From positions 1,426,001-1,490,000 of the forward strand of contig NZ_CP109796.1 in the NCBI RefSeq assembly GCF_038725785.1: DNA of 64,000 nucleotides. Direction: 5' to 3'. The notes beneath the pieces were generated by a model. It was not told where the DNA came from. It was given only the letters and a program-made list of their open reading frames with translations, and did no database searches. Positions 1-64,000 of the stretch are shown piece after piece. Source of the DNA: Termitidicoccus mucosus (lineage in GTDB: Bacteria; Verrucomicrobiota; Verrucomicrobiia; Opitutales; Opitutaceae). The position numbers were made by a program, and so were the translations under genes. Within the stretch, counting starts at the first letter, position 1; the number at the start of each line of letters is the position of its first letter.

Positions 1-1
1 C

Positions 2-370
<369 letters not shown>

Positions 371-371
371 A

Positions 372-468
372 TCATCCACCACAAAGACACAACGGGCGCA
401 AAGAAAAAGCGACCACGAAAGAAGTCGGGACAGTTTTCTTTGAGTCCTTTGTGTCTTTGTGGTGAATC
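372..468. repeat. Intergenic palindrome of CACAAAG-type words
   Basis: Imperfect inverted repeat filling the gap between the permease and the response regulator. A 16-bp core is perfect (377-392 against 449-464, CACCACAAAGACACAA), with partial pairing continuing inward. The arms are built of related short words (ACAAAG, ACACAA, CAAAG). It ends 19 bp before the regulator's ATG, so it would form a hairpin in the 5' leader. Confidence 0.8.
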
Positions 469-486
469 TTCTCATCCATTCAAAAA

Positions 487-1179
487 ATGCGCCTCCTCGT
501 CATCGAAGACGATCCCGCCCTCCTCCGCAGCCTCGCGGCCACGCTGCGCGAGGAAAACTATGCTGTTGACACCGCCTCCGACGGCGAGGAGGGCCTGCGC
601 AAGGCCCGCGAGACCCCTTACGACGCCATCCTCCTCGACGTCATGCTGCCCAAACTCGACGGCTGGCAAATCCTCGCCGCTCTCCGCGCCCCCGAAAAAA
701 GCCCCGCCTCCGGCTCACGCGTTTCCCCGGCTTTTCCCGCCGCCCCCATCCTCATGCTCACCGCCCGCGACACCGTTCCCGACCGCGTGCGCGGCCTCGA
801 CCACGGCGCCGACGACTACCTCACCAAACCCTTCGACACCGACGAACTGCTCGCCCGCCTCCGCGCCCTCATCCGCCGCTCCGCCGGACGCACCAGTCCG
901 CTCATCCACCTGAGCGCCGTCACCCTCGACACCGCCGCCCGCCGCGTCACCCTTGGCGGCGCCGGCATTTCCCTGACCGCCCGCGAGTATTCGCTTTTCG
1001 AATACCTCGCGCTCCATCGCGGCAAGGTCGTCACCCGCGCCGCGCTCTACGACCACCTCTTCGACGAGGACGACGACACCCTGTCCAATCTCCTCGATGT
1101 TCACGTCTCCAACCTGCGCAAGAAACTCGGCCCCGCCCTCATCCAGACCCGCCGCGGCCACGGCTACCTCATCGAATGA
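487..1179 (+). CDS. OmpR-family response regulator
   Basis: DNA-binding response regulator of 230 residues. Receiver domain: acidic pocket E7-D9, phosphoacceptor D51 in LLDVMLPKLDGW, conserved T92 and K114 (YLTKPF). The C-terminal half is a winged-helix transcription-factor domain (LTAREYSLFEYLALHRGKVV ... VHVSNLRKKLG ... RGHGYLIE). Between the D51 strand and the next strand there are about 13 additional residues (around 70-84, rich in Pro and Ser) compared with usual OmpR receivers. The partner kinase follows after 66 bp. ATG 487 is the natural start; there is no Shine-Dalgarno motif. Confidence 0.95.
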   Translation: MRLLVIEDDPALLRSLAATLREENYAVDTASDGEEGLRKARETPYDAILLDVMLPKLDGWQILAALRAPEKSPASGSRVSPAFPAAPILMLTARDTVPDRVRGLDHGADDYLTKPFDTDELLARLRALIRRSAGRTSPLIHLSAVTLDTAARRVTLGGAGISLTAREYSLFEYLALHRGKVVTRAALYDHLFDEDDDTLSNLLDVHVSNLRKKLGPALIQTRRGHGYLIE

Positions 1180-1208
1180 CACCCGCCGCTTCCTCCCGGC
1201 GCGCCACG

Positions 1209-1238
1209 CAAATCGTAATTCGTAAATCGTAAATCGCC
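1209..1238 (+). repeat. Single-arm word repeat AATCGTAA(A/T)TCG
   Basis: Three tandem related words (AATCGTAATTCGTAAATCGT and one more unit) directly upstream of the kinase start. The same word forms a full palindrome in the infB-rbfA gap (58796-58888). Here only one arm is present. Confidence 0.7.
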
Positions 1239-1245
1239 CATCCCC

Positions 1246-2706
1246 ATGCCCCGCCTCACCCACTCCATCCGCTGGCGCGTCCAGGTCTGGCACGGCCTCA
1301 TCCTCCTCGTGGCGCTCGCCGCGCTCAGTATCGTCGTCAACCGCCTGGCCTGGCAGTCCCAGCTCACTCGCATCGACGCCACCCTCGAACAAGCCGAAAA
1401 ACACCTCGTCCGCGCCCTATTCTCCTCCATCCCTCGGGAAGACCTCGACCGGCAGACACCGCCCGACATCCTCCTCCGCAAATTCGTCCGCGAAAAACGT
1501 TTCGTCATCCCCCCCGAACTCGCCCCCACCTACACCGACACCGCCCCCGGCCATCACTGGTTTGTCTGTACCGACGCCGACGGCTCCATCCTCATAAAAA
1601 CTCCAAATGCCCCGCCCGGCTACATCCCTCCCCCCGCCGCCGCGTCCGACACTGGCGCCTTCCTCACCCGCGGTCGCCACCGCGAAAGCGCGCACACCCT
1701 TCCCGGCGGTATCACCTTCGCCTACGGCCGCGACATCACGCCCGATCTCGACGCCCGCCGCCGTTTTGCCGGGTCGCTCGCCCTCCTCGCCCTCGCCCTA
1801 TGGGCCACGGGCCTTATCGGTGGCTGGTGGCTCGCCGGCCGCGCCCTCCGTCCCATCCGCGCCATCAGCCGCACCGCCACCCGCATAGCCGCCGGCGACC
1901 TCGCCGAGCGTATCGATACATCGGATACAGACAACGAACTCGACCAGCTCGGGCGCGTCCTCAACGAAACCTTCGACCGCCTCGCCGCCGCCCTCGAACG
2001 CCAGCGCCGCTTCACCGCCGACGCCTCCCACGAGCTCCGCACCCCGCTCACCATCCTTCTCTCCGAGACGCAACGCGCCCTCAAACGCGACCGCACTCCC
2101 GACGACTACCGCGCCATCCTCGCCACCTGCCGCGAAACCGGCCTGCGCATGCGCCGCCTCATCGAGGCGCTCCTTCTCCTTGCCCGTCAGGAAACCGCCA
2201 GCCATCTCCCCGCCCGCGTCTCCTGCGACCTCGCCGGCATCCTCCGCGAGACCGCGCGCCAGCTCGCACCGCTCGCCGCCGACCGGGGCATCAACCTCCA
2301 CCTCGATCTCCGCCCCGCCCCCGTGCGCGCCGATCCCGAGACCCTCGCCATCCTGGCCGCCAACCTCCTTTCCAACGCCATCGACCACCACCGCCCCGAC
2401 GGCGACCGCAACATCTGGCTCGCCACCGAAACGGCGCCCGATCAATCCGCCGCGCGCGTTGTGGTCCGCGACGACGGCCCCGGCATCCCGCCCGGGGACC
2501 TCCCGCACATCTTCGAACGCTTCCACCGCGCCGACAAAGCGAGGACGGCGACGCCAACCCCGCATGCCGGCCTCGGCCTGGCCATCGCCCAGGCCATTGC
2601 CCAAAACCATGCCGCCACGCTTGCCGCCCGGAACAACACTCCCCCCCCCGGCGCCACCTTCGAACTGGTGCTGCCCGCCGTCCGCGACAGGGAGAAGCCC
2701 GCGTAA
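1246..2706 (+). CDS. Sensor histidine kinase
   Basis: Membrane-bound two-component kinase of 486 residues, partner of the regulator upstream. Order: membrane segment about 14-32, periplasmic sensor region 33-175 of no recognised family, second membrane segment about 176-197, HAMP linker 198-250, dimerisation/phosphoacceptor helix with H262 in SHELRTPL, then HATPase: N box around 373-381 (NLLSNAIDHH), G1 DDGPGIP (409-415), F box FERFH, G2 GLGLAIAQ (442-449). All catalytic motifs are intact. The signal sensed is unknown; location next to an export permease would fit envelope stress or drug sensing, which is inference. Confidence 0.93.
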   Translation: MPRLTHSIRWRVQVWHGLILLVALAALSIVVNRLAWQSQLTRIDATLEQAEKHLVRALFSSIPREDLDRQTPPDILLRKFVREKRFVIPPELAPTYTDTAPGHHWFVCTDADGSILIKTPNAPPGYIPPPAAASDTGAFLTRGRHRESAHTLPGGITFAYGRDITPDLDARRRFAGSLALLALALWATGLIGGWWLAGRALRPIRAISRTATRIAAGDLAERIDTSDTDNELDQLGRVLNETFDRLAAALERQRRFTADASHELRTPLTILLSETQRALKRDRTPDDYRAILATCRETGLRMRRLIEALLLLARQETASHLPARVSCDLAGILRETARQLAPLAADRGINLHLDLRPAPVRADPETLAILAANLLSNAIDHHRPDGDRNIWLATETAPDQSAARVVVRDDGPGIPPGDLPHIFERFHRADKARTATPTPHAGLGLAIAQAIAQNHAATLAARNNTPPPGATFELVLPAVRDREKPA

Positions 2707-2755
2707 TCCTGCCCGATTTTTATACCAAGTCCCCGAAGAAATCAGGTTTTTCAAA

Positions 2756-2835
2756 TGGAGGGCCGAGCTCCCGCGAGGCCGTCGCCGAAAACATAGCGCA
2801 TAACCGCGACGGCCTCGCGGGAGCTCGGCCCTCCA
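2756..2835. repeat. 80-bp palindromic element, copy 1
   Basis: Perfect 30-bp inverted repeat (2756-2785 against 2806-2835) around a 20-nt loop. The arm starts TGGAGGGCCGAGCTCCCGCG and continues AGGCCGTCGC. Near-identical copies lie at 20388, 52334 and 62416. It sits between the kinase and a convergent gene, about 50 bp after the kinase stop, and could act as a bidirectional terminator, though there is no T-run. Confidence 0.95.
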
Positions 2836-2862
2836 AAAGTCGGATTCAATTCGTGATTGGTA

Positions 2863-4575
2863 TTATTGGAGAGGTTTTCCGCCTGTCTTCACGCCGCCGC
2901 CGCCGTTTTCCCGCTCGAAACTGACCGACACCTGCACCCGGGTGATCGTGGTTTTGTCGCCCGCGCGAGGCGCCTCGAAAAGCCAGTGGGCGACCGTCTG
3001 CACGGCGGCGTAGCCAAAGGCGGGGTCGCTCGCGGATTTGATGCGCGGCAGCCGCACCTTGCCATCCTTGTCGATCAGAAACTCGACCGTTGCCGTCCCG
3101 CTGTCAGTCCCGGGTGCAACCCCGAGCGGAAACACGGGCTTGCGCTGCGAAAGCGCTTTCGGCACGGAATCCAGTTTGCCCGCGCCGGCGATGCGGTCGG
3201 ACTTTTTCATCTCCATCGAGTAGAGGCCGGTGTCGTCGTAATGAGGGTCGAAATTGAATTCGGTTTTCAGCACTCCGGCGACTGGCTTGCCCTCGAGCGT
3301 GGCCGGCTTGAACTCGAAATGCTCCACCGCCGCCCTGCCGCTCTCGCCGAACTCGGGGCGCGTCGCCTCAAGCACCTTCGCCATGACGACGCGGCCTTGC
3401 GGATCGATGAGCATCGAGAGGGTCGCGCTGCCGCGGGGGGCTTTGTCGGCATAAAGCGCGTAGGGATAAACCGGATGAATCACCCCGCGCGGCTCGGGCG
3501 GCGTGTCGTAGCGCAGCCCCTCCGGCATTTTTGCGATTTGTTTTTTCGAGGGTTGATCGACCTCGTAGAGATCCCGTCCGCCCCCATCCAAGTGGAATAT
3601 GATCGGCACCTGCATCCGCGTGTTCACCGGCTTCCCGTCTTTTATGCCGGGCTTGAATTTCCACTTGAGCACCGCCTCGATCGCGGCCTCTTCAAATCCC
3701 GGATTGTTTGAGCGCACCACCACCGGGTTGGTCACATCGCCTTTTTTATCCACCACAAACGAAATCGTCACCTCGCCGATCAATCCCGATTTTTTCATAG
3801 CGCGCGGATAAACCGGAGGATCCCGATGCACAACCGACGGGGGAGTGCCCGTCGACGGAGACTGTACCAAGGCATTCTCGTGGATCAGCAAAACCAACGC
3901 CTCAAGCGAGGACGCGACCGGCTGCCCGCCTTTGCGCGCGGGGGCGAACTTCCACCGCGCCAGCGCGGCGTCGATCTCCGCCTTGAACGGCTCCGCATAA
4001 GACGACTTTGGGCTCAGCGCATAAGACGAAAGTGAGCCCGATGCATCCAGTTCGATCGCCACTTTTATATACGCGCTTTGCTTTGCCTTCCGCAATTCGG
4101 CGGCCCGCTTCTGACTGATGAAAGCTGGCATCACCGCGAGCAACCGAGGTTCCGCGTCTGCCGCCTTGGGCGAAGCGCCTGCGGGGTTAAAAATGATCGC
4201 GACCAAAAAGCGCGAAGCGACCGGCTTTCCGTCCGCCTGCGCCGGCTGGCACTGCAGGCCGGAAATCTCTGCATTGATCAGTTCAACCAGCGGCTGCGCG
4301 CCGTGCTGGTTGCGTGACAGGCGTTTCCCATTGGCATCGGTGTATTGCGATACGAACGCGTAGGCGTGCTCCGTTTCCTTTTTCATCGCCTCCGGGCACT
4401 TCAGCTTCCACGCCTTCTTCAACACCGGCGGCGTGTCCACCTCCGTGTCGGAAGGAAACAGCATCGGCCCGGACACGACGATATCCTGGGCCGGCATGTG
4501 CGGCAGGACTGCAAGCAGGGCGGACAACAAATACGCGAAACGCGTCAAGCGAAGGGTTTGCATGTCATTGAACAT
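2863..4575 (-). CDS. Secreted protein with repeated TonB C-terminal domains
   Basis: A 570-residue protein with a signal-peptide-like N-terminus (hydrophobic about 12-24, possible cleavage after MPA) and no other membrane anchor. Three clear TonB_C domains follow at about 255-328, 368-443 and 480-553, each with a (Y/F)P-x-A/G start, a G-x-V/A-x(V/M)xFxxDxxG strand and an AxxxxxxWxFxP helix; a fourth, degenerate one lies at about 168-231. Classical TonB has one such domain behind a membrane helix and Pro-rich linker, so this is unlikely to be the energy transducer itself; a periplasmic binding or scaffold role is inference. ATG 4575 is preceded by AGGAGG 13 nt upstream, one of the few Shine-Dalgarno-like motifs in the window; an in-frame ATG at 4563 is the alternative. 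Confidence 0.85.
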   Translation of the reverse strand: MFNDMQTLRLTRFAYLLSALLAVLPHMPAQDIVVSGPMLFPSDTEVDTPPVLKKAWKLKCPEAMKKETEHAYAFVSQYTDANGKRLSRNQHGAQPLVELINAEISGLQCQPAQADGKPVASRFLVAIIFNPAGASPKAADAEPRLLAVMPAFISQKRAAELRKAKQSAYIKVAIELDASGSLSSYALSPKSSYAEPFKAEIDAALARWKFAPARKGGQPVASSLEALVLLIHENALVQSPSTGTPPSVVHRDPPVYPRAMKKSGLIGEVTISFVVDKKGDVTNPVVVRSNNPGFEEAAIEAVLKWKFKPGIKDGKPVNTRMQVPIIFHLDGGGRDLYEVDQPSKKQIAKMPEGLRYDTPPEPRGVIHPVYPYALYADKAPRGSATLSMLIDPQGRVVMAKVLEATRPEFGESGRAAVEHFEFKPATLEGKPVAGVLKTEFNFDPHYDDTGLYSMEMKKSDRIAGAGKLDSVPKALSQRKPVFPLGVAPGTDSGTATVEFLIDKDGKVRLPRIKSASDPAFGYAAVQTVAHWLFEAPRAGDKTTITRVQVSVSFERENGGGGVKTGGKPLQ

Positions 4576-4682
4576 GAAAACCCCGCAGCCTCCTGTCGAG
4601 CAACAAACAACAAACCAAAACCGGGGGACCTGAGATTTGCCGGCCTTGTCCGCGAGGCGGCGTCCGGCAATCGCCGCCCCTT

Positions 4683-7898
<3,216 letters not shown>

Positions 7899-8089
7899 AA
7901 TGGGAAGGGTTTTGCCGGGGCGCAGAGTTGAGGGCGAAACGGCGGGCGACAAACGTATTTATCGAAAGAGCAAAGAAAATGCAGGAGCGGGGCAAAGTCG
8001 CGACAAACCACCCTGCACGCTCCTCAAAGCGGCAAGGTTTCAGGCGGGGCGATGCGTCACGATTTCGCCCGCCGGACGAGCTTTTTTTA

Positions 8090-9964
8090 TCAGGCTTCGA
8101 CGAGGTCTTTTTCGACGCGGAGGTTGCTGATGATGAAATCCTGGCGGTCAGGGGTGTTTTTGCCCATGTAGAATTTCAGGAGGTCGTCGGCGTTGTGGAG
8201 GTGGTCGAGCGTCACTTTCTCCAGGCGGATGTTTTCGCCGATGAAGTCCTTGAACTCGTTGGCGGAAATTTCGCCGAGCCCTTTGAAGCGGGTGACCTCC
8301 GCGCTCTGGCCGAGTTTGTGGAGGGCGGCCTGTTTCTCGGCCTCGCTGTAGCAGTAGATGGTCTGTTTCTTGTTGCGCACGCGGAAGAGCGGCGTCTCCA
8401 GGATGTAAACGTGGTGGTTGGTGATGAGCTCGGGGAAAAATTGGAGGAAAAACGAGAGGAGCAGCAGGCGGATGTGCATGCCGTCCACGTCGGCGTCAGT
8501 CGCGATGATGATGCGGTTGTAACGGAGGCCGTCGATGCCGTCCTCGATGTTGAGCGCGCTTTGGAGGAGGTGAAATTCCTCGTTTTCGTAGATGACCTTC
8601 TTGGTGAGGCCGTAGGTGTTGAGGGGTTTGCCCTTGAGGGCGAAGACGGCCTGGGTCTGCACGTCGCGGCAGGCGGTGAGAGAGCCGGCGGCGGAGTCGC
8701 CTTCGACGATGAAGAGCGTGGTGTCCTCGGCGCGCTTGTCCTTGCTGTCGAGGTGCACGCGGCAGTCGCGGAGCTTGCGGTTGTGGAGCGAGGCTTTTTT
8801 CGCGCGTTCGCGGGCGATGTTGCGGATGCCAGCGAGCTCCTTGCGCTCGCGCTCGCTGGCCTCGATCTTGGCCTTGATGGCGTCGGCGGCCTCGGAATTG
8901 CGGTGCAGCCAGTTGTCGAGGTGCTGCTGGAGGAACTGGGAGACGAACTGGCGGATGCTCGGGCTGTCTTTCTCGGGGCCCATGTTGTTGGAGCCGAGCT
9001 TGGTCTTCGTCTGCGACTCGAAGACGGGCTCCATGACGCGGAGGGAAACGGCGGCCACGATGGACTGGCGGATGTCGGCGGCCTCGTAGTCTTTCTTGAA
9101 AAAGTTGCGGACGGTGGCGACGAGCGCCTCGCGGAAGGCGGCGAGGTGGGTGCCGCCCATGGTGGTGTGCTGGCCGTTGACGAAGGAGTAGTATTCCTCG
9201 CCGTAATGGCCGCCGTGGGTCATGGCGATCTCGATGTCGTCGCCTTCGAGGTGGATCATGGGGTAAAGCGGCTCGCCGGTGAGCTTTTTGGCGAGCAGGT
9301 CCTTGAGGCCGTTGTCGGAGCGGAAGGATTTGCCGTTGAAGACGAGCGTGAGGCCGCGGTTGAGGTAGGCGTAGTTCCAAAGCATCTCCTCGATGAACTC
9401 GGGACGGAACCGGAAGTCCGGGCCGAAGAGCTTTTCGTCGGGATCGGGGGTGAATTCGACGAGGGTGCCGTTGCGCTCGCCGGCGGGGGCGTCGATGATT
9501 TTGCCCTCTTTTTTGAGTTTGCCCTGGTAAAACTCGACGAGGCGGGATTTGCCATCGCGGATGGATTGGGCGCGGTATTCGAGGGAAAGGGCGTTGACCG
9601 CCTTCTGGCCGACGCCGTTGAGGCCGATGGCTTTCTTGAAGGTTTCGCTGTCGTATTTCGCGCCGGTGTTGATGATGGAGACGCACTCGGTGAGTTTGCC
9701 GAGGGGAATGCCGCGTCCGTAGTCGCGCACGTAGAGGGAGCGGTCGGCGAGGTGGATTTCGACGCGCTTGCCGAAGCCCATGGTGAATTCGTCGATGGCG
9801 TTGTCGATGGTCTCCTTCAGGAGGACGTAGATGCCGTCGTCGGGGTGGGAGCCGTTGCCGAGGCGGCCGATATACATGCCGGGCCGGAGGCGGATGTGCT
9901 CGAGGGGAGAAAGGGTTCTGATGTTCGCTTCGGTGTAGTCGGAGACGCTGCTGGATTTGGCCAT
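8090..9964 (-). CDS. parE: Type IIA topoisomerase ATPase subunit (ParE/GyrB type)
   Basis: ATPase/TOPRIM subunit of a type II topoisomerase, 624 residues. GHKL motifs: [20 protein letters not shown] and [14 protein letters not shown]; transducer domain in the middle; TOPRIM motifs [12 protein letters not shown] and [13 protein letters not shown]-terminal ALHKLGQ...RFKGLGEI. The start [15 protein letters not shown] is typical. Length without the extra GyrB insert favours topoisomerase IV ParE, the chromosome decatenase, over GyrB; the ParC/GyrA partner is not adjacent, so the assignment between the two is not certain. Start ATG 9964 has no Shine-Dalgarno motif. Confidence 0.9.
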
Positions 9965-10319
9965 GGTGTGTCGGGTGAACGCGATGGATGGGTGTCGATG
10001 TTTGTGTTCGAAAAATTGGACAGGACCTGCGGGAGGAAATCTGTCAAAGGGATTAGCGTCGGACGGCAGGCGCGAGAGACAAGAAATTTTCGCAGAGAAT
10101 TTTCAGCTTGGGATTTTCAGGTGATGACGAAAGCCGTACGCATTTTCATAAGTATCCAACCTTTTATACTAATTAAATCCTTGCCATTCGAGTGCCTTTT
10201 CCTGTTTGACTCCTTTCGTCGTCATTTTGACACGCCGCCGACCAGTCTGCTGGAGGTCTTTTGGAAACCATCACCAACACCGCCGTCACCACCAATCAAC
10301 ACGGCGCAAGACCCAGCCT
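9965..10319. other. Divergent intergenic region parE / sbp
   Basis: A 355-bp gene-free stretch between two divergent genes. The right half is noticeably AT-richer than its surroundings (about 10120-10200) and holds the promoter candidate listed separately. I see no recognisable riboswitch or palindrome. Confidence 0.6.
10143..10170 (+). promoter_or_regulatory. Possible sigma-70-type promoter for sbp
   Basis: TTTTCA (10143-10148), 16-nt spacer, TATACT (10165-10170), in the only AT-rich patch before the sulfate-uptake genes. It would give a leader of about 145 nt. The -35 is weak, so this is a candidate only. Confidence 0.4.
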
Positions 10320-11393
10320 ATGTCTCATCACACCTCCGCGCTCCCTTCCCCATCCCGCGTCTTTGCGCGCACGCGCCTCCTCGGCGCGGCGTTTATTGCC
10401 ACCGCCGTCCTTGCCTGCCTGGCCTCGCCCGTCCCCGTGGCCCGCGCGCAGCAGGAAATCCTCAACACCTCCTACGACATCTCGCGCGAACTTTTCACCG
10501 ACGTGAACAAGGTTTTCGTCCCTTATTGGAAGACCAAGACCGGCCAGGACGTCGCCGTGAAGCAATCCCACGCCGGTTCCTCGCGACAGGCGCGCGCCAT
10601 TCTGGAGGGACTGCAAGCCGACGTGGTCACGTTCAACACCTTCACCGACGTGCAACTCCTCGCCGACAATGGTTTCGTCGCGAAAGACTGGCCGGCCCGC
10701 TTTCCCCACAACGCCTCGCCCTTCTACTCCGTCCATTCGATTCTCGTCCGGACCGGAAATCCGAAAGCCATCCGCGACTGGGACGACCTCGCCCGCCCCG
10801 GCGTCTCCATCGTGCAGGTCAACCCCAAGCTCGGCGGCAACGGCCGCTACGCCGTCCTCGCCTATTACGCGCATGCCCTGCGCGCGAACCACGGCGACCA
10901 CGCCAAGGCCCGCGCCTTCCTGAAATCCGTCCTGGCCAACGTCATCGTCTTCGAGTCCGGCGGACGCAGCGCGACAACCACCTTCACCGAACGCGGCATC
11001 GGCGATGCGCTCATCAATTTCGAGTCCGAAACCCTCGCGCTCTCCACCGCCGGCCGCGACAAATTCCAGGCCGTCACGCCCGGTGTGAGCATCCTCTCGG
11101 AATTTCCCGTCGCCGTGGTGGAAAAAAACGCCGAAAAACGCGGTACCTCCGCCCTCGCCCGCGGTTATCTCGAATACCTCTACACGCCGGAGGCGCAGGA
11201 GGTGATTGCGCGCAACTTCTATCGCCCGCGCGACGCCGCCGTCGCCGCGCGGCACGCCGCCCGCCTCCAGCCCGTCGAGGCCCTCGAGGTCGGCTCCGTC
11301 TTCGGCGGCTGGGAAAAGGCCACCGCCGATTTCTTCGCCAACGGCGCGCTCGTGGACACGTTGCTCAAGGAAATCGCCGCCGAAAAACGGTGA
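10320..11393 (+). CDS. sbp: Sulfate/thiosulfate-binding periplasmic protein
   Basis: Periplasmic receptor of the sulfate ABC importer, 357 residues. A signal peptide is evident (Arg-rich start, hydrophobic GAAFIATAVLACLASPV, cleavage likely after ARA before QQEILN). Family marks: ILNTSYDISRELF, the anion-binding KQSHAGSSRQARAI, VVTFNTFTDV and VNPKLGGNGRYAVLAYYAHA. The two permease genes follow with overlapping or nearly touching ends, so one operon. ATG 10320 is used; the upstream in-frame extension is Arg/His-rich and lacks coding character. Confidence 0.93.
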   Translation: MSHHTSALPSPSRVFARTRLLGAAFIATAVLACLASPVPVARAQQEILNTSYDISRELFTDVNKVFVPYWKTKTGQDVAVKQSHAGSSRQARAILEGLQADVVTFNTFTDVQLLADNGFVAKDWPARFPHNASPFYSVHSILVRTGNPKAIRDWDDLARPGVSIVQVNPKLGGNGRYAVLAYYAHALRANHGDHAKARAFLKSVLANVIVFESGGRSATTTFTERGIGDALINFESETLALSTAGRDKFQAVTPGVSILSEFPVAVVEKNAEKRGTSALARGYLEYLYTPEAQEVIARNFYRPRDAAVAARHAARLQPVEALEVGSVFGGWEKATADFFANGALVDTLLKEIAAEKR

Positions 11394-12286
11394 GCGCCCT
11401 CCCGCCAGCTTTTATTCGCACCGCCCCCGGAACGCCCGCGCCCCGTCCGCGGCGCGGGCGCGAACGCGGACGCCCGGCGCGGATGCTTCCCGGCTTCGGG
11501 CTCACGCTTGGCGGCACGCTCCTTTTCCTCAGCCTCGCCACGCTGCTCCCGCTCTCCGCGCTCGCGCTGAAGGCATCCTCGCTTTCGTGGCCCGCGTTCT
11601 GGACGCAAATCAGCGACGCCCGCGCGCTCGCCACCTACCGCATCACGCTCGTCTCCGCGCTCGCCGCCACCGCACTCAATGTCGTCCTCGGCGTATCGGT
11701 CGCCTGGATACTTGTTCGTTATGAGTTTCCCGGGCGCCGCCTGCTCGACGCCGCGGTGGACCTGCCCTTTGCGCTCCCGACCGCCGTCGCCGGGCTCAGC
11801 CTCGCCACGCTGCTCGCGCCCAACGGGCTCGTCGGCCAGCTTTTCGCGCCGCTCGGCATCAAGCTCGCCTATGCGCTGCCCGGCATGGTGGCCGCGATGT
11901 CGTTCACCAGCTTCCCCTTTGTCGCGCGCACGGTGCAGCCCGTCCTCGCCGACCTCGATCCGCAACTCGAGGAAGCCGCCGCCACGCTCGGCGCCGGGCC
12001 GCTGGCCGTGTTTCGCCGCGTGGTCTTTCCCGCCATCCTGCCCGCCACGCTCGCCGGCGCCACGCTCGCGCTGGTGCGCTGCCTCGGCGAGTTTGGCGCG
12101 GTCGTGTTCATCGCGGGCAATCTCCCGTTCCGCACCGAGATCACGTCGTTGCTCATCTACACGCGCGTGGCCGAGCATGATTACGAGGCGGCCGCCGCGC
12201 TCGCCGTCGTCATCCTCGCCGCCGCGCTCCTCGTGCTGCTGGCGATGAACACCATTCAGCACCGCCTCCTCCGCCGCCTGCACTGA
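11390..12286 (+). CDS. cysT: Sulfate/thiosulfate ABC permease CysT
   Basis: Inner-membrane permease with about six hydrophobic segments. It closely follows the E. coli CysU pattern as I remember it: LPGFGLTLGGTLLFLSLATL, WILVRYEFPGRRLLDAAVDL, PFALPTAVAGL and the cytoplasmic EEAAATLGAGPLAVFRRVVFP loop that contacts the ATPase. The start is taken as GTG 11390, overlapping the sbp stop (GTGA); this gives 298 residues with a Pro/Arg-rich 30-residue N-terminus. ATG 11483 (MLPGFGL) would give 267 residues, nearer the family N-terminus, and cannot be excluded. Confidence 0.93.
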   Translation: MSALPPAFIRTAPGTPAPRPRRGRERGRPARMLPGFGLTLGGTLLFLSLATLLPLSALALKASSLSWPAFWTQISDARALATYRITLVSALAATALNVVLGVSVAWILVRYEFPGRRLLDAAVDLPFALPTAVAGLSLATLLAPNGLVGQLFAPLGIKLAYALPGMVAAMSFTSFPFVARTVQPVLADLDPQLEEAAATLGAGPLAVFRRVVFPAILPATLAGATLALVRCLGEFGAVVFIAGNLPFRTEITSLLIYTRVAEHDYEAAAALAVVILAAALLVLLAMNTIQHRLLRRLH

Positions 12287-12288
12287 AC

Positions 12289-13137
12289 ATGCCCGACGCC
12301 GCTCCCGCCTCCCGCCGTGTTTCCATTCGCGGTCATCCGCGACGCATCGCCCTGGTGCTCGCCGGAGGAGGCGCCGCCGCCCTGCTCATCCTGCTGCCGC
12401 TCGCCGCGGTTTTTTATTACGCGCTGCGCGACGGCTGGGCGGCCTACATCGGCAGCCTCGCCGATCCGGTCACGCGCCACGCCATCGGCCTCACATTGCT
12501 GGCCGCGGCCATCGCCGTGCCGGTCAACACGGTCTTCGGCCTCGCCGCCGCGTGGGCCGTGGCGAAGTTTGAGTTTCGCGGACGGCGGCTGCTCATCAGC
12601 CTGATCGAACTGCCGCTCTCGATCTCCCCCATCGTCATCGGCGTGGCCTATCTCTTTGTTTTTGGCATGCAGGGTTTGCTCGGGCCGTGGCTGGCGGGGC
12701 ACGGTATCCGGCTCGTGTTTTCCATTCCGGCCATCGTCATCGTCACGACGATTGTGACGACGCCTTTCGTCTTTCGCGAAGTCCTGCCGCTCATGCAAAG
12801 CCAGGGCACGCACGAGGAGCAAACCGCCCTCACGCTCGGCGCGGGCGGCTGGCAGACATTTCTTCGCGTCACGCTGCCGAATATCAAATGGGCGCTTATC
12901 TACGGCGTGTCGCTCGCGACCGCGCGCAGCCTCGGGGAATTCGGCTCCGTGGCGATCGTCTCCGGCGCGGTGCGCGGCGAAACCAACACGATGACGCTGC
13001 AAATCCAGCTCCTCTTCGATGACCGCGTGCAGACCGGCGCGTTTGCCGTGGCGTCCATCCTCACCGTCCTGGCCCTCGCCACCTTGCTGCTCAAAACCTG
13101 GGTCGAGCATCGGGAAGCCAGGCGCCTGCGCAACTGA
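12289..13137 (+). CDS. cysW: Sulfate/thiosulfate ABC permease CysW
   Basis: Second permease subunit of the sulfate importer, 282 residues with about six membrane segments. Diagnostic text: VNTVFGLAAAWAVAKFEFRG, ELPLSISPIVIGVAYLFVFG, TTIVTTPFVFREVLPLMQSQ, the ATPase-contact loop EEQTALTLGAGGWQTFLRVTLP and ARSLGEFGSVAIVSGAVRGE. It starts 2 bp after the cysT stop. The ATPase gene cysA, which commonly follows cysW, is absent; the next gene is on the other strand. Confidence 0.94.
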   Translation: MPDAAPASRRVSIRGHPRRIALVLAGGGAAALLILLPLAAVFYYALRDGWAAYIGSLADPVTRHAIGLTLLAAAIAVPVNTVFGLAAAWAVAKFEFRGRRLLISLIELPLSISPIVIGVAYLFVFGMQGLLGPWLAGHGIRLVFSIPAIVIVTTIVTTPFVFREVLPLMQSQGTHEEQTALTLGAGGWQTFLRVTLPNIKWALIYGVSLATARSLGEFGSVAIVSGAVRGETNTMTLQIQLLFDDRVQTGAFAVASILTVLALATLLLKTWVEHREARRLRN

Positions 13138-13157
13138 CGGCAATGCGCCGGGCACAA

Positions 13158-13180
13158 AAAAACGCCCCGAGGGGCGTTTC
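13158..13180 (-). terminator. Rho-independent terminator (bidirectional)
   Basis: Hairpin AAACGCCC/GGGCGTTT around a CGAG loop. On the minus strand it is followed by seven T's, placing a strong terminator 60 bp after the anti-sigma-like gene. On the plus strand the tail is only TTTC, so it may also weakly end cysW. Confidence 0.8.
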
Positions 13181-13238
13181 GAATGACGCTGAACCGCACC
13201 CTTCCATCAGGCACCAGGATGCGGCGACCCGAACCGGC

Positions 13239-14159
13239 TTAGAATTTTATCGAAACCTTGCCGTCAGCGGCGCCAAACCGGCTGCTGGAATCAACCAGCG
13301 CGCGATCGTTCAGGCGACTCGTGATGCGCTCGCGGGCGCGGGCGAGGCGGGGATTGTTGTCCGCGTCCATTTCGCTTTCCGAAACAGGATCGGCATAGGC
13401 GAGCAGACGGGAACTGCGCGGATTCGCCGAACTGGCGAGGCGATGCAGGTAATCAGTTTCGGACGTGGCATTGTCCGCCTCGGCCTCTACCGACGGGGAC
13501 ACCGCCTCGAAAAGGGCCAGAATGGGCGTGGCGACGATGCTGTCCCCGTTGCCCGACTGCACTTGCAAGGCGGCAATCGATTGCCGCCGGAAAATCTCGT
13601 TCCTGGCGCCGACAAACGCGGCGGCGACCGCCGACGTGCTCGACAGGGCCAGCATGCCATCGCTGGCATCGGCATCCGTCCGGGCCGGGAAAGTTTGCGC
13701 GTCCGACCGCGGCTGCGGGACGCCCACATCCGGCGCGGAGCGGACGCTCACGACTGCGACTCCTTCCTTGGCCGGCAAAGAAGCTGGCTCGTTGGACGCG
13801 TGCAATGACGAGGGCGCGATTCCGCCGCCATGCGCGCCGTCACCCACCGCGACAACGGTCGCATCCTGCGAGCCTGCCCCGACGCCCACCGCGACCGGCA
13901 GTGCCGTGCGGTCGGAACGCATCATGACCATGGCAAACGCCACGGCCGCGACCGCGCCGACCGGCACATAGATTTTGGCCAGGCCGCCCGTGAGGGAACG
14001 CCACCATGGGCGCTCTTCGACGATGGCGGCGGCAAGTTGCTTGTGGCGGAGATCCCGCTCAAATCCCTCCCAGAAATCCTGCGTGGGGCGCTCTGCCCGC
14101 TTGATGCGAAGGAGTTGCTCCAAGGTGACCTTGGATTGCGATGATTTGTCCTTGTCCAT
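13239..14159 (-). CDS. Probable anti-sigma factor, single-pass membrane protein
   Basis: No family recognised from sequence alone. The 306 residues consist of a charged cytoplasmic N-terminus (about 1-60, LEQLLRIKRAERPTQDFWEG), one membrane helix (about 63-82, IYVPVGAVAAVAFAMVM) and a low-complexity Ala/Ser/Val-rich remainder. It begins immediately after the stop of an ECF sigma gene (TAA then ATG, no spacer), so translational coupling and the topology argue for a membrane anti-sigma factor. No zinc-binding HxxxCxxC is present, so it would not be a ZAS-type anti-sigma. Confidence 0.6.
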   Translation of the reverse strand: MDKDKSSQSKVTLEQLLRIKRAERPTQDFWEGFERDLRHKQLAAAIVEERPWWRSLTGGLAKIYVPVGAVAAVAFAMVMMRSDRTALPVAVGVGAGSQDATVVAVGDGAHGGGIAPSSLHASNEPASLPAKEGVAVVSVRSAPDVGVPQPRSDAQTFPARTDADASDGMLALSSTSAVAAAFVGARNEIFRRQSIAALQVQSGNGDSIVATPILALFEAVSPSVEAEADNATSETDYLHRLASSANPRSSRLLAYADPVSESEMDADNNPRLARARERITSRLNDRALVDSSSRFGAADGKVSIKF

Positions 14160-14795
14160 TTATGCGCGCGTGTATGCCTGCAACTCGGCCTGAAGGAGCT
14201 GTTTCGCGTAGTGTAAACGCGAACGCACCGTGCCCACCGAGCATTCCATGATCTCGGCGATTTCCTCGTGGCTGAGTCCGTCTATTTCAAATAAAGTCAC
14301 CACAGTGCGATGTTTGATAGACAGCTTCTGCATCGCCTCGTTCAATTTTTCCTGAAGTTCTTTTACAAAGAGCTCCCGGTCTCCGCCATTTTTATCAGTC
14401 AGTTGTTTAAGCACTTCAGCATTTGTATCCTCTTCGTGGATTTTCTCGAAGCTGAAGAAGGAGCGCAGGCGGGACTTGCGCAAATGCGTGAGCGTGGAAT
14501 TGACCGCGATGCGATAGAGCCAGGTAAAAAATGACGATTGCCCCTGAAACCGATGGATGGATTGAAAGGCCTTGATGAAGGCATCCTGCGCCAAGTCCGC
14601 CGTATCCTCGCGATTGGAAGTCATGTTGTAGATGACGCCAAAAACACGCTCGCGATATTTCACGACGAGTTTGTCAAACGCCGCGACATCCCCGGCCTGC
14701 ACCTGCTGGACGATCTGCCAGTCGGCATCGGCTTCCTGCCGGCGATCGGGAGTCGCGACCAAGGTTTTTTCGAGAGTATGGGTTCCGACGGACAT
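14160..14795 (-). CDS. RNA polymerase sigma factor, ECF/RpoE family
   Basis: Alternative sigma factor of 211 residues. Region 2: FDKLVVKYRERVFGVIYNMT ... DTADLAQDAFIKAFQSI ... SSFFTWLYRIAVN; region 4: LSIKHRTVVTLFEIDGLSHE then EIAEIMECSVGTVRSRLHYA. No extra C-terminal SnoaL or similar domain. I use ATG 14795; a longer frame back to 14885 would run into the ferredoxin terminator stem. Its product is probably held by the coupled downstream membrane protein; the stimulus is unknown. Confidence 0.93.
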   Translation of the reverse strand: MSVGTHTLEKTLVATPDRRQEADADWQIVQQVQAGDVAAFDKLVVKYRERVFGVIYNMTSNREDTADLAQDAFIKAFQSIHRFQGQSSFFTWLYRIAVNSTLTHLRKSRLRSFFSFEKIHEEDTNAEVLKQLTDKNGGDRELFVKELQEKLNEAMQKLSIKHRTVVTLFEIDGLSHEEIAEIMECSVGTVRSRLHYAKQLLQAELQAYTRA

Positions 14796-14888
14796 TGGTT
14801 GCTTGGGTTGCGGAAGGAAACATGGCCGGTGTTGCGCCGGGTGGCAACCCCATTTGTCATGTTTCGCGGGCGCCTGTGCCTGCAAAAA

Positions 14889-14921
14889 AGCCCCTCCGGG
14901 AGCGTATTGCGCCGAGGGGCT
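14889..14921 (-). terminator. Rho-independent terminator after the ferredoxin gene
   Basis: 8-bp stem AGCCCCTC/GAGGGGCT (14889-14896 with 14914-14921), and on the minus strand a run of six T's follows. It separates the ferredoxin transcript from the sigma/anti-sigma pair. Confidence 0.8.
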
Positions 14922-14963
14922 CGGGAAGACCTAGTCTCAATAGGGAGAACTTACGCGCGCGGC

Positions 14964-15197
14964 TTATTCGCCGTCCTCACCGATGGCCTCGACGGGGCAG
15001 CCTTGCAGCGCCTCCATGCACAGGCCAACGTCTTCCTCGGAGGCGGGCTGCGCCTTCACGTAGGAGTAGCCTCCATCGTCGTTCCGGGCGAAAAACGCCG
15101 GCGCCGTCTCGCGGCAGAGGTCACAGTCGATGCACTGCTGATCGACGTAGAATTTGCCGGCTGCATTAATGTCCCATTTTTCTGCTTTGTTTGCCAT
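14964..15197 (-). CDS. Small ferredoxin, single [4Fe-4S] type
   Basis: Electron carrier of 77 residues. Cluster ligands are in CIDCDLC and a distant CP pair (LQGCPVEAIGEDGE), i.e. CxxCxxC plus one CP, typical of single-cluster [4Fe-4S] ferredoxins; a further Cys lies in GLCMEAL. Very acidic overall, as usual. It has its own terminator and a start divergent from the rhomboid-like gene. The partner enzyme is not evident nearby. Confidence 0.92.
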   Translation of the reverse strand: MANKAEKWDINAAGKFYVDQQCIDCDLCRETAPAFFARNDDGGYSYVKAQPASEEDVGLCMEALQGCPVEAIGEDGE

Positions 15198-15360
15198 GAT
15201 GACGGGAGAAAAGAGGATTTATTGAGACTGTCAAGACGGGGTGTTTACAAAAATTTCCGCATCTTTTTCGTGGTTTTCCGTCTGCCTTGTTGCTCTCCGT
15301 CCGGGACGGTGTTTGTATTTGTTTGAGCGTTTTCCAGTTTTTTTCTCTCTATACCAAACG

Positions 15361-16287
15361 ATGATTTCTGACAGGCATTACATGCGAGACGACTATAACC
15401 GGACGCCGACTTCGGTGCTTGTCTGGATGATTTCCGTCATCATCGCCGGATTCATCATACAAAATGTCTTCGAACGCCTGCTCCCCGGCGGGAACGACAC
15501 GTTTGCGCGCATCGCCGCGATGAGCCAGGGCGGATTGCTCGGCGGGCACGTTTGGAAGCTGCTCACCTACACGTTCCTGCACGAGGGCGTGCTGGCGGTC
15601 TTGTTCAACTGCCTGATGCTCTGGTTCCTCGGACGCGAATTGCGCCCGCTCATCGGCGAGAAGGGGCTCGCATGGCTGTATGTCGCGGCCTCGGTTGGCG
15701 GCGCGCTCGCGTGGTTCGGCGTCAACCTGGCCAACGGTGGTTTTCTCTATGGCGTGACGAGCGTAGTGTGCGCCTTTCTGGTCGTGTTCGCATGCATCTA
15801 TCCCGACCGGCAGATGACGCTGCTGCTGTTCTTCATCATTCCGGTCACGATAAAGCCGAAATACATCGCGGGCATCTGGGCGTTGATCGCCCTGTGCGGC
15901 CTCGTCTTCAGTGAAATCCCCGCGCGCGAATTCGACCTCGGCATGCACTATTCCGCCCAAATCGGCGGCATGCTCGTCGGCTTTCTCTATCACCGTCTCG
16001 TTTACCTGCGCGAATGGCGCAATCCCGACGGCCGCACGCAGATCGAACTGCCCCGCTGGCTGCGCCGGGCCAGAAAAGCCCCCGCCGCCGCTGCTTCAGC
16101 CAAATACAAGGTCAATGTCGGCGCGCCCGCCGATTCATCCGCGTCATCCATCTCGCCCAGCGCCGCCGATCTCCGGGCCGAAGTGGACCGCATCCTCGAC
16201 AAAATCAACAGCGAAGGCTTCGGCGCGCTCACCGCCGAGGAAAAGCAATTGCTGGACGACGCCAAGGATGTGCTCAACCGCCGCTGA
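15361..16287 (+). CDS. Rhomboid-fold membrane protein, catalytic residues missing
   Basis: A 308-residue polytopic membrane protein with rhomboid layout: WKLLTYTFLHEG and FNCLMLWFLGRELRPLIG in the L1/TM2 area, NGGFLYGVTSVVCAFLV where the GxSG nucleophile motif should be, and YSAQIGGMLVGFLYHR where the catalytic His (usually AHxGG) should be. By this alignment the Ser is Thr133 and the His is Gln200, so I predict a proteolytically dead rhomboid. The soluble tail (about 265-308, ADLRAEVDRILDKINSEGFG then ALTAEEKQLLD) resembles the small helical domain often found after bacterial rhomboids. ATG 15361 is chosen; ATG 15382 is possible. Confidence 0.85.
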   Translation: MISDRHYMRDDYNRTPTSVLVWMISVIIAGFIIQNVFERLLPGGNDTFARIAAMSQGGLLGGHVWKLLTYTFLHEGVLAVLFNCLMLWFLGRELRPLIGEKGLAWLYVAASVGGALAWFGVNLANGGFLYGVTSVVCAFLVVFACIYPDRQMTLLLFFIIPVTIKPKYIAGIWALIALCGLVFSEIPAREFDLGMHYSAQIGGMLVGFLYHRLVYLREWRNPDGRTQIELPRWLRRARKAPAAAASAKYKVNVGAPADSSASSISPSAADLRAEVDRILDKINSEGFGALTAEEKQLLDDAKDVLNRR

Positions 16288-16496
16288 CCGCATGGCCGGC
16301 CCGGACGCGAGCGATTTTTCAGCCGCCCGGGCCCGGCTTGGAATATCCTCGCATCACTCCAGATGCAACATTTGGGCTTTTCGCGCGTCTGCCTGTCTGT
16401 TTTTTTCCAACCATCGACGGCATGGAAACCGCTCATCACTTGCGCGTCCCTCCAAACGATGAAACAATTTCGCCCTCCACACGTCCATTTTTCGCG

Positions 16497-19028
16497 ATGA
16501 AGTTTTTTTCCGCTCTCACCCGCCACCGCCTGCGTTCGCTGCCCGGCCTCGCAGCCGCCGCCCTCGTTCTCACACTCGTTCCCGTCCGCGCCCAAGGCAC
16601 CGATGGCGGCGCCTTCAAAAGCACGCCCGCCTTCGAACGCGAAGTCGTGAACGTCATCGGCCTGCTCGAGCATTACCACTATAACCGCGATGCCGTCCGC
16701 CCCGCCGACTATGCCGAGGTCGTGCCGAATTTCATGTCCGATTTCGACGGCCAGCGCCTCTTCTTCCTCGAATCCGACAAGGCCGCCTTCATCGAAAAAT
16801 TTCCCGCCCGCTGGATCTACAACAACATCTCCGGCCTTGGCAAAATCGACCCCGCCTTCGTCATCTTCGGCACCTACAAGACCCGCGTCACCGACCGCAT
16901 CAACTGGGTGCTCGAACAACTCAAAACCGACCTTCCGCTCGACACCGAGGACACCTATCTCATTGATCGCAAAGACAGCCCCTGGCCCGCCGACGCAGCC
17001 GAGGCCGACGACATCTGGACGAAACGCATCAAATACGAGCTCATCCTCGAAATCCTCAACAAGAAGACCCCCGAGGAGGCCCGCGAAAGCGTCACCAAAC
17101 GCTACAACCGCATGCTCAAAAACCTCGGCGACATCGAGGGCAAGGACGTCGCCGAATCGTTCCTTTCCAGCATCGCCCGCCTCTACGATCCGCACTCCAC
17201 GTATTTCTCCGCCGAGACCTTTGAGGATTTTAGCATCCAGATGCGCCTCCAGCTCATCGGCATCGGCGCCGTGCTCAGCCTGGAGGACGATTACTGCGTC
17301 ATCAACGAAGTCGTCACCGGCGGCCCCGCCGACCTCAGCAAACAAATCCGGCCCAAGGACAAGATCCTCTTTGTCGGCCAGGACGACGGCAAGGAGCCGG
17401 TCGAGGTCATTGGCATGAAACTGCGCAAGATCGTGGACATGATCCGCGGCAAAAAAGGCACCAAGGTGCACCTCACCGTCCAGCCCGCCTCCGACCCCGC
17501 CCAGCGCAAGCAGGTCACGCTCGTCCGCGACGTGGTGAACCTCGATTCCGCCCGCGCCCGCGGCGCCATCTACGACGTTCCCGCCTCCGACGGCAAGAGC
17601 GCCACTCCGATCGGCGTCATCACGCTGCCCGCCTTCTACGGCCCCGACACCAGCGAGGACGGCGCCAGCAAAAACAGCGCCACACAGGATGTCGCCGAGC
17701 TCATCAAGCGCCTCCAGGCCGACGGCATCCAAGGGCTCGTCCTCGATCTCCGCGGCAACGGCGGCGGCCTCCTCACCGAAGCCATCGCCCTCTCCGGCCT
17801 CTTCATCAAACCCGGCCCCGTCGTCCAAGTGCGCGACTTTTACGGCAAGGTAAAAGTCGATTCCTCCGAGGACGCCACCATCGCCTACAACGGCCCGCTC
17901 GCCGTGCTCGTTTCCAAGTTCAGCGCCTCCGCCTCCGAAATCGTCGCCGGCGCGCTTCAAAACTACGGCCGCGCCATCATCATCGGCGACAGTTCCACGC
18001 ACGGCAAAGGCACCGTCCAGCAACTCATCGAGATGAAGGACGCCATCCCCTTCATGGCCCGCGCCGGCCTGAAAACCGGGGCCGTGAAACTCACCATCCA
18101 GAAGTTCTACCTCCCCGACGGCGAGTCCACCCAGCTCCGCGGCGTCGTCCCCGACATCATCCTGCCCTCCATCGACGATTATCTTCCCATCGGCGAGGCC
18201 GAACTGCCGCGCGCGCTCGCGTGGGATGAGATCAAAGCCGCACCCTTCGACGGCGGCCCGCTCGCCATCCCTGTCTTCGAGCCGCTGAAAAACGCCAGCC
18301 TCGAACGCCAGAAATCCTTCGAGGAGTTCACCTATCTCAACAAATCGATCGACTGGTTCAAAACCAAGCAGGCCCAGAAAACCCTCTCGCTCAATCTCAC
18401 CGCGCGCGAAAAACAACGCGACGCCGACAAGTCTTTCCGCAAGGAAATGGACCTGGAGCGCAACCGTCTCGCGGCCTCCGTCGGCTATCCCGCCCGTGAA
18501 TTTTCGCTCGTCCCGCCCAAGCCGAAGGCAACCGAAACCAACGAGGGTGAGACTCCCGTCAATGAAAACGCGACCCCCGGTGACGCCAAACTCGAAACCA
18601 ACGAGAACACCACCGTCGCGAAAAGCGACATCGACAACACCACCGCGGTGACCGCCGATGCGGACGCCGTCGGGGCGCCGCTTGCGACGCCCGTCGCGAA
18701 AGCCCCCGCCGCCCCGCCCGCCGCCACCCTTGCCTCAGCCGGCTCGCCCGGCGCCGCCGCGGCCAGCACCGCCGCCGCGTCCGACCTCCCCGACGCCACC
18801 GGCCTTTCCCTGGCCATGACCGGCGACACTGGCGAAGAACGAAACGGCACGGATGAAAACGACAGCGGCCTTTCCGACGAACAACTCGAGGAGGATGCGA
18901 AAAAGCTCGACATCCATCTTCGCGAATCCCTGCGCGTGCTCAACGACGCGATCGCGATGGCCCGCTCCCCTGAATCCGGATCCTTCGCCGGCGCCCCTCT
19001 CACCGCCCAGGCCGTCCGGCGCGAGTGA
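16497..19028 (+). CDS. prc: Tail-specific (C-terminal processing) protease, Prc/Tsp type
   Basis: Periplasmic serine protease of family S41, 843 residues. Signal peptide about 1-32 (LPGLAAAALVLTLVPVRAQG); N-terminal Tsp-type helical region to about 240 (YDPHSTYFSAETFEDF); PDZ domain about 250-330; S41 core with VLDLRGNGGG (415-424), nucleophile region FSASASE (Ser478 by alignment with E. coli Prc) and the general-base Lys504 in HGKGTVQ; then KLTIQKFYLPDGESTQLRGV and a DUF3340-like tail. The last about 190 residues are low-complexity (Asn/Thr/Glu then Ala/Pro) before an acidic helix. ATG 16497 gives the signal peptide directly; ATG 16422 would add 25 residues. Confidence 0.93.
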   Translation: MKFFSALTRHRLRSLPGLAAAALVLTLVPVRAQGTDGGAFKSTPAFEREVVNVIGLLEHYHYNRDAVRPADYAEVVPNFMSDFDGQRLFFLESDKAAFIEKFPARWIYNNISGLGKIDPAFVIFGTYKTRVTDRINWVLEQLKTDLPLDTEDTYLIDRKDSPWPADAAEADDIWTKRIKYELILEILNKKTPEEARESVTKRYNRMLKNLGDIEGKDVAESFLSSIARLYDPHSTYFSAETFEDFSIQMRLQLIGIGAVLSLEDDYCVINEVVTGGPADLSKQIRPKDKILFVGQDDGKEPVEVIGMKLRKIVDMIRGKKGTKVHLTVQPASDPAQRKQVTLVRDVVNLDSARARGAIYDVPASDGKSATPIGVITLPAFYGPDTSEDGASKNSATQDVAELIKRLQADGIQGLVLDLRGNGGGLLTEAIALSGLFIKPGPVVQVRDFYGKVKVDSSEDATIAYNGPLAVLVSKFSASASEIVAGALQNYGRAIIIGDSSTHGKGTVQQLIEMKDAIPFMARAGLKTGAVKLTIQKFYLPDGESTQLRGVVPDIILPSIDDYLPIGEAELPRALAWDEIKAAPFDGGPLAIPVFEPLKNASLERQKSFEEFTYLNKSIDWFKTKQAQKTLSLNLTAREKQRDADKSFRKEMDLERNRLAASVGYPAREFSLVPPKPKATETNEGETPVNENATPGDAKLETNENTTVAKSDIDNTTAVTADADAVGAPLATPVAKAPAAPPAATLASAGSPGAAAASTAAASDLPDATGLSLAMTGDTGEERNGTDENDSGLSDEQLEEDAKKLDIHLRESLRVLNDAIAMARSPESGSFAGAPLTAQAVRRE

Positions 19029-19134
19029 TTTTTCCCGCCCCCTCCCGAGGCGCGCGCAACCCCGCGCGCCTTTCCTGTTGAAGGTTGCGCCCAAAACGCA
19101 CAACTCTCTCCGCTGATATTTTCGCACCACCTCA

Positions 19135-19818
19135 ATGCATTTTTTAGCCGCCTTCAATATTTGGGAAATCTTTCTTCGATGCGACATCGTCGGCCAGGTC
19201 ATCACCACCAGCCTTGCCGTCTCCAGCATCATCGCCTGGGGCGTGATGTTCGGCAAACGCAATGACCTGCGGCAGCTCCGCCTGCTCAACCTCGCCTTCG
19301 AGCAGCACCTCCGCGACCAGCGCACGCTCCTCGACCTGCCCGAATCCTACCGCAACAAGCGCTCCATCCCCTACGGCGATCTTTTTGCCGACGCCATCGA
19401 CGCCTATTGGCGCGCCGCCGAGATCGGAAAACAAAAGGGCATCGACACCGCGCAATACCGGCTCGAACACACCGAGAACGCCCTCCAGCGCGCCCTCGCC
19501 CGCCAGATTCTCCGCTACGAATCCAGCATGGTCTTCCTCGCCTCGATTGTCTCCGGCGCCCCCTTCATGGGACTGCTCGGGACGGTGTGGGGCGTCATGG
19601 AGGCGTTCAGCGCGATTTCCGTGCAGCAGACCGCGAGCATCCAGACCCTCGCCCCCGGCGTTTCCGCCGCGCTCCTCACCACCATCGCCGGCCTGGTCGT
19701 CGCCATTCCGTCGGTCTTCGGCTACAATTATCTTTTCGCGAGCAACAAGCGCCTCATCACCGAACTCGAAAACTACGCCAGTTCCCTCGCCGACCGCATC
19801 GAGCTCGAATCGCAGTGA
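19135..19818 (+). CDS. exbB: Proton-channel motor subunit, ExbB/TolQ/MotA family
   Basis: Inner-membrane proton-channel subunit, 227 residues. Three membrane segments (about 18-38, 138-160, 172-200) with the long cytoplasmic loop between the first and second. Core text ASIVSGAPFMGLLGTVWGVM and APGVSAALLTTIAGLVVAIP is the MotA/TolQ/ExbB signature. An ExbD/TolR-type gene follows 47 bp later. The pair could power BtuB through TonB or the Tol system; nearby neither TonB proper nor TolA/TolB is present, so the choice is open. Confidence 0.92.
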   Translation: MHFLAAFNIWEIFLRCDIVGQVITTSLAVSSIIAWGVMFGKRNDLRQLRLLNLAFEQHLRDQRTLLDLPESYRNKRSIPYGDLFADAIDAYWRAAEIGKQKGIDTAQYRLEHTENALQRALARQILRYESSMVFLASIVSGAPFMGLLGTVWGVMEAFSAISVQQTASIQTLAPGVSAALLTTIAGLVVAIPSVFGYNYLFASNKRLITELENYASSLADRIELESQ

Positions 19819-19865
19819 GCGCGCCGACGCTTGCCACTTAAACCTTCAGCTTAAACTCCCCTCCC

Positions 19866-20300
19866 TTGGCCCGCACCCGCAATTTCAGGCGACACCGCCA
19901 GTCGAGTCCGATCTCGGAGATGAATCTCACCAATCTCATCGACCTCGGGTTCACGCTGCTGATCATTTTCATGATTGCGACCCCGCTCATCAACCAGGAG
20001 CAGACCATCCCGGTAAACCTCCCGGTCGAATCCAAAAGCTCGCAAATCAAGCCCGACAAAAACACCCAGTTTGTCGCCATCACGATCAAGGCAGACGGCA
20101 GTTACTACATCGACAACATCCGCGTGGGGTTCGCCGACCTCGAATTGCGCCTTCGCGCGCTCGGCGCGAACCCGAGGGACACCGTCATCCGCATCCGTGC
20201 CGACAGCAACGTCCAGTATCAGAAAATCATCACCCTGATGGACGAGCTGAAAAAAAACAACCTGAGCAAAATCACCTTCGACACGCAGTCGGGGACTTGA
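19866..20300 (+). CDS. exbD: Biopolymer transport protein ExbD/TolR
   Basis: Single-pass partner of the ExbB/TolQ channel, 144 residues. Short basic cytoplasmic start, ISEMNLTNLIDLGFTLLIIF, with the essential membrane Asp in LIDLGF, then a periplasmic domain ending in the helix VQYQKIITLMDELKKNNLSK. The start is taken as TTG 19866, since family members have 15-20 residues before SEMNLT and the first ATG (19920) would delete them. No Shine-Dalgarno motif precedes either. Confidence 0.9.
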   Translation: MARTRNFRRHRQSSPISEMNLTNLIDLGFTLLIIFMIATPLINQEQTIPVNLPVESKSSQIKPDKNTQFVAITIKADGSYYIDNIRVGFADLELRLRALGANPRDTVIRIRADSNVQYQKIITLMDELKKNNLSKITFDTQSGT

Positions 20301-20387
20301 GGGCGTCCCCATGCTCCTTTGGGCAAAGAATGCATGTCATGGTTGCCGGGCATATTATGCCATTTCCCAATGAAAATCACCCTTTTG

Positions 20388-20470
20388 CTGGAGGGCCGAG
20401 CTCCTGCGAGGCCGTCGCGGAAAAACGTCGCGTATAACCGCGACGGCCTCGCAGGAGCTCGGCCCTCCAG
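20388..20470. repeat. 80-bp palindromic element, copy 2
   Basis: Perfect 33-bp inverted repeat (20388-20420 with 20438-20470), 17-nt loop. Arm text CTGGAGGGCCGAGCTCCTGC then GAGGCCGTCGCGG; it differs from copy 1 mainly by a compensated C-to-T/G-to-A pair in both arms. Confidence 0.95.
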
Positions 20471-20537
20471 AAGAGTGAATTTCGTTCGGAATTGGTATTC
20501 GTTCTACTTTGTTAAGCTGGAGCATTCTTTGTTCAAT

Positions 20538-20620
20538 GAACGCCAAAGGTGCGTTCTATGACAGCCCAGGGCGCCGCCCTGGGTTTTGGGTGGTCATGAA
20601 TTTCAAGCCCTAAGGGGGCC
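20538..20620. repeat. Array of three short hairpins
   Basis: Three consecutive stems: GAACGC/GCGTTC (20538-20543 with 20551-20556), CCCAGGGC/GCCCTGGG (20565-20572 with 20576-20583), GCCC/GGGC (20607-20610 with 20616-20619). The order of an AACGC hairpin followed by an AGCCCAGGG hairpin resembles an intergenic element I recall from Planctomycetes and Verrucomicrobia genomes; that resemblance is from memory. Confidence 0.65.
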
Positions 20621-20665
20621 TCCACCGCCGCCGGCCCGACCAGCAGAGCCATTTGTATAAAAGTT

Positions 20666-21049
20666 TCAGCGGGCTGCTTTGTTTTTCCCTCTCCTTCGAG
20701 CGGCGGATTTGGCCATCGGCTCAACGTCATCGGAAGGACTGGCGGTGCTGAGCACCGCGCCAAGCAGACCGGGAAAACGAGCAGAGATATCCGCAACCCG
20801 GACGCAATTGATGAGTTCTTTCCCTCGGCGCCGCGTCGAAATCAAACCGGCTTTTCTGAGCACCTGAAGATGATGGGAAAGGGACGATTTCGGAATCTCC
20901 GAGGCAAGGGAACAAGCGGAACAAGGGCTTGGGCCCGTTTCGACAAGACGGCGCACTATGGCCAGCCGCAATGTGTCACTCAGCGCGTAAAGCACGTCGG
21001 TGATAACGAACTGCTCCGGCTTCGGCTCCAGCGATGATTGCATGCGCAT
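20666..21049 (-). CDS. ArsR-family transcriptional regulator
   Basis: Winged-helix repressor of 127 residues. LYALSDTLRLAIVRRLVETG then CSLASEIPKSSLSHHLQVLR is the ArsR helix-turn-helix, followed by the wing LISTRRRGKELINCVRVADI and a basic tail. Cys pair at CSACS lies just before the HTH; typical ArsR metal-site ELCVCDL is not present, so metal sensing is not supported. It is divergent from a flavoprotein gene whose promoter contains a palindrome, its likely target. Confidence 0.9.
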   Translation of the reverse strand: MRMQSSLEPKPEQFVITDVLYALSDTLRLAIVRRLVETGPSPCSACSLASEIPKSSLSHHLQVLRKAGLISTRRRGKELINCVRVADISARFPGLLGAVLSTASPSDDVEPMAKSAARRRGKNKAAR

Positions 21050-21094
21050 GACACCGACAAGAGACGCAAAAGAAACTTGCCAGGCAAGACGCCA

Positions 21095-21123
21095 TTGGTT
21101 CGATTATTTTCGAACTGTTAAAT
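21095..21123 (+). promoter_or_regulatory. Promoter with embedded operator for the flavoprotein gene
   Basis: TTGGTT (21095-21100), 17-nt spacer, TTAAAT (21118-21123), 18 bp before the ATG. A perfect palindrome GTTCGA-6 nt-TCGAAC (21098-21103, 21110-21115) fills the spacer, so a bound dimer would block polymerase. The divergent ArsR protein is the obvious candidate. Confidence 0.65.
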
Positions 21124-21140
21124 TTTAATCACTCTCCCAA

Positions 21141-21782
21141 ATGAGATTATTGGCAATCAACGGAAGTCCCCGCAAAAATATGAACACCGCCCATTTGCTG
21201 GGCGAGGTCGTCAATGGAGCCGCATCGCAAGGCGCAAACGCGGAACTGGTGCACCTGCGGGATAAAAAATACAGCGGGTGCACAAGCTGCTTCGCCTGCA
21301 AGGACCCGGCAGGGAAATATTATGGCCGCTGCGCCATGCGCGACGGGCTCACCGGGGTCCTGGAGACAGCGCACAAGGCCGACGTCCTGGTGCTGGGAAC
21401 CCCGGTTTATTATGGCGGAGAAACCAGCCTGATGCGCGCATTCATGGAGCGGCTTTGCTTTCAGTATCATCTTTACACTGACAAAAAACCGCCGCTCTCG
21501 CCGCGGAAGAAGAACGTCGCCCTTATCTACACGATGAATGTGAAGAGAGAGGAAATGGCAGGCTATGGAACGCCCGCCGTGATCGCGAATGCGAAAGGTA
21601 TTATGGAAGAATTATTCGCCCCCTGCGAAGTTTTCCTGTGCTGCGATACGAAACAGGTCAACGACTACAGCCGTTACGAAATGGATGTGTGGGATGTGCC
21701 TGGAAAGCTCAAACGGCACGAAGAAATATTCCCCAAAGAGCTCGGACAGGCATTCGAACTCGGGGCGAGACTGGTTGCATGA
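21141..21782 (+). CDS. Flavodoxin-like NAD(P)H-dependent oxidoreductase (FMN)
   Basis: Flavodoxin-fold reductase of 213 residues. FMN phosphate loop INGSPRKNMNT at 6-16, a cysteine-rich segment GCTSCFACKDPAGKYYGRCA (about 49-68, CxxCxxC plus a fourth Cys) as in iron-sulfur flavoproteins, and VLVLGTPVYYGGETSLMRAF, the FMN ring-binding loop. The four Cys suggest either a bound [4Fe-4S] cluster or redox thiols. Divergent from the ArsR gene, so probably induced by the ligand that regulator senses. Confidence 0.88.
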   Translation: MRLLAINGSPRKNMNTAHLLGEVVNGAASQGANAELVHLRDKKYSGCTSCFACKDPAGKYYGRCAMRDGLTGVLETAHKADVLVLGTPVYYGGETSLMRAFMERLCFQYHLYTDKKPPLSPRKKNVALIYTMNVKREEMAGYGTPAVIANAKGIMEELFAPCEVFLCCDTKQVNDYSRYEMDVWDVPGKLKRHEEIFPKELGQAFELGARLVA

Positions 21783-21870
21783 AACCGGAGCCCTTCGAGA
21801 CTTCCACCGGACCGGCCACAACATCAACGGTCGCCCCTCGCAGCGCCGTGTCACAAGCAGGCGAACGATC

Positions 21871-25554
<3,684 letters not shown>

Positions 25555-25579
25555 GGGTGGTCAGGCGCGTGGCGTTTTT

Positions 25580-25671
25580 AATCGCGAATGAACGCGAATC
25601 GGCGCGAATAACGGCAAGGGATTCGCAGCGTGTTTTTATTCGTGTCTGTTCACATTCATTCGCGGTTGGTT
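25580..25671. repeat. Intergenic palindrome of CGCGAAT-type words
   Basis: Imperfect inverted repeat between the two metH genes: left arm AATCGCGAATGAACGCGAAT and on, right arm ending ATTCATTCGCGGTT, about 32 bp each. The arms repeat the word CGCGAAT/GAATGAA. It lies in the presumed shared transcript. Confidence 0.75.
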
Positions 25672-25676
25672 TGTTT

Positions 25677-26822
25677 TCAGGGGAGCGTGAGCGGTTCGAG
25701 GCCGCTGAGGCGGAGTTCGGCGTGCGGAGACGGGACCGCCCGCGGAGGAAGTCCGCGAACGGCTTCGGCGATGGCCTTGATGTGCGCGGGCGTGGAGCCG
25801 CAGCAGCCGCCGACCAGGTTGACGAGGCCGGCTTCGGCAAACTGACGGAGGACGCGCGCCATGTCGGCCGGCGTTTCATCGTAGCCGCCGAAGGCATTGG
25901 GCAGCCCCGCGTTCGGGTAGCAGGTGACGGGGCATTCGGCGATGCGGGCAAGCTCCTCGATGAACGGACGCATGGCCGCGCCACCGAGGGCGCAATTGAT
26001 GCCCACGCTGAAGGGGCGGACGTGCCGCACGCTGTTGTAAAAGGCCTCGGGTGTCTGTCCGGAAAGCGTGCGTCCTGATGCGTCGGTGATGGTGACGCTG
26101 ATCATCACGGGCAGGCGCGGTGGAGGAGGCGCGCCGGTCGCGGGATCGGGTTCGCTGAACACCGTTTCGATGGCGAAGAGCGCGGCCTTGGCGTTGAGGG
26201 TGTCGAAAATGGTCTCGACCAGCAGCGCATCCACGCCGGGCGCGCCGCCGGTGTCGGGAGCGGGCGCGACGAGCGCGCGGATTTGCTGCGCATAGGCGGC
26301 GACGACTTGCGCCCAGGTGACGGCGCGGTAGTCGGGGCGGTTGACGTCGGGCGACATCGAAAGCGTGCGGTTGAGCGGGCCGATGGCGCCGGCCACGAAA
26401 CAGCGGCGTCCGGGCGTGGCGGCTTCGGCCGCGCGGGCGGCGCGGCGGGCGACGGCGGCGGCCGCGGCATTGAGCTCGGGCACAAGCGACTCCAGATGAT
26501 AATCGGCCTGCGAAATGGCGGTGGAGTTAAAGGTGTTGGTCTCCACGATGTCGGCCCCGGCCTCGAAATACGCGGCGTGGATGCCTTCGATGACATCGGG
26601 CCGCGTGATGCCGAGGAGGTCGTTGTTGCCTTGAAGGTCGTGCGGGTGGGCGGCGAAACGCCCTCCCTCCCCGCCGCGGAAATCCGCCTCCGCGAGTTTG
26701 TAGGTCTGCACCATCGAGCCCATCGCGCCGTCGAGGATGGCGATGCGCCGCGCGAAAAGTTCGCGAAGCGCGGCAAAGGACGGCGATTCGGCGGATGGCG
26801 GGAAAGAAATGGCGGCGGACAT
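25677..26822 (-). CDS. metH: Methionine synthase homocysteine-binding module
   Basis: Homocysteine S-methyltransferase domain (381 residues) that in E. coli is the N-terminal part of Met[11 protein letters not shown] near the start, [13 protein letters not shown], and the zinc ligands Cys in NCALGG and the CC pair in GGCCGST are all present. It takes a methyl group from the B12 module encoded next, 122 bp downstream. Split MetH is known in other phyla. I chose ATG 26822; a TTG 45 nt upstream is possible. Confidence 0.93.
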
Positions 26823-26918
26823 GGGCGAAGTTGCGTGTGGTGCGGACTGCGAAAAATGAGAATCCAAAGCGAAAACAAACCCGGCAACAAAATGAAAATG
26901 CCGCCGAAGGCAAGATTC

Positions 26919-26946
26919 ATATCATCAAATAATGATATGATGATAT
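26919..26946. promoter_or_regulatory. AT-rich palindrome upstream of the split metH
   Basis: ATATCATCA (26919-26927) and TGATGATAT (26938-26946), 9-bp perfect arms with a 10-nt spacer, in the AT-richest patch nearby and about 100 bp before the metH start on the minus strand. Good shape for an operator; no regulator is identified. Confidence 0.45.
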
Positions 26947-27074
26947 TCCATTGATCAACATTTCACCCCAACTGTTTCCATTTGATTTTCAGTCCATTGT
27001 GAATCAGACGCTAAAAACGCATTGCATTTCCGTCAGCCGCTGTCCCAAAGTGCGCGGCTGTTAGCTGTTCTTTG

Positions 27075-27209
27075 CACCTTCTTGGGCAACGGGAAAAGCC
27101 GTGAAAACCGGCTACAGTTGCGCTGCGGTAACGCATCAGTCCAGACCTCCGGCCTTGTGCTGCGAATGCACAGGGAAATCCAGTCGACCCGCCCGGGTCG
27201 GCGAAGGTG
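27075..27209 (+). promoter_or_regulatory. Cobalamin riboswitch
   Basis: B12-sensing leader of the corrinoid operon. A closing P1 stem CACCTTC (27075-27081) with GAAGGTG (27203-27209) is perfect. Inside are the conserved core ACGGGAAAAGCCGTGAAAAC then CGGCTACAG, the GCTGCGGTAAC box, an AGTCCAGACCTCCGGCC-type segment, a CCTTGTGC/GCACAGG hairpin and a GACCC/GGGTC hairpin. Known role of the family: B12 binding turns downstream expression off. It lies about 390 nt before btuB. Confidence 0.9.
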
Positions 27210-27235
27210 GAGGCGAGGCAGAGGCGCGCTGCGCG

Positions 27236-27349
27236 CGCGCAAGTGACAAGTGCCAAGTAACACAAGTAACAAGAGACACGAGGGAACGCCTTTCCGCGTT
27301 CCAGCTCCGTCCTCTTGCCACTTGATACTTGGCACTTGCCACTTGCGCG
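27236..27349. repeat. Compound palindrome of AAGTGACAAGTGCC-type words
   Basis: Outer arms about 39 bp, imperfect (27236-27275 with 27312-27349), built of AAGT(G/A)NC and CACTTG words, enclosing a perfect inner hairpin GGAACGC/GCGTTCC (27283-27289 with 27296-27302). It follows the riboswitch, so it lies in the leader RNA. Related single arms occur at 37126, 37780 and inside gspE at 47480. Confidence 0.8.
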
Positions 27350-27601
27350 GCGACAGCCGCGCCCCGACACATGCGGAGTCCGAACATCCGACCCAAGACG
27401 CTCACGCGTCCGGCGCGAAATTTTTGCGCGCGCCGGCTCGCGAAAACTTCATCGCAAAAATGAAGCGTGAGAGCAGTCTACCGCATCGAACCCGACGCGC
27501 GTCTGCCGGACGGATATAAAAACAACCATCCCTCCGGATCGCGCCCATCGTCAACGAGGCCGGCCTGCTCTTGCCAAAACCCAAGAGAGACTGACCCATC
27601 C

Positions 27602-29533
27602 ATGACACTGTCACACTCGCTGCCCCGCCACGCGGGACGGCTCTTTGCCATCGCGCTCGCCGGCTTCGCCGCGAACGCCCTCACTGCCATCGTGCCCGCG
27701 CAGGCACCCTCGCCCGCCGGCCCGTCCTCTGAAGAACTGGTCCGCCTCGACCGCTACGTCGTGTCGGCGGCCCGCACGCAACAAGACGTGAAAACCACGC
27801 CCAGCAGCGTGACCGTGATTTCACTGCGGGAAATGAACCGGGCGCAGATCACCGACTTGCGCGCGGCTCTGCAAACCGCCCCCGGCGTCAATGTCGTGGA
27901 AACCGGCGGCGCCCTCGGCAGCCAGACCAGCGTCAGCATCCGCGGCGCGAGCGCGGCGCACACGCTGTTCCTCATCGACGGCATCCGCATCAACTCCGAG
28001 GATCCCACCAATCGCTATGCCAACATACTCGGCGCCGGCGGCCTCGCCGGGCTGGATCGCGTGGAGGTTTTGCGCGGCGCGCAAAGCATCCTCTACGGCA
28101 GCTCGGCCATCGGCGGCGTGGTCTCGCTCGCGACCGTGCGCGGTGACGGCTCTCCCGTCGTCACACTGGGCGCGGACGGCGGCTCGTTTGGCACTATCGG
28201 TGGCGCGGCATCTGTCTCCGGCAGCGCGGATCTGCGTTCGCGCTCCGGCAGCTGGGGTCCGGCCCCGCTCCACTACAGCATGTCGCTCTCCGCGCTCTCC
28301 ACCCAAAACGACCGCTCGCACAATGATTTCAAACAAATCTCCTTTGCCTCGCGTCTCGACTGCGACATCTCGTCCAAGCTCGCCGCCGGCGTCACTTACC
28401 GTGCCATGAACAACGACTACGACGAGCCCGGCACCCTGCACGATCCCTCCACCGCCGGCCACGCCGTCCAGCGTTTCGACCTCATCACTGTCTATGCCGA
28501 CTGGCACCCGCTTGAAGCCTTTGCTTTCCGCCTTACTTACGGCTTTGTCGACAGCGACTACGATTGGGATGAGACAGCCTATCCCTCGACCATGACCGCC
28601 AGGCGCAACGTCATCGACTGGCAAAACACCTGGCAGGCGCTTGAGCAACTCCAACTGGTCGCCGGCCTCAACGCCGAATGGTCGCGCTACGACAACGCCA
28701 GCCTTATCCTCGATGATGACGTGCGCTCCGCTTACCTGAATGCCGTCGCGACTCCCGTCAAAAACCTCGCGCTCACCGCAGGCGTTCGCGTCGACGATTA
28801 CAACACCTTCGATGCACACGTCACATGGCGCACCGGGCTTTCCTACCGCATCGAAAAAACCGCCACCACCCTGCGCGCCAATTATGGCACCGGCTACAAC
28901 GCCCCCTCGCCCAATTACGTTCTCGGCGGCGGCTGGTATGAGCCGAGCCCCGGCCTCGAGCCCGAACAATCCAAGGGCTGGGATTTCGGCGTCGAACAGG
29001 ACCTATGGGGGAACCGCATCACCCTCGGCGCCGCATGGTTCCGGAATGAATTTGAGAACAAGTTCGATGCCGCCTGGAACGTGAGCGGATACCGTTACCG
29101 CAATATTCCCGGTGCCACGGCGGAAGGCGTGGAGCTTTCGCTTGCCGCCCGCCCGCATCAAAAAGTCGGCGTCCGCGCCGCCTACACCTACTTGAATACA
29201 CGCGACGACTCGGGCGCCCGCCTCATTCGCCAGCCGCGTCACGCCCTCGTCGGCGATGTCAATTTCCAAGCCACTCCCGCCTGGCTCATCGGCCTCGGGG
29301 CAACCTTGGTCGCCGACCGTCCTGACGACACATATTTCGATGCCTCCTTCACCCAGTATCGGCAGAAGATGCATGACTATGCCCTCGCGCGTCTCTATTC
29401 GGCCTATGAAGTCAAACCCGGTCTCACGCTGCGCGCCCGCGTCGAAAATCTCTTCGACAAAGAATATCAGACCGTCGCCGACTACCCTGGCTTGCCCATC
29501 GGCGTGTTTGCCGGCATCGAGTGGAAATTCTGA
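27602..29533 (+). CDS. btuB: TonB-dependent outer-membrane receptor for cobalamin
   Basis: Outer-membrane corrinoid receptor, 643 residues. Signal peptide about 1-34; TonB box region LVRLDRYVVSA; plug domain (TTPSSVTVISLREMNRAQIT, LRAALQTAPGVNVVETGG, LFLIDGIRINSED); 22-strand-type barrel ending with the aromatic-terminal strand LPIGVFAGIEWKF and the RVENLFDKEYQTVADYPG signature. Placement behind a cobalamin riboswitch and before btuFCD gives the substrate. btuF overlaps its stop by one base. ATG 27602 chosen because the upstream extension is not signal-like. Confidence 0.94.
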   Translation: MTLSHSLPRHAGRLFAIALAGFAANALTAIVPAQAPSPAGPSSEELVRLDRYVVSAARTQQDVKTTPSSVTVISLREMNRAQITDLRAALQTAPGVNVVETGGALGSQTSVSIRGASAAHTLFLIDGIRINSEDPTNRYANILGAGGLAGLDRVEVLRGAQSILYGSSAIGGVVSLATVRGDGSPVVTLGADGGSFGTIGGAASVSGSADLRSRSGSWGPAPLHYSMSLSALSTQNDRSHNDFKQISFASRLDCDISSKLAAGVTYRAMNNDYDEPGTLHDPSTAGHAVQRFDLITVYADWHPLEAFAFRLTYGFVDSDYDWDETAYPSTMTARRNVIDWQNTWQALEQLQLVAGLNAEWSRYDNASLILDDDVRSAYLNAVATPVKNLALTAGVRVDDYNTFDAHVTWRTGLSYRIEKTATTLRANYGTGYNAPSPNYVLGGGWYEPSPGLEPEQSKGWDFGVEQDLWGNRITLGAAWFRNEFENKFDAAWNVSGYRYRNIPGATAEGVELSLAARPHQKVGVRAAYTYLNTRDDSGARLIRQPRHALVGDVNFQATPAWLIGLGATLVADRPDDTYFDASFTQYRQKMHDYALARLYSAYEVKPGLTLRARVENLFDKEYQTVADYPGLPIGVFAGIEWKF

Positions 29534-30558
29534 TGTCCTGCAAAACCAACAGCGCGCGCCGCGCGCCGCCTCCCCGTCGGGACGACCTTCCCGCCGCCCG
29601 GTCAGCGGGATCTGGCGCGTATTTGTATCCTAAATACAAATACGCATGCGCGCTGTTGGTTTTTCTGCTCTTCGGCCTTTCAGCCCTTCAGTCCTTCGGC
29701 CCTCGCGCATTCGCGGCCCCGCCGCAAATGCGCGTCGTCTCCCAGACCGTCGGCAACGACGAACTGCTCCTCGCCGTCGCCTCGCCGTCGCAAATCGCCG
29801 CGCTCAGCCACCTCGCGACCGAGTCCGATTTTTCCGCCGTGGCCGCGCAGGCCGCCGCGTTTCCCAAACTCGACAAGAACGCCACCGCCGAGAGCATCCT
29901 CTCGTTTTCGCCCACGCTCGTCCTTTTCACCGACTACAGCCGCACCGAACTCGTCGAGCAAATCCACCGCGCCGGCGTGCGCAGTGTCATCATCAAAAAC
30001 TATCGCACCCTCGACGACACCTACGGCAACCTTCGCCTCATCGCCGCCGAACTCGGCCCCGAGGCCGCCGGGCGGGCCGAGCGTCTCATCGCCGGGTGCG
30101 AAGCCCGCGTCGCCGCGCTCCGCGCCAAAATGGCCGGCGCCAAGCCCGTGCGCGTCATCGCCCCCTCGACCTACGGGGTGATTCCCGGCCGCGATACCAC
30201 CTTTCAGGATCTCTGCGACCACGCCGCCGCCGAAAACCTCGCCGCCACGCTCGGCGGACTGCGCGGGCATGCGCCGCCGCCGTCCGAGAAAATGATCGCC
30301 TGGCCCGTGGACAAAGTCGTGCTCATCTCCGGGGCGCTCCAAAGCGGCGTCCGCCCGCTCGACGGCGAGGATCCCGTGCAGGCCGCGCTCGCCCCCTTCC
30401 TGAAGCTCCCGCCCTACCAGTTCATGCCCGCCGTCCGCGAACGCCGCGTGGCCTTGCTGGAGCCGTGGCAGATAAGCTGCGTCTCGCACCACCGCGTCGC
30501 CGCCTACGAACGGCTGGCCCGCGAGTTGCATCCCGAGCGCTTCGCCCATGCAGAATGA
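29533..30558 (+). CDS. btuF: Periplasmic corrinoid-binding protein (BtuF-like)
   Basis: Substrate-binding protein of a metal-chelate type ABC importer; 341 residues from ATG 29533, which overlaps the btuB stop (TGATG). The mature part starts around MRVVSQTVGNDELLLAV and has the two-lobed helical-backbone family pattern (FSPTLVLFTDY, RAGVRSVIIKNYRTLDDTYG, VPGR-like GVIPGRDTTFQDL). The first about 45 codons overlap a nested palindrome and read like non-coding DNA; TTG 29623 would start MYPKYKYACALLVFLLFGLS, a clean signal peptide, and may be the real start. Confidence 0.85.
   Translation: MSCKTNSARRAPPPRRDDLPAARSAGSGAYLYPKYKYACALLVFLLFGLSALQSFGPRAFAAPPQMRVVSQTVGNDELLLAVASPSQIAALSHLATESDFSAVAAQAAAFPKLDKNATAESILSFSPTLVLFTDYSRTELVEQIHRAGVRSVIIKNYRTLDDTYGNLRLIAAELGPEAAGRAERLIAGCEARVAALRAKMAGAKPVRVIAPSTYGVIPGRDTTFQDLCDHAAAENLAATLGGLRGHAPPPSEKMIAWPVDKVVLISGALQSGVRPLDGEDPVQAALAPFLKLPPYQFMPAVRERRVALLEPWQISCVSHHRVAAYERLARELHPERFAHAE
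29542..29663. repeat. Nested palindrome overlapping the 5' end of btuF
   Basis: Outer perfect 16-bp inverted repeat AAAACCAACAGCGCGC (29542-29557 with 29648-29663) enclosing an inner perfect 12-bp one GCGTATTTGTAT (29617-29628 with 29634-29645). It covers the first 40 or so codons of the longest btuF frame and would fold the btuB-btuF junction of the mRNA. Confidence 0.85.
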
Positions 30559-30619
30559 ACAACAAACCCGCTTCATGCGCCGGGGAAACAACCCAAAATG
30601 ATGCAGCCGCCCGCAAACC

Positions 30620-30712
30620 TCTTTCTCTTTCCTCTTTATCTTTCTTCTTTCTCTCGCCACGAAACACCGGACACCAAGGTCGGGGATGAACGCTAAAGAG
30701 GAAAGAGAAAGA
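30620..30712. repeat. Purine/pyrimidine palindrome, btuF-btuC gap
   Basis: Pyrimidine arm TCTTTCTCTTTCCTCTTTA (30620-30638) and its perfect purine complement (30694-30712), 19 bp, with a mixed 55-nt centre. Weaker member of the family whose best copies lie at 34882, 50526, 59317 and 63071. Confidence 0.85.
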
Positions 30713-30750
30713 TAACGGAACAAGGAACACTCCGGACCATCACCGCCGCC

Positions 30751-31728
30751 ATGCCCTCTCCTTCCGCCACCCGCTTCGCCCTTCCCGCCGCACTTCTGCT
30801 GCTGGTCGGGTTGATGTTTGTCTCGCTCGGCATAGGCGACATGAACCTCTCGCCCGCGCGCACCCTCGCCGGCGTGCTGCATCAGGACGAACTCGCCGCC
30901 ATGGTGATCTGGAACATGCGGCTGCCCCGCCTCCTCGTCGCCATGCTCATCGGGGCGGCGCTCGCCTCCAGCGGCCTCGTCATGCAGGCGTATTTCCGCA
31001 ACAGCCTCGCCAGTCCCGGGCTGCTCGGCGTGAGCGCGGGAGGCACGGCCGGCGCGGTTGTCGTCATCGGCGCGGGCATCACCGCGCATTCGCTCCTGTT
31101 TCTCCCCGTGGCGTCGATCGCCGGCGCGTTTGTCGCCACGGCCATGGTCATCGCGCTCGCGCGGCGCGGCGCGGGCACCGAGCGCCTTCTCCTCGCCGGC
31201 ATCGCGCTCAATGCGATGCTCGGCGCCGTCTCCAGCTACGTGCTCTCCAACGCCACCCTCACCTACGAGCGCAACGCGCAGATTCTCTTCTGGCTGCTCG
31301 GCGGACTCGAGGACCGCACGTGGGAACACGTGAAAATGGCCATCCCCATCGTGGTCGCCGCCGCGCTGCTCTGGCCTCTCGGCCGCCAGATGGACTTGCT
31401 CAGCCTCGGCGCCGACGAAGCCCAGAGCCTCGGTGTCGACGTGCGGCGGTTGCGGCGCTGGCTGCTCGTGCTGTCCACCGTGCTCACCGCGCTCGCCACG
31501 GCGGTCGCCGGCTCGGTCGGCTTTGTCGGCCTCATCGTGCCGCATCTGCTGCGCCTGCTCGTCGGCCCGGAACACCGCCGCCTCGTGCCGCTTTCGCTCA
31601 TCGGAGGCGCGGCCTTCGTCGTCGCCTGCGACCTCGTCGGCCGCGAGGCGGGCGGCCTTCGCATCGGCATCGTCACCTCGCTCGTCGGCGGCCCCTTCTT
31701 CCTCTGGCTCCTTCGCAAAAAAACATGA
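30751..31728 (+). CDS. btuC: Corrinoid ABC importer permease (FecCD family)
   Basis: Inner-membrane permease, 325 residues and about nine to ten membrane helices. FecCD/BtuC marks: NMRLPRLLVAMLIGAALASS, NSLASPGLLGVSAGGTAGAV, LSLGADEAQSLGVDVRRLRR (ATPase-contact helix), GSVGFVGLIVPHLLRLLVGP and the C-terminal PFFLWLLRKK. It works as a dimer with BtuD and takes corrinoid from BtuF. Start ATG 30751. Confidence 0.94.
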   Translation: MPSPSATRFALPAALLLLVGLMFVSLGIGDMNLSPARTLAGVLHQDELAAMVIWNMRLPRLLVAMLIGAALASSGLVMQAYFRNSLASPGLLGVSAGGTAGAVVVIGAGITAHSLLFLPVASIAGAFVATAMVIALARRGAGTERLLLAGIALNAMLGAVSSYVLSNATLTYERNAQILFWLLGGLEDRTWEHVKMAIPIVVAAALLWPLGRQMDLLSLGADEAQSLGVDVRRLRRWLLVLSTVLTALATAVAGSVGFVGLIVPHLLRLLVGPEHRRLVPLSLIGGAAFVVACDLVGREAGGLRIGIVTSLVGGPFFLWLLRKKT

Positions 31729-31734
31729 GCTCCG

Positions 31735-31843
31735 TGATTTTCGATTTTCGATTCCCGATTTTCGATTGGGGAACAATCGCCCCGATTGCGAAATCGCGCG
31801 GCAGCGCGCAATCGAAAATCGAAAATCAAAAATCGAAAATTTC
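31735..31843. repeat. Palindrome of GATTTTC-type words, btuC-btuD gap
   Basis: Left arm repeats ATTTTCGATT; the right arm ends in ATCGAAAAT repeats and abuts the btuD ATG. About 32 bp per arm, imperfect, with GATTGCG/CGCAATC pairing at the centre. It fills the whole gap. Confidence 0.8.
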
Positions 31844-32560
31844 ATGACCAACGTGCTCGACATCATCAACGCCTCCGTGCCCGGCCGTCTCACCGATGTG
31901 AGCCTGCGCCTGGGCTCCGGCACGATGGCCGGACTGGTCGGCCCCAACGGCTCGGGCAAGTCCACCCTGCTTCAGGTCGCATCCGGACTGCTCCCCGCCA
32001 GCGGGGAGGTGCGCTGGGGCGGGCAGCAGCTCCCGCACATTCCCATCCTCGAACGCGGACGGCGCACCGCCTGGGTGCCGCAGGAGGCGCGCTTCGAGTT
32101 CGGCTTCACCGTCCGCTCCGTCGTCGCGCAGGGCCGCTACGCGCACGGCGACGACAACCAGGGGGTGGACGAGGCTCTCGCCCGCCTCGATCTCACCGCG
32201 CTTGCCGACCGCCCCGTCAATCATCTCTCCGGCGGCGAACGCCAGCGCGTCCTCCTCGCCCGCGCCATCGCCACCGGGGCTCCGCTCCAGCTCTGGGACG
32301 AACCGCTCGCCGCGCTCGACCCGCGCCACGCGCTCGAGATCCTCCTCCTCGGCAACAAGCACACCCGGGCGGGCGGCACGCTCCTTTTTTCCCTGCACGA
32401 CCTCCGCATGGCCTACATCCTCGACATCGTCGTCGTCCTGCACAAAGGCCGCCTGCGCGCCGCCGGCGTCCCCTCCAAGGTCCTCACGCCCGACCTCCTC
32501 CTCGAAGTCTTCGGTGTCCGCTCCGAGATCACCCCCAGCCTCTCCTTCGCCCTGCCCTGA
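31844..32560 (+). CDS. btuD: Corrinoid ABC importer ATPase
   Basis: ATP-binding subunit of the B12 importer, 238 residues. Walker A GPNGSGKST (about 30-38), signature LSGGERQRVLLARA, Walker B LQLWDEPLAALD and the H-loop SLHD are intact. It has the CHL/FepC-type subfamily length. ATG 31844 is preceded directly by the palindrome arm. Confidence 0.93.
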   Translation: MTNVLDIINASVPGRLTDVSLRLGSGTMAGLVGPNGSGKSTLLQVASGLLPASGEVRWGGQQLPHIPILERGRRTAWVPQEARFEFGFTVRSVVAQGRYAHGDDNQGVDEALARLDLTALADRPVNHLSGGERQRVLLARAIATGAPLQLWDEPLAALDPRHALEILLLGNKHTRAGGTLLFSLHDLRMAYILDIVVVLHKGRLRAAGVPSKVLTPDLLLEVFGVRSEITPSLSFALP

Positions 32561-32569
32561 CCTCGTCTT

Positions 32570-32626
32570 TCTCCTCCCTCTTTCTTCTTTCCTCTTTCTC
32601 TTTCTTCTTTCTCCCTCCGCCGCCGC
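32570..32626 (+). repeat. Solo pyrimidine tract, btuD-cobO gap
   Basis: Nearly 50 consecutive pyrimidines built from TCTTTC/CCTC words, the same as the left arm of the purine/pyrimidine palindromes, but with no purine partner arm downstream. Confidence 0.7.
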
Positions 32627-32680
32627 TCCCCCGGAAAATTCAGCATCCACAATACAAATACATCAACAACGCCTTCCAGA

Positions 32681-33307
32681 ATGAACGACCATCCGCAACC
32701 TTCCTCTCCTTCTCCCGCCCGCACCGACGCCGAGCACCGCGAGCACATGCAAACCGTCCAGGCGCAGGTCCGCGCCGCCGTGCAATCCGCCAAGGACAAG
32801 CGCGGCCTCGTCATGGTGCACACCGGCAACGGCAAAGGCAAAACCACTGCCGCCTTCGGCATGCTCGCCCGCATGCTCGCGCACAAACGCAAATGCGCCG
32901 TCATCCAGTTCATCAAGTCCGGCAAGGATGCCGTCGCCCGCCTGCTCGAAAGCCCCAATCTCCACTGGCACCACGCCGGCGGCGGCTTTACCTGGGACAC
33001 CCAGAACCGCGACAGCGACATCGCCCTCTGCCGCGAAGGCTGGCGGCTTGCCCTGAGCTATTTCGCCGACCCGGAAATCAGCTTCATCCACCTCGACGAA
33101 CTCAACGTCGTCCTCGACATCGGCTACCTCCCGAAAGACGAGGTCCTCGCCGCGCTCCGCGCCAAGCGCCCCGACCTCCACGTCGTCTGCACCGGCCGCA
33201 ATGCCCCGCCCGAGCTCATCGAACTCGCCGACCTCGTCACCGAAATGCGCGAGATCAAGCACCCCTTCAACGCCGGCATCCAGGCCCAGCAGGGAATCGA
33301 GTTCTGA
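32681..33307 (+). CDS. cobO: Corrinoid adenosyltransferase (CobO/BtuR type)
   Basis: Transfers the 5'-deoxyadenosyl group from ATP to Co(I) of cobinamide or cobyrinic acid diamide, forming the Co-C bond. 208 residues; unusual P-loop GNGKGKTTAAFG (about 47-58), VIQFIKSG, FIHLDELNVVLDIGYL (Walker B-like) and HVVCTGRNAPPELIELADLV then TEMREIKHPF, all CobA/CobO family text. The C-terminus QAQQGIEF is typical. Confidence 0.96.
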   Translation: MNDHPQPSSPSPARTDAEHREHMQTVQAQVRAAVQSAKDKRGLVMVHTGNGKGKTTAAFGMLARMLAHKRKCAVIQFIKSGKDAVARLLESPNLHWHHAGGGFTWDTQNRDSDIALCREGWRLALSYFADPEISFIHLDELNVVLDIGYLPKDEVLAALRAKRPDLHVVCTGRNAPPELIELADLVTEMREIKHPFNAGIQAQQGIEF

Positions 33308-33314
33308 CGAATGC

Positions 33315-33412
33315 GGAATGCGGATTTCGGAATGCGGAATAAGACACCGTATCGAAGCCTTTTTATCCTGTAGTCCGTCCTCCCTTATTCCGCATTCCGA
33401 AATCCGCATTCC
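33315..33412. repeat. Palindrome of GGAATGCGG-type words, cobO-cobQ gap
   Basis: Perfect 29-bp inverted repeat (33315-33343 with 33384-33412), 40-nt spacer. The arm is GGAATGCGG-ATTTC-GGAATGCGG-AATAAG, i.e. a direct repeat inside each arm. It ends 8 bp before the cobQ ATG. Confidence 0.95.
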
Positions 33413-33420
33413 ACATTTTC

Positions 33421-34875
33421 ATGCGCTCCCTCTCCATCCTCGGCACGTCCTCCAACGCCGGCAAAACCTGGGTCGCCACCGCCTTCTGCGCCTGGCTGCG
33501 CGCCCAGGGCGTGCGCGTCGCCCCCTTCAAGGCGCAGAACATGTCCAACAACGCCTGGGCCACGCTCGACGGCGGCGAGATGGCCCGCGCCCAGGCCGTC
33601 CAAGCCGAGGCCTGCGGCCTCATGCCGGACGCCGGGATGAACCCCATCCTCCTGAAACCCTCCGGCCCCGGCGGATCCCAACTCGTCCTTCTGGGCCGCG
33701 CCCAAGGCCACCAGGCCGCCGCCGAGTATTACCGCCACTTCGACCACCTCTGGGAAATCGTGAAGGCCGCGCTGGACGGCTGGCGCTCCCGCTGCGACGT
33801 CCTCGTGCAGGAAGGCGCGGGCAGTCCCGTCGAACTCAATCTCATGGGGCGCGACCTCGTCAACCTCCGCCCCATGCGCCACCTCGACGGACGCTTTCTC
33901 CTCGTGGGCGACATCGACCGCGGCGGCATCTACGCCCAGCTCGCCGGCACCTGGGCGCTCCTCCCGCCGGAGGACCGCCCCCGCTCGCTCGGCGCCATCG
34001 TCAACCGCTTCCGCGGCGACATTTCCCTGTTCCCCCATCCGCAGGAATGGCTCGCCCCGCACGCCCCCGGCCTCGACATCGCCGGCACGCTCCCCTTCCG
34101 TCCCGACCTCCAGCCCGAGGAGGAGGACGGGCTCGCCGCCACCGACGAGGACCGCGGCGCCGGCGCATCCATTTGCTGGATACGGCTTCCCCGCGCCGCC
34201 AACCTCACCGACTGCCAGCCGTGGTGGGGCGACGCCGGCATCCGCACGCGCTGGGTCTCCGCGCCCGAAGCCCTCGCCGGCGCGCGCGCCATCGTCATCC
34301 CCGGCTCCAAAAACACCCTCGCGGACCTGCGCTGGCTTCGCGCATGCGGCCTCGCCGGCGCCATCGTCGCCGCGGCGAAACGCGGCGTCCCGGTCGTCGG
34401 CATTTGCGGCGGTTTCCAGATCCTCGGCGCGCGCCTCGTCGACCCGGAAGGCGTGGCGGGTGACGCGGGCGACGAGTCCGGCCTCGGCCTTCTGCCGCAC
34501 CGGACCGTTTTCCAACGCGAAAAGACCGTCCGCCAAGTCACCGCCCGCTGCGGTGACCGCCGCTGGACCGCCTATGAAATCCACATGGGCCGCAGCGAAC
34601 CGACCGCGCCCTGCCCCGCCCTTCACCTCATCGAGGACGCACAGGGTTCCCGTCCCGAGGGACTCCGCTCGGGCAATGTCATCGGCACCTATCTGCACGG
34701 CTGGTTCGAGGTCCCTGAGACCCGCCGTCTCCTCGCCGCCGCCGCCAATATCGCGGAGCACATGCCGCATCTCGTCCCCTGGGCCGAGCAACGCCAGCAA
34801 ATCTACCGCCAGATGGCCGCGCATCTGGAATCCCACCTGAACCTTGCATCCATCAAACGCTACCTCGACCTATGA
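33421..34875 (+). CDS. cobQ: Cobyric acid synthase
   Basis: Glutamine-dependent amidation of adenosylcobyrinic acid a,c-diamide at four side chains. 484 residues. N-terminal DRTGG-type synthetase half (LGTSSNAGKTWVATAFCAWL, PFKAQNMSNNAW, QEGAGSPVELNL, GDIDRGGIYAQL); C-terminal class I amidotransferase half with the nucleophile Cys329 (GICGGFQILG) and His426 (GTYLHGWFE). Complete and of normal length. Confidence 0.97.
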   Translation: MRSLSILGTSSNAGKTWVATAFCAWLRAQGVRVAPFKAQNMSNNAWATLDGGEMARAQAVQAEACGLMPDAGMNPILLKPSGPGGSQLVLLGRAQGHQAAAEYYRHFDHLWEIVKAALDGWRSRCDVLVQEGAGSPVELNLMGRDLVNLRPMRHLDGRFLLVGDIDRGGIYAQLAGTWALLPPEDRPRSLGAIVNRFRGDISLFPHPQEWLAPHAPGLDIAGTLPFRPDLQPEEEDGLAATDEDRGAGASICWIRLPRAANLTDCQPWWGDAGIRTRWVSAPEALAGARAIVIPGSKNTLADLRWLRACGLAGAIVAAAKRGVPVVGICGGFQILGARLVDPEGVAGDAGDESGLGLLPHRTVFQREKTVRQVTARCGDRRWTAYEIHMGRSEPTAPCPALHLIEDAQGSRPEGLRSGNVIGTYLHGWFEVPETRRLLAAAANIAEHMPHLVPWAEQRQQIYRQMAAHLESHLNLASIKRYLDL

Positions 34876-34881
34876 CACCCC

Positions 34882-34980
34882 TCTTTCCTCTTTATTCTTT
34901 CTCTTTCCTCTTTCTCCTTCCCGCAAGGAATGGCGTGAGTGACGGGAGAAAGAGGAAAGAGAAAGAATAAAGAGGAAAGA
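34882..34980. repeat. Purine/pyrimidine palindrome, cobQ-cobD gap
   Basis: Perfect 36-bp inverted repeat (34882-34917 pyrimidine, 34945-34980 purine), 27-nt spacer. The arm repeats TCTTTCC/CTTTATTC words. Right after the cobQ stop. Confidence 0.95.
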
Positions 34981-35033
34981 AAAACATCAGCCCTTCCCGC
35001 CCATCCTCCTGTCCCTCTCTCCAGCGCATTCTC

Positions 35034-36071
35034 ATGATTTACGGCCACGGCGACGACGCCCATTCCCAGACCCACCACATCCGCGACGATTTCAGCTCCA
35101 ATATCCGGCCGGACGGACCGCCGGTCGAACTCATCGACCATCTCCGCGCGCGCCTGTCCGCCGTTGCCCGCTATCCCGAGCCCGCCGCCGACACCGTGCG
35201 CCGCCAACTCGCCGCCACCCATCAGGTTTCCGCCGCGCAAGTCCTCGTCACCGCCGGGGCCACCGCCGCCATCTATCTCGTCGCGCAAGCCCACCGCGCC
35301 CGCGCCTCGCTCATCGTCACGCCCACCTTTTCCGAATACGAGGACGCCTGTCGCCTTCACGACCACAAGCTCGCCTTCTCCGCCCGCGCCCGCTTTTTTG
35401 CCGATCCCGGCAGCCACCTCGACACCGCGCCGCGCCCCGACCTTCTCTGGCTCTGCAATCCCAACAACCCCACCGGCGAGGCCGCGTCCCGCGACGAACT
35501 CCTCGCCCTCATCGACGCGCACCCCCGCACGCTTTTCGTCATCGACCAGTCCTACGCCGATTTCTGCTTGGTCGCCCCCATCCTGCCCGCCGACACCGCC
35601 GTCCGCGAAAACCTCATCCTCATCCGCTCCCTCACCAAAACCCTCGGCATCCCCGGCCTGCGCATCGGCCACGTCTTCGCCTCCGCGTCCAACATTGCCG
35701 CGCTTGCCCGCCACCTCCAGCCCTGGGCCGTCAACACCCTCGCGCTCGAAGCCGCCGCCTACTACCTCGCACACCGCGCACGCCTCGCGCCCCCGCTCGA
35801 AACCTGGCTTGCGCACACCCGCGCCTTCTCCCGCGCCGTCGCGGGCCTCGAAGGATTCACGCCGCATCCCACCGCGACCACCTTCTTCCTCGTCGAGCTG
35901 GCCCGCGGCACCTCGGCCGCGCTCAAGCAATATCTCGTGGAGAAACACGGCATCCTCATCCGCGACGCCGCCAACTTCCGCGGCCTGACCTCCCGCCACA
36001 TCCGCGTCTCCCCTCAATCCCCGTGGCAAAACCACCGCCTCGCACAGTCCCTCCAAACCTGGCGCGGCTGA
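35034..36071 (+). CDS. cobD: Threonine-phosphate decarboxylase (PLP, aminotransferase fold)
   Basis: Makes the aminopropanol phosphate that CbiB attaches to cobyric acid. 345 residues of the class I/II aminotransferase fold: N-terminal GHGDDAH (typical of this subfamily), VTAGATAAIYLVAQ, CNPNNPTGEA, the FVIDQSYADF strand and the PLP lysine in SLTKTLGIPGLRIG. Separation from histidinol-phosphate aminotransferase rests on the GHG start and the cobalamin neighbours. Called cobC in Pseudomonas nomenclature. Confidence 0.9.
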   Translation: MIYGHGDDAHSQTHHIRDDFSSNIRPDGPPVELIDHLRARLSAVARYPEPAADTVRRQLAATHQVSAAQVLVTAGATAAIYLVAQAHRARASLIVTPTFSEYEDACRLHDHKLAFSARARFFADPGSHLDTAPRPDLLWLCNPNNPTGEAASRDELLALIDAHPRTLFVIDQSYADFCLVAPILPADTAVRENLILIRSLTKTLGIPGLRIGHVFASASNIAALARHLQPWAVNTLALEAAAYYLAHRARLAPPLETWLAHTRAFSRAVAGLEGFTPHPTATTFFLVELARGTSAALKQYLVEKHGILIRDAANFRGLTSRHIRVSPQSPWQNHRLAQSLQTWRG

Positions 36072-36109
36072 TCATGGGCATGAAAACGCCGGCCGGATGC
36101 CTCGATTAA

Positions 36110-37096
36110 ATGCTCCTTTCCGCCCTCCAGTCCTTCAGCCTTTCCGCCCTGCTCCTGGGCGTCGCCCTCGACCTCGCGCTCGGCGATCCCCGCTGGCTCC
36201 CTCATCCAATCGTTGGATACGGCCGCGCCATCGCCTGGGGCGAGCGCAAGCTCAACCACGGCTCGTCCCGCGCCCGTTTTTTCAAAGGCGCCGCGCTCAC
36301 CCTGTTCCTCGTCGCCGTCACTTACACCGTCTGGCTCGCCGCCCTCGCCCTCGCCGCCCGCGCGCACACCGCCGCCGCCGTCGCGCTTGCCGCCTTTGGC
36401 GTCTTCACCGCCTTGGCCCACCGCACCCTCATCGCCGAATGCCGCGCCGTCTTTCGCGCGCTCGGCGACGGGACGCGCGATCACGATCCCGGCACCCTTG
36501 ACGCCGCCAGACGACAGCTCGCCCGCATCGTCGGACGCGACACCGCGCGCCTCGACGCCCGGCAAATCCGCACCGCCGCCCTGGAAACCCTCGCCGAAAA
36601 TCTCTCCGACGGCGTCGTCGCCCCGCTTTTCTGGTATGCCCTTGGCGGCGTCCCCGCCATGATGGCCTGCAAAATGGTCAACACCCTCGACTCCATGATC
36701 GGCCATCACGATGACCGCCATGAGTTCTTCGGCAAAACCGCCGCCCGCCTCGATGACGCTGTCAACTACCTTCCCGCCCGCCTTACCGCGCTCCTTCTCG
36801 CCCTCGCCGCGCGCAGCCCCCGCGCCCTCCGCTTCGTCGCCCGTTACGGCCGCGCCCATGCCAGTCCCAATGCCGGCTACCCCGAGGCGGCCCTCGCCGG
36901 CGCCCTCGATCTTCGTTTCGGCGGGCCGAATTATTACGACGGAGAACTCGTGGAAAAACCCTTCATCGGCCGGAATCCCCGCGCCGTCCGCCCCGCCGAA
37001 ATCGACACCGCCGCCCGCCACGCGCACGTCACCCTCGCCCTCATGGTCCTCCTGACCGCCGCCGCCCGCCTCCTGCTCCCTCTGCCGTTCTGTTGA
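36110..37096 (+). CDS. cbiB: Adenosylcobinamide-phosphate synthase
   Basis: Membrane enzyme joining cobyric acid and aminopropanol phosphate, 328 residues. Family marks: LDLALGDPRWLPHPIVGYGR near the N-terminus, ETLAENLSDGVVAPLFWYAL, MVNTLDSMIGHHDDRHEFFG and GYPEAALAGALDLRFGGPNY. About five membrane segments. It starts 38 bp after cobD, the only cob junction without a palindrome. Confidence 0.96.
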   Translation: MLLSALQSFSLSALLLGVALDLALGDPRWLPHPIVGYGRAIAWGERKLNHGSSRARFFKGAALTLFLVAVTYTVWLAALALAARAHTAAAVALAAFGVFTALAHRTLIAECRAVFRALGDGTRDHDPGTLDAARRQLARIVGRDTARLDARQIRTAALETLAENLSDGVVAPLFWYALGGVPAMMACKMVNTLDSMIGHHDDRHEFFGKTAARLDDAVNYLPARLTALLLALAARSPRALRFVARYGRAHASPNAGYPEAALAGALDLRFGGPNYYDGELVEKPFIGRNPRAVRPAEIDTAARHAHVTLALMVLLTAAARLLLPLPFC

Positions 37097-37125
37097 AACG
37101 CCCCCTCGCGATGCATATCCATTTT

Positions 37126-37158
37126 CTTGATACTTGCCACTGATAACTTGTCACTTTT
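37126..37158 (+). repeat. Single-arm CTTG(A/C)NACTTG word repeat
   Basis: CTTGATACTTGCCACTGATA then ACTTGTCAC directly upstream of cobU, nearly repeated upstream of cobT (37780-37810) and related to both arms of the palindrome at 27236. One arm only. Confidence 0.75.
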
Positions 37159-37165
37159 CCCCGTC

Positions 37166-37705
37166 ATGTCCTCCCTCGTTTTTCTCACTGGCCCCGTGCG
37201 CAGCGGCAAAAGCCGTCGCGCCGTCGAACTCGCCACCGCCTGGGGCCCCGGCACCGTTTTCATCGCCACCTGCCGTCCTCCCGTCGCCGGACCGGACGGC
37301 GCGCCCTCCGATCCCGAGCTGGCCGAACGCATCCGCCGCCACCGGGCCGAGCGTCCCGCAGCTTGGCGCGTGCTCGAGGCTCCCCGGGACCTGCCCGCCG
37401 CCCTCGACGCGCTCCAACCGCCGCCCGCCGGCGTTCTGCTCGACTGCCTCACGCTCTGGGTTTCCGACCGCCTCGACCTCTCCGACGACGCCCTCATCGC
37501 GGAATGGGACAGGCTCCTCGCCTATCTCCGCGCCGCCCCCTGCCCGTCGGTCATCGTCAGCAATGAAATCGGCTGGTCGCCCGTCCCCGGGCATCCCGTC
37601 CTCCGCCGCTTCCGCGATCTCGTCGGCATCCTCGCCCAGCGCACCGCCGCCGCCGCCACCGAAGCCCACCTCTGCGTCGCCGGCCAAACGCTCCGCCTGA
37701 AATAA
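37166..37705 (+). CDS. cobU: Adenosylcobinamide kinase / guanylyltransferase
   Basis: Bifunctional enzyme that phosphorylates adenosylcobinamide and activates it with GTP for lower-ligand attachment. 179 residues. P-loop LTGPVRSGKSRRAVELA at the N-terminus, RHRAERPAAWRVLEAPRDL (substrate loop with the catalytic His/Arg), LLDCLTLWVSD and SNEIGWSPVP. ATG 37166 follows the word-repeat arm; the upstream TTG extension is that arm and is rejected. Confidence 0.95.
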   Translation: MSSLVFLTGPVRSGKSRRAVELATAWGPGTVFIATCRPPVAGPDGAPSDPELAERIRRHRAERPAAWRVLEAPRDLPAALDALQPPPAGVLLDCLTLWVSDRLDLSDDALIAEWDRLLAYLRAAPCPSVIVSNEIGWSPVPGHPVLRRFRDLVGILAQRTAAAATEAHLCVAGQTLRLK

Positions 37706-37717
37706 CCCTCCGCCAAC

Positions 37718-37810
37718 TCTTCTTTCCTCTTTATTCTTTCTCTTTCCTCCCAAACGCCATCACAATCAGTATCCACAATCTTGATACTTGCCACTTGCTA
37801 CTTGTCACTT
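37718..37810 (+). repeat. Two solo arms in tandem, cobU-cobT gap
   Basis: First a pyrimidine tract of the purine/pyrimidine palindrome type (37718-37750), then a CTTGATACTTGCCACTTGCT word repeat (37780-37810). Neither has its complementary arm nearby. Confidence 0.7.
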
Positions 37811-37820
37811 TTCCTCCATC

Positions 37821-38870
37821 ATGTCCTACAAAATCCCGACCATCCCGTCCCTCGCCCATCATCTCGAGGCCGACCTCCGCGCGGCCATCGACAATAAAAC
37901 CAAGCCCCCCGGCTCGCTCGGCCAGCTCGAAACCCTCGCGCTCCGCCTCGGCCTCATGCAGGACACCCTCGCGCCCGCGCTCCGGCGACCCGCCTCGCTC
38001 GTCTTCGCCGGCGACCACGGGCTCGCCGATGAAGGAGTCAGCCCCTTTCCCAAGGCCGTCACCGTCCAGATGGTGCTCAACTTCCTTGCCGGCGGCGCCG
38101 CCATCAACGTCTTCGCCCGCCAGCACGGCCTCGACCTTCGTGTGATCGACGCCGCCGTCGCCGGCCCCCTTCCCGCGCACCCGCAGCTCCTCGACCGCAA
38201 GATCATGCCGTCCGGCACGCGCAACGCCCTCCACGGCCCGGCCATGACACCGGACGAAGTCGCGCGCTGCCTCGCCGCCGGGGACCAGCTCGCCGCCGAT
38301 CTCGCCGCCGGGGGATGCAATGCCGTCATTTTCGGCGAGATGGGCATCGGCAACACCTCCGCCGCCTCGCTCCTCATGACCGCGCTCACCGGCATGCCCA
38401 TCGAAACGACGACCGGGCGCGGCTCCGGCCACGACCCCGCCGGACTCGCCCGCAAACGCGACATCCTCGCCCGCGTCCTCGCCCGCCATCCCGGCGCGAC
38501 CACGCCTCTCGCGGCCCTCGCCGCCTTTGGCGGAGCCGAAATGGCCATGATGACCGGCGCGATGCTCGGGGCCGCCGCGCGCCGCATGGTCGTCCTCAAC
38601 GACGGCTTTATCGTCACGGCCTCGCTCCTTGTCGCCGCGCGCCTCAATCCCGCCGTCCTCGACTACACGGTCTTTTCCCACACGTCCGCCGAAGGCGCGC
38701 ATGACGCGCTGGTGAAGCACCTGGGCGGACAGCCGCTCCTCGCCCTCGACCTTCGGCTCGGCGAAGGCACCGGCGCGGCGCTGGCCTGGCCGCTCCTGCT
38801 ATCGGCGACCCGGTTCCTCCAGGAAATGGCCACCTTCGAAACCGCCAGCGTGAACAAAATCCACACCTGA
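37821..38870 (+). CDS. cobT: Nicotinate-nucleotide-dimethylbenzimidazole phosphoribosyltransferase
   Basis: Makes alpha-ribazole phosphate, the lower ligand precursor. 349 residues, normal length. KTKPPGSLGQLETLALRLG, FAGDHGLADEGVSPFPKAVT, GEMGIGNTSAASLLMTALTG, TGRGSGHD and the catalytic Glu region LRLGEGTGAALAWPLL are all present. Last gene of the cobalamin cluster; a terminator candidate follows. cobS and a phosphatase, the remaining steps, are not in the window. Confidence 0.97.
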   Translation: MSYKIPTIPSLAHHLEADLRAAIDNKTKPPGSLGQLETLALRLGLMQDTLAPALRRPASLVFAGDHGLADEGVSPFPKAVTVQMVLNFLAGGAAINVFARQHGLDLRVIDAAVAGPLPAHPQLLDRKIMPSGTRNALHGPAMTPDEVARCLAAGDQLAADLAAGGCNAVIFGEMGIGNTSAASLLMTALTGMPIETTTGRGSGHDPAGLARKRDILARVLARHPGATTPLAALAAFGGAEMAMMTGAMLGAAARRMVVLNDGFIVTASLLVAARLNPAVLDYTVFSHTSAEGAHDALVKHLGGQPLLALDLRLGEGTGAALAWPLLLSATRFLQEMATFETASVNKIHT

Positions 38871-39232
38871 TGACCGGGCAAACCCTTCGTGACCGGCAGG
38901 ATGCGTCAATGCGCAGCGCAGGTATCCTGCCTGCCGTTGGCATCTTGTCGCGCGAAGCGCTCACTTATTTCTTGGAAAAGTGCCAGCGATGCCTCGCGTC
39001 ATTCGCCCACCCCACTTCAGCTCACACCCACGCATCCTCCGCAAATTCGTGCTTGCCCCGGGGTGCGCAAAGCAGGATGTTTCGCCCCTTGCGGCAATCA
39101 CTCAGGTCAAGCCGGCGCGCCGCATTGCTCCCGCCGGTTTTTAGTCAAAACAACCTTCAACCAACGGCCGAAAGGCCTCCTGCGAAGGTCCGGCGCTCCG
39201 GGGCAAGGCGGCGGTGCCCTCGCATTCGTCAC
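38871..39232. other. Gene-free region cobT-rpsA
   Basis: 362 bp. It contains an 8-bp inverted repeat GGCAGGAT/ATCCTGCC (near 38902-38935), a terminator candidate, and then the rpsA leader. I see no convincing -35/-10 pair and no coding sequence. Confidence 0.6.
39109..39142 (+). terminator. Possible terminator of the cobalamin operon
   Basis: Stem AAGCCGGCG/CGCCGGTTT (one G-T pair) with a 14-nt loop, ending in five T's. Located 240 bp after cobT and 90 bp before rpsA, so it could also act in the rpsA leader. Confidence 0.5.
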
Positions 39233-40906
<1,674 letters not shown>

Positions 40907-40936
40907 GGCTCGCGCCGCAAACACACTCAACGCGAA

Positions 40937-40969
40937 ACGCCCGGCCCGAAACGGCCGGGCGTTTTTTTT
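40937..40969 (+). terminator. Rho-independent terminator of rpsA
   Basis: 10-bp perfect stem ACGCCCGGCC/GGCCGGGCGT with loop CGAAAC, followed by eight T's, 31 bp after the rpsA stop. Confidence 0.95.
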
Positions 40970-41027
40970 GGTCCATCCTCCACGCTCCGCGCTTCACGCC
41001 CGGCTGCGAATCTGTCTAGCATTCTAA

Positions 41028-43106
<2,079 letters not shown>

Positions 43107-43176
43107 GAAAAGGAACGGGCAACAGGATTGCGTAGTGCTCCTTCGGGATGGCTCCAGAGGTCTTGAACCCGTGAAA

Positions 43177-43284
43177 GGAGCGGCGACGTCCCGTCGCCGG
43201 ACGGGCAGGCAGGCCCGCCAAACGAGGGCCGGACGATTCAGGGGGCGCGCTGGCGCGCGTCCGGCGGCGGGACGTCGCCGCTCC
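43177..43284. repeat. GC-rich palindrome of GGAGCGGCGACGTCCCG type
   Basis: 24-bp arms with one mismatch (43177-43200 with 43261-43284) around a 60-nt centre. Arm starts GGAGCGGCGACGTCCCG. Lies between ligA and a convergent gene. Confidence 0.9.
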
Positions 43285-43398
43285 ACCATTACTTCTTGGA
43301 CAATCCCGCCAGTTCAATCCGCCGCATTCCCAAGCCGGAATGCAACCTATTGGGTTATATTCCCGGCGATACTTGAAATGGTTTTTGGAAGGACGATA

Positions 43399-44070
43399 TC
43401 AGAAAGCCGGAGTCACGGGACTCGGAGGCGCGGCGACCGACATCGTCCATGACTTGGAGGTTTGCGCGCCGACGAGGGTGATTTCGTAGGTGCGGCCGGG
43501 GGTGAAGGCCGATGCCTCGATGGACAGAAACACGGTGGCATCGCGGCTGCGCGAGAGGAGTTCGCGGGGAATGGGATCGTGGTCGGTGATGATGGCGATC
43601 CGGTCGTCCTTGATATAAACGCGGATGTCGCCGAGCAAGTCGGACTGGGTGGGCAGGCGGCAGGTGTAGAGAATCTGGTAGGGATAGGGCGGCGTGAGCA
43701 CGGCGGGCGCGGTGACCTCGCCGAGGGAATCGGGCAGCTTGGGCGCGATTTCGGCAAACCTGGCAAAACTCTCCGCCAACTCCCCCGGAAGGCCGCCGGG
43801 AATCTTGCGCACGACGGCGGACGGGGTGTCGAGCCCGCTGCGGGTGAGGCCGATGTCGGCGGGACGAATGGCCGAGGCCTCGATGCGGGTGTAGCCGGCA
43901 GCCTCGACGCGCGCGACGCCGGCGCGTTCGCGCGCTTCCTGATAAGGCTGGTGCGACTGGCCGGGGGGCTTGCGGTAACGGAGCGTGACGAGCGTGTAGA
44001 GAGGCAGGGCGACGACAATGAAGAGCACGATCCATTTCATGGACCAAGGCTTGGGCGACGGCTGGGACAT
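43399..44070 (-). CDS. Hypothetical membrane-anchored protein
   Basis: Family not recognised. 223 residues from ATG 44070 (MSQPSPKPWSMKWIVLFIVV), with one membrane segment at about 12-30 and the rest outside. The exported part is mixed alpha/beta in appearance with LLGDIRVYIKDDRIAIITDH and a C-terminal beta-rich TYEITLVGAQTSKSWTMSVA. An internal ATG at 44040 (MKWIVLF) is an alternative start. Codon use matches its neighbours, supporting a real gene. It is bracketed by 14-bp inverted repeats. Confidence 0.7.
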   Translation of the reverse strand: MSQPSPKPWSMKWIVLFIVVALPLYTLVTLRYRKPPGQSHQPYQEARERAGVARVEAAGYTRIEASAIRPADIGLTRSGLDTPSAVVRKIPGGLPGELAESFARFAEIAPKLPDSLGEVTAPAVLTPPYPYQILYTCRLPTQSDLLGDIRVYIKDDRIAIITDHDPIPRELLSRSRDATVFLSIEASAFTPGRTYEITLVGAQTSKSWTMSVAAPPSPVTPAF

Positions 44071-44122
44071 GCGGCTTGTTGAACTGGAAAGGACAGGCGG
44101 GGGCGAGGATTGTTTGCGGATT

Positions 44123-44267
44123 CCGCGATTGGTTTGGGTGGCACGGGCGTCCCGCCCGTGGGTTTGCGTGGCATGGGCGACCCCGCCCATGCGGTTTGGC
44201 GGCTCGCACGGATTTGTGCGCCACCAACCCACGGGCGTCCCGCCCGTGCCACTCAACCCAATCGCGG
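44123..44267. repeat. Compound palindrome containing GGCACGGGCGTCCCGCCCGTG
   Basis: Outer arms about 45 bp, imperfect, from CCGCGATTGG (44123) to CCAATCGCGG (44267). Each arm contains its own small hairpin CACGGGCG/CGCCCGTG-like, and the centre has another (CATGGGCG/CGCCCATG). It sits upstream of dtd and of the divergent orphan gene. Confidence 0.85.
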
Positions 44268-44309
44268 TTTTTTCTGGGATTTGGAACCCAATAGGTTGGA
44301 CTGTCCGCC

Positions 44310-44762
44310 ATGAAAGCGGTCATCCAGCGCGTCACCTCCGCCAGCGTCACCATCGATGATGTGGTGCGCGGCTCCATCAACCAAGGCCTGCTCGTCCTCA
44401 TCGGCATCGCCGAGGGCGACACCGCCGAGGACGGCCGCTGGCTTGCCGGGAAAATCGCGGCGATGCGCCTCTTCCCCGACGATGCCGGCCAGATGAACCG
44501 CTCCGTGCGCGACATCGGCGGGGGCGTGCTCGTCATCAGCCAGTTCACGCTCATTGCCAGCACGCGCAAGGGCGCCCGCCCCTCGTTCCACGCCGCTGCC
44601 AAACCCGCCGCCGCCCTGCCCCTTTACGAACAGTTTCTTGTGCAAATGGAAGCCGCCCTCGCCCGCCCTGTCTCCAGCGGCGAATTCGGCGCGATGATGC
44701 AGGTCGCGCTCGTCAACGACGGCCCCGTCACCATCGTCATCGACACCCGCGATCGCGAATAG
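44310..44762 (+). CDS. dtd: D-aminoacyl-tRNA deacylase
   Basis: Proofreading enzyme that releases D-amino acids and glycine from mischarged tRNA. 150 residues, normal length. MKAVIQRVTSASVTIDDVVR, QGLLVLIGIAEGDT, catalytic SQFTLIAST and the C-terminal NDGPVTIVIDT are present. ATG 44310 directly follows a 14-bp inverted-repeat end. Confidence 0.97.
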   Translation: MKAVIQRVTSASVTIDDVVRGSINQGLLVLIGIAEGDTAEDGRWLAGKIAAMRLFPDDAGQMNRSVRDIGGGVLVISQFTLIASTRKGARPSFHAAAKPAAALPLYEQFLVQMEAALARPVSSGEFGAMMQVALVNDGPVTIVIDTRDRE

Positions 44763-44951
44763 CGCGCCCCGCGTTTCGCCTGCAAAATTCATGCAACCTC
44801 GCGTCCCCGGCCCCGTCATATAACGAATCCTGTTTCCGGCGCCCGGCGGGGCCAAACCCTCCCAACAACACCGTTTACAACCTCGTTTCGTTCGTATTTT
44901 CTCACCGTTTTTGCAGTCCCCTCGTCCAGCCAAAACCTTTTCCGCAATCGC

Positions 44952-47144
44952 ATGATCTTGCGCCCATTTTCGCTCCCGCCCGCGGCCGTCCTCGCCCTCG
45001 CCCTCGCCCTCGCCACAGCCTCGTCCACCCCTCCCGCCGCGCACGCCCAAGAGCCCGAGCCCGCCACGCCTGCCGCCGGCGCTTCCGCCCCGGCGGGCGA
45101 GGTACCAGCCCCGCCAGTCGCCCTGACCACTCCGCTCACTCCGGCCGGCAACCCCGACGAACGCCTGTCACAATTCAACTTCCCGAGCATGCCCCTCAGC
45201 ATGGTCATCCCCGAGTTGGAAAACCTCACCGGCCGCACCGTCCTCCGCCAGCAAGGCCTGCCCAACGTCGAAATCACCCTCGTCTTCAAGACCCCGCCCA
45301 CCCGGGCCGAGGCGCTCCAGGCGCTCGAGACCGTGCTCAACCTCAACCAGATCGCGCTCGTCCCCCTCGGCGACAAGTTCGTGAAAATGCTCCCCATGCC
45401 CAGCGTGCGCTTCGAGGCGCCGCTCATGATCGACGGCTCCGCGCTCGGCTACCCGCCCAGCGGACGCGTCGCCACCAAGCTCTTCCAGCTCGAATTTCTC
45501 CGCGTCGCCGAGTTTGTCCCGCAGATCGCCACCCTCCTCAACGCCAGCATCGGCAGCTTCTCGCTCTTTGAAAAGGCCAACGCCGTCCTCATCACCGATT
45601 CCATCAGCACCCTCCAGCGCATCGAAGTGCTCTTGAAAAAACTCGATCAACCCGTCAGCGCCGGCATCGGGACGAAATTCTACACGCTTCGCTTCGCCAA
45701 GGCCTCCGATCTTGTGGCCAAACTCCGCAGCATCCTCCAGGGCCCGCTGCTCCAGCAACTCAGCTCCGCCACCACCTACAACGCCGACGACCGCACCAAC
45801 CAGGTCGTCCTCATCTGCGACCAGCGCCAGTTCCCCTTCTTCGACGACCTCGTCGCCAAGCTCGACGTCAAGGCCGACCCCAACACCCGCACCGAGGTCA
45901 TCCACCTCAACAACGCCAACGCCAAGGACGTCGCGACCCTTCTCAGCACCCTCATCGCCGGCCAGACGAAGGCCGCCCAGCAGGCCCAGGCCGCCTCCGT
46001 CACCGCCAACCAGCGCCAGCAACGCCAGCAGCAACAGGCCACCGCACGCACCGCCAACCAGCCCGCCAACGCCGCCAACCGCACCGGCCAGGCGACCGCC
46101 GCCCTCGCGCCCGCCACCACCGTCACGCTCCCCGGTGGCAATCTCGGCCTGCCCAGCTCGGAGGAATTCAGCACGCTCATCACCATCCAGCCCGACGAAC
46201 GCATCAACGCCGTCGTGGTCTCCGGCACGGTGGACGACATCCGCATCATCCAGGAACTCGTCGCCAAGATCGACATCCTCCTCGCCCAAGTCCGCATCGA
46301 GGTCGTCATCGCCGAGGTGAGTTTGAGCGACAATCAGGAAAGCGGAATCGACGCGCTCGGACTGCAAGTAGTCGGTGGAAAACTGACCGGTGTCGGCGCA
46401 AGCGGCCCGGGCTTCGTCGCCAGCGCGCTTTCCACCTCGGGCACGACGGGCGGCTTCTTTAATATCGCCGGTCAACTGTCCGGGGTATTGTCACTCGATA
46501 CCAGACCCCGGAAAACCAATACCACCATCATTTCCACCCCCAGCATTGTCACGGCGCACAATAAGGAAGCCTATATCAAGGTGGGCGAAAAACGTCCGGT
46601 CATCACCGGCTCGAGCGACTATATCAGCAGCGGAGGCGGCACCCGCAGCACGATCACCCAGCAAGACATCGGGTTGGAGCTGAAGGTAAAGCCGCTCATC
46701 GGAAAAGACGGCTCCGTGCAGTTGGAAATCACGCAGACCGTGCAAAACATCAAGGACACCACGAAGATCGACGGCAATGACCAGCCCATCGTCGGCAATC
46801 GCGAGGCGCAGTCATTTATCAATGTCCACAGCGGTGAGATTATTGTCCTGGGCGGCCTGCAGGAGCAATCCGACACCAAAAACCGCAGCAGGCTCGGCCC
46901 CATTCCGATCATCGGCGATTTTCTCGGCTCCAGAAAAAAGGAAACACGCAGGTCCGACCTCCTGTTTTTCATCCGTCCGACCGTGCTCACCACCGCCGAC
47001 ACGGACAATGTTTCCGCGTATCAACGCATGGATACGATGCACAACCTCGATCCCATGCGCTCCATGCTCGGCATCCCGGAAAACGAAAGACTTCCCGGTG
47101 AATCTGCGCACTCCGCCGCCCCTTCGATGAAACGTCCTCGCTAA
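44952..47144 (+). CDS. gspD: Type II secretion secretin (GspD-like)
   Basis: Outer-membrane ring protein, 730 residues. Signal peptide about 1-34, Ala/Pro-rich spacer, N-domains with FNFPSMPLSMVIPELENLTG, repeated N1-type modules (TKFYTLRFAKASDLVAKLRS; TEVIHLNNANAKDVATLLST) separated by a Gln/Ala/Asn-rich loop about 335-385, then the secretin core (RIEVVIAEVSL, STPSIVTAHNKEAYIKVGEK, SGEIIVLGGLQEQSDTKNRS, LFFIRPTVLT). Followed by gspE and gspF; pseudopilin genes are not adjacent. Confidence 0.93.
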   Translation: MILRPFSLPPAAVLALALALATASSTPPAAHAQEPEPATPAAGASAPAGEVPAPPVALTTPLTPAGNPDERLSQFNFPSMPLSMVIPELENLTGRTVLRQQGLPNVEITLVFKTPPTRAEALQALETVLNLNQIALVPLGDKFVKMLPMPSVRFEAPLMIDGSALGYPPSGRVATKLFQLEFLRVAEFVPQIATLLNASIGSFSLFEKANAVLITDSISTLQRIEVLLKKLDQPVSAGIGTKFYTLRFAKASDLVAKLRSILQGPLLQQLSSATTYNADDRTNQVVLICDQRQFPFFDDLVAKLDVKADPNTRTEVIHLNNANAKDVATLLSTLIAGQTKAAQQAQAASVTANQRQQRQQQQATARTANQPANAANRTGQATAALAPATTVTLPGGNLGLPSSEEFSTLITIQPDERINAVVVSGTVDDIRIIQELVAKIDILLAQVRIEVVIAEVSLSDNQESGIDALGLQVVGGKLTGVGASGPGFVASALSTSGTTGGFFNIAGQLSGVLSLDTRPRKTNTTIISTPSIVTAHNKEAYIKVGEKRPVITGSSDYISSGGGTRSTITQQDIGLELKVKPLIGKDGSVQLEITQTVQNIKDTTKIDGNDQPIVGNREAQSFINVHSGEIIVLGGLQEQSDTKNRSRLGPIPIIGDFLGSRKKETRRSDLLFFIRPTVLTTADTDNVSAYQRMDTMHNLDPMRSMLGIPENERLPGESAHSAAPSMKRPR

Positions 47145-47179
47145 ACCGGCACCCACCAATCCGCTCCGCGCCAGCCACC

Positions 47180-48973
47180 ATGCCTTCCGGCACCGCCATC
47201 CCGCCCGACGCCACCCTGCCCGCCTCGCTCGCAGCCCGCCTCACCGACGAGCAAATCCAAGCCGTGCTGGAGGCCCCGCGCGGACACCGCGTCAAGACCA
47301 TCGCCATCGCGCTCAACCTTTCCGAGCCCGACGCCCTCGCCAAGCTCGCCACCGCCAGCGGATTCCTCGCCGCCGCCAACCTCGAAGCCGACACCGCATC
47401 CCTCGGCCTTCTCCCCGCCCGCCTCGTCCACGATTACCAGATCGTGCCCATCGTCGTCGCCCAAGGCGGCGATGATGAAGCGACAAGTGACAAGTCACAA
47501 GGCACAGAAAAAGAAACCGGGGCTCCCGGCCAGCCGGGGGACGGCGACAGCCAGCCGGACGCCATCCTCCACCTTGCCACCGCCTGGCCCCCCGACGGCG
47601 TAATGGTTGACTGGATACGCACCTTCACCCCCCGCCCCCTCGCCTGGCACCTCGGCGTCCCCGAAAAAATCCACCAGCTCATCCTCCAGCATTTCGGCGT
47701 CGGCTCCGGCAGCCTGGAGGACAGCGACGACGACTACATCGCCCCCGAGATCGCCCAGCAGGCCGAGGCCGACGTGGACGAGGACGCCGCCGTCGTCCGC
47801 TTCGTTTCCGACGTCATTTCCCAAGCCGTCGCCGACGAGGCCACCGACATCCATTTCGAGCCGCAGGAAGGCCGCCTGCAAATCCGCTACCGCGTGGACG
47901 GGCTGCTCGTCCCCGTGCCCGTCCCCGAAAACCTCCTCCGCTTCCAGGACGCCATCATCTCGCGCCTCAAGATCATGGCGAAGCTCAACATCTCCGAAAA
48001 ACGCCTCCCGCAGGACGGCCGCATCAACTTCCGCTCCAACGGCACCGTCCTCGACATCCGCGTCGCCACCGCCCCCACCATCTACGCCGAATCCATCTCC
48101 CTCCGCCTCCTCAACCAGAAAAAGCAGGCCTTCTCCATGGAAAAACTCGGCATGACCGCCGAGGAACAGGCCGTCATCCGCAAATCCCTCGACATCCCCC
48201 ACGGCATCATCCTCGTCACCGGCCCCACCGGCTCCGGCAAATCCACCACCCTCAACGCCTTCCTCCGCGAAATCAACTCCCCCGACCTCCGCATCGTCAC
48301 CGTCGAGGATCCCATCGAATACGAGGTTCCCGGCGTCAACCAGATGCAGATGCGCCCCGAAATCGGCCTCACCTTCGCCTCCGCCCTCCGCTCCATCCTC
48401 CGCCAGGACCCCGACGTCATCATGGTCGGCGAAATCCGCGACGGCGAGACCGCCGACATCGCCATCCGCGCCTCCCTCACCGGCCACTTGGTGTTTTCGA
48501 CCCTGCACACCAACGACGCCCCCGGCGCCATCACCCGCCTGATCGACATGGGCATCGAGCCCTTCCTCGTCGCCTCCTCCATCGAGCTCGTCATCGCCCA
48601 GCGCCTCGTCCGCCGTCTCTGTCCCGAGTGCGCCCGCCCCGCGCCCGTCAACAAAAACAAACTCCGGGACACCCTCGCCATCCTCGACCTCGACCCCGCC
48701 GAGGCCGACACCATCGAAACCCTCCGCCAACCCTGCGGCTGCGACCGCTGCCGCGGCAGCGGCTACCGCGGCCGCATCGGCCTGTTCGAGATTTTCACGC
48801 TCAACGACGAAATCCACGAACTCATCTTAAAACGCGAAAGCACCCGCGCTCTTACCAACTGCGCCCGCAAACACGGCATGAGGCCCCTGCAACAATCCGG
48901 CTGGGAAAAAATCAAATCCGGCCACACCACTCTCGAAGAAGTCCTCCGCGTCATCACCGTGACCGAAAAGTAA
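47180..48973 (+). CDS. gspE: Type II secretion / type IV pilus assembly ATPase (GspE/PilB)
   Basis: Hexameric motor ATPase, 597 residues. N-terminal MshEN-like domain, a variable linker about 97-120 (see the repeat at 47480), then the N2 region DEATDIHFEPQEGRLQIRYR, Walker A TGPTGSGKST (about 348-355), Asp box, Walker B VIMVGEIRDGETADIA, His box HLVFSTLHTNDAPGA and the zinc site CPECARP...CGCDRCRGSGYRGR. Complete. Confidence 0.95.
   Translation: MPSGTAIPPDATLPASLAARLTDEQIQAVLEAPRGHRVKTIAIALNLSEPDALAKLATASGFLAAANLEADTASLGLLPARLVHDYQIVPIVVAQGGDDEATSDKSQGTEKETGAPGQPGDGDSQPDAILHLATAWPPDGVMVDWIRTFTPRPLAWHLGVPEKIHQLILQHFGVGSGSLEDSDDDYIAPEIAQQAEADVDEDAAVVRFVSDVISQAVADEATDIHFEPQEGRLQIRYRVDGLLVPVPVPENLLRFQDAIISRLKIMAKLNISEKRLPQDGRINFRSNGTVLDIRVATAPTIYAESISLRLLNQKKQAFSMEKLGMTAEEQAVIRKSLDIPHGIILVTGPTGSGKSTTLNAFLREINSPDLRIVTVEDPIEYEVPGVNQMQMRPEIGLTFASALRSILRQDPDVIMVGEIRDGETADIAIRASLTGHLVFSTLHTNDAPGAITRLIDMGIEPFLVASSIELVIAQRLVRRLCPECARPAPVNKNKLRDTLAILDLDPAEADTIETLRQPCGCDRCRGSGYRGRIGLFEIFTLNDEIHELILKRESTRALTNCARKHGMRPLQQSGWEKIKSGHTTLEEVLRVITVTEK
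47480..47506 (+). repeat. AAGTGACAAGT word repeat inside gspE
   Basis: CGACAAGTGACAAGTCACAA then GGCAC within the gspE linker codons (residues about 101-109, read as ATSDKSQGT). On the other strand it matches the CTTGTGACTTGTCACTTG words of the intergenic elements at 27236, 37126 and 37780. Confidence 0.65.
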
Positions 48974-48989
48974 CGGCTCGCTCCGCTCG

Positions 48990-49164
48990 CAAATCCCAAA
49001 TTCCAATGGCCAAATCCCAAAGAAATTCCAAATTTCAAAAAAGCGCACCACTCCACCTCCTCCCGATGCCACTCCCCCTTTGCCTCACCATCCGCCTCTT
49101 TGAAATTTGAGTTTTCTCCATTGGGACTTTTTTGGGATTTGGGATTTCGGGATTTGGAATTTTC
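48990..49164. repeat. Palindrome of AAATCCCAAATTCC-type words, gspE-gspF gap
   Basis: Two about 50-60-bp arms, imperfect: left repeats AAATCCCAAA/TTCCAA, right repeats TTTGGGATTT/GGAATT. It fills the gap and ends 12 bp before the gspF GTG. Confidence 0.85.
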
Positions 49165-49176
49165 AACTTCAGCATC

Positions 49177-50469
49177 GTGCCTGCCTTCACCTACACCGCC
49201 CGCGACCGCTCCGGCCAGACCGTCCAATCGACGCTCGACGCGCCCAGCCGCAAGGACGCCCTTCGCCTCCTCGCCGCGCGCGGCCTCCAGCCCGTGAGCA
49301 TCGACGAATCCGGCGCCGCCTCCGCCGCGAAAACCAAACCCGCCAGGCTCCGCTCCACCCCTGGCCCCGCCTCCGCATCCGCCCCGCAAGCCGCCGTCGC
49401 GAACACCCCCGTCAATACCCGCCTCACCTTCACCCGCCGCGAATGCCTTCCCTTTTTGCAGGCGCTCGCCGACCTGATTTCCAGCGGCCTCTCCGCCGGC
49501 GAGTCGCTGCGTCTTCTCACCCAGCGCGTCCGCAGCCCTCGCCTCCGCGCGCTTTGCGCCCGCCTCTGGGAGCTCGTCAGCGAAGGCGCCACGCTTTCCC
49601 GCGCGCTCGCCGCGTTTCCTCAGGTGTTCGAATCGTCCATCATCAACCTCATCCAGGCCGGCGAGGCCACCGGCAACCTTCGCGAAGTCCTCGACCGCCT
49701 CATCGAGCACCTCTCCGAGCGCGCCCGCCTCAAGCGCGAACTCGTCAACGCCCTCGCCTACCCGCTCCTGCTCATGGTCATCGCCGGCGGCGTGATCCTG
49801 TTCTTCCTCTTTTTCCTCCTGCCGCGCATGGAGTCGCTCTTCACCGCGCTCGGCAGCCGCCTGCCCGTCTCGACCAAGATCCTCATCGGCTTCGCCAACT
49901 TCTCGCTCACCTACGGCATTTTCATCGCCGGGGCGCTCGTCTTCGCCGGGCTCGCCGTCTGGCGCTGGTACAAGACCCCCGCGGGCCGCGCCGCCATCGA
50001 CGCGCTGCTCCTGAAAATCCCGCTCGTCGGTCCGTTCCTCGTGAGCCGCACCGTGCTCTCCATCAGCCAGACCCTCTCCATCCTGCTCGAAAACGGCATC
50101 ACCGCCTCCGAGGCGCTGAAAATGACCGGACGCCAGATCAACAACCGCGTGCACCACGACGCCTTCGACGAGGCCATCTCGCGCGTGATGGAAGGCGAAT
50201 CCCTCTCCGGCGCGCTCCAGCGCACGGACTGTTTTCCGCCGCTCGTCCTCGACCAGCTCGCCATCGGCGAAAACACCGGCAGCATCGTGCCCAGCCTGAA
50301 AAAAATCGCGGTGAACTACCAGCAGATCGTCACCTCGCGGCTGACCCTGTTCACCAACTTTCTCGGCACTGCGGTCCTGCTCGGCACCTTCGGTTTCATT
50401 GCCTTTCTCGCCTTTGCGATGATCAGCGCCATCTTCGGCCTCAGCTCCTCCTTCTCCCACCGGGGATGA
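49177..50469 (+). CDS. gspF: Type II secretion inner-membrane platform protein
   Basis: Membrane platform of the secretion or pilus machine, 430 residues with three membrane segments. Starts PAFTYTARDRSGQTVQSTLD after GTG 49177, exactly the family N-terminus; the longer ATG 49132 frame reads through the palindrome and is rejected. Two GspF domains: FLQALADLISSGLSAGESLR ... LIQAGEATGNLREVLDRL and SISQTLSILLENGITASEAL ... IGENTGSIVPSLKKIA. Confidence 0.95.
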   Translation: MPAFTYTARDRSGQTVQSTLDAPSRKDALRLLAARGLQPVSIDESGAASAAKTKPARLRSTPGPASASAPQAAVANTPVNTRLTFTRRECLPFLQALADLISSGLSAGESLRLLTQRVRSPRLRALCARLWELVSEGATLSRALAAFPQVFESSIINLIQAGEATGNLREVLDRLIEHLSERARLKRELVNALAYPLLLMVIAGGVILFFLFFLLPRMESLFTALGSRLPVSTKILIGFANFSLTYGIFIAGALVFAGLAVWRWYKTPAGRAAIDALLLKIPLVGPFLVSRTVLSISQTLSILLENGITASEALKMTGRQINNRVHHDAFDEAISRVMEGESLSGALQRTDCFPPLVLDQLAIGENTGSIVPSLKKIAVNYQQIVTSRLTLFTNFLGTAVLLGTFGFIAFLAFAMISAIFGLSSSFSHRG

Positions 50470-50525
50470 TGAATGACGCCTGCCCCCCGGAGCGCCCAAA
50501 CTCCCCCGTGGGAACGCCTCCTTCA

Positions 50526-50622
50526 GTTCTTTCCTCTTTCTCTTTATCTTTCCTCTTTCTCCCCGGATGAGGGGCTGTGAAAAGGGAAGAAAGAGGAAAG
50601 ATAAAGAGAAAGAGGAAAGAAC
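50526..50622. repeat. Purine/pyrimidine palindrome, gspF-argA gap
   Basis: Perfect 35-bp inverted repeat (50526-50560 pyrimidine, 50588-50622 purine), 27-nt centre with its own CCCC/GGGG pairing. Word order differs from the other copies (CTTTATC moved), and both arms carry the change. Confidence 0.95.
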
Positions 50623-50757
50623 GCTGACACAAACCCGGGCGCCGTATGTCCGCCCCCGCTCCCCCGTTGACTTCCCCGCCCAATCCAACTGACAAAACGA
50701 ATTGCGTTTCCACCGCGCCCGCCTCATTTACCGCACCACACCAAGACACCCAACGCG

Positions 50758-52089
50758 ATGAGCAATGGCTCCACCACGCCGGCCCAGCATGCTGCCGCCG
50801 CCACCACCATCAAACCCGCCGATCTCCGCGGCATCCTGAAATACGTCCCGCGTTTCAAGGACCAGATCTTCGTCATCGCGCTCGACGGCTCCATCGTCGC
50901 CGACGAGAACTTCGGCAACCTCCTCGTCGACATCGCCGTGCTCCGCAGCCTCGCCATCAAGGTCATCCTCGTCCACGGCATCGGCCAGCAAATCCAGCAA
51001 CTCTCCGCCATCCGCTCCATTCCCATCACCGACGCCATCGGCACCGGCGTGACCGACGCCGCCACGCTCGACCTCGCCATCCGCGCCTCCTCCCGCGTCT
51101 CGCACATCATCCTCGAAGGGCTCACCCAGAACGCGCTCAAGTGCGCCATCACCAATGCCGTCCGCGCCGTCCCGCTCGGCATCCTCCGCGGCGTCGATCA
51201 CCAGTTCACCGGCAAGGTGGACCGCATCGACACCGAGTTCATCACCACGCTCATCGACAAGAACATCACGCCCATCGTCTCGCCCATCGGCTTCGGCCCC
51301 GACGGCGGCGCCCTCCGCATCAACTCCGATCTCCTCGCCGCCGAACTCGCCGAGGCGCTCCACGCGACCAAGATCATCTACGCCGCGCCCTCCTCCGGCC
51401 TCACCATCAACGGCGAAGTCCGCCGTGAAATCTCCGCCGACGCCCTCCGCGCGCTGCTCAAGGAACAGCCCGCCGCCATTCCCGAAAGCGAGCGCAGCAA
51501 GGCCGCGCACGCCCTCAAGGCCATCGAGACCGGCACCCCGCGCGTGCACCTCATCGACGGCCGCACCTTCGACAGCCTCCTCAACGAAATCTTCTCCAGC
51601 GAAGGTGTCGGCACGCTCATTTACGGCAACGACTACCAGCAGATCCGCCGCGCCCGCCGCTCCGATGTCCGCGCCATCCACAACCTCACCCGCGGCGGCG
51701 TCCGCCGCGCCGAGCTCCTGCACCGCACGCAGCAGGCCATCGAGAAGAACATCGACCAGTTCTACGTTTACGAAATCGACGAAAGCCTCATCGCCTGCAT
51801 CTCGCTCGCGTCGTATCCGGAAAATCCCGACATCCTCGAACTCGGCTCGCTCTACGTGCTGCCCTTTTATCAAAACCGCGGCATCGGCCGGAGGATGGTG
51901 GACTACATCTGCATGCTGGCGAAGGACCGCGGGGCCAGGACGCTCGTCGCCCTCTCGACGCAGAGTTATTCCTTTTTCACCTCGACGATGGGCTTCGAGG
52001 AAGCCGACAAAAAACTCCTCCCCGCCTCGCGCCTGAAACTCTACGAGGAGAGCGGCCGCAACGCCAAGGTGCTCGTCAAGCAACTCTGA
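50758..52089 (+). CDS. argA: N-acetylglutamate synthase, kinase-like plus GNAT domain
   Basis: First step of arginine synthesis: acetyl-CoA plus glutamate. 443 residues: amino-acid-kinase fold (about 25-290; VILVHGIGQQIQQLSAI, TPIVSPIGFGPDGGALRINS) that lacks kinase function in this family and senses arginine, then a GNAT acetyltransferase domain (about 300-443; LGSLYVLPFYQNRGIGRRMV, the acetyl-CoA loop). Length and order fit E. coli ArgA. Confidence 0.94.
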   Translation: MSNGSTTPAQHAAAATTIKPADLRGILKYVPRFKDQIFVIALDGSIVADENFGNLLVDIAVLRSLAIKVILVHGIGQQIQQLSAIRSIPITDAIGTGVTDAATLDLAIRASSRVSHIILEGLTQNALKCAITNAVRAVPLGILRGVDHQFTGKVDRIDTEFITTLIDKNITPIVSPIGFGPDGGALRINSDLLAAELAEALHATKIIYAAPSSGLTINGEVRREISADALRALLKEQPAAIPESERSKAAHALKAIETGTPRVHLIDGRTFDSLLNEIFSSEGVGTLIYGNDYQQIRRARRSDVRAIHNLTRGGVRRAELLHRTQQAIEKNIDQFYVYEIDESLIACISLASYPENPDILELGSLYVLPFYQNRGIGRRMVDYICMLAKDRGARTLVALSTQSYSFFTSTMGFEEADKKLLPASRLKLYEESGRNAKVLVKQL

Positions 52090-52097
52090 CGCCGCCG

Positions 52098-52264
52098 CAC
52101 GGCAAACGGCGCAACTCAAAGTGATGTCGCCGCCGGAATCTTTCCTCTTTATTCTTTATCTTTCCTCTTTCTCCCTGCCCGTGCCTGACGAAAGATAAAG
52201 ATAAAGAGGAAAGAAGAAAGTGGGAGTGACTCAACTTTGAGTTACACCCCACGGCAAACGGCGC
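52098..52264. repeat. Purine/pyrimidine palindrome within nested direct and inverted repeats
   Basis: Direct repeat CACGGCAAACGGCGC at 52098-52112 and 52250-52264; inside it a 10-bp inverted repeat AACTCAAAGT (52113-52122 with 52234-52243); inside that a pyrimidine arm from 52139 and purine arm to 52221 (imperfect, CTTTCCTCTTT/AAAGAGGAAAG words). Confidence 0.85.
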
Positions 52265-52333
52265 TCTTCGTCGTGGTTCGTCGCTATTTTCGATGGCCAT
52301 TTCAGAAGCATTTTAACCATGGACAAACACCTT

Positions 52334-52422
52334 CTGGTGGAGGGCCGAGCTCCTGCGAGGCCGTTGCCGAAAAACGTAGCACTTAACCGCAACGGCCTCG
52401 CAGGAGCTCGGCCCTCCACCAG
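52334..52422. repeat. 80-bp palindromic element, copy 3
   Basis: Perfect 34-bp inverted repeat (52334-52367 with 52389-52422), 21-nt loop. It differs from the other copies by GCCGTTGC instead of GCCGTCGC, with the compensating change in the other arm. Confidence 0.95.
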
Positions 52423-52583
52423 ACCCCGTAGCGCGGACTGCCAGATCTGCCCGTTTGCCGGCTGGCGTCGTGGCCTCGGGCAGGTCGTCAAGCCTGTCGC
52501 TTCGCCCGAAAGGCAACCTGCGCCACGAAGGACGCTGCGCAGGATCAATCAACAAAGTAGAATTAACGTTTCCTGACGGATAT

Positions 52584-54712
<2,129 letters not shown>

Positions 54713-54779
54713 GTTCTTATGTTTTTCGGGCCGCTGTCAATGGATGATGCCCGGTTTGTCCGCCCCGCCCGGCAAGGGC

Positions 54780-54809
54780 TTGACATCATCCCGGTCCGCT
54801 CGCTATGTT
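54780..54809 (+). promoter_or_regulatory. Sigma-70-type promoter of the nusA operon
   Basis: Consensus TTGACA (54780-54785), 18-nt spacer, TATGTT (54804-54809). Predicted leader of about 80 nt before nusA ATG 54896. Confidence 0.75.
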
Positions 54810-54842
54810 TTCCGACTCACTTCCAACGTTCACTTTCCACTG

Positions 54843-54869
54843 GGTGGGCCTCCGGCCCGCCTTTTTTTT
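54843..54869 (+). terminator. Leader terminator/attenuator of nusA
   Basis: Stem GGTGGGCC/GGCCCGCC (54843-54850 with 54854-54861, one G-T pair), 3-nt loop, then eight T's; located between the promoter and the nusA start, 26 nt before the ATG. Shape of an intrinsic terminator inside the leader. Confidence 0.75.
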
Positions 54870-54895
54870 CAACACACTCAAACACTCACGACTAT

Positions 54896-56119
54896 ATGAG
54901 CAGCGAAATTCTAGCCGTCCTTGAATACATGGAGAAGGAGAAAGGCATTGGCCGCGCCGACATGATTGCCGCGATTGTCAATGCCATCAAAACCGCTGCC
55001 CAAAAAGGGGTTAATTCCGGCCAGGAACTAAAGATCGAGATCAACCCGAAAAACGGTCACCTCAAGGCTTGGTCCCTGCTCAAGGTCGTCGATTCGGTTT
55101 CCAATCCCAAAACCGAGATTCACATCGAAAAAGCCCAGGCGCTCGCCCCGAACGCGCAGCTCGGCGAAATCCTCGAAAAAGAAATCGATCCCTCGATGCT
55201 CGGTCGCATCGCCGCCCAGACGGCCCGGCAGGCCGTCATGCAAAAGCTGCGCCAATTCGAAAAGGACCGGATTTACGACGATTTCAAGGACATGGTCGGC
55301 AACATCGTCACCGGCACCGTCCGCCGGAAAGAGCGCGGCGACATCTACATCGACTTGGGCAAGGCCGAGGCCGTCCTTTCCAACAAGGAGCAGGTGCCCG
55401 GCGAGGAATATCAGGCGGGCGACCGCATCCGCTGCCTGCTGCTCGCCATCGAGGCGACGCCGCGCGGCCCCGAAATCATCCTCAGCCGCGGCAGCCCGAA
55501 ATTCGTCCGCCGCCTGTTCGAACTCGAAGTCACCGAAATCGCCGACGGCACCGTGAAGATCGAGGCCTTCGCCCGCGAGGCCGGCTACCGCACCAAGATC
55601 GCCGTCACGTCCACCGACCCCAAGGTCGATCCCGTCGGCGCCTGCGTCGGCGCGCGCGGCGCCCGCGTGAAAACCATCGTGCGCGAGCTCAACGGCGAAA
55701 AAATCGACATCATCAATTATTTTCCCAATCCGCAGCAGATGATCATCGAGGCGCTCAAGCCCGCCATTCCGCGCGACATCCAGCTCGACGAGAAAAACCA
55801 CCGCATCGCGCTGAAGGTCGATCCCGAAAACCTCGCCATCGCCATCGGACGCAAAGGCCAGAACGCGCGCCTCACCTCGCGCCTCATCGGCTGGCGCCTC
55901 GACATCGAGGAATACAAGGTCGCCACCGCCGACCCGCGCGCCATCGCCATCGATTCCCTCACCAAGAACCTCGGCCTCGCCCGCGAAATCGCCGAACGCC
56001 TCGTCAACATCGGCATGAACTCTCCCGCCGTGCTCGAATCCGTCGACCTCGAAGACCTCATCGAAGCCGGCTTCTCCGAACAGGAAGCGCAGGACGTCCT
56101 GTCCCGCGTGAACAAATAA
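54896..56119 (+). CDS. nusA: Transcription termination/antitermination factor NusA
   Basis: RNA-polymerase-bound elongation factor, 407 residues. N-terminal polymerase-binding domain ([20 protein letters not shown]), S1 domain (about 140-210, [20 protein letters not shown]), KH1 and KH2 ([40 protein letters not shown]), and one C-terminal helix-hairpin-helix-like repeat ([20 protein letters not shown]). It lacks the second acidic repeat of E. coli. First gene of a translation/RNA operon, with an attenuator-like leader. Confidence 0.96.
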
Positions 56120-56160
56120 AACTCTCGCCCGCCCACAACACCGGCTATCTGATACACTGA

Positions 56161-58797
56161 ATGAGCGTCCGCATCCACGAACTCGCCAAGAAGATTGGCA
56201 TGGACAACAAGGCATTGTTGGCCCTGCTCAAAGAACGCAATTTTGAAGTCAAGAGCGTCTCGAGCACAATCGACAACATCTCGGCCGAGGCCATCGAGCA
56301 GGAATTCGCGGAGCAAAACCCGTCCGCCGGGTCCGCGCCTCTCTCCGAGGACGCCGCATCCGAATCCCCGGCTGAAACCGCCCCGCCTGCCTCCGGGGTC
56401 TTCATCCCGGCCGGCGTCCGCGTGAAAAGCGTCGAGGACGTGGCCCGCGAAAAAGAAGAGGCCGCCCGCGCCGCCGCCGAGGCCAAAAAAGCCGCGCAGG
56501 CCGTCGCCGCTCCGATGCCGCCGCCGCCCGTGCCGCGCCCTGTCCCGGCGCCCCTTCCCCCGCGCCCTGTTTCCGCACCTCCACCCGCGCCATCCATCGT
56601 GAGCGCACCCAAATCCGCACCTTCCGCACCGCCTCCGGTGCCGGTCCCGTCTGTGGTTTCCGCACCGAAACCACCCCCGCCTGCGCCCTCCGCGCCTTTG
56701 CCGGCCGCCGCGCGCTCGTTCATTCCTCCCGTCCGCACCGCCGCCGAGGCCGCTGCTGCGGCCGCCGCGCCCAAGACGCCGCCCGTCGCGCCCGCGCCGC
56801 GTCCCGTCTCCGCGCCGCCCCCGCCGGTTCAGCGCCCGGTCTCGGCACCTCCCGCGCCGGTCAACCGGCCATCCGCGCCTCCACCGCCCCCGATGGCCGG
56901 GGCGCCGAAGCCGCCGCCCGCCATCGTCTCCGCGCCCGGCGCGACGCCCGCGATTCCTTCCGCCGCGCCTTTCTCCGTCGCGAGCGCGCCCGCCGCCGAA
57001 GGCGAGGTGAAGATGATCAGCATGAAGCCGCCCATCATCGTGCGCGACTTCGCGCCCGCGCTTGGGCTGAAGCCCTTCAAGCTCATCTCCGAACTCATGG
57101 CGATGGGCGTTTTCGCCTCGATGAACCAGACCGTCGAGGAAACCGTGGCGGTCAAGGTCGCGGAAAAATTCGGCTTCCTGCTCGAAATCAAGCACCGCGG
57201 CGACGCCGCCGCGCAGCAGGCCAAACTCGCCGAAAAAGCGAAAAAGAAAAAAGACCCGAACGTGGACGACCCGAAGGACCTCGTCCCGCGTCCGCCCGTC
57301 GTGTGCATCCTGGGGCACGTTGACCACGGCAAGACCTCGCTCCTCGACGCCATCCGCAAGGCCAACGTCGTCGCCGGCGAATTCGGCGGCATCACCCAGC
57401 ACATCGGCGCGTATCAGGTCACCCGCGGCGAACGCAAGATCACCTTCCTCGACACCCCCGGCCACGCCGCCTTCAACAAAATGCGCGAGCGCGGCGCCTC
57501 CGTCACCGACATCGCCGTGCTCGTCATCGCCGCCGACGACGGCTTCATGCCGCAGACCGACGAGGCCCTCCAGCACGTGCAGAACGCCAAGGTCGCGCTC
57601 ATCGTCGCCATCAACAAAATCGACGCGAAGGGCGCCAACATCGACCAGATCAAGGGCCAGATGCAGCAGCGCGGCATCGCCTCCGAGGATTGGGGCGGCG
57701 AGACCATCACCGTGCCCGTTTCCGCGATCAAGGGCGACGGCATCGACGACCTGCTCGAAATGCTCGCGCTCCAGGCCGACGTGCTCGAACTCAAGGCCAA
57801 CCCGAAGGCACCCGCCAGCGGCATCATCATCGAATCCCAAATCGACACCGGCCGCGGCCCGCTCGCCACCGTCATCGTCCAGCGCGGCACGCTTCGCATC
57901 GGCGACGCCATCGTGTGCGGCCAGCACTGGGCCAAGGTCCGCGCCATGTTTGACGACCAGGGCAACAATGTGAAGGAGGCCCCGCCCTCCACGCCCGTCC
58001 GCGTCATCGGCTGGTCGGGCGCGCCCGACAGCGGTGCGGAATTCAAATCGTCCAAAAACGCCCGCGAGGCCGAGAACATCGCCGAGGAAGAGGAGGACCG
58101 CCTGCGCAAGCTCGCCGCCGCCCAGGCCGCCGCGCCCAAGGAATCGTCCATCGAAAGCCTTTTCGCCAACATCGCCGCCACGCAGCAAAAGACGCTCAAG
58201 GTCATCATCAAGACCGACGTCTTCGGTTCCGCCGAGGCCGTGCGCCACGTGCTGGAAAGCATCAAGAGCACGAAGGTCACGCTCGAAATCGTCTCCACCG
58301 ACGTCGGACTCATCGGCAAAAACGACGTCCTCATGGCCGGCACCGGCGGCGCGGTCATCCTCGGCTTCAACACCAAGCTCGAAAACGGCGTCACCCCGCT
58401 CGCCAAGCACCACGGCGTCCGCATCGAGACCTTCAACATCATCTACGAACTCGGCGACAAGGTCCGCGAAATGATGGCCGACCTGCTCGACCCCGAGTTG
58501 AAGGAAGTGAAACTCGGCGCCGCCGAGGTGCGCGCCACCTTCCCGCTCGCGAAAGGCTTTGTGGCCGGCTGCCTCGTCACCGAAGGCAAGATCACCCGCA
58601 ACGCCCAGTCGCGCCTGCGCCGCGGCAAGACCGTCGTCACCGAAGGCAAGGTCAACACGCTCAAACGCTTCAAGGACGACGCCAACGAAGTCCGCGCCGG
58701 CCTCGAGTGCGGCATCAAGCTCGACGACTTCAACGGCTACGAAATCGGCGACATCATCGAGTGCTACGAAATCCAGAAAGTCAGGGCCGCGCTCTGA
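56161..58797 (+). CDS. infB: Translation initiation factor IF-2
   Basis: GTPase that places initiator tRNA, 878 residues. N-terminal IF2_N (SVRIHELAKKIGMDNKALLA), Pro/Ala/Ser-rich linker about 60-280, second IF2_N-like part, G domain with G1 GHVDHGKT (from residue 385), G3 DTPGHAAF, G4 NKID, then domains II-IV. Its TGA stop lies inside the left arm of a palindrome. Follows nusA by 41 bp. Confidence 0.97.
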   Translation: MSVRIHELAKKIGMDNKALLALLKERNFEVKSVSSTIDNISAEAIEQEFAEQNPSAGSAPLSEDAASESPAETAPPASGVFIPAGVRVKSVEDVAREKEEAARAAAEAKKAAQAVAAPMPPPPVPRPVPAPLPPRPVSAPPPAPSIVSAPKSAPSAPPPVPVPSVVSAPKPPPPAPSAPLPAAARSFIPPVRTAAEAAAAAAAPKTPPVAPAPRPVSAPPPPVQRPVSAPPAPVNRPSAPPPPPMAGAPKPPPAIVSAPGATPAIPSAAPFSVASAPAAEGEVKMISMKPPIIVRDFAPALGLKPFKLISELMAMGVFASMNQTVEETVAVKVAEKFGFLLEIKHRGDAAAQQAKLAEKAKKKKDPNVDDPKDLVPRPPVVCILGHVDHGKTSLLDAIRKANVVAGEFGGITQHIGAYQVTRGERKITFLDTPGHAAFNKMRERGASVTDIAVLVIAADDGFMPQTDEALQHVQNAKVALIVAINKIDAKGANIDQIKGQMQQRGIASEDWGGETITVPVSAIKGDGIDDLLEMLALQADVLELKANPKAPASGIIIESQIDTGRGPLATVIVQRGTLRIGDAIVCGQHWAKVRAMFDDQGNNVKEAPPSTPVRVIGWSGAPDSGAEFKSSKNAREAENIAEEEEDRLRKLAAAQAAAPKESSIESLFANIAATQQKTLKVIIKTDVFGSAEAVRHVLESIKSTKVTLEIVSTDVGLIGKNDVLMAGTGGAVILGFNTKLENGVTPLAKHHGVRIETFNIIYELGDKVREMMADLLDPELKEVKLGAAEVRATFPLAKGFVAGCLVTEGKITRNAQSRLRRGKTVVTEGKVNTLKRFKDDANEVRAGLECGIKLDDFNGYEIGDIIECYEIQKVRAAL

Positions 58798-58888
58798 TTT
58801 ACGAATTACGATTTGCGAATTACGATTGAGCCAAGCCCGCTGCTTGCGCTTCCATCATTCGTAAGTCGTAAATCTAAAATCGTAAATC
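58796..58888. repeat. Palindrome of TTACGAATTACGATT-type words, infB-rbfA gap
   Basis: About 33-bp imperfect arms: left GATTTACGAATTACGATTTG and on, right ending TAAATCTAAAATCGTAAATC. It spans the gap from inside the infB stop codon to 3 bp before the rbfA ATG. Same words as the single arm at 1209. Confidence 0.85.
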
Positions 58889-58891
58889 CAC

Positions 58892-59275
58892 ATGTCCAAC
58901 CGCACCCTCCGCGTCAACGAACTCATCCAGCGCGAGCTGAGTGACATCCTCCGCAAGCGTTATCAGGCCGAGGCGGTCGCCATCACCATCAGCGCGGTCG
59001 ATATCGCCCCCGACCTCCGCGATGGCCGCGTGCACGTGGCGGTCTTTGGCGACGCCGATTTCGCGCAGCAAAAACTCCGCTGGCTCCGTGCCATCGCCCG
59101 CGAACTCACGCAGGAATTGGGCCGCCGCATCGTGCTCAAATACATGCCCAAGCTCACCTACACGCTCGACACCAGCACCGCCCGCGGCAACCGCGTCCTC
59201 GGCATCCTCGACGAGATCGACGCCAAGCAGGGTCCGCTCCCTCCGTCCGACGACGATGCCGCGCCATCTCCGTAG
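58892..59275 (+). CDS. rbfA: Ribosome-binding factor A
   Basis: 30S maturation and cold-adaptation factor, 127 residues with the KH-like fold: RTLRVNELIQRELSDILRKR, VTISAVDIAPDLRDGRVHVA-like strand, and the FKYMPKLTY...D region. Standard position after infB. Confidence 0.94.
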   Translation: MSNRTLRVNELIQRELSDILRKRYQAEAVAITISAVDIAPDLRDGRVHVAVFGDADFAQQKLRWLRAIARELTQELGRRIVLKYMPKLTYTLDTSTARGNRVLGILDEIDAKQGPLPPSDDDAAPSP

Positions 59276-59316
59276 CGCCTCGTAGGGGCTTCGCTTGCGA
59301 AGCCCGCCCCCTTCCC

Positions 59317-59408
59317 TCTTTCCTCTTTATTCTTTCTCTTTCCTCTTTCTCTCGCCATCGGTGACGGCCAGGGGAGAAAGAGGAAAGAGAAAGAATAAAG
59401 AGGAAAGA
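59317..59408. repeat. Purine/pyrimidine palindrome, rbfA-nrnA gap
   Basis: Perfect 35-bp inverted repeat (59317-59351 pyrimidine, 59374-59408 purine), 22-nt spacer with a small GCC/GGC hairpin. The arm is the same word order as the copy at 34882, over 30 kb away. Confidence 0.95.
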
Positions 59409-59452
59409 TTCATTACCAACACACCCGTCTATTTCATCCACTGTTCCAAAAA

Positions 59453-59482
59453 TTCTTCCGTGTATTCCGTGTGTTCCGCGGG
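59453..59482 (+). repeat. Single-arm TTCCGTGTATTCCGTG word repeat
   Basis: Three TTCCGTG-type units in tandem just before nrnA; no complementary arm. This word repeat is one I recall from intergenic regions of several phyla. Confidence 0.65.
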
Positions 59483-59497
59483 CCATAATTGAAAACA

Positions 59498-60499
59498 ATG
59501 GAAAAACTCTTTCCCGATCTCTCCTCCCGTTTCGCCCGGCTTCTCGCCGACATCGCCGGACAACGCATCGCCGTGGTCGGCCACGCCCGCCCGGACGGCG
59601 ATTGCATCGGCTCGCAAATCGCCCTGGCCCGCGTCCTCCGCGCGCGCGGCCACGAAGTCGTCTGCGTCAACGGCGACCTCGTGCCCCGCCGCCTCCGATA
59701 CCTCGTCGGAGACATGCCCTTTTATCTCACCGACGACACGCCCGCGGGCGACTGGGCCGCGATCTACGTTGACTGCGCCGACCATGCCCGCGGCGGCGAG
59801 AAGGCCCGCAAACGCTTCCCGGCCCCGGTCGCCGTCATCGATCATCACCTGTCCAACTCCGGCTTCGCGCCCTGCAACATCATCGATTCGACCTCCGCCG
59901 CCGCGTGCGAAATCCTCGCCGGACTCTTTCTCGACAACGCCATCGACATCGACCCCGGCGCCGCGCGAGCCCTCTACGCCGGCATCGTCACCGACACCGG
60001 CATGTTCCGCTTCAACTCCACCACCCGCCGCACCTTCATGCTCGCCGCCGAGCTTGTCACGCGCGGCGCCAACCCCAGCGAGGCCGGCTACGAAATCTAC
60101 GAGCGCGAGTCCCCCGCCAAGCTCCGGCTCCTCCAGCGCTTCCTCGGCTCCCTCCGCTACGAATGCGGCGGACGCGCCTGCGTCGGCCTGCTGCCCGACG
60201 GCGTCTTCGAGCAGACTGGCGCCGAGATCGAGGACACCGAGGGGCTCGTGGACTATGCCCGTTGTATCGACGGAGTGGATATCGGTGTGCTCATCGAGGA
60301 ACGCGCGGGCGCGATCAAGGCGAGCTTCCGCGCAAAAAATCCCGTCTTCCGCGTCGACCAGATCGCGGCGCAATTCGGCGGCGGCGGGCACGCCTGCGCC
60401 GCCGGCCTCAACTTGCAAGGCGGGACGCTCGCCGACTTCCGTCCCCGGCTCGTCGCCGCCCTCGCCGCCCAATTCGCCGCGATGGAAATCAAAAATTAA
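59498..60499 (+). CDS. nrnA: DHH-family nanoRNase / pAp phosphatase
   Basis: Degrades 2-5-nt RNAs and pAp. 333 residues: DHH domain with HARPDGDCIGSQIALARVL, YVDCADHAR and VIDHHLSNSGF (metal ligands), DHHA1 domain with FRVDQIAAQFGGGGHACAAG. The first motif is HARPDGD, a common variant. In place between rbfA and truB as in many bacteria. ATG 59498; a TTG 9 nt earlier is possible. Confidence 0.94.
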   Translation: MEKLFPDLSSRFARLLADIAGQRIAVVGHARPDGDCIGSQIALARVLRARGHEVVCVNGDLVPRRLRYLVGDMPFYLTDDTPAGDWAAIYVDCADHARGGEKARKRFPAPVAVIDHHLSNSGFAPCNIIDSTSAAACEILAGLFLDNAIDIDPGAARALYAGIVTDTGMFRFNSTTRRTFMLAAELVTRGANPSEAGYEIYERESPAKLRLLQRFLGSLRYECGGRACVGLLPDGVFEQTGAEIEDTEGLVDYARCIDGVDIGVLIEERAGAIKASFRAKNPVFRVDQIAAQFGGGGHACAAGLNLQGGTLADFRPRLVAALAAQFAAMEIKN

Positions 60500-60571
60500 G
60501 AGACCAGCCGCACGAACCTTGAAACACGCAAGCGCCGCCGCGCCGCGCCCCCAAAATTCCTGATTTCATCC

Positions 60572-61297
60572 ATGCTCCTCCCGCCCAAAGAAATCGAGGG
60601 TGTCCTCCTCATCGACAAACCCACCGACCACACCTCGCACGACGTCATCGCCCGCCTGCGCGGCATCCTGAAAATGAAGCGCGTCGGCCACGCCGGCACG
60701 CTCGATCCCATGGCCACCGGCGTGCTTGTTGTCCTCGTCGGCAAGGCGACCCGCGCCTCGCAATACCTGATGAGCCTCGACAAGGAATACACCGGCACCG
60801 TCACCCTCGGCAAGGTCACCAACACCCAGGACGCCGAGGGCGAAATGCTCGAGACGCGTCCCGTCCCGCCGCTCACCGAGGCGCAAGTCCTCGCCGCGAT
60901 GAAGACCTTCGTCGGCGACCAATACCAGATGCCGCCCATGTTTTCCGCCATCAAGATCGACGGCGTGCCGCTCTACAAAAGCGCGCGCAAGGGCGAGGAT
61001 ATCGAACGGGAGCCGCGCTTCATCCGCATCTCGAAATTCGAACTCGAACGCTTCGCCTCCCCCGAGATCGACTTCGTGCTCCGTTGCAGCAAAGGCACCT
61101 ATGTGCGCACCGTCGCGCACGACCTCGGCCAGAAAATCGGCTGCGGCGCGCACCTTTCCTCCCTGCGCCGCACCGCGACCGGCAGGTTCACCATCGACCA
61201 GTGCGTGACCATCGAGCAACTTCAGGCCATGTCGCCGCCCGATATCGAAAAACGCCTCATCCCCGTCCGCGACGCCGTCCCATCCGTGGCCCTGTGA
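60572..61297 (+). CDS. truB: tRNA pseudouridine(55) synthase
   Basis: Modifies U55 of tRNA. 241 residues. [40 protein letters not shown] with the catalytic Asp45, [10 protein letters not shown], and [20 protein letters not shown]. It lacks the C-terminal PUA domain of E. coli TruB, as in many shorter homologues. Confidence 0.96.
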
Positions 61298-61438
61298 GAA
61301 AAACGCGCCATGCCATCCCGTTCATCCCGCGTTCCCCGCGCCCAAACCCCGCACCCCGCCGCGGTTAATTATTTCCGCAAATTCCGCAAAATCCCCTGAC
61401 ACGGAACGCATCCCGAAAACACCTTTCTATCCGCGGCC

Positions 61439-62392
61439 ATGGCCACGACCCAATTTCAAGATCTCGCCGAAGCCAGGCTGCCAGCCCGCCCGCTTCACCT
61501 CGCCATCGGCATGTTTGACGGCGTGCATCTCGGACACCGCGCCGTCATCGACGCCGCCATCCAGTCCGCGCGGCGCAGCGGCGGACTGGCCGGCGTGCTC
61601 ACCTTCTGGCCGCACCCCAGCGTTCTCGTCCGCCCCGATTCCCCTGTCCCGCTGGTCAACGATCCCGGCATAAAGGCCCGCCTCCTCGCCGAGGCCGGCA
61701 TGGACTTCATCATCACGCAACGCTTCACCCCCGGGTTCGCCGCCATCGAGGCCGCGGATTTTCTCCCGTTCCTCCAGAAAAACCTGCCCGCGCTCTCCGC
61801 CATTTACGTCGGGGAAAACTGGCGCTACGGGCATGGCCGCGGCGGCGACATTCACTCCTTGGTCGAAGACGCGCGCGCGCGCGGCCTCGCGGTCGTCAGC
61901 TCGCAGCGCATCAATCTCAACGGGGAGCCCATCAGCAGCACGCGCATCCGCGCCTGTCTCGCCGAAGGCCGCCTCGACGAGGCCAACGCGCTTCTCGGCT
62001 ACAGCTATTTCGCCGAGGGCATCGTCGCCTCGGGCAAGGCGCTCGGCCGTGCCATCGGGTTTCCCACGCTCAACATTTCCTGGGATCCCGGCTTGCGGCC
62101 CTGTTTCGGTGTTTACGCCGTGCAAGTCACCGGGCCGAAATCGGCGGGACGTTACCCCGGCGTCGCCAACTACGGCCTGCGTCCGACCGTGGAGCAAAGC
62201 ACCGAGCCCAAGCTCGAAGTGCATCTTTTCGGCCCCTGCCCCTTCGCCGGCGGCGACAAAATCCAGGTGGACTGGCTTCGCTTCATCCGCCCGGAGATGA
62301 AATTCTCCAGCGTCGAGGAACTCACCGCCCGCATCGCCGAGGATCGCGCCCAGGCCGAGGCGTTTTTCAAAACCGGGACCACCGCGAAATAA
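61439..62392 (+). CDS. ribF: Bifunctional riboflavin kinase / FAD synthetase
   Basis: Makes FMN and FAD from riboflavin. 317 residues: nucleotidyltransferase half (LAIGMFDGVHLGHRAVIDAA, VGENWRYGHGRGGDI, INLNGEPISSTRIRACLAEG) and riboflavin kinase half (VASGKALGRAIGFPTLNI, YPGVANYGLRPTVEQ). Last gene of the nusA cluster on this strand. Confidence 0.97.
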   Translation: MATTQFQDLAEARLPARPLHLAIGMFDGVHLGHRAVIDAAIQSARRSGGLAGVLTFWPHPSVLVRPDSPVPLVNDPGIKARLLAEAGMDFIITQRFTPGFAAIEAADFLPFLQKNLPALSAIYVGENWRYGHGRGGDIHSLVEDARARGLAVVSSQRINLNGEPISSTRIRACLAEGRLDEANALLGYSYFAEGIVASGKALGRAIGFPTLNISWDPGLRPCFGVYAVQVTGPKSAGRYPGVANYGLRPTVEQSTEPKLEVHLFGPCPFAGGDKIQVDWLRFIRPEMKFSSVEELTARIAEDRAQAEAFFKTGTTAK

Positions 62393-62415
62393 TGCCGCGG
62401 CTGCCGACTTTATGA

Positions 62416-62496
62416 TGGAGGGCCGAGCTCCTGCGAGGCCGTCGCGGTCATGGACAGTGTTTCTTCGCGACGGCCTCGCAGGAGCTCGGCCCTCCA
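62416..62496. repeat. 80-bp palindromic element, copy 4
   Basis: Perfect 30-bp inverted repeat (62416-62445 with 62467-62496), 21-nt loop. Arm identical to copy 2 over the shared 30 bases. Between convergent ribF and the VOC gene. Confidence 0.95.
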
Positions 62497-62613
62497 AAAA
62501 TCAGAATTTAGAGCATTTTTCGTTCAATTGGTCGCAAACAAGGTGGAGGGACGGCCTCCAAAAACCATATGCGACAGCATAAACGAAAAATGCTTTATTT
62601 CGTGATTGGTGCG

Positions 62614-62994
62614 TCACATCGGCTTGGCGCGATTGCAGAATTGCAATGCAACGCCCCACGGATCGCGCATCATGAGCAGGCGGGTGCCGTCGGGCACCTC
62701 GTCGGCGCTCACGAAAGTCGCGCCGGCTTTTTCCAGGCGCACGCGGTCGGCCGCGGTGTCGGTGGAGACAAAGGCGATGTGAAACACCAGCGGGTCCATC
62801 GTCGCATAGGCGGGCACGGGCGCGGCGGGATTGCTGTAGAGCTCCAGGAACACTCGGCCGCTCGAATCGGCCAGAAAGTGGGCAAAGGAGCCTTTGTCCG
62901 AGCTTCGGACGACCGCAAGACCGAGATGATCGACATACCATTTCGCGGCGGTCCGGACATCGGTGAGGTTGATGGCGAAGTGTTCGAATTTCAT
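62614..62994 (-). CDS. VOC-superfamily (glyoxalase-like) protein
   Basis: 126 residues with the paired beta-alpha-beta-beta-beta modules of the vicinal oxygen chelate fold: FEHFAINLTDVRTAAKWYVD, GRVFLELY, FHIAFVSTD and RDPWGVALQFCNR. Possible metal ligands His5, Glu52 and His72 match the family pattern. Substrate unknown; may be lyase, dioxygenase or binding protein. Confidence 0.88.
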   Translation of the reverse strand: MKFEHFAINLTDVRTAAKWYVDHLGLAVVRSSDKGSFAHFLADSSGRVFLELYSNPAAPVPAYATMDPLVFHIAFVSTDTAADRVRLEKAGATFVSADEVPDGTRLLMMRDPWGVALQFCNRAKPM

Positions 62995-63070
62995 GAGGGA
63001 AAATGGATGCCATGCGGAATAGCTTCCGGGGTCAAGGCAACGGCCCCAAAAAATGATTCCATCCCATTTC

Positions 63071-63161
63071 CTTCATCTTTCTTCTTTCCTCTTTATCTTT
63101 CTCTTTCGTCAGGAACGAGCGGGAGAAAGAGAAAGATAAAGAGGAAAGAAGAAAGATGAAG
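63071..63161. repeat. Purine/pyrimidine palindrome, hydrolase-VOC gap
   Basis: Perfect 37-bp inverted repeat (63071-63107 pyrimidine, 63125-63161 purine), 17-nt spacer. It starts CTTCATCTTTCTTCTTTCCT. It ends 10 bp from the hydrolase stop. Confidence 0.95.
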
Positions 63162-63171
63162 CCGTCCCGCG

Positions 63172-64000
63172 TCACGCCTGCGGTGTCTTCAGGAAGGTGG
63201 CGATGCGCACGCGGACCTCCTCGCCGCCATCGTCGAGGAGGTAATGGCCCGCGTCCTTGAAACGCACGATCAGGGCGTCGGGATAGATTTTGCGCCAGCG
63301 CTTGAGAAAGTGTTTGTTGAAACAGAAATCGCGCTTGCCCCAGATGAGCAGCTTCGGGTGTTCCGGGCCGGCGAGCAGCGGAAGCTTTTCCTCGATGTCC
63401 TCCAGCACGGGACGGCTCGGATGATCGATCTCCAGCGGAATATCGCGCACGAACTGGTGCACGGCCACGCGGTTCGCCCAGCTCCGATACGGGTAGAGGT
63501 AGCCCCGCTTTTCATCGCGGGTGAGCCTGCGGCGGTGCATTGCCATCCAGGTGGCGGGACCGGCGAAGCCGTTGAGCCCGCGCACGATGAATTTCCCCAG
63601 CCGGCCGCCGCGGCAGAGCGCGATGCGCCCGGGGATGTGCGTGTCGGGAAACGCGGCCGTATTCATGATGGCGATACGCCCGACGAGCCCCGGGCGGCGC
63701 GTGGCCAGCCCGAAGCCGATGGCGCCGCCCCAGTCGTGCACGACAAGGTGGATGCGCGTGAGGCCGAGCGCGTCGACGAGCGCCTCGATGTCGGCGATCC
63801 GCGTGGCGAGCGTGTAGGGATAATTTTCCGGCTTCTCGGAAAGCCCCATGCCGATGTGATCGGGCGCGATGCAGCGGTGCGCGGGAGCCAGGTCGCGGAT
63901 GAGATCGCGATAGAAAAACGACCAGGTCGGATTGCCGTGGAGCATGAGCACCGCCTCGGTGGTGTCGCGCGGTCCTTCGTCGAGGTAGCTCATGCGCGCG
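63172..64000 (-). CDS. Alpha/beta hydrolase, haloalkane-dehalogenase/OleB-like (N-terminus beyond window)
   Basis: The frame is open at the right edge; 276 codons are visible. HGNPTWSFFYRDLI (oxyanion region), nucleophile Asp in VHDWGGAIGFGL, and catalytic His in DAGHYLLDDGGEEV. The Asp nucleophile puts it with haloalkane dehalogenases and with OleB, the beta-lactone decarboxylase of olefinic hydrocarbon synthesis. The MSYLDEG text corresponds to the second strand, usually 20-30 residues in, so the true start is probably outside. OleB is my preferred guess since ole genes are known in Opitutus; the neighbours beyond the edge would decide. Confidence 0.8.
   Translation of the reverse strand, partial: ARMSYLDEGPRDTTEAVLMLHGNPTWSFFYRDLIRDLAPAHRCIAPDHIGMGLSEKPENYPYTLATRIADIEALVDALGLTRIHLVVHDWGGAIGFGLATRRPGLVGRIAIMNTAAFPDTHIPGRIALCRGGRLGKFIVRGLNGFAGPATWMAMHRRRLTRDEKRGYLYPYRSWANRVAVHQFVRDIPLEIDHPSRPVLEDIEEKLPLLAGPEHPKLLIWGKRDFCFNKHFLKRWRKIYPDALIVRFKDAGHYLLDDGGEEVRVRIATFLKTPQA

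Follow-up and report, generated by a model that had tools for sequence, protein, structure and literature searches.

Autoregulation of B. subtilis NusA by attenuation was reportedly shown by experiment by Mondal et al. in 2016. According to a review, NusA of B. subtilis controls its own expression by stimulating intrinsic termination in the 5′ leader (PMC12288461). A more widespread element is the rimP-leader of Naville and Gautheret 2010 (PMC2965389), a leader terminator of the rimP-nusA-infB operon with a GGGc...gCCC stem and a U stretch. It is called the most ubiquitous transcription attenuator there; no antiterminator is visible in its general form, RimP or NusA are considered as possible feedback proteins, and NusA is named as the best candidate (PMC2965389). 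In S. agalactiae, transcription of rimP-nusA-infB was described to stop at an intrinsic terminator 31 nt downstream of the start, and NusA feedback was proposed (PMC4448216); feedback by NusA on the rimP-nusA leader was also proposed for E. coli (PMC2965389, PMC4448216). Names beginning with Verrucomicrobi or Opitut, as well as Akkermansia, are absent from the main text of PMC2965389, and among the matches listed in a search of the open-access literature no description of a nusA leader attenuator was found for Verrucomicrobiota.

The window studied here, i.e. the whole analyzed stretch of 64,000 nt from Termitidicoccus mucosus (Opitutaceae), contains a candidate leader of this kind in front of nusA. 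A first-pass annotation had placed a near-consensus promoter and, 26 nt before the nusA start, a hairpin with eight T's at the head of a nusA-infB-rbfA-nrnA-truB-ribF operon, and had read them as an attenuator. The features are as follows.

54780-54809, plus strand: sigma-70-type promoter, with the −35 element TTGACA at 54780-54785 and the −10 element TATGTT at 54804-54809
about 54816, plus strand: predicted transcription start, placed from the promoter position
54831-54836, plus strand: family-conserved CACTTT element directly preceding the hairpin
54842-54862, plus strand: terminator hairpin GGGTGGGCC-TCC-GGCCCGCCT, holding the GGGc...gCCC core of the rimP-leader
54862-54869, plus strand: run of eight T (U tract), the first T being also the last base of the stem
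54896-56119, plus strand: nusA, 407 aa, with NusA_N, S1 and KH domains (Pfam)
56161-58797, plus strand: infB (Pfam)
58892-59275, plus strand: rbfA (Pfam)
59489-60499, plus strand: gene of an nrnA-like DHH/DHHA1 protein (Pfam)
60572-61297, plus strand: truB (Pfam)
61439-62392, plus strand: ribF (Pfam)

The Pfam assignments agree with the annotated operon in content and order, the fourth gene encoding the nrnA-like DHH protein. In the window, nusA is preceded by the divergent thiC on the minus strand (52584-54599), which has a TPP riboswitch in front of it (54602-54715, minus strand; RF00059, 51.0 bits, E 3.6e-9); a default Rfam scan misses this riboswitch because its score lies just below the gathering score of 54.3.

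For comparison within the Opitutaceae, 61 family genomes were searched for NusA. The protein was matched in 57 of them and the DNA before nusA was read in 56, the genome left out (G039) having a nusA fragment without the gene start on its contig; two rows of the resulting 56-row alignment are identical. The nusA ATG at 54896 is aligned across all 56 leaders. An in-frame ATG at 54719 was rejected as the start of nusA because of this alignment (56/56) and because leader length varies by indels. No evident Shine-Dalgarno sequence was seen before nusA at 54870-54895; this segment is rich in A and C, both in the window and in those family leaders that were read.

The description of the promoter as near-consensus was accurate, since TTGACA-18-TATGTT, with its 18-nt spacer, matches 10 of 12 consensus positions; the promoter scan returned one site, compared with 0.3 expected from shuffles. 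CTTGAC occupies the aligned −35 columns (39-44) in 55 of the 56 family leaders, and only L018 deviates, its TTGACA lying a few bases further on. Conservation extends to the −10 columns, where T71 is found in 51, A72 in 40, T75 in 46 and T76 in 38 of the 56 leaders. From the predicted start, the 5′ UTR would comprise 80 nt, with about 25-26 nt up to the hairpin and about 54 nt up to the end of the T run.

The hairpin and its eight T's were likewise found where they had been annotated: arms at 54842-54850 and 54854-54862 form nine pairs around the loop TCC, and 26 nt lie between the T run and the ATG. The predicted leader RNA (54816-54895) folds with −17.2 kcal/mol (z −3.27), and none of 200 shuffled sequences was as stable. 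Taken alone, a simple terminator scan was unremarkable (three terminator-like sites in 1 kb against 1.8 expected), and in its U tract and stability the hairpin ranks near the top among the loosely defined terminators of the window, one at 40962 being stronger. By its predicted folding energy of −17.2 kcal/mol and its uninterrupted U8, the nusA leader terminator looks strong. The site at 40962 (plus strand) has a strong hairpin of −24.4 kcal/mol, which is also followed by eight T.

Conservation of the hairpin in relatives had been suggested as a check, and a hairpin with a T run is present in all 56 family leaders, as recognized by an expression written after the first 30 had been seen. The run holds 7-11 T and ends 14-41 nt before the ATG (n = 56). 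A general terminator rule was matched by 58 of 58 family leaders, where 11.9 would be expected from shuffles, and a narrower motif rule, written after sequences had been seen, by 56 of 58 (0.30 expected). The stem has the form GTGGG...CCC[AG]C in 52/58 leaders and reads GTGGGCC...GGCCCGC in the window. Similar results came from named Opitutaceae loci, taken as the best 80 of 382 relatives and overlapping with the 61-genome set: after two of the 80 had been dropped as too short, a terminator was found before nusA in 78 of 78 loci with at least 80 nt of upstream sequence, the nearest belonging to Opitutaceae bacteria, Ereboglobus, Cephaloticoccus and others. Three of the named loci did not contain the strict motif.

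Both the sequence and the pairing of the stem are maintained. The core stem bases G123, G125-G127, C138, G140 and C141 do not vary among the 56 rows, in contrast to the flanking columns; 97.1% of the stem cells are paired. Compensatory change altered 17 cells on both sides as compared to 4.6 in shuffles, a value reached by none of 500 shuffles. The number of pairs with compensatory change, three, was reached by 44 of 500 shuffles and is less telling than the cell count. One stem pair is U.G in 54 of 55 family rows. At the sequence level, the conservation rules out a chance origin of the nusA leader hairpin.

The stem is specific for nusA as well. GTGGGCC-N3-GGCCCGC occurs once in the 7.9 Mb genome of the organism itself, and a strict pattern of hairpin and T run was matched in 44 of the 61 family genomes, once in each, in all 44 cases 17-44 nt before nusA; a reversed control pattern had no match in the 61 genomes. 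The sequence is thus not among the terminators in common use in these genomes. The motif rule also matches the antisense strand of some leaders (14/58 in the family, 2/9 in the order, 3/14 in the class and 7/52 in the phylum); a hairpin that is nearly symmetric and has A's in front of it can look like a terminator from either strand.

Compared with the rimP-leader as described in PMC2965389, the Opitutaceae leader shares the intrinsic terminator in the 5′ UTR of a nusA-infB operon, the GGGc...gCCC core with a U tract and the leader-specific stem motif, to which the strict matches before nusA correspond. The distance to the first gene, 4-130 nt in that article, is 26 nt in the window and 14-41 nt in the family. 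As in the general type of that article, no antiterminator is supported here, although a nascent hairpin of −8.0 kcal/mol exists in the window. Unlike the rimP-leader described there, the family stem has the nearly invariant U.G pair and is preceded by the CACTTT element. A further difference is that nusA is the first gene and rimP is not found; in our view the operons then differ in their genes and not in the element, the motif being defined by stem and operon in the description given in PMC2965389. The S. agalactiae leader (PMC4448216) is similar in being short and ending in an intrinsic terminator, but differs in that RNA-seq evidence and a rimP gene are reported there. In E. coli K-12 (metY-rimP-nusA-infB), the same GGGC...GCCC hairpin core and T7 stand directly before rimP; unlike the leader in the window, this one lies behind a tRNA gene and contains additional terminators and promoters. 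The Rfam family RF01770 (rimP) is named for the same operon, but its 102-position model does not match the leaders analyzed here: in 0 of 19 genomes did a match exceed the 47-bit cut-off, none of the matches listed was at nusA, and at 54500-55000 of the window there was no match at E ≤ 1.

RimP itself was not detected in the relatives. None of 29 relatives and none of 144 phylum genomes gave a match to the domain RimP_N (PF02576), nor did any of the 144 to the C-terminal domain (PF17384); the searches for both domains were positive in 10 of 14 control genomes and could miss a very divergent RimP. The leader is kept before nusA where RimP is undetected, which argues against an obligatory role of RimP in its regulation here and leaves NusA as the best candidate inside the operon. 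What is new is the context, a leader that persists where no RimP is detected, while the element itself is of a known kind. With the leader retained in such a phylum, RimP drops out as an obligatory partner, and NusA is favoured.

A conserved promoter followed by a terminator and nusA, with a stem found before nusA only, supports the attenuator reading of the first-pass annotation, which correctly identified the feature and probably also its use. We consider it likely that the leader is an attenuator of the rimP-leader kind for the nusA operon, in which NusA-stimulated termination lowers NusA synthesis. RNA polymerase would start near 54816 and meet the intrinsic terminator after about 50 nt, so that nusA-infB-rbfA-nrnA-truB-ribF would be expressed only by polymerases reading through. 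If the terminator works in the cell in this way and NusA sets the readthrough by stimulating termination in the leader, a high NusA level would lower its own synthesis. Whereas autoregulation of the B. subtilis nusA leader reportedly rests on experiment, the corresponding proposal here is drawn from sequence and precedent, and a regulatory role of NusA is the best explanation by analogy with B. subtilis, S. agalactiae, E. coli and the rimP-leader. A minimal leader of about 54 nt, with no aptamer and with nusA directly downstream, offers a test case for an essential termination factor setting its own level.

The predicted strength of the terminator bears on how much NusA could contribute. B. 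subtilis terminators that need NusA are described as tending to have a suboptimal hairpin or U tract, and NusA may change readthrough little here because the terminator is strong in comparison. The leader could then be a real attenuator with a main input other than the NusA level, such as NusG, which is described to stimulate intrinsic termination in B. subtilis too, a Nus-type complex acting via CACUUU, growth rate or start-site effects. The strong terminator with its uninterrupted U tract and the additional CACTTT element, exact in 40 of the 56 family leaders, would fit such an input. We nevertheless regard this as rather unlikely, since the approximately 25 nt from predicted start to hairpin leave no aptamer-sized RNA and NusA has precedents at leaders of the rimP-leader type, as described in the articles cited above. 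A search for rRNA in the organism's own genome, made for a boxA comparison with CACTTT, returned no 16S or 5S match. For the Opitutaceae, we speculate that the leader may do more than terminate: the nearly invariant, U.G-bearing stem and CACUUU may form a recognition site for NusA (through its S1 and KH domains) or for a Nus-type complex, so that one short RNA would be read for both termination and readthrough without RimP. This idea is tentative and, on balance, doubtful. If it is true, the RimP-less phylum would be a natural experiment indicating that a very old leader serves NusA alone.

CACTTT is also the reverse complement of the consensus AAAGTG in the 5′ arm of the terminator, and pairing between the two could give an antiterminator in competition with the terminator. 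In the window, nascent leader RNA extending to 54850-54856 folds with −8.0 kcal/mol via CACTTT pairing before the terminator (−17.2 kcal/mol) wins, and CACTTT and the arm are paired in 93.9% of family cells. This proportion does not exceed the 94.4% obtained in shuffles, and the covariation score was reached by 435 of 500 shuffles. Pairing of the upstream sequence with the arm reached p ≤ 0.05 in only 5/58 family, 0/9 order, 1/13 class and 3/42 phylum leaders, with p 0.65 for the window itself. With neither covariation nor shuffle comparison in its favour, a CACTTT antiterminator is not supported, and a structural switch of this type appears very unlikely.

It is still less probable that the product of termination, an RNA of about 54 nt, works elsewhere as a small RNA, with nusA attenuation as a by-product. 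The stem is conserved in sequence and not just in pairing, and two weak Rfam sRNA matches (E 0.011 and 0.24) were obtained, which lie far below the cut-off and cover the terminator only; their identities, Bp1_781 and SorX, were rejected as explained by the terminator alone. Against such a role, there is little conserved unpaired RNA besides CACTTT, and the element always adjoins nusA. Intrinsic terminators are often found between genes, but that the hairpin merely insulates nusA from upstream transcription or marks where a transcript from upstream ends is highly improbable, given that it lies downstream of a conserved promoter and must act on nusA's own transcript, and that thiC, which precedes nusA in the window, is transcribed divergently from the other strand, so the hairpin is not its 3′ terminator.

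The nusA leader terminator extends beyond the family. The NusA search of the phylum covered 144 genomes, 15 of them from the family. NusA was matched in 125 of the 129 non-family genomes, and 75 of their leaders, hand-picked to cover families, were read. The general terminator rule was matched by 9 of 9 leaders from the order, 13 of 14 from the class and 44 of 52 from the rest of the phylum (expected: 1.5, 1.6 and 6.5), some of the class and phylum hits, 90-209 nt upstream and without the motif, being probably due to chance. The motif rule was matched by 6/9, 11/14 and 37/52 leaders, respectively, with 0.10, 0.05 and 0.20 expected. Altogether, the motif was present before nusA in 54 of the 75 sampled leaders outside the family and absent in 21, an absence that, like the missing match to the Rfam rimP model, counts against the attenuator reading. 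Four of the 11 class matches (L076, L079, L081 and L135) have a GTGGAAAC...GTTTCCAC stem that replaces the GTGGG...CCCAC core, with the position before nusA kept, and three of the 21 motif-less leaders (L062-L064) have a related GCGGGC/GCCTGC stem.
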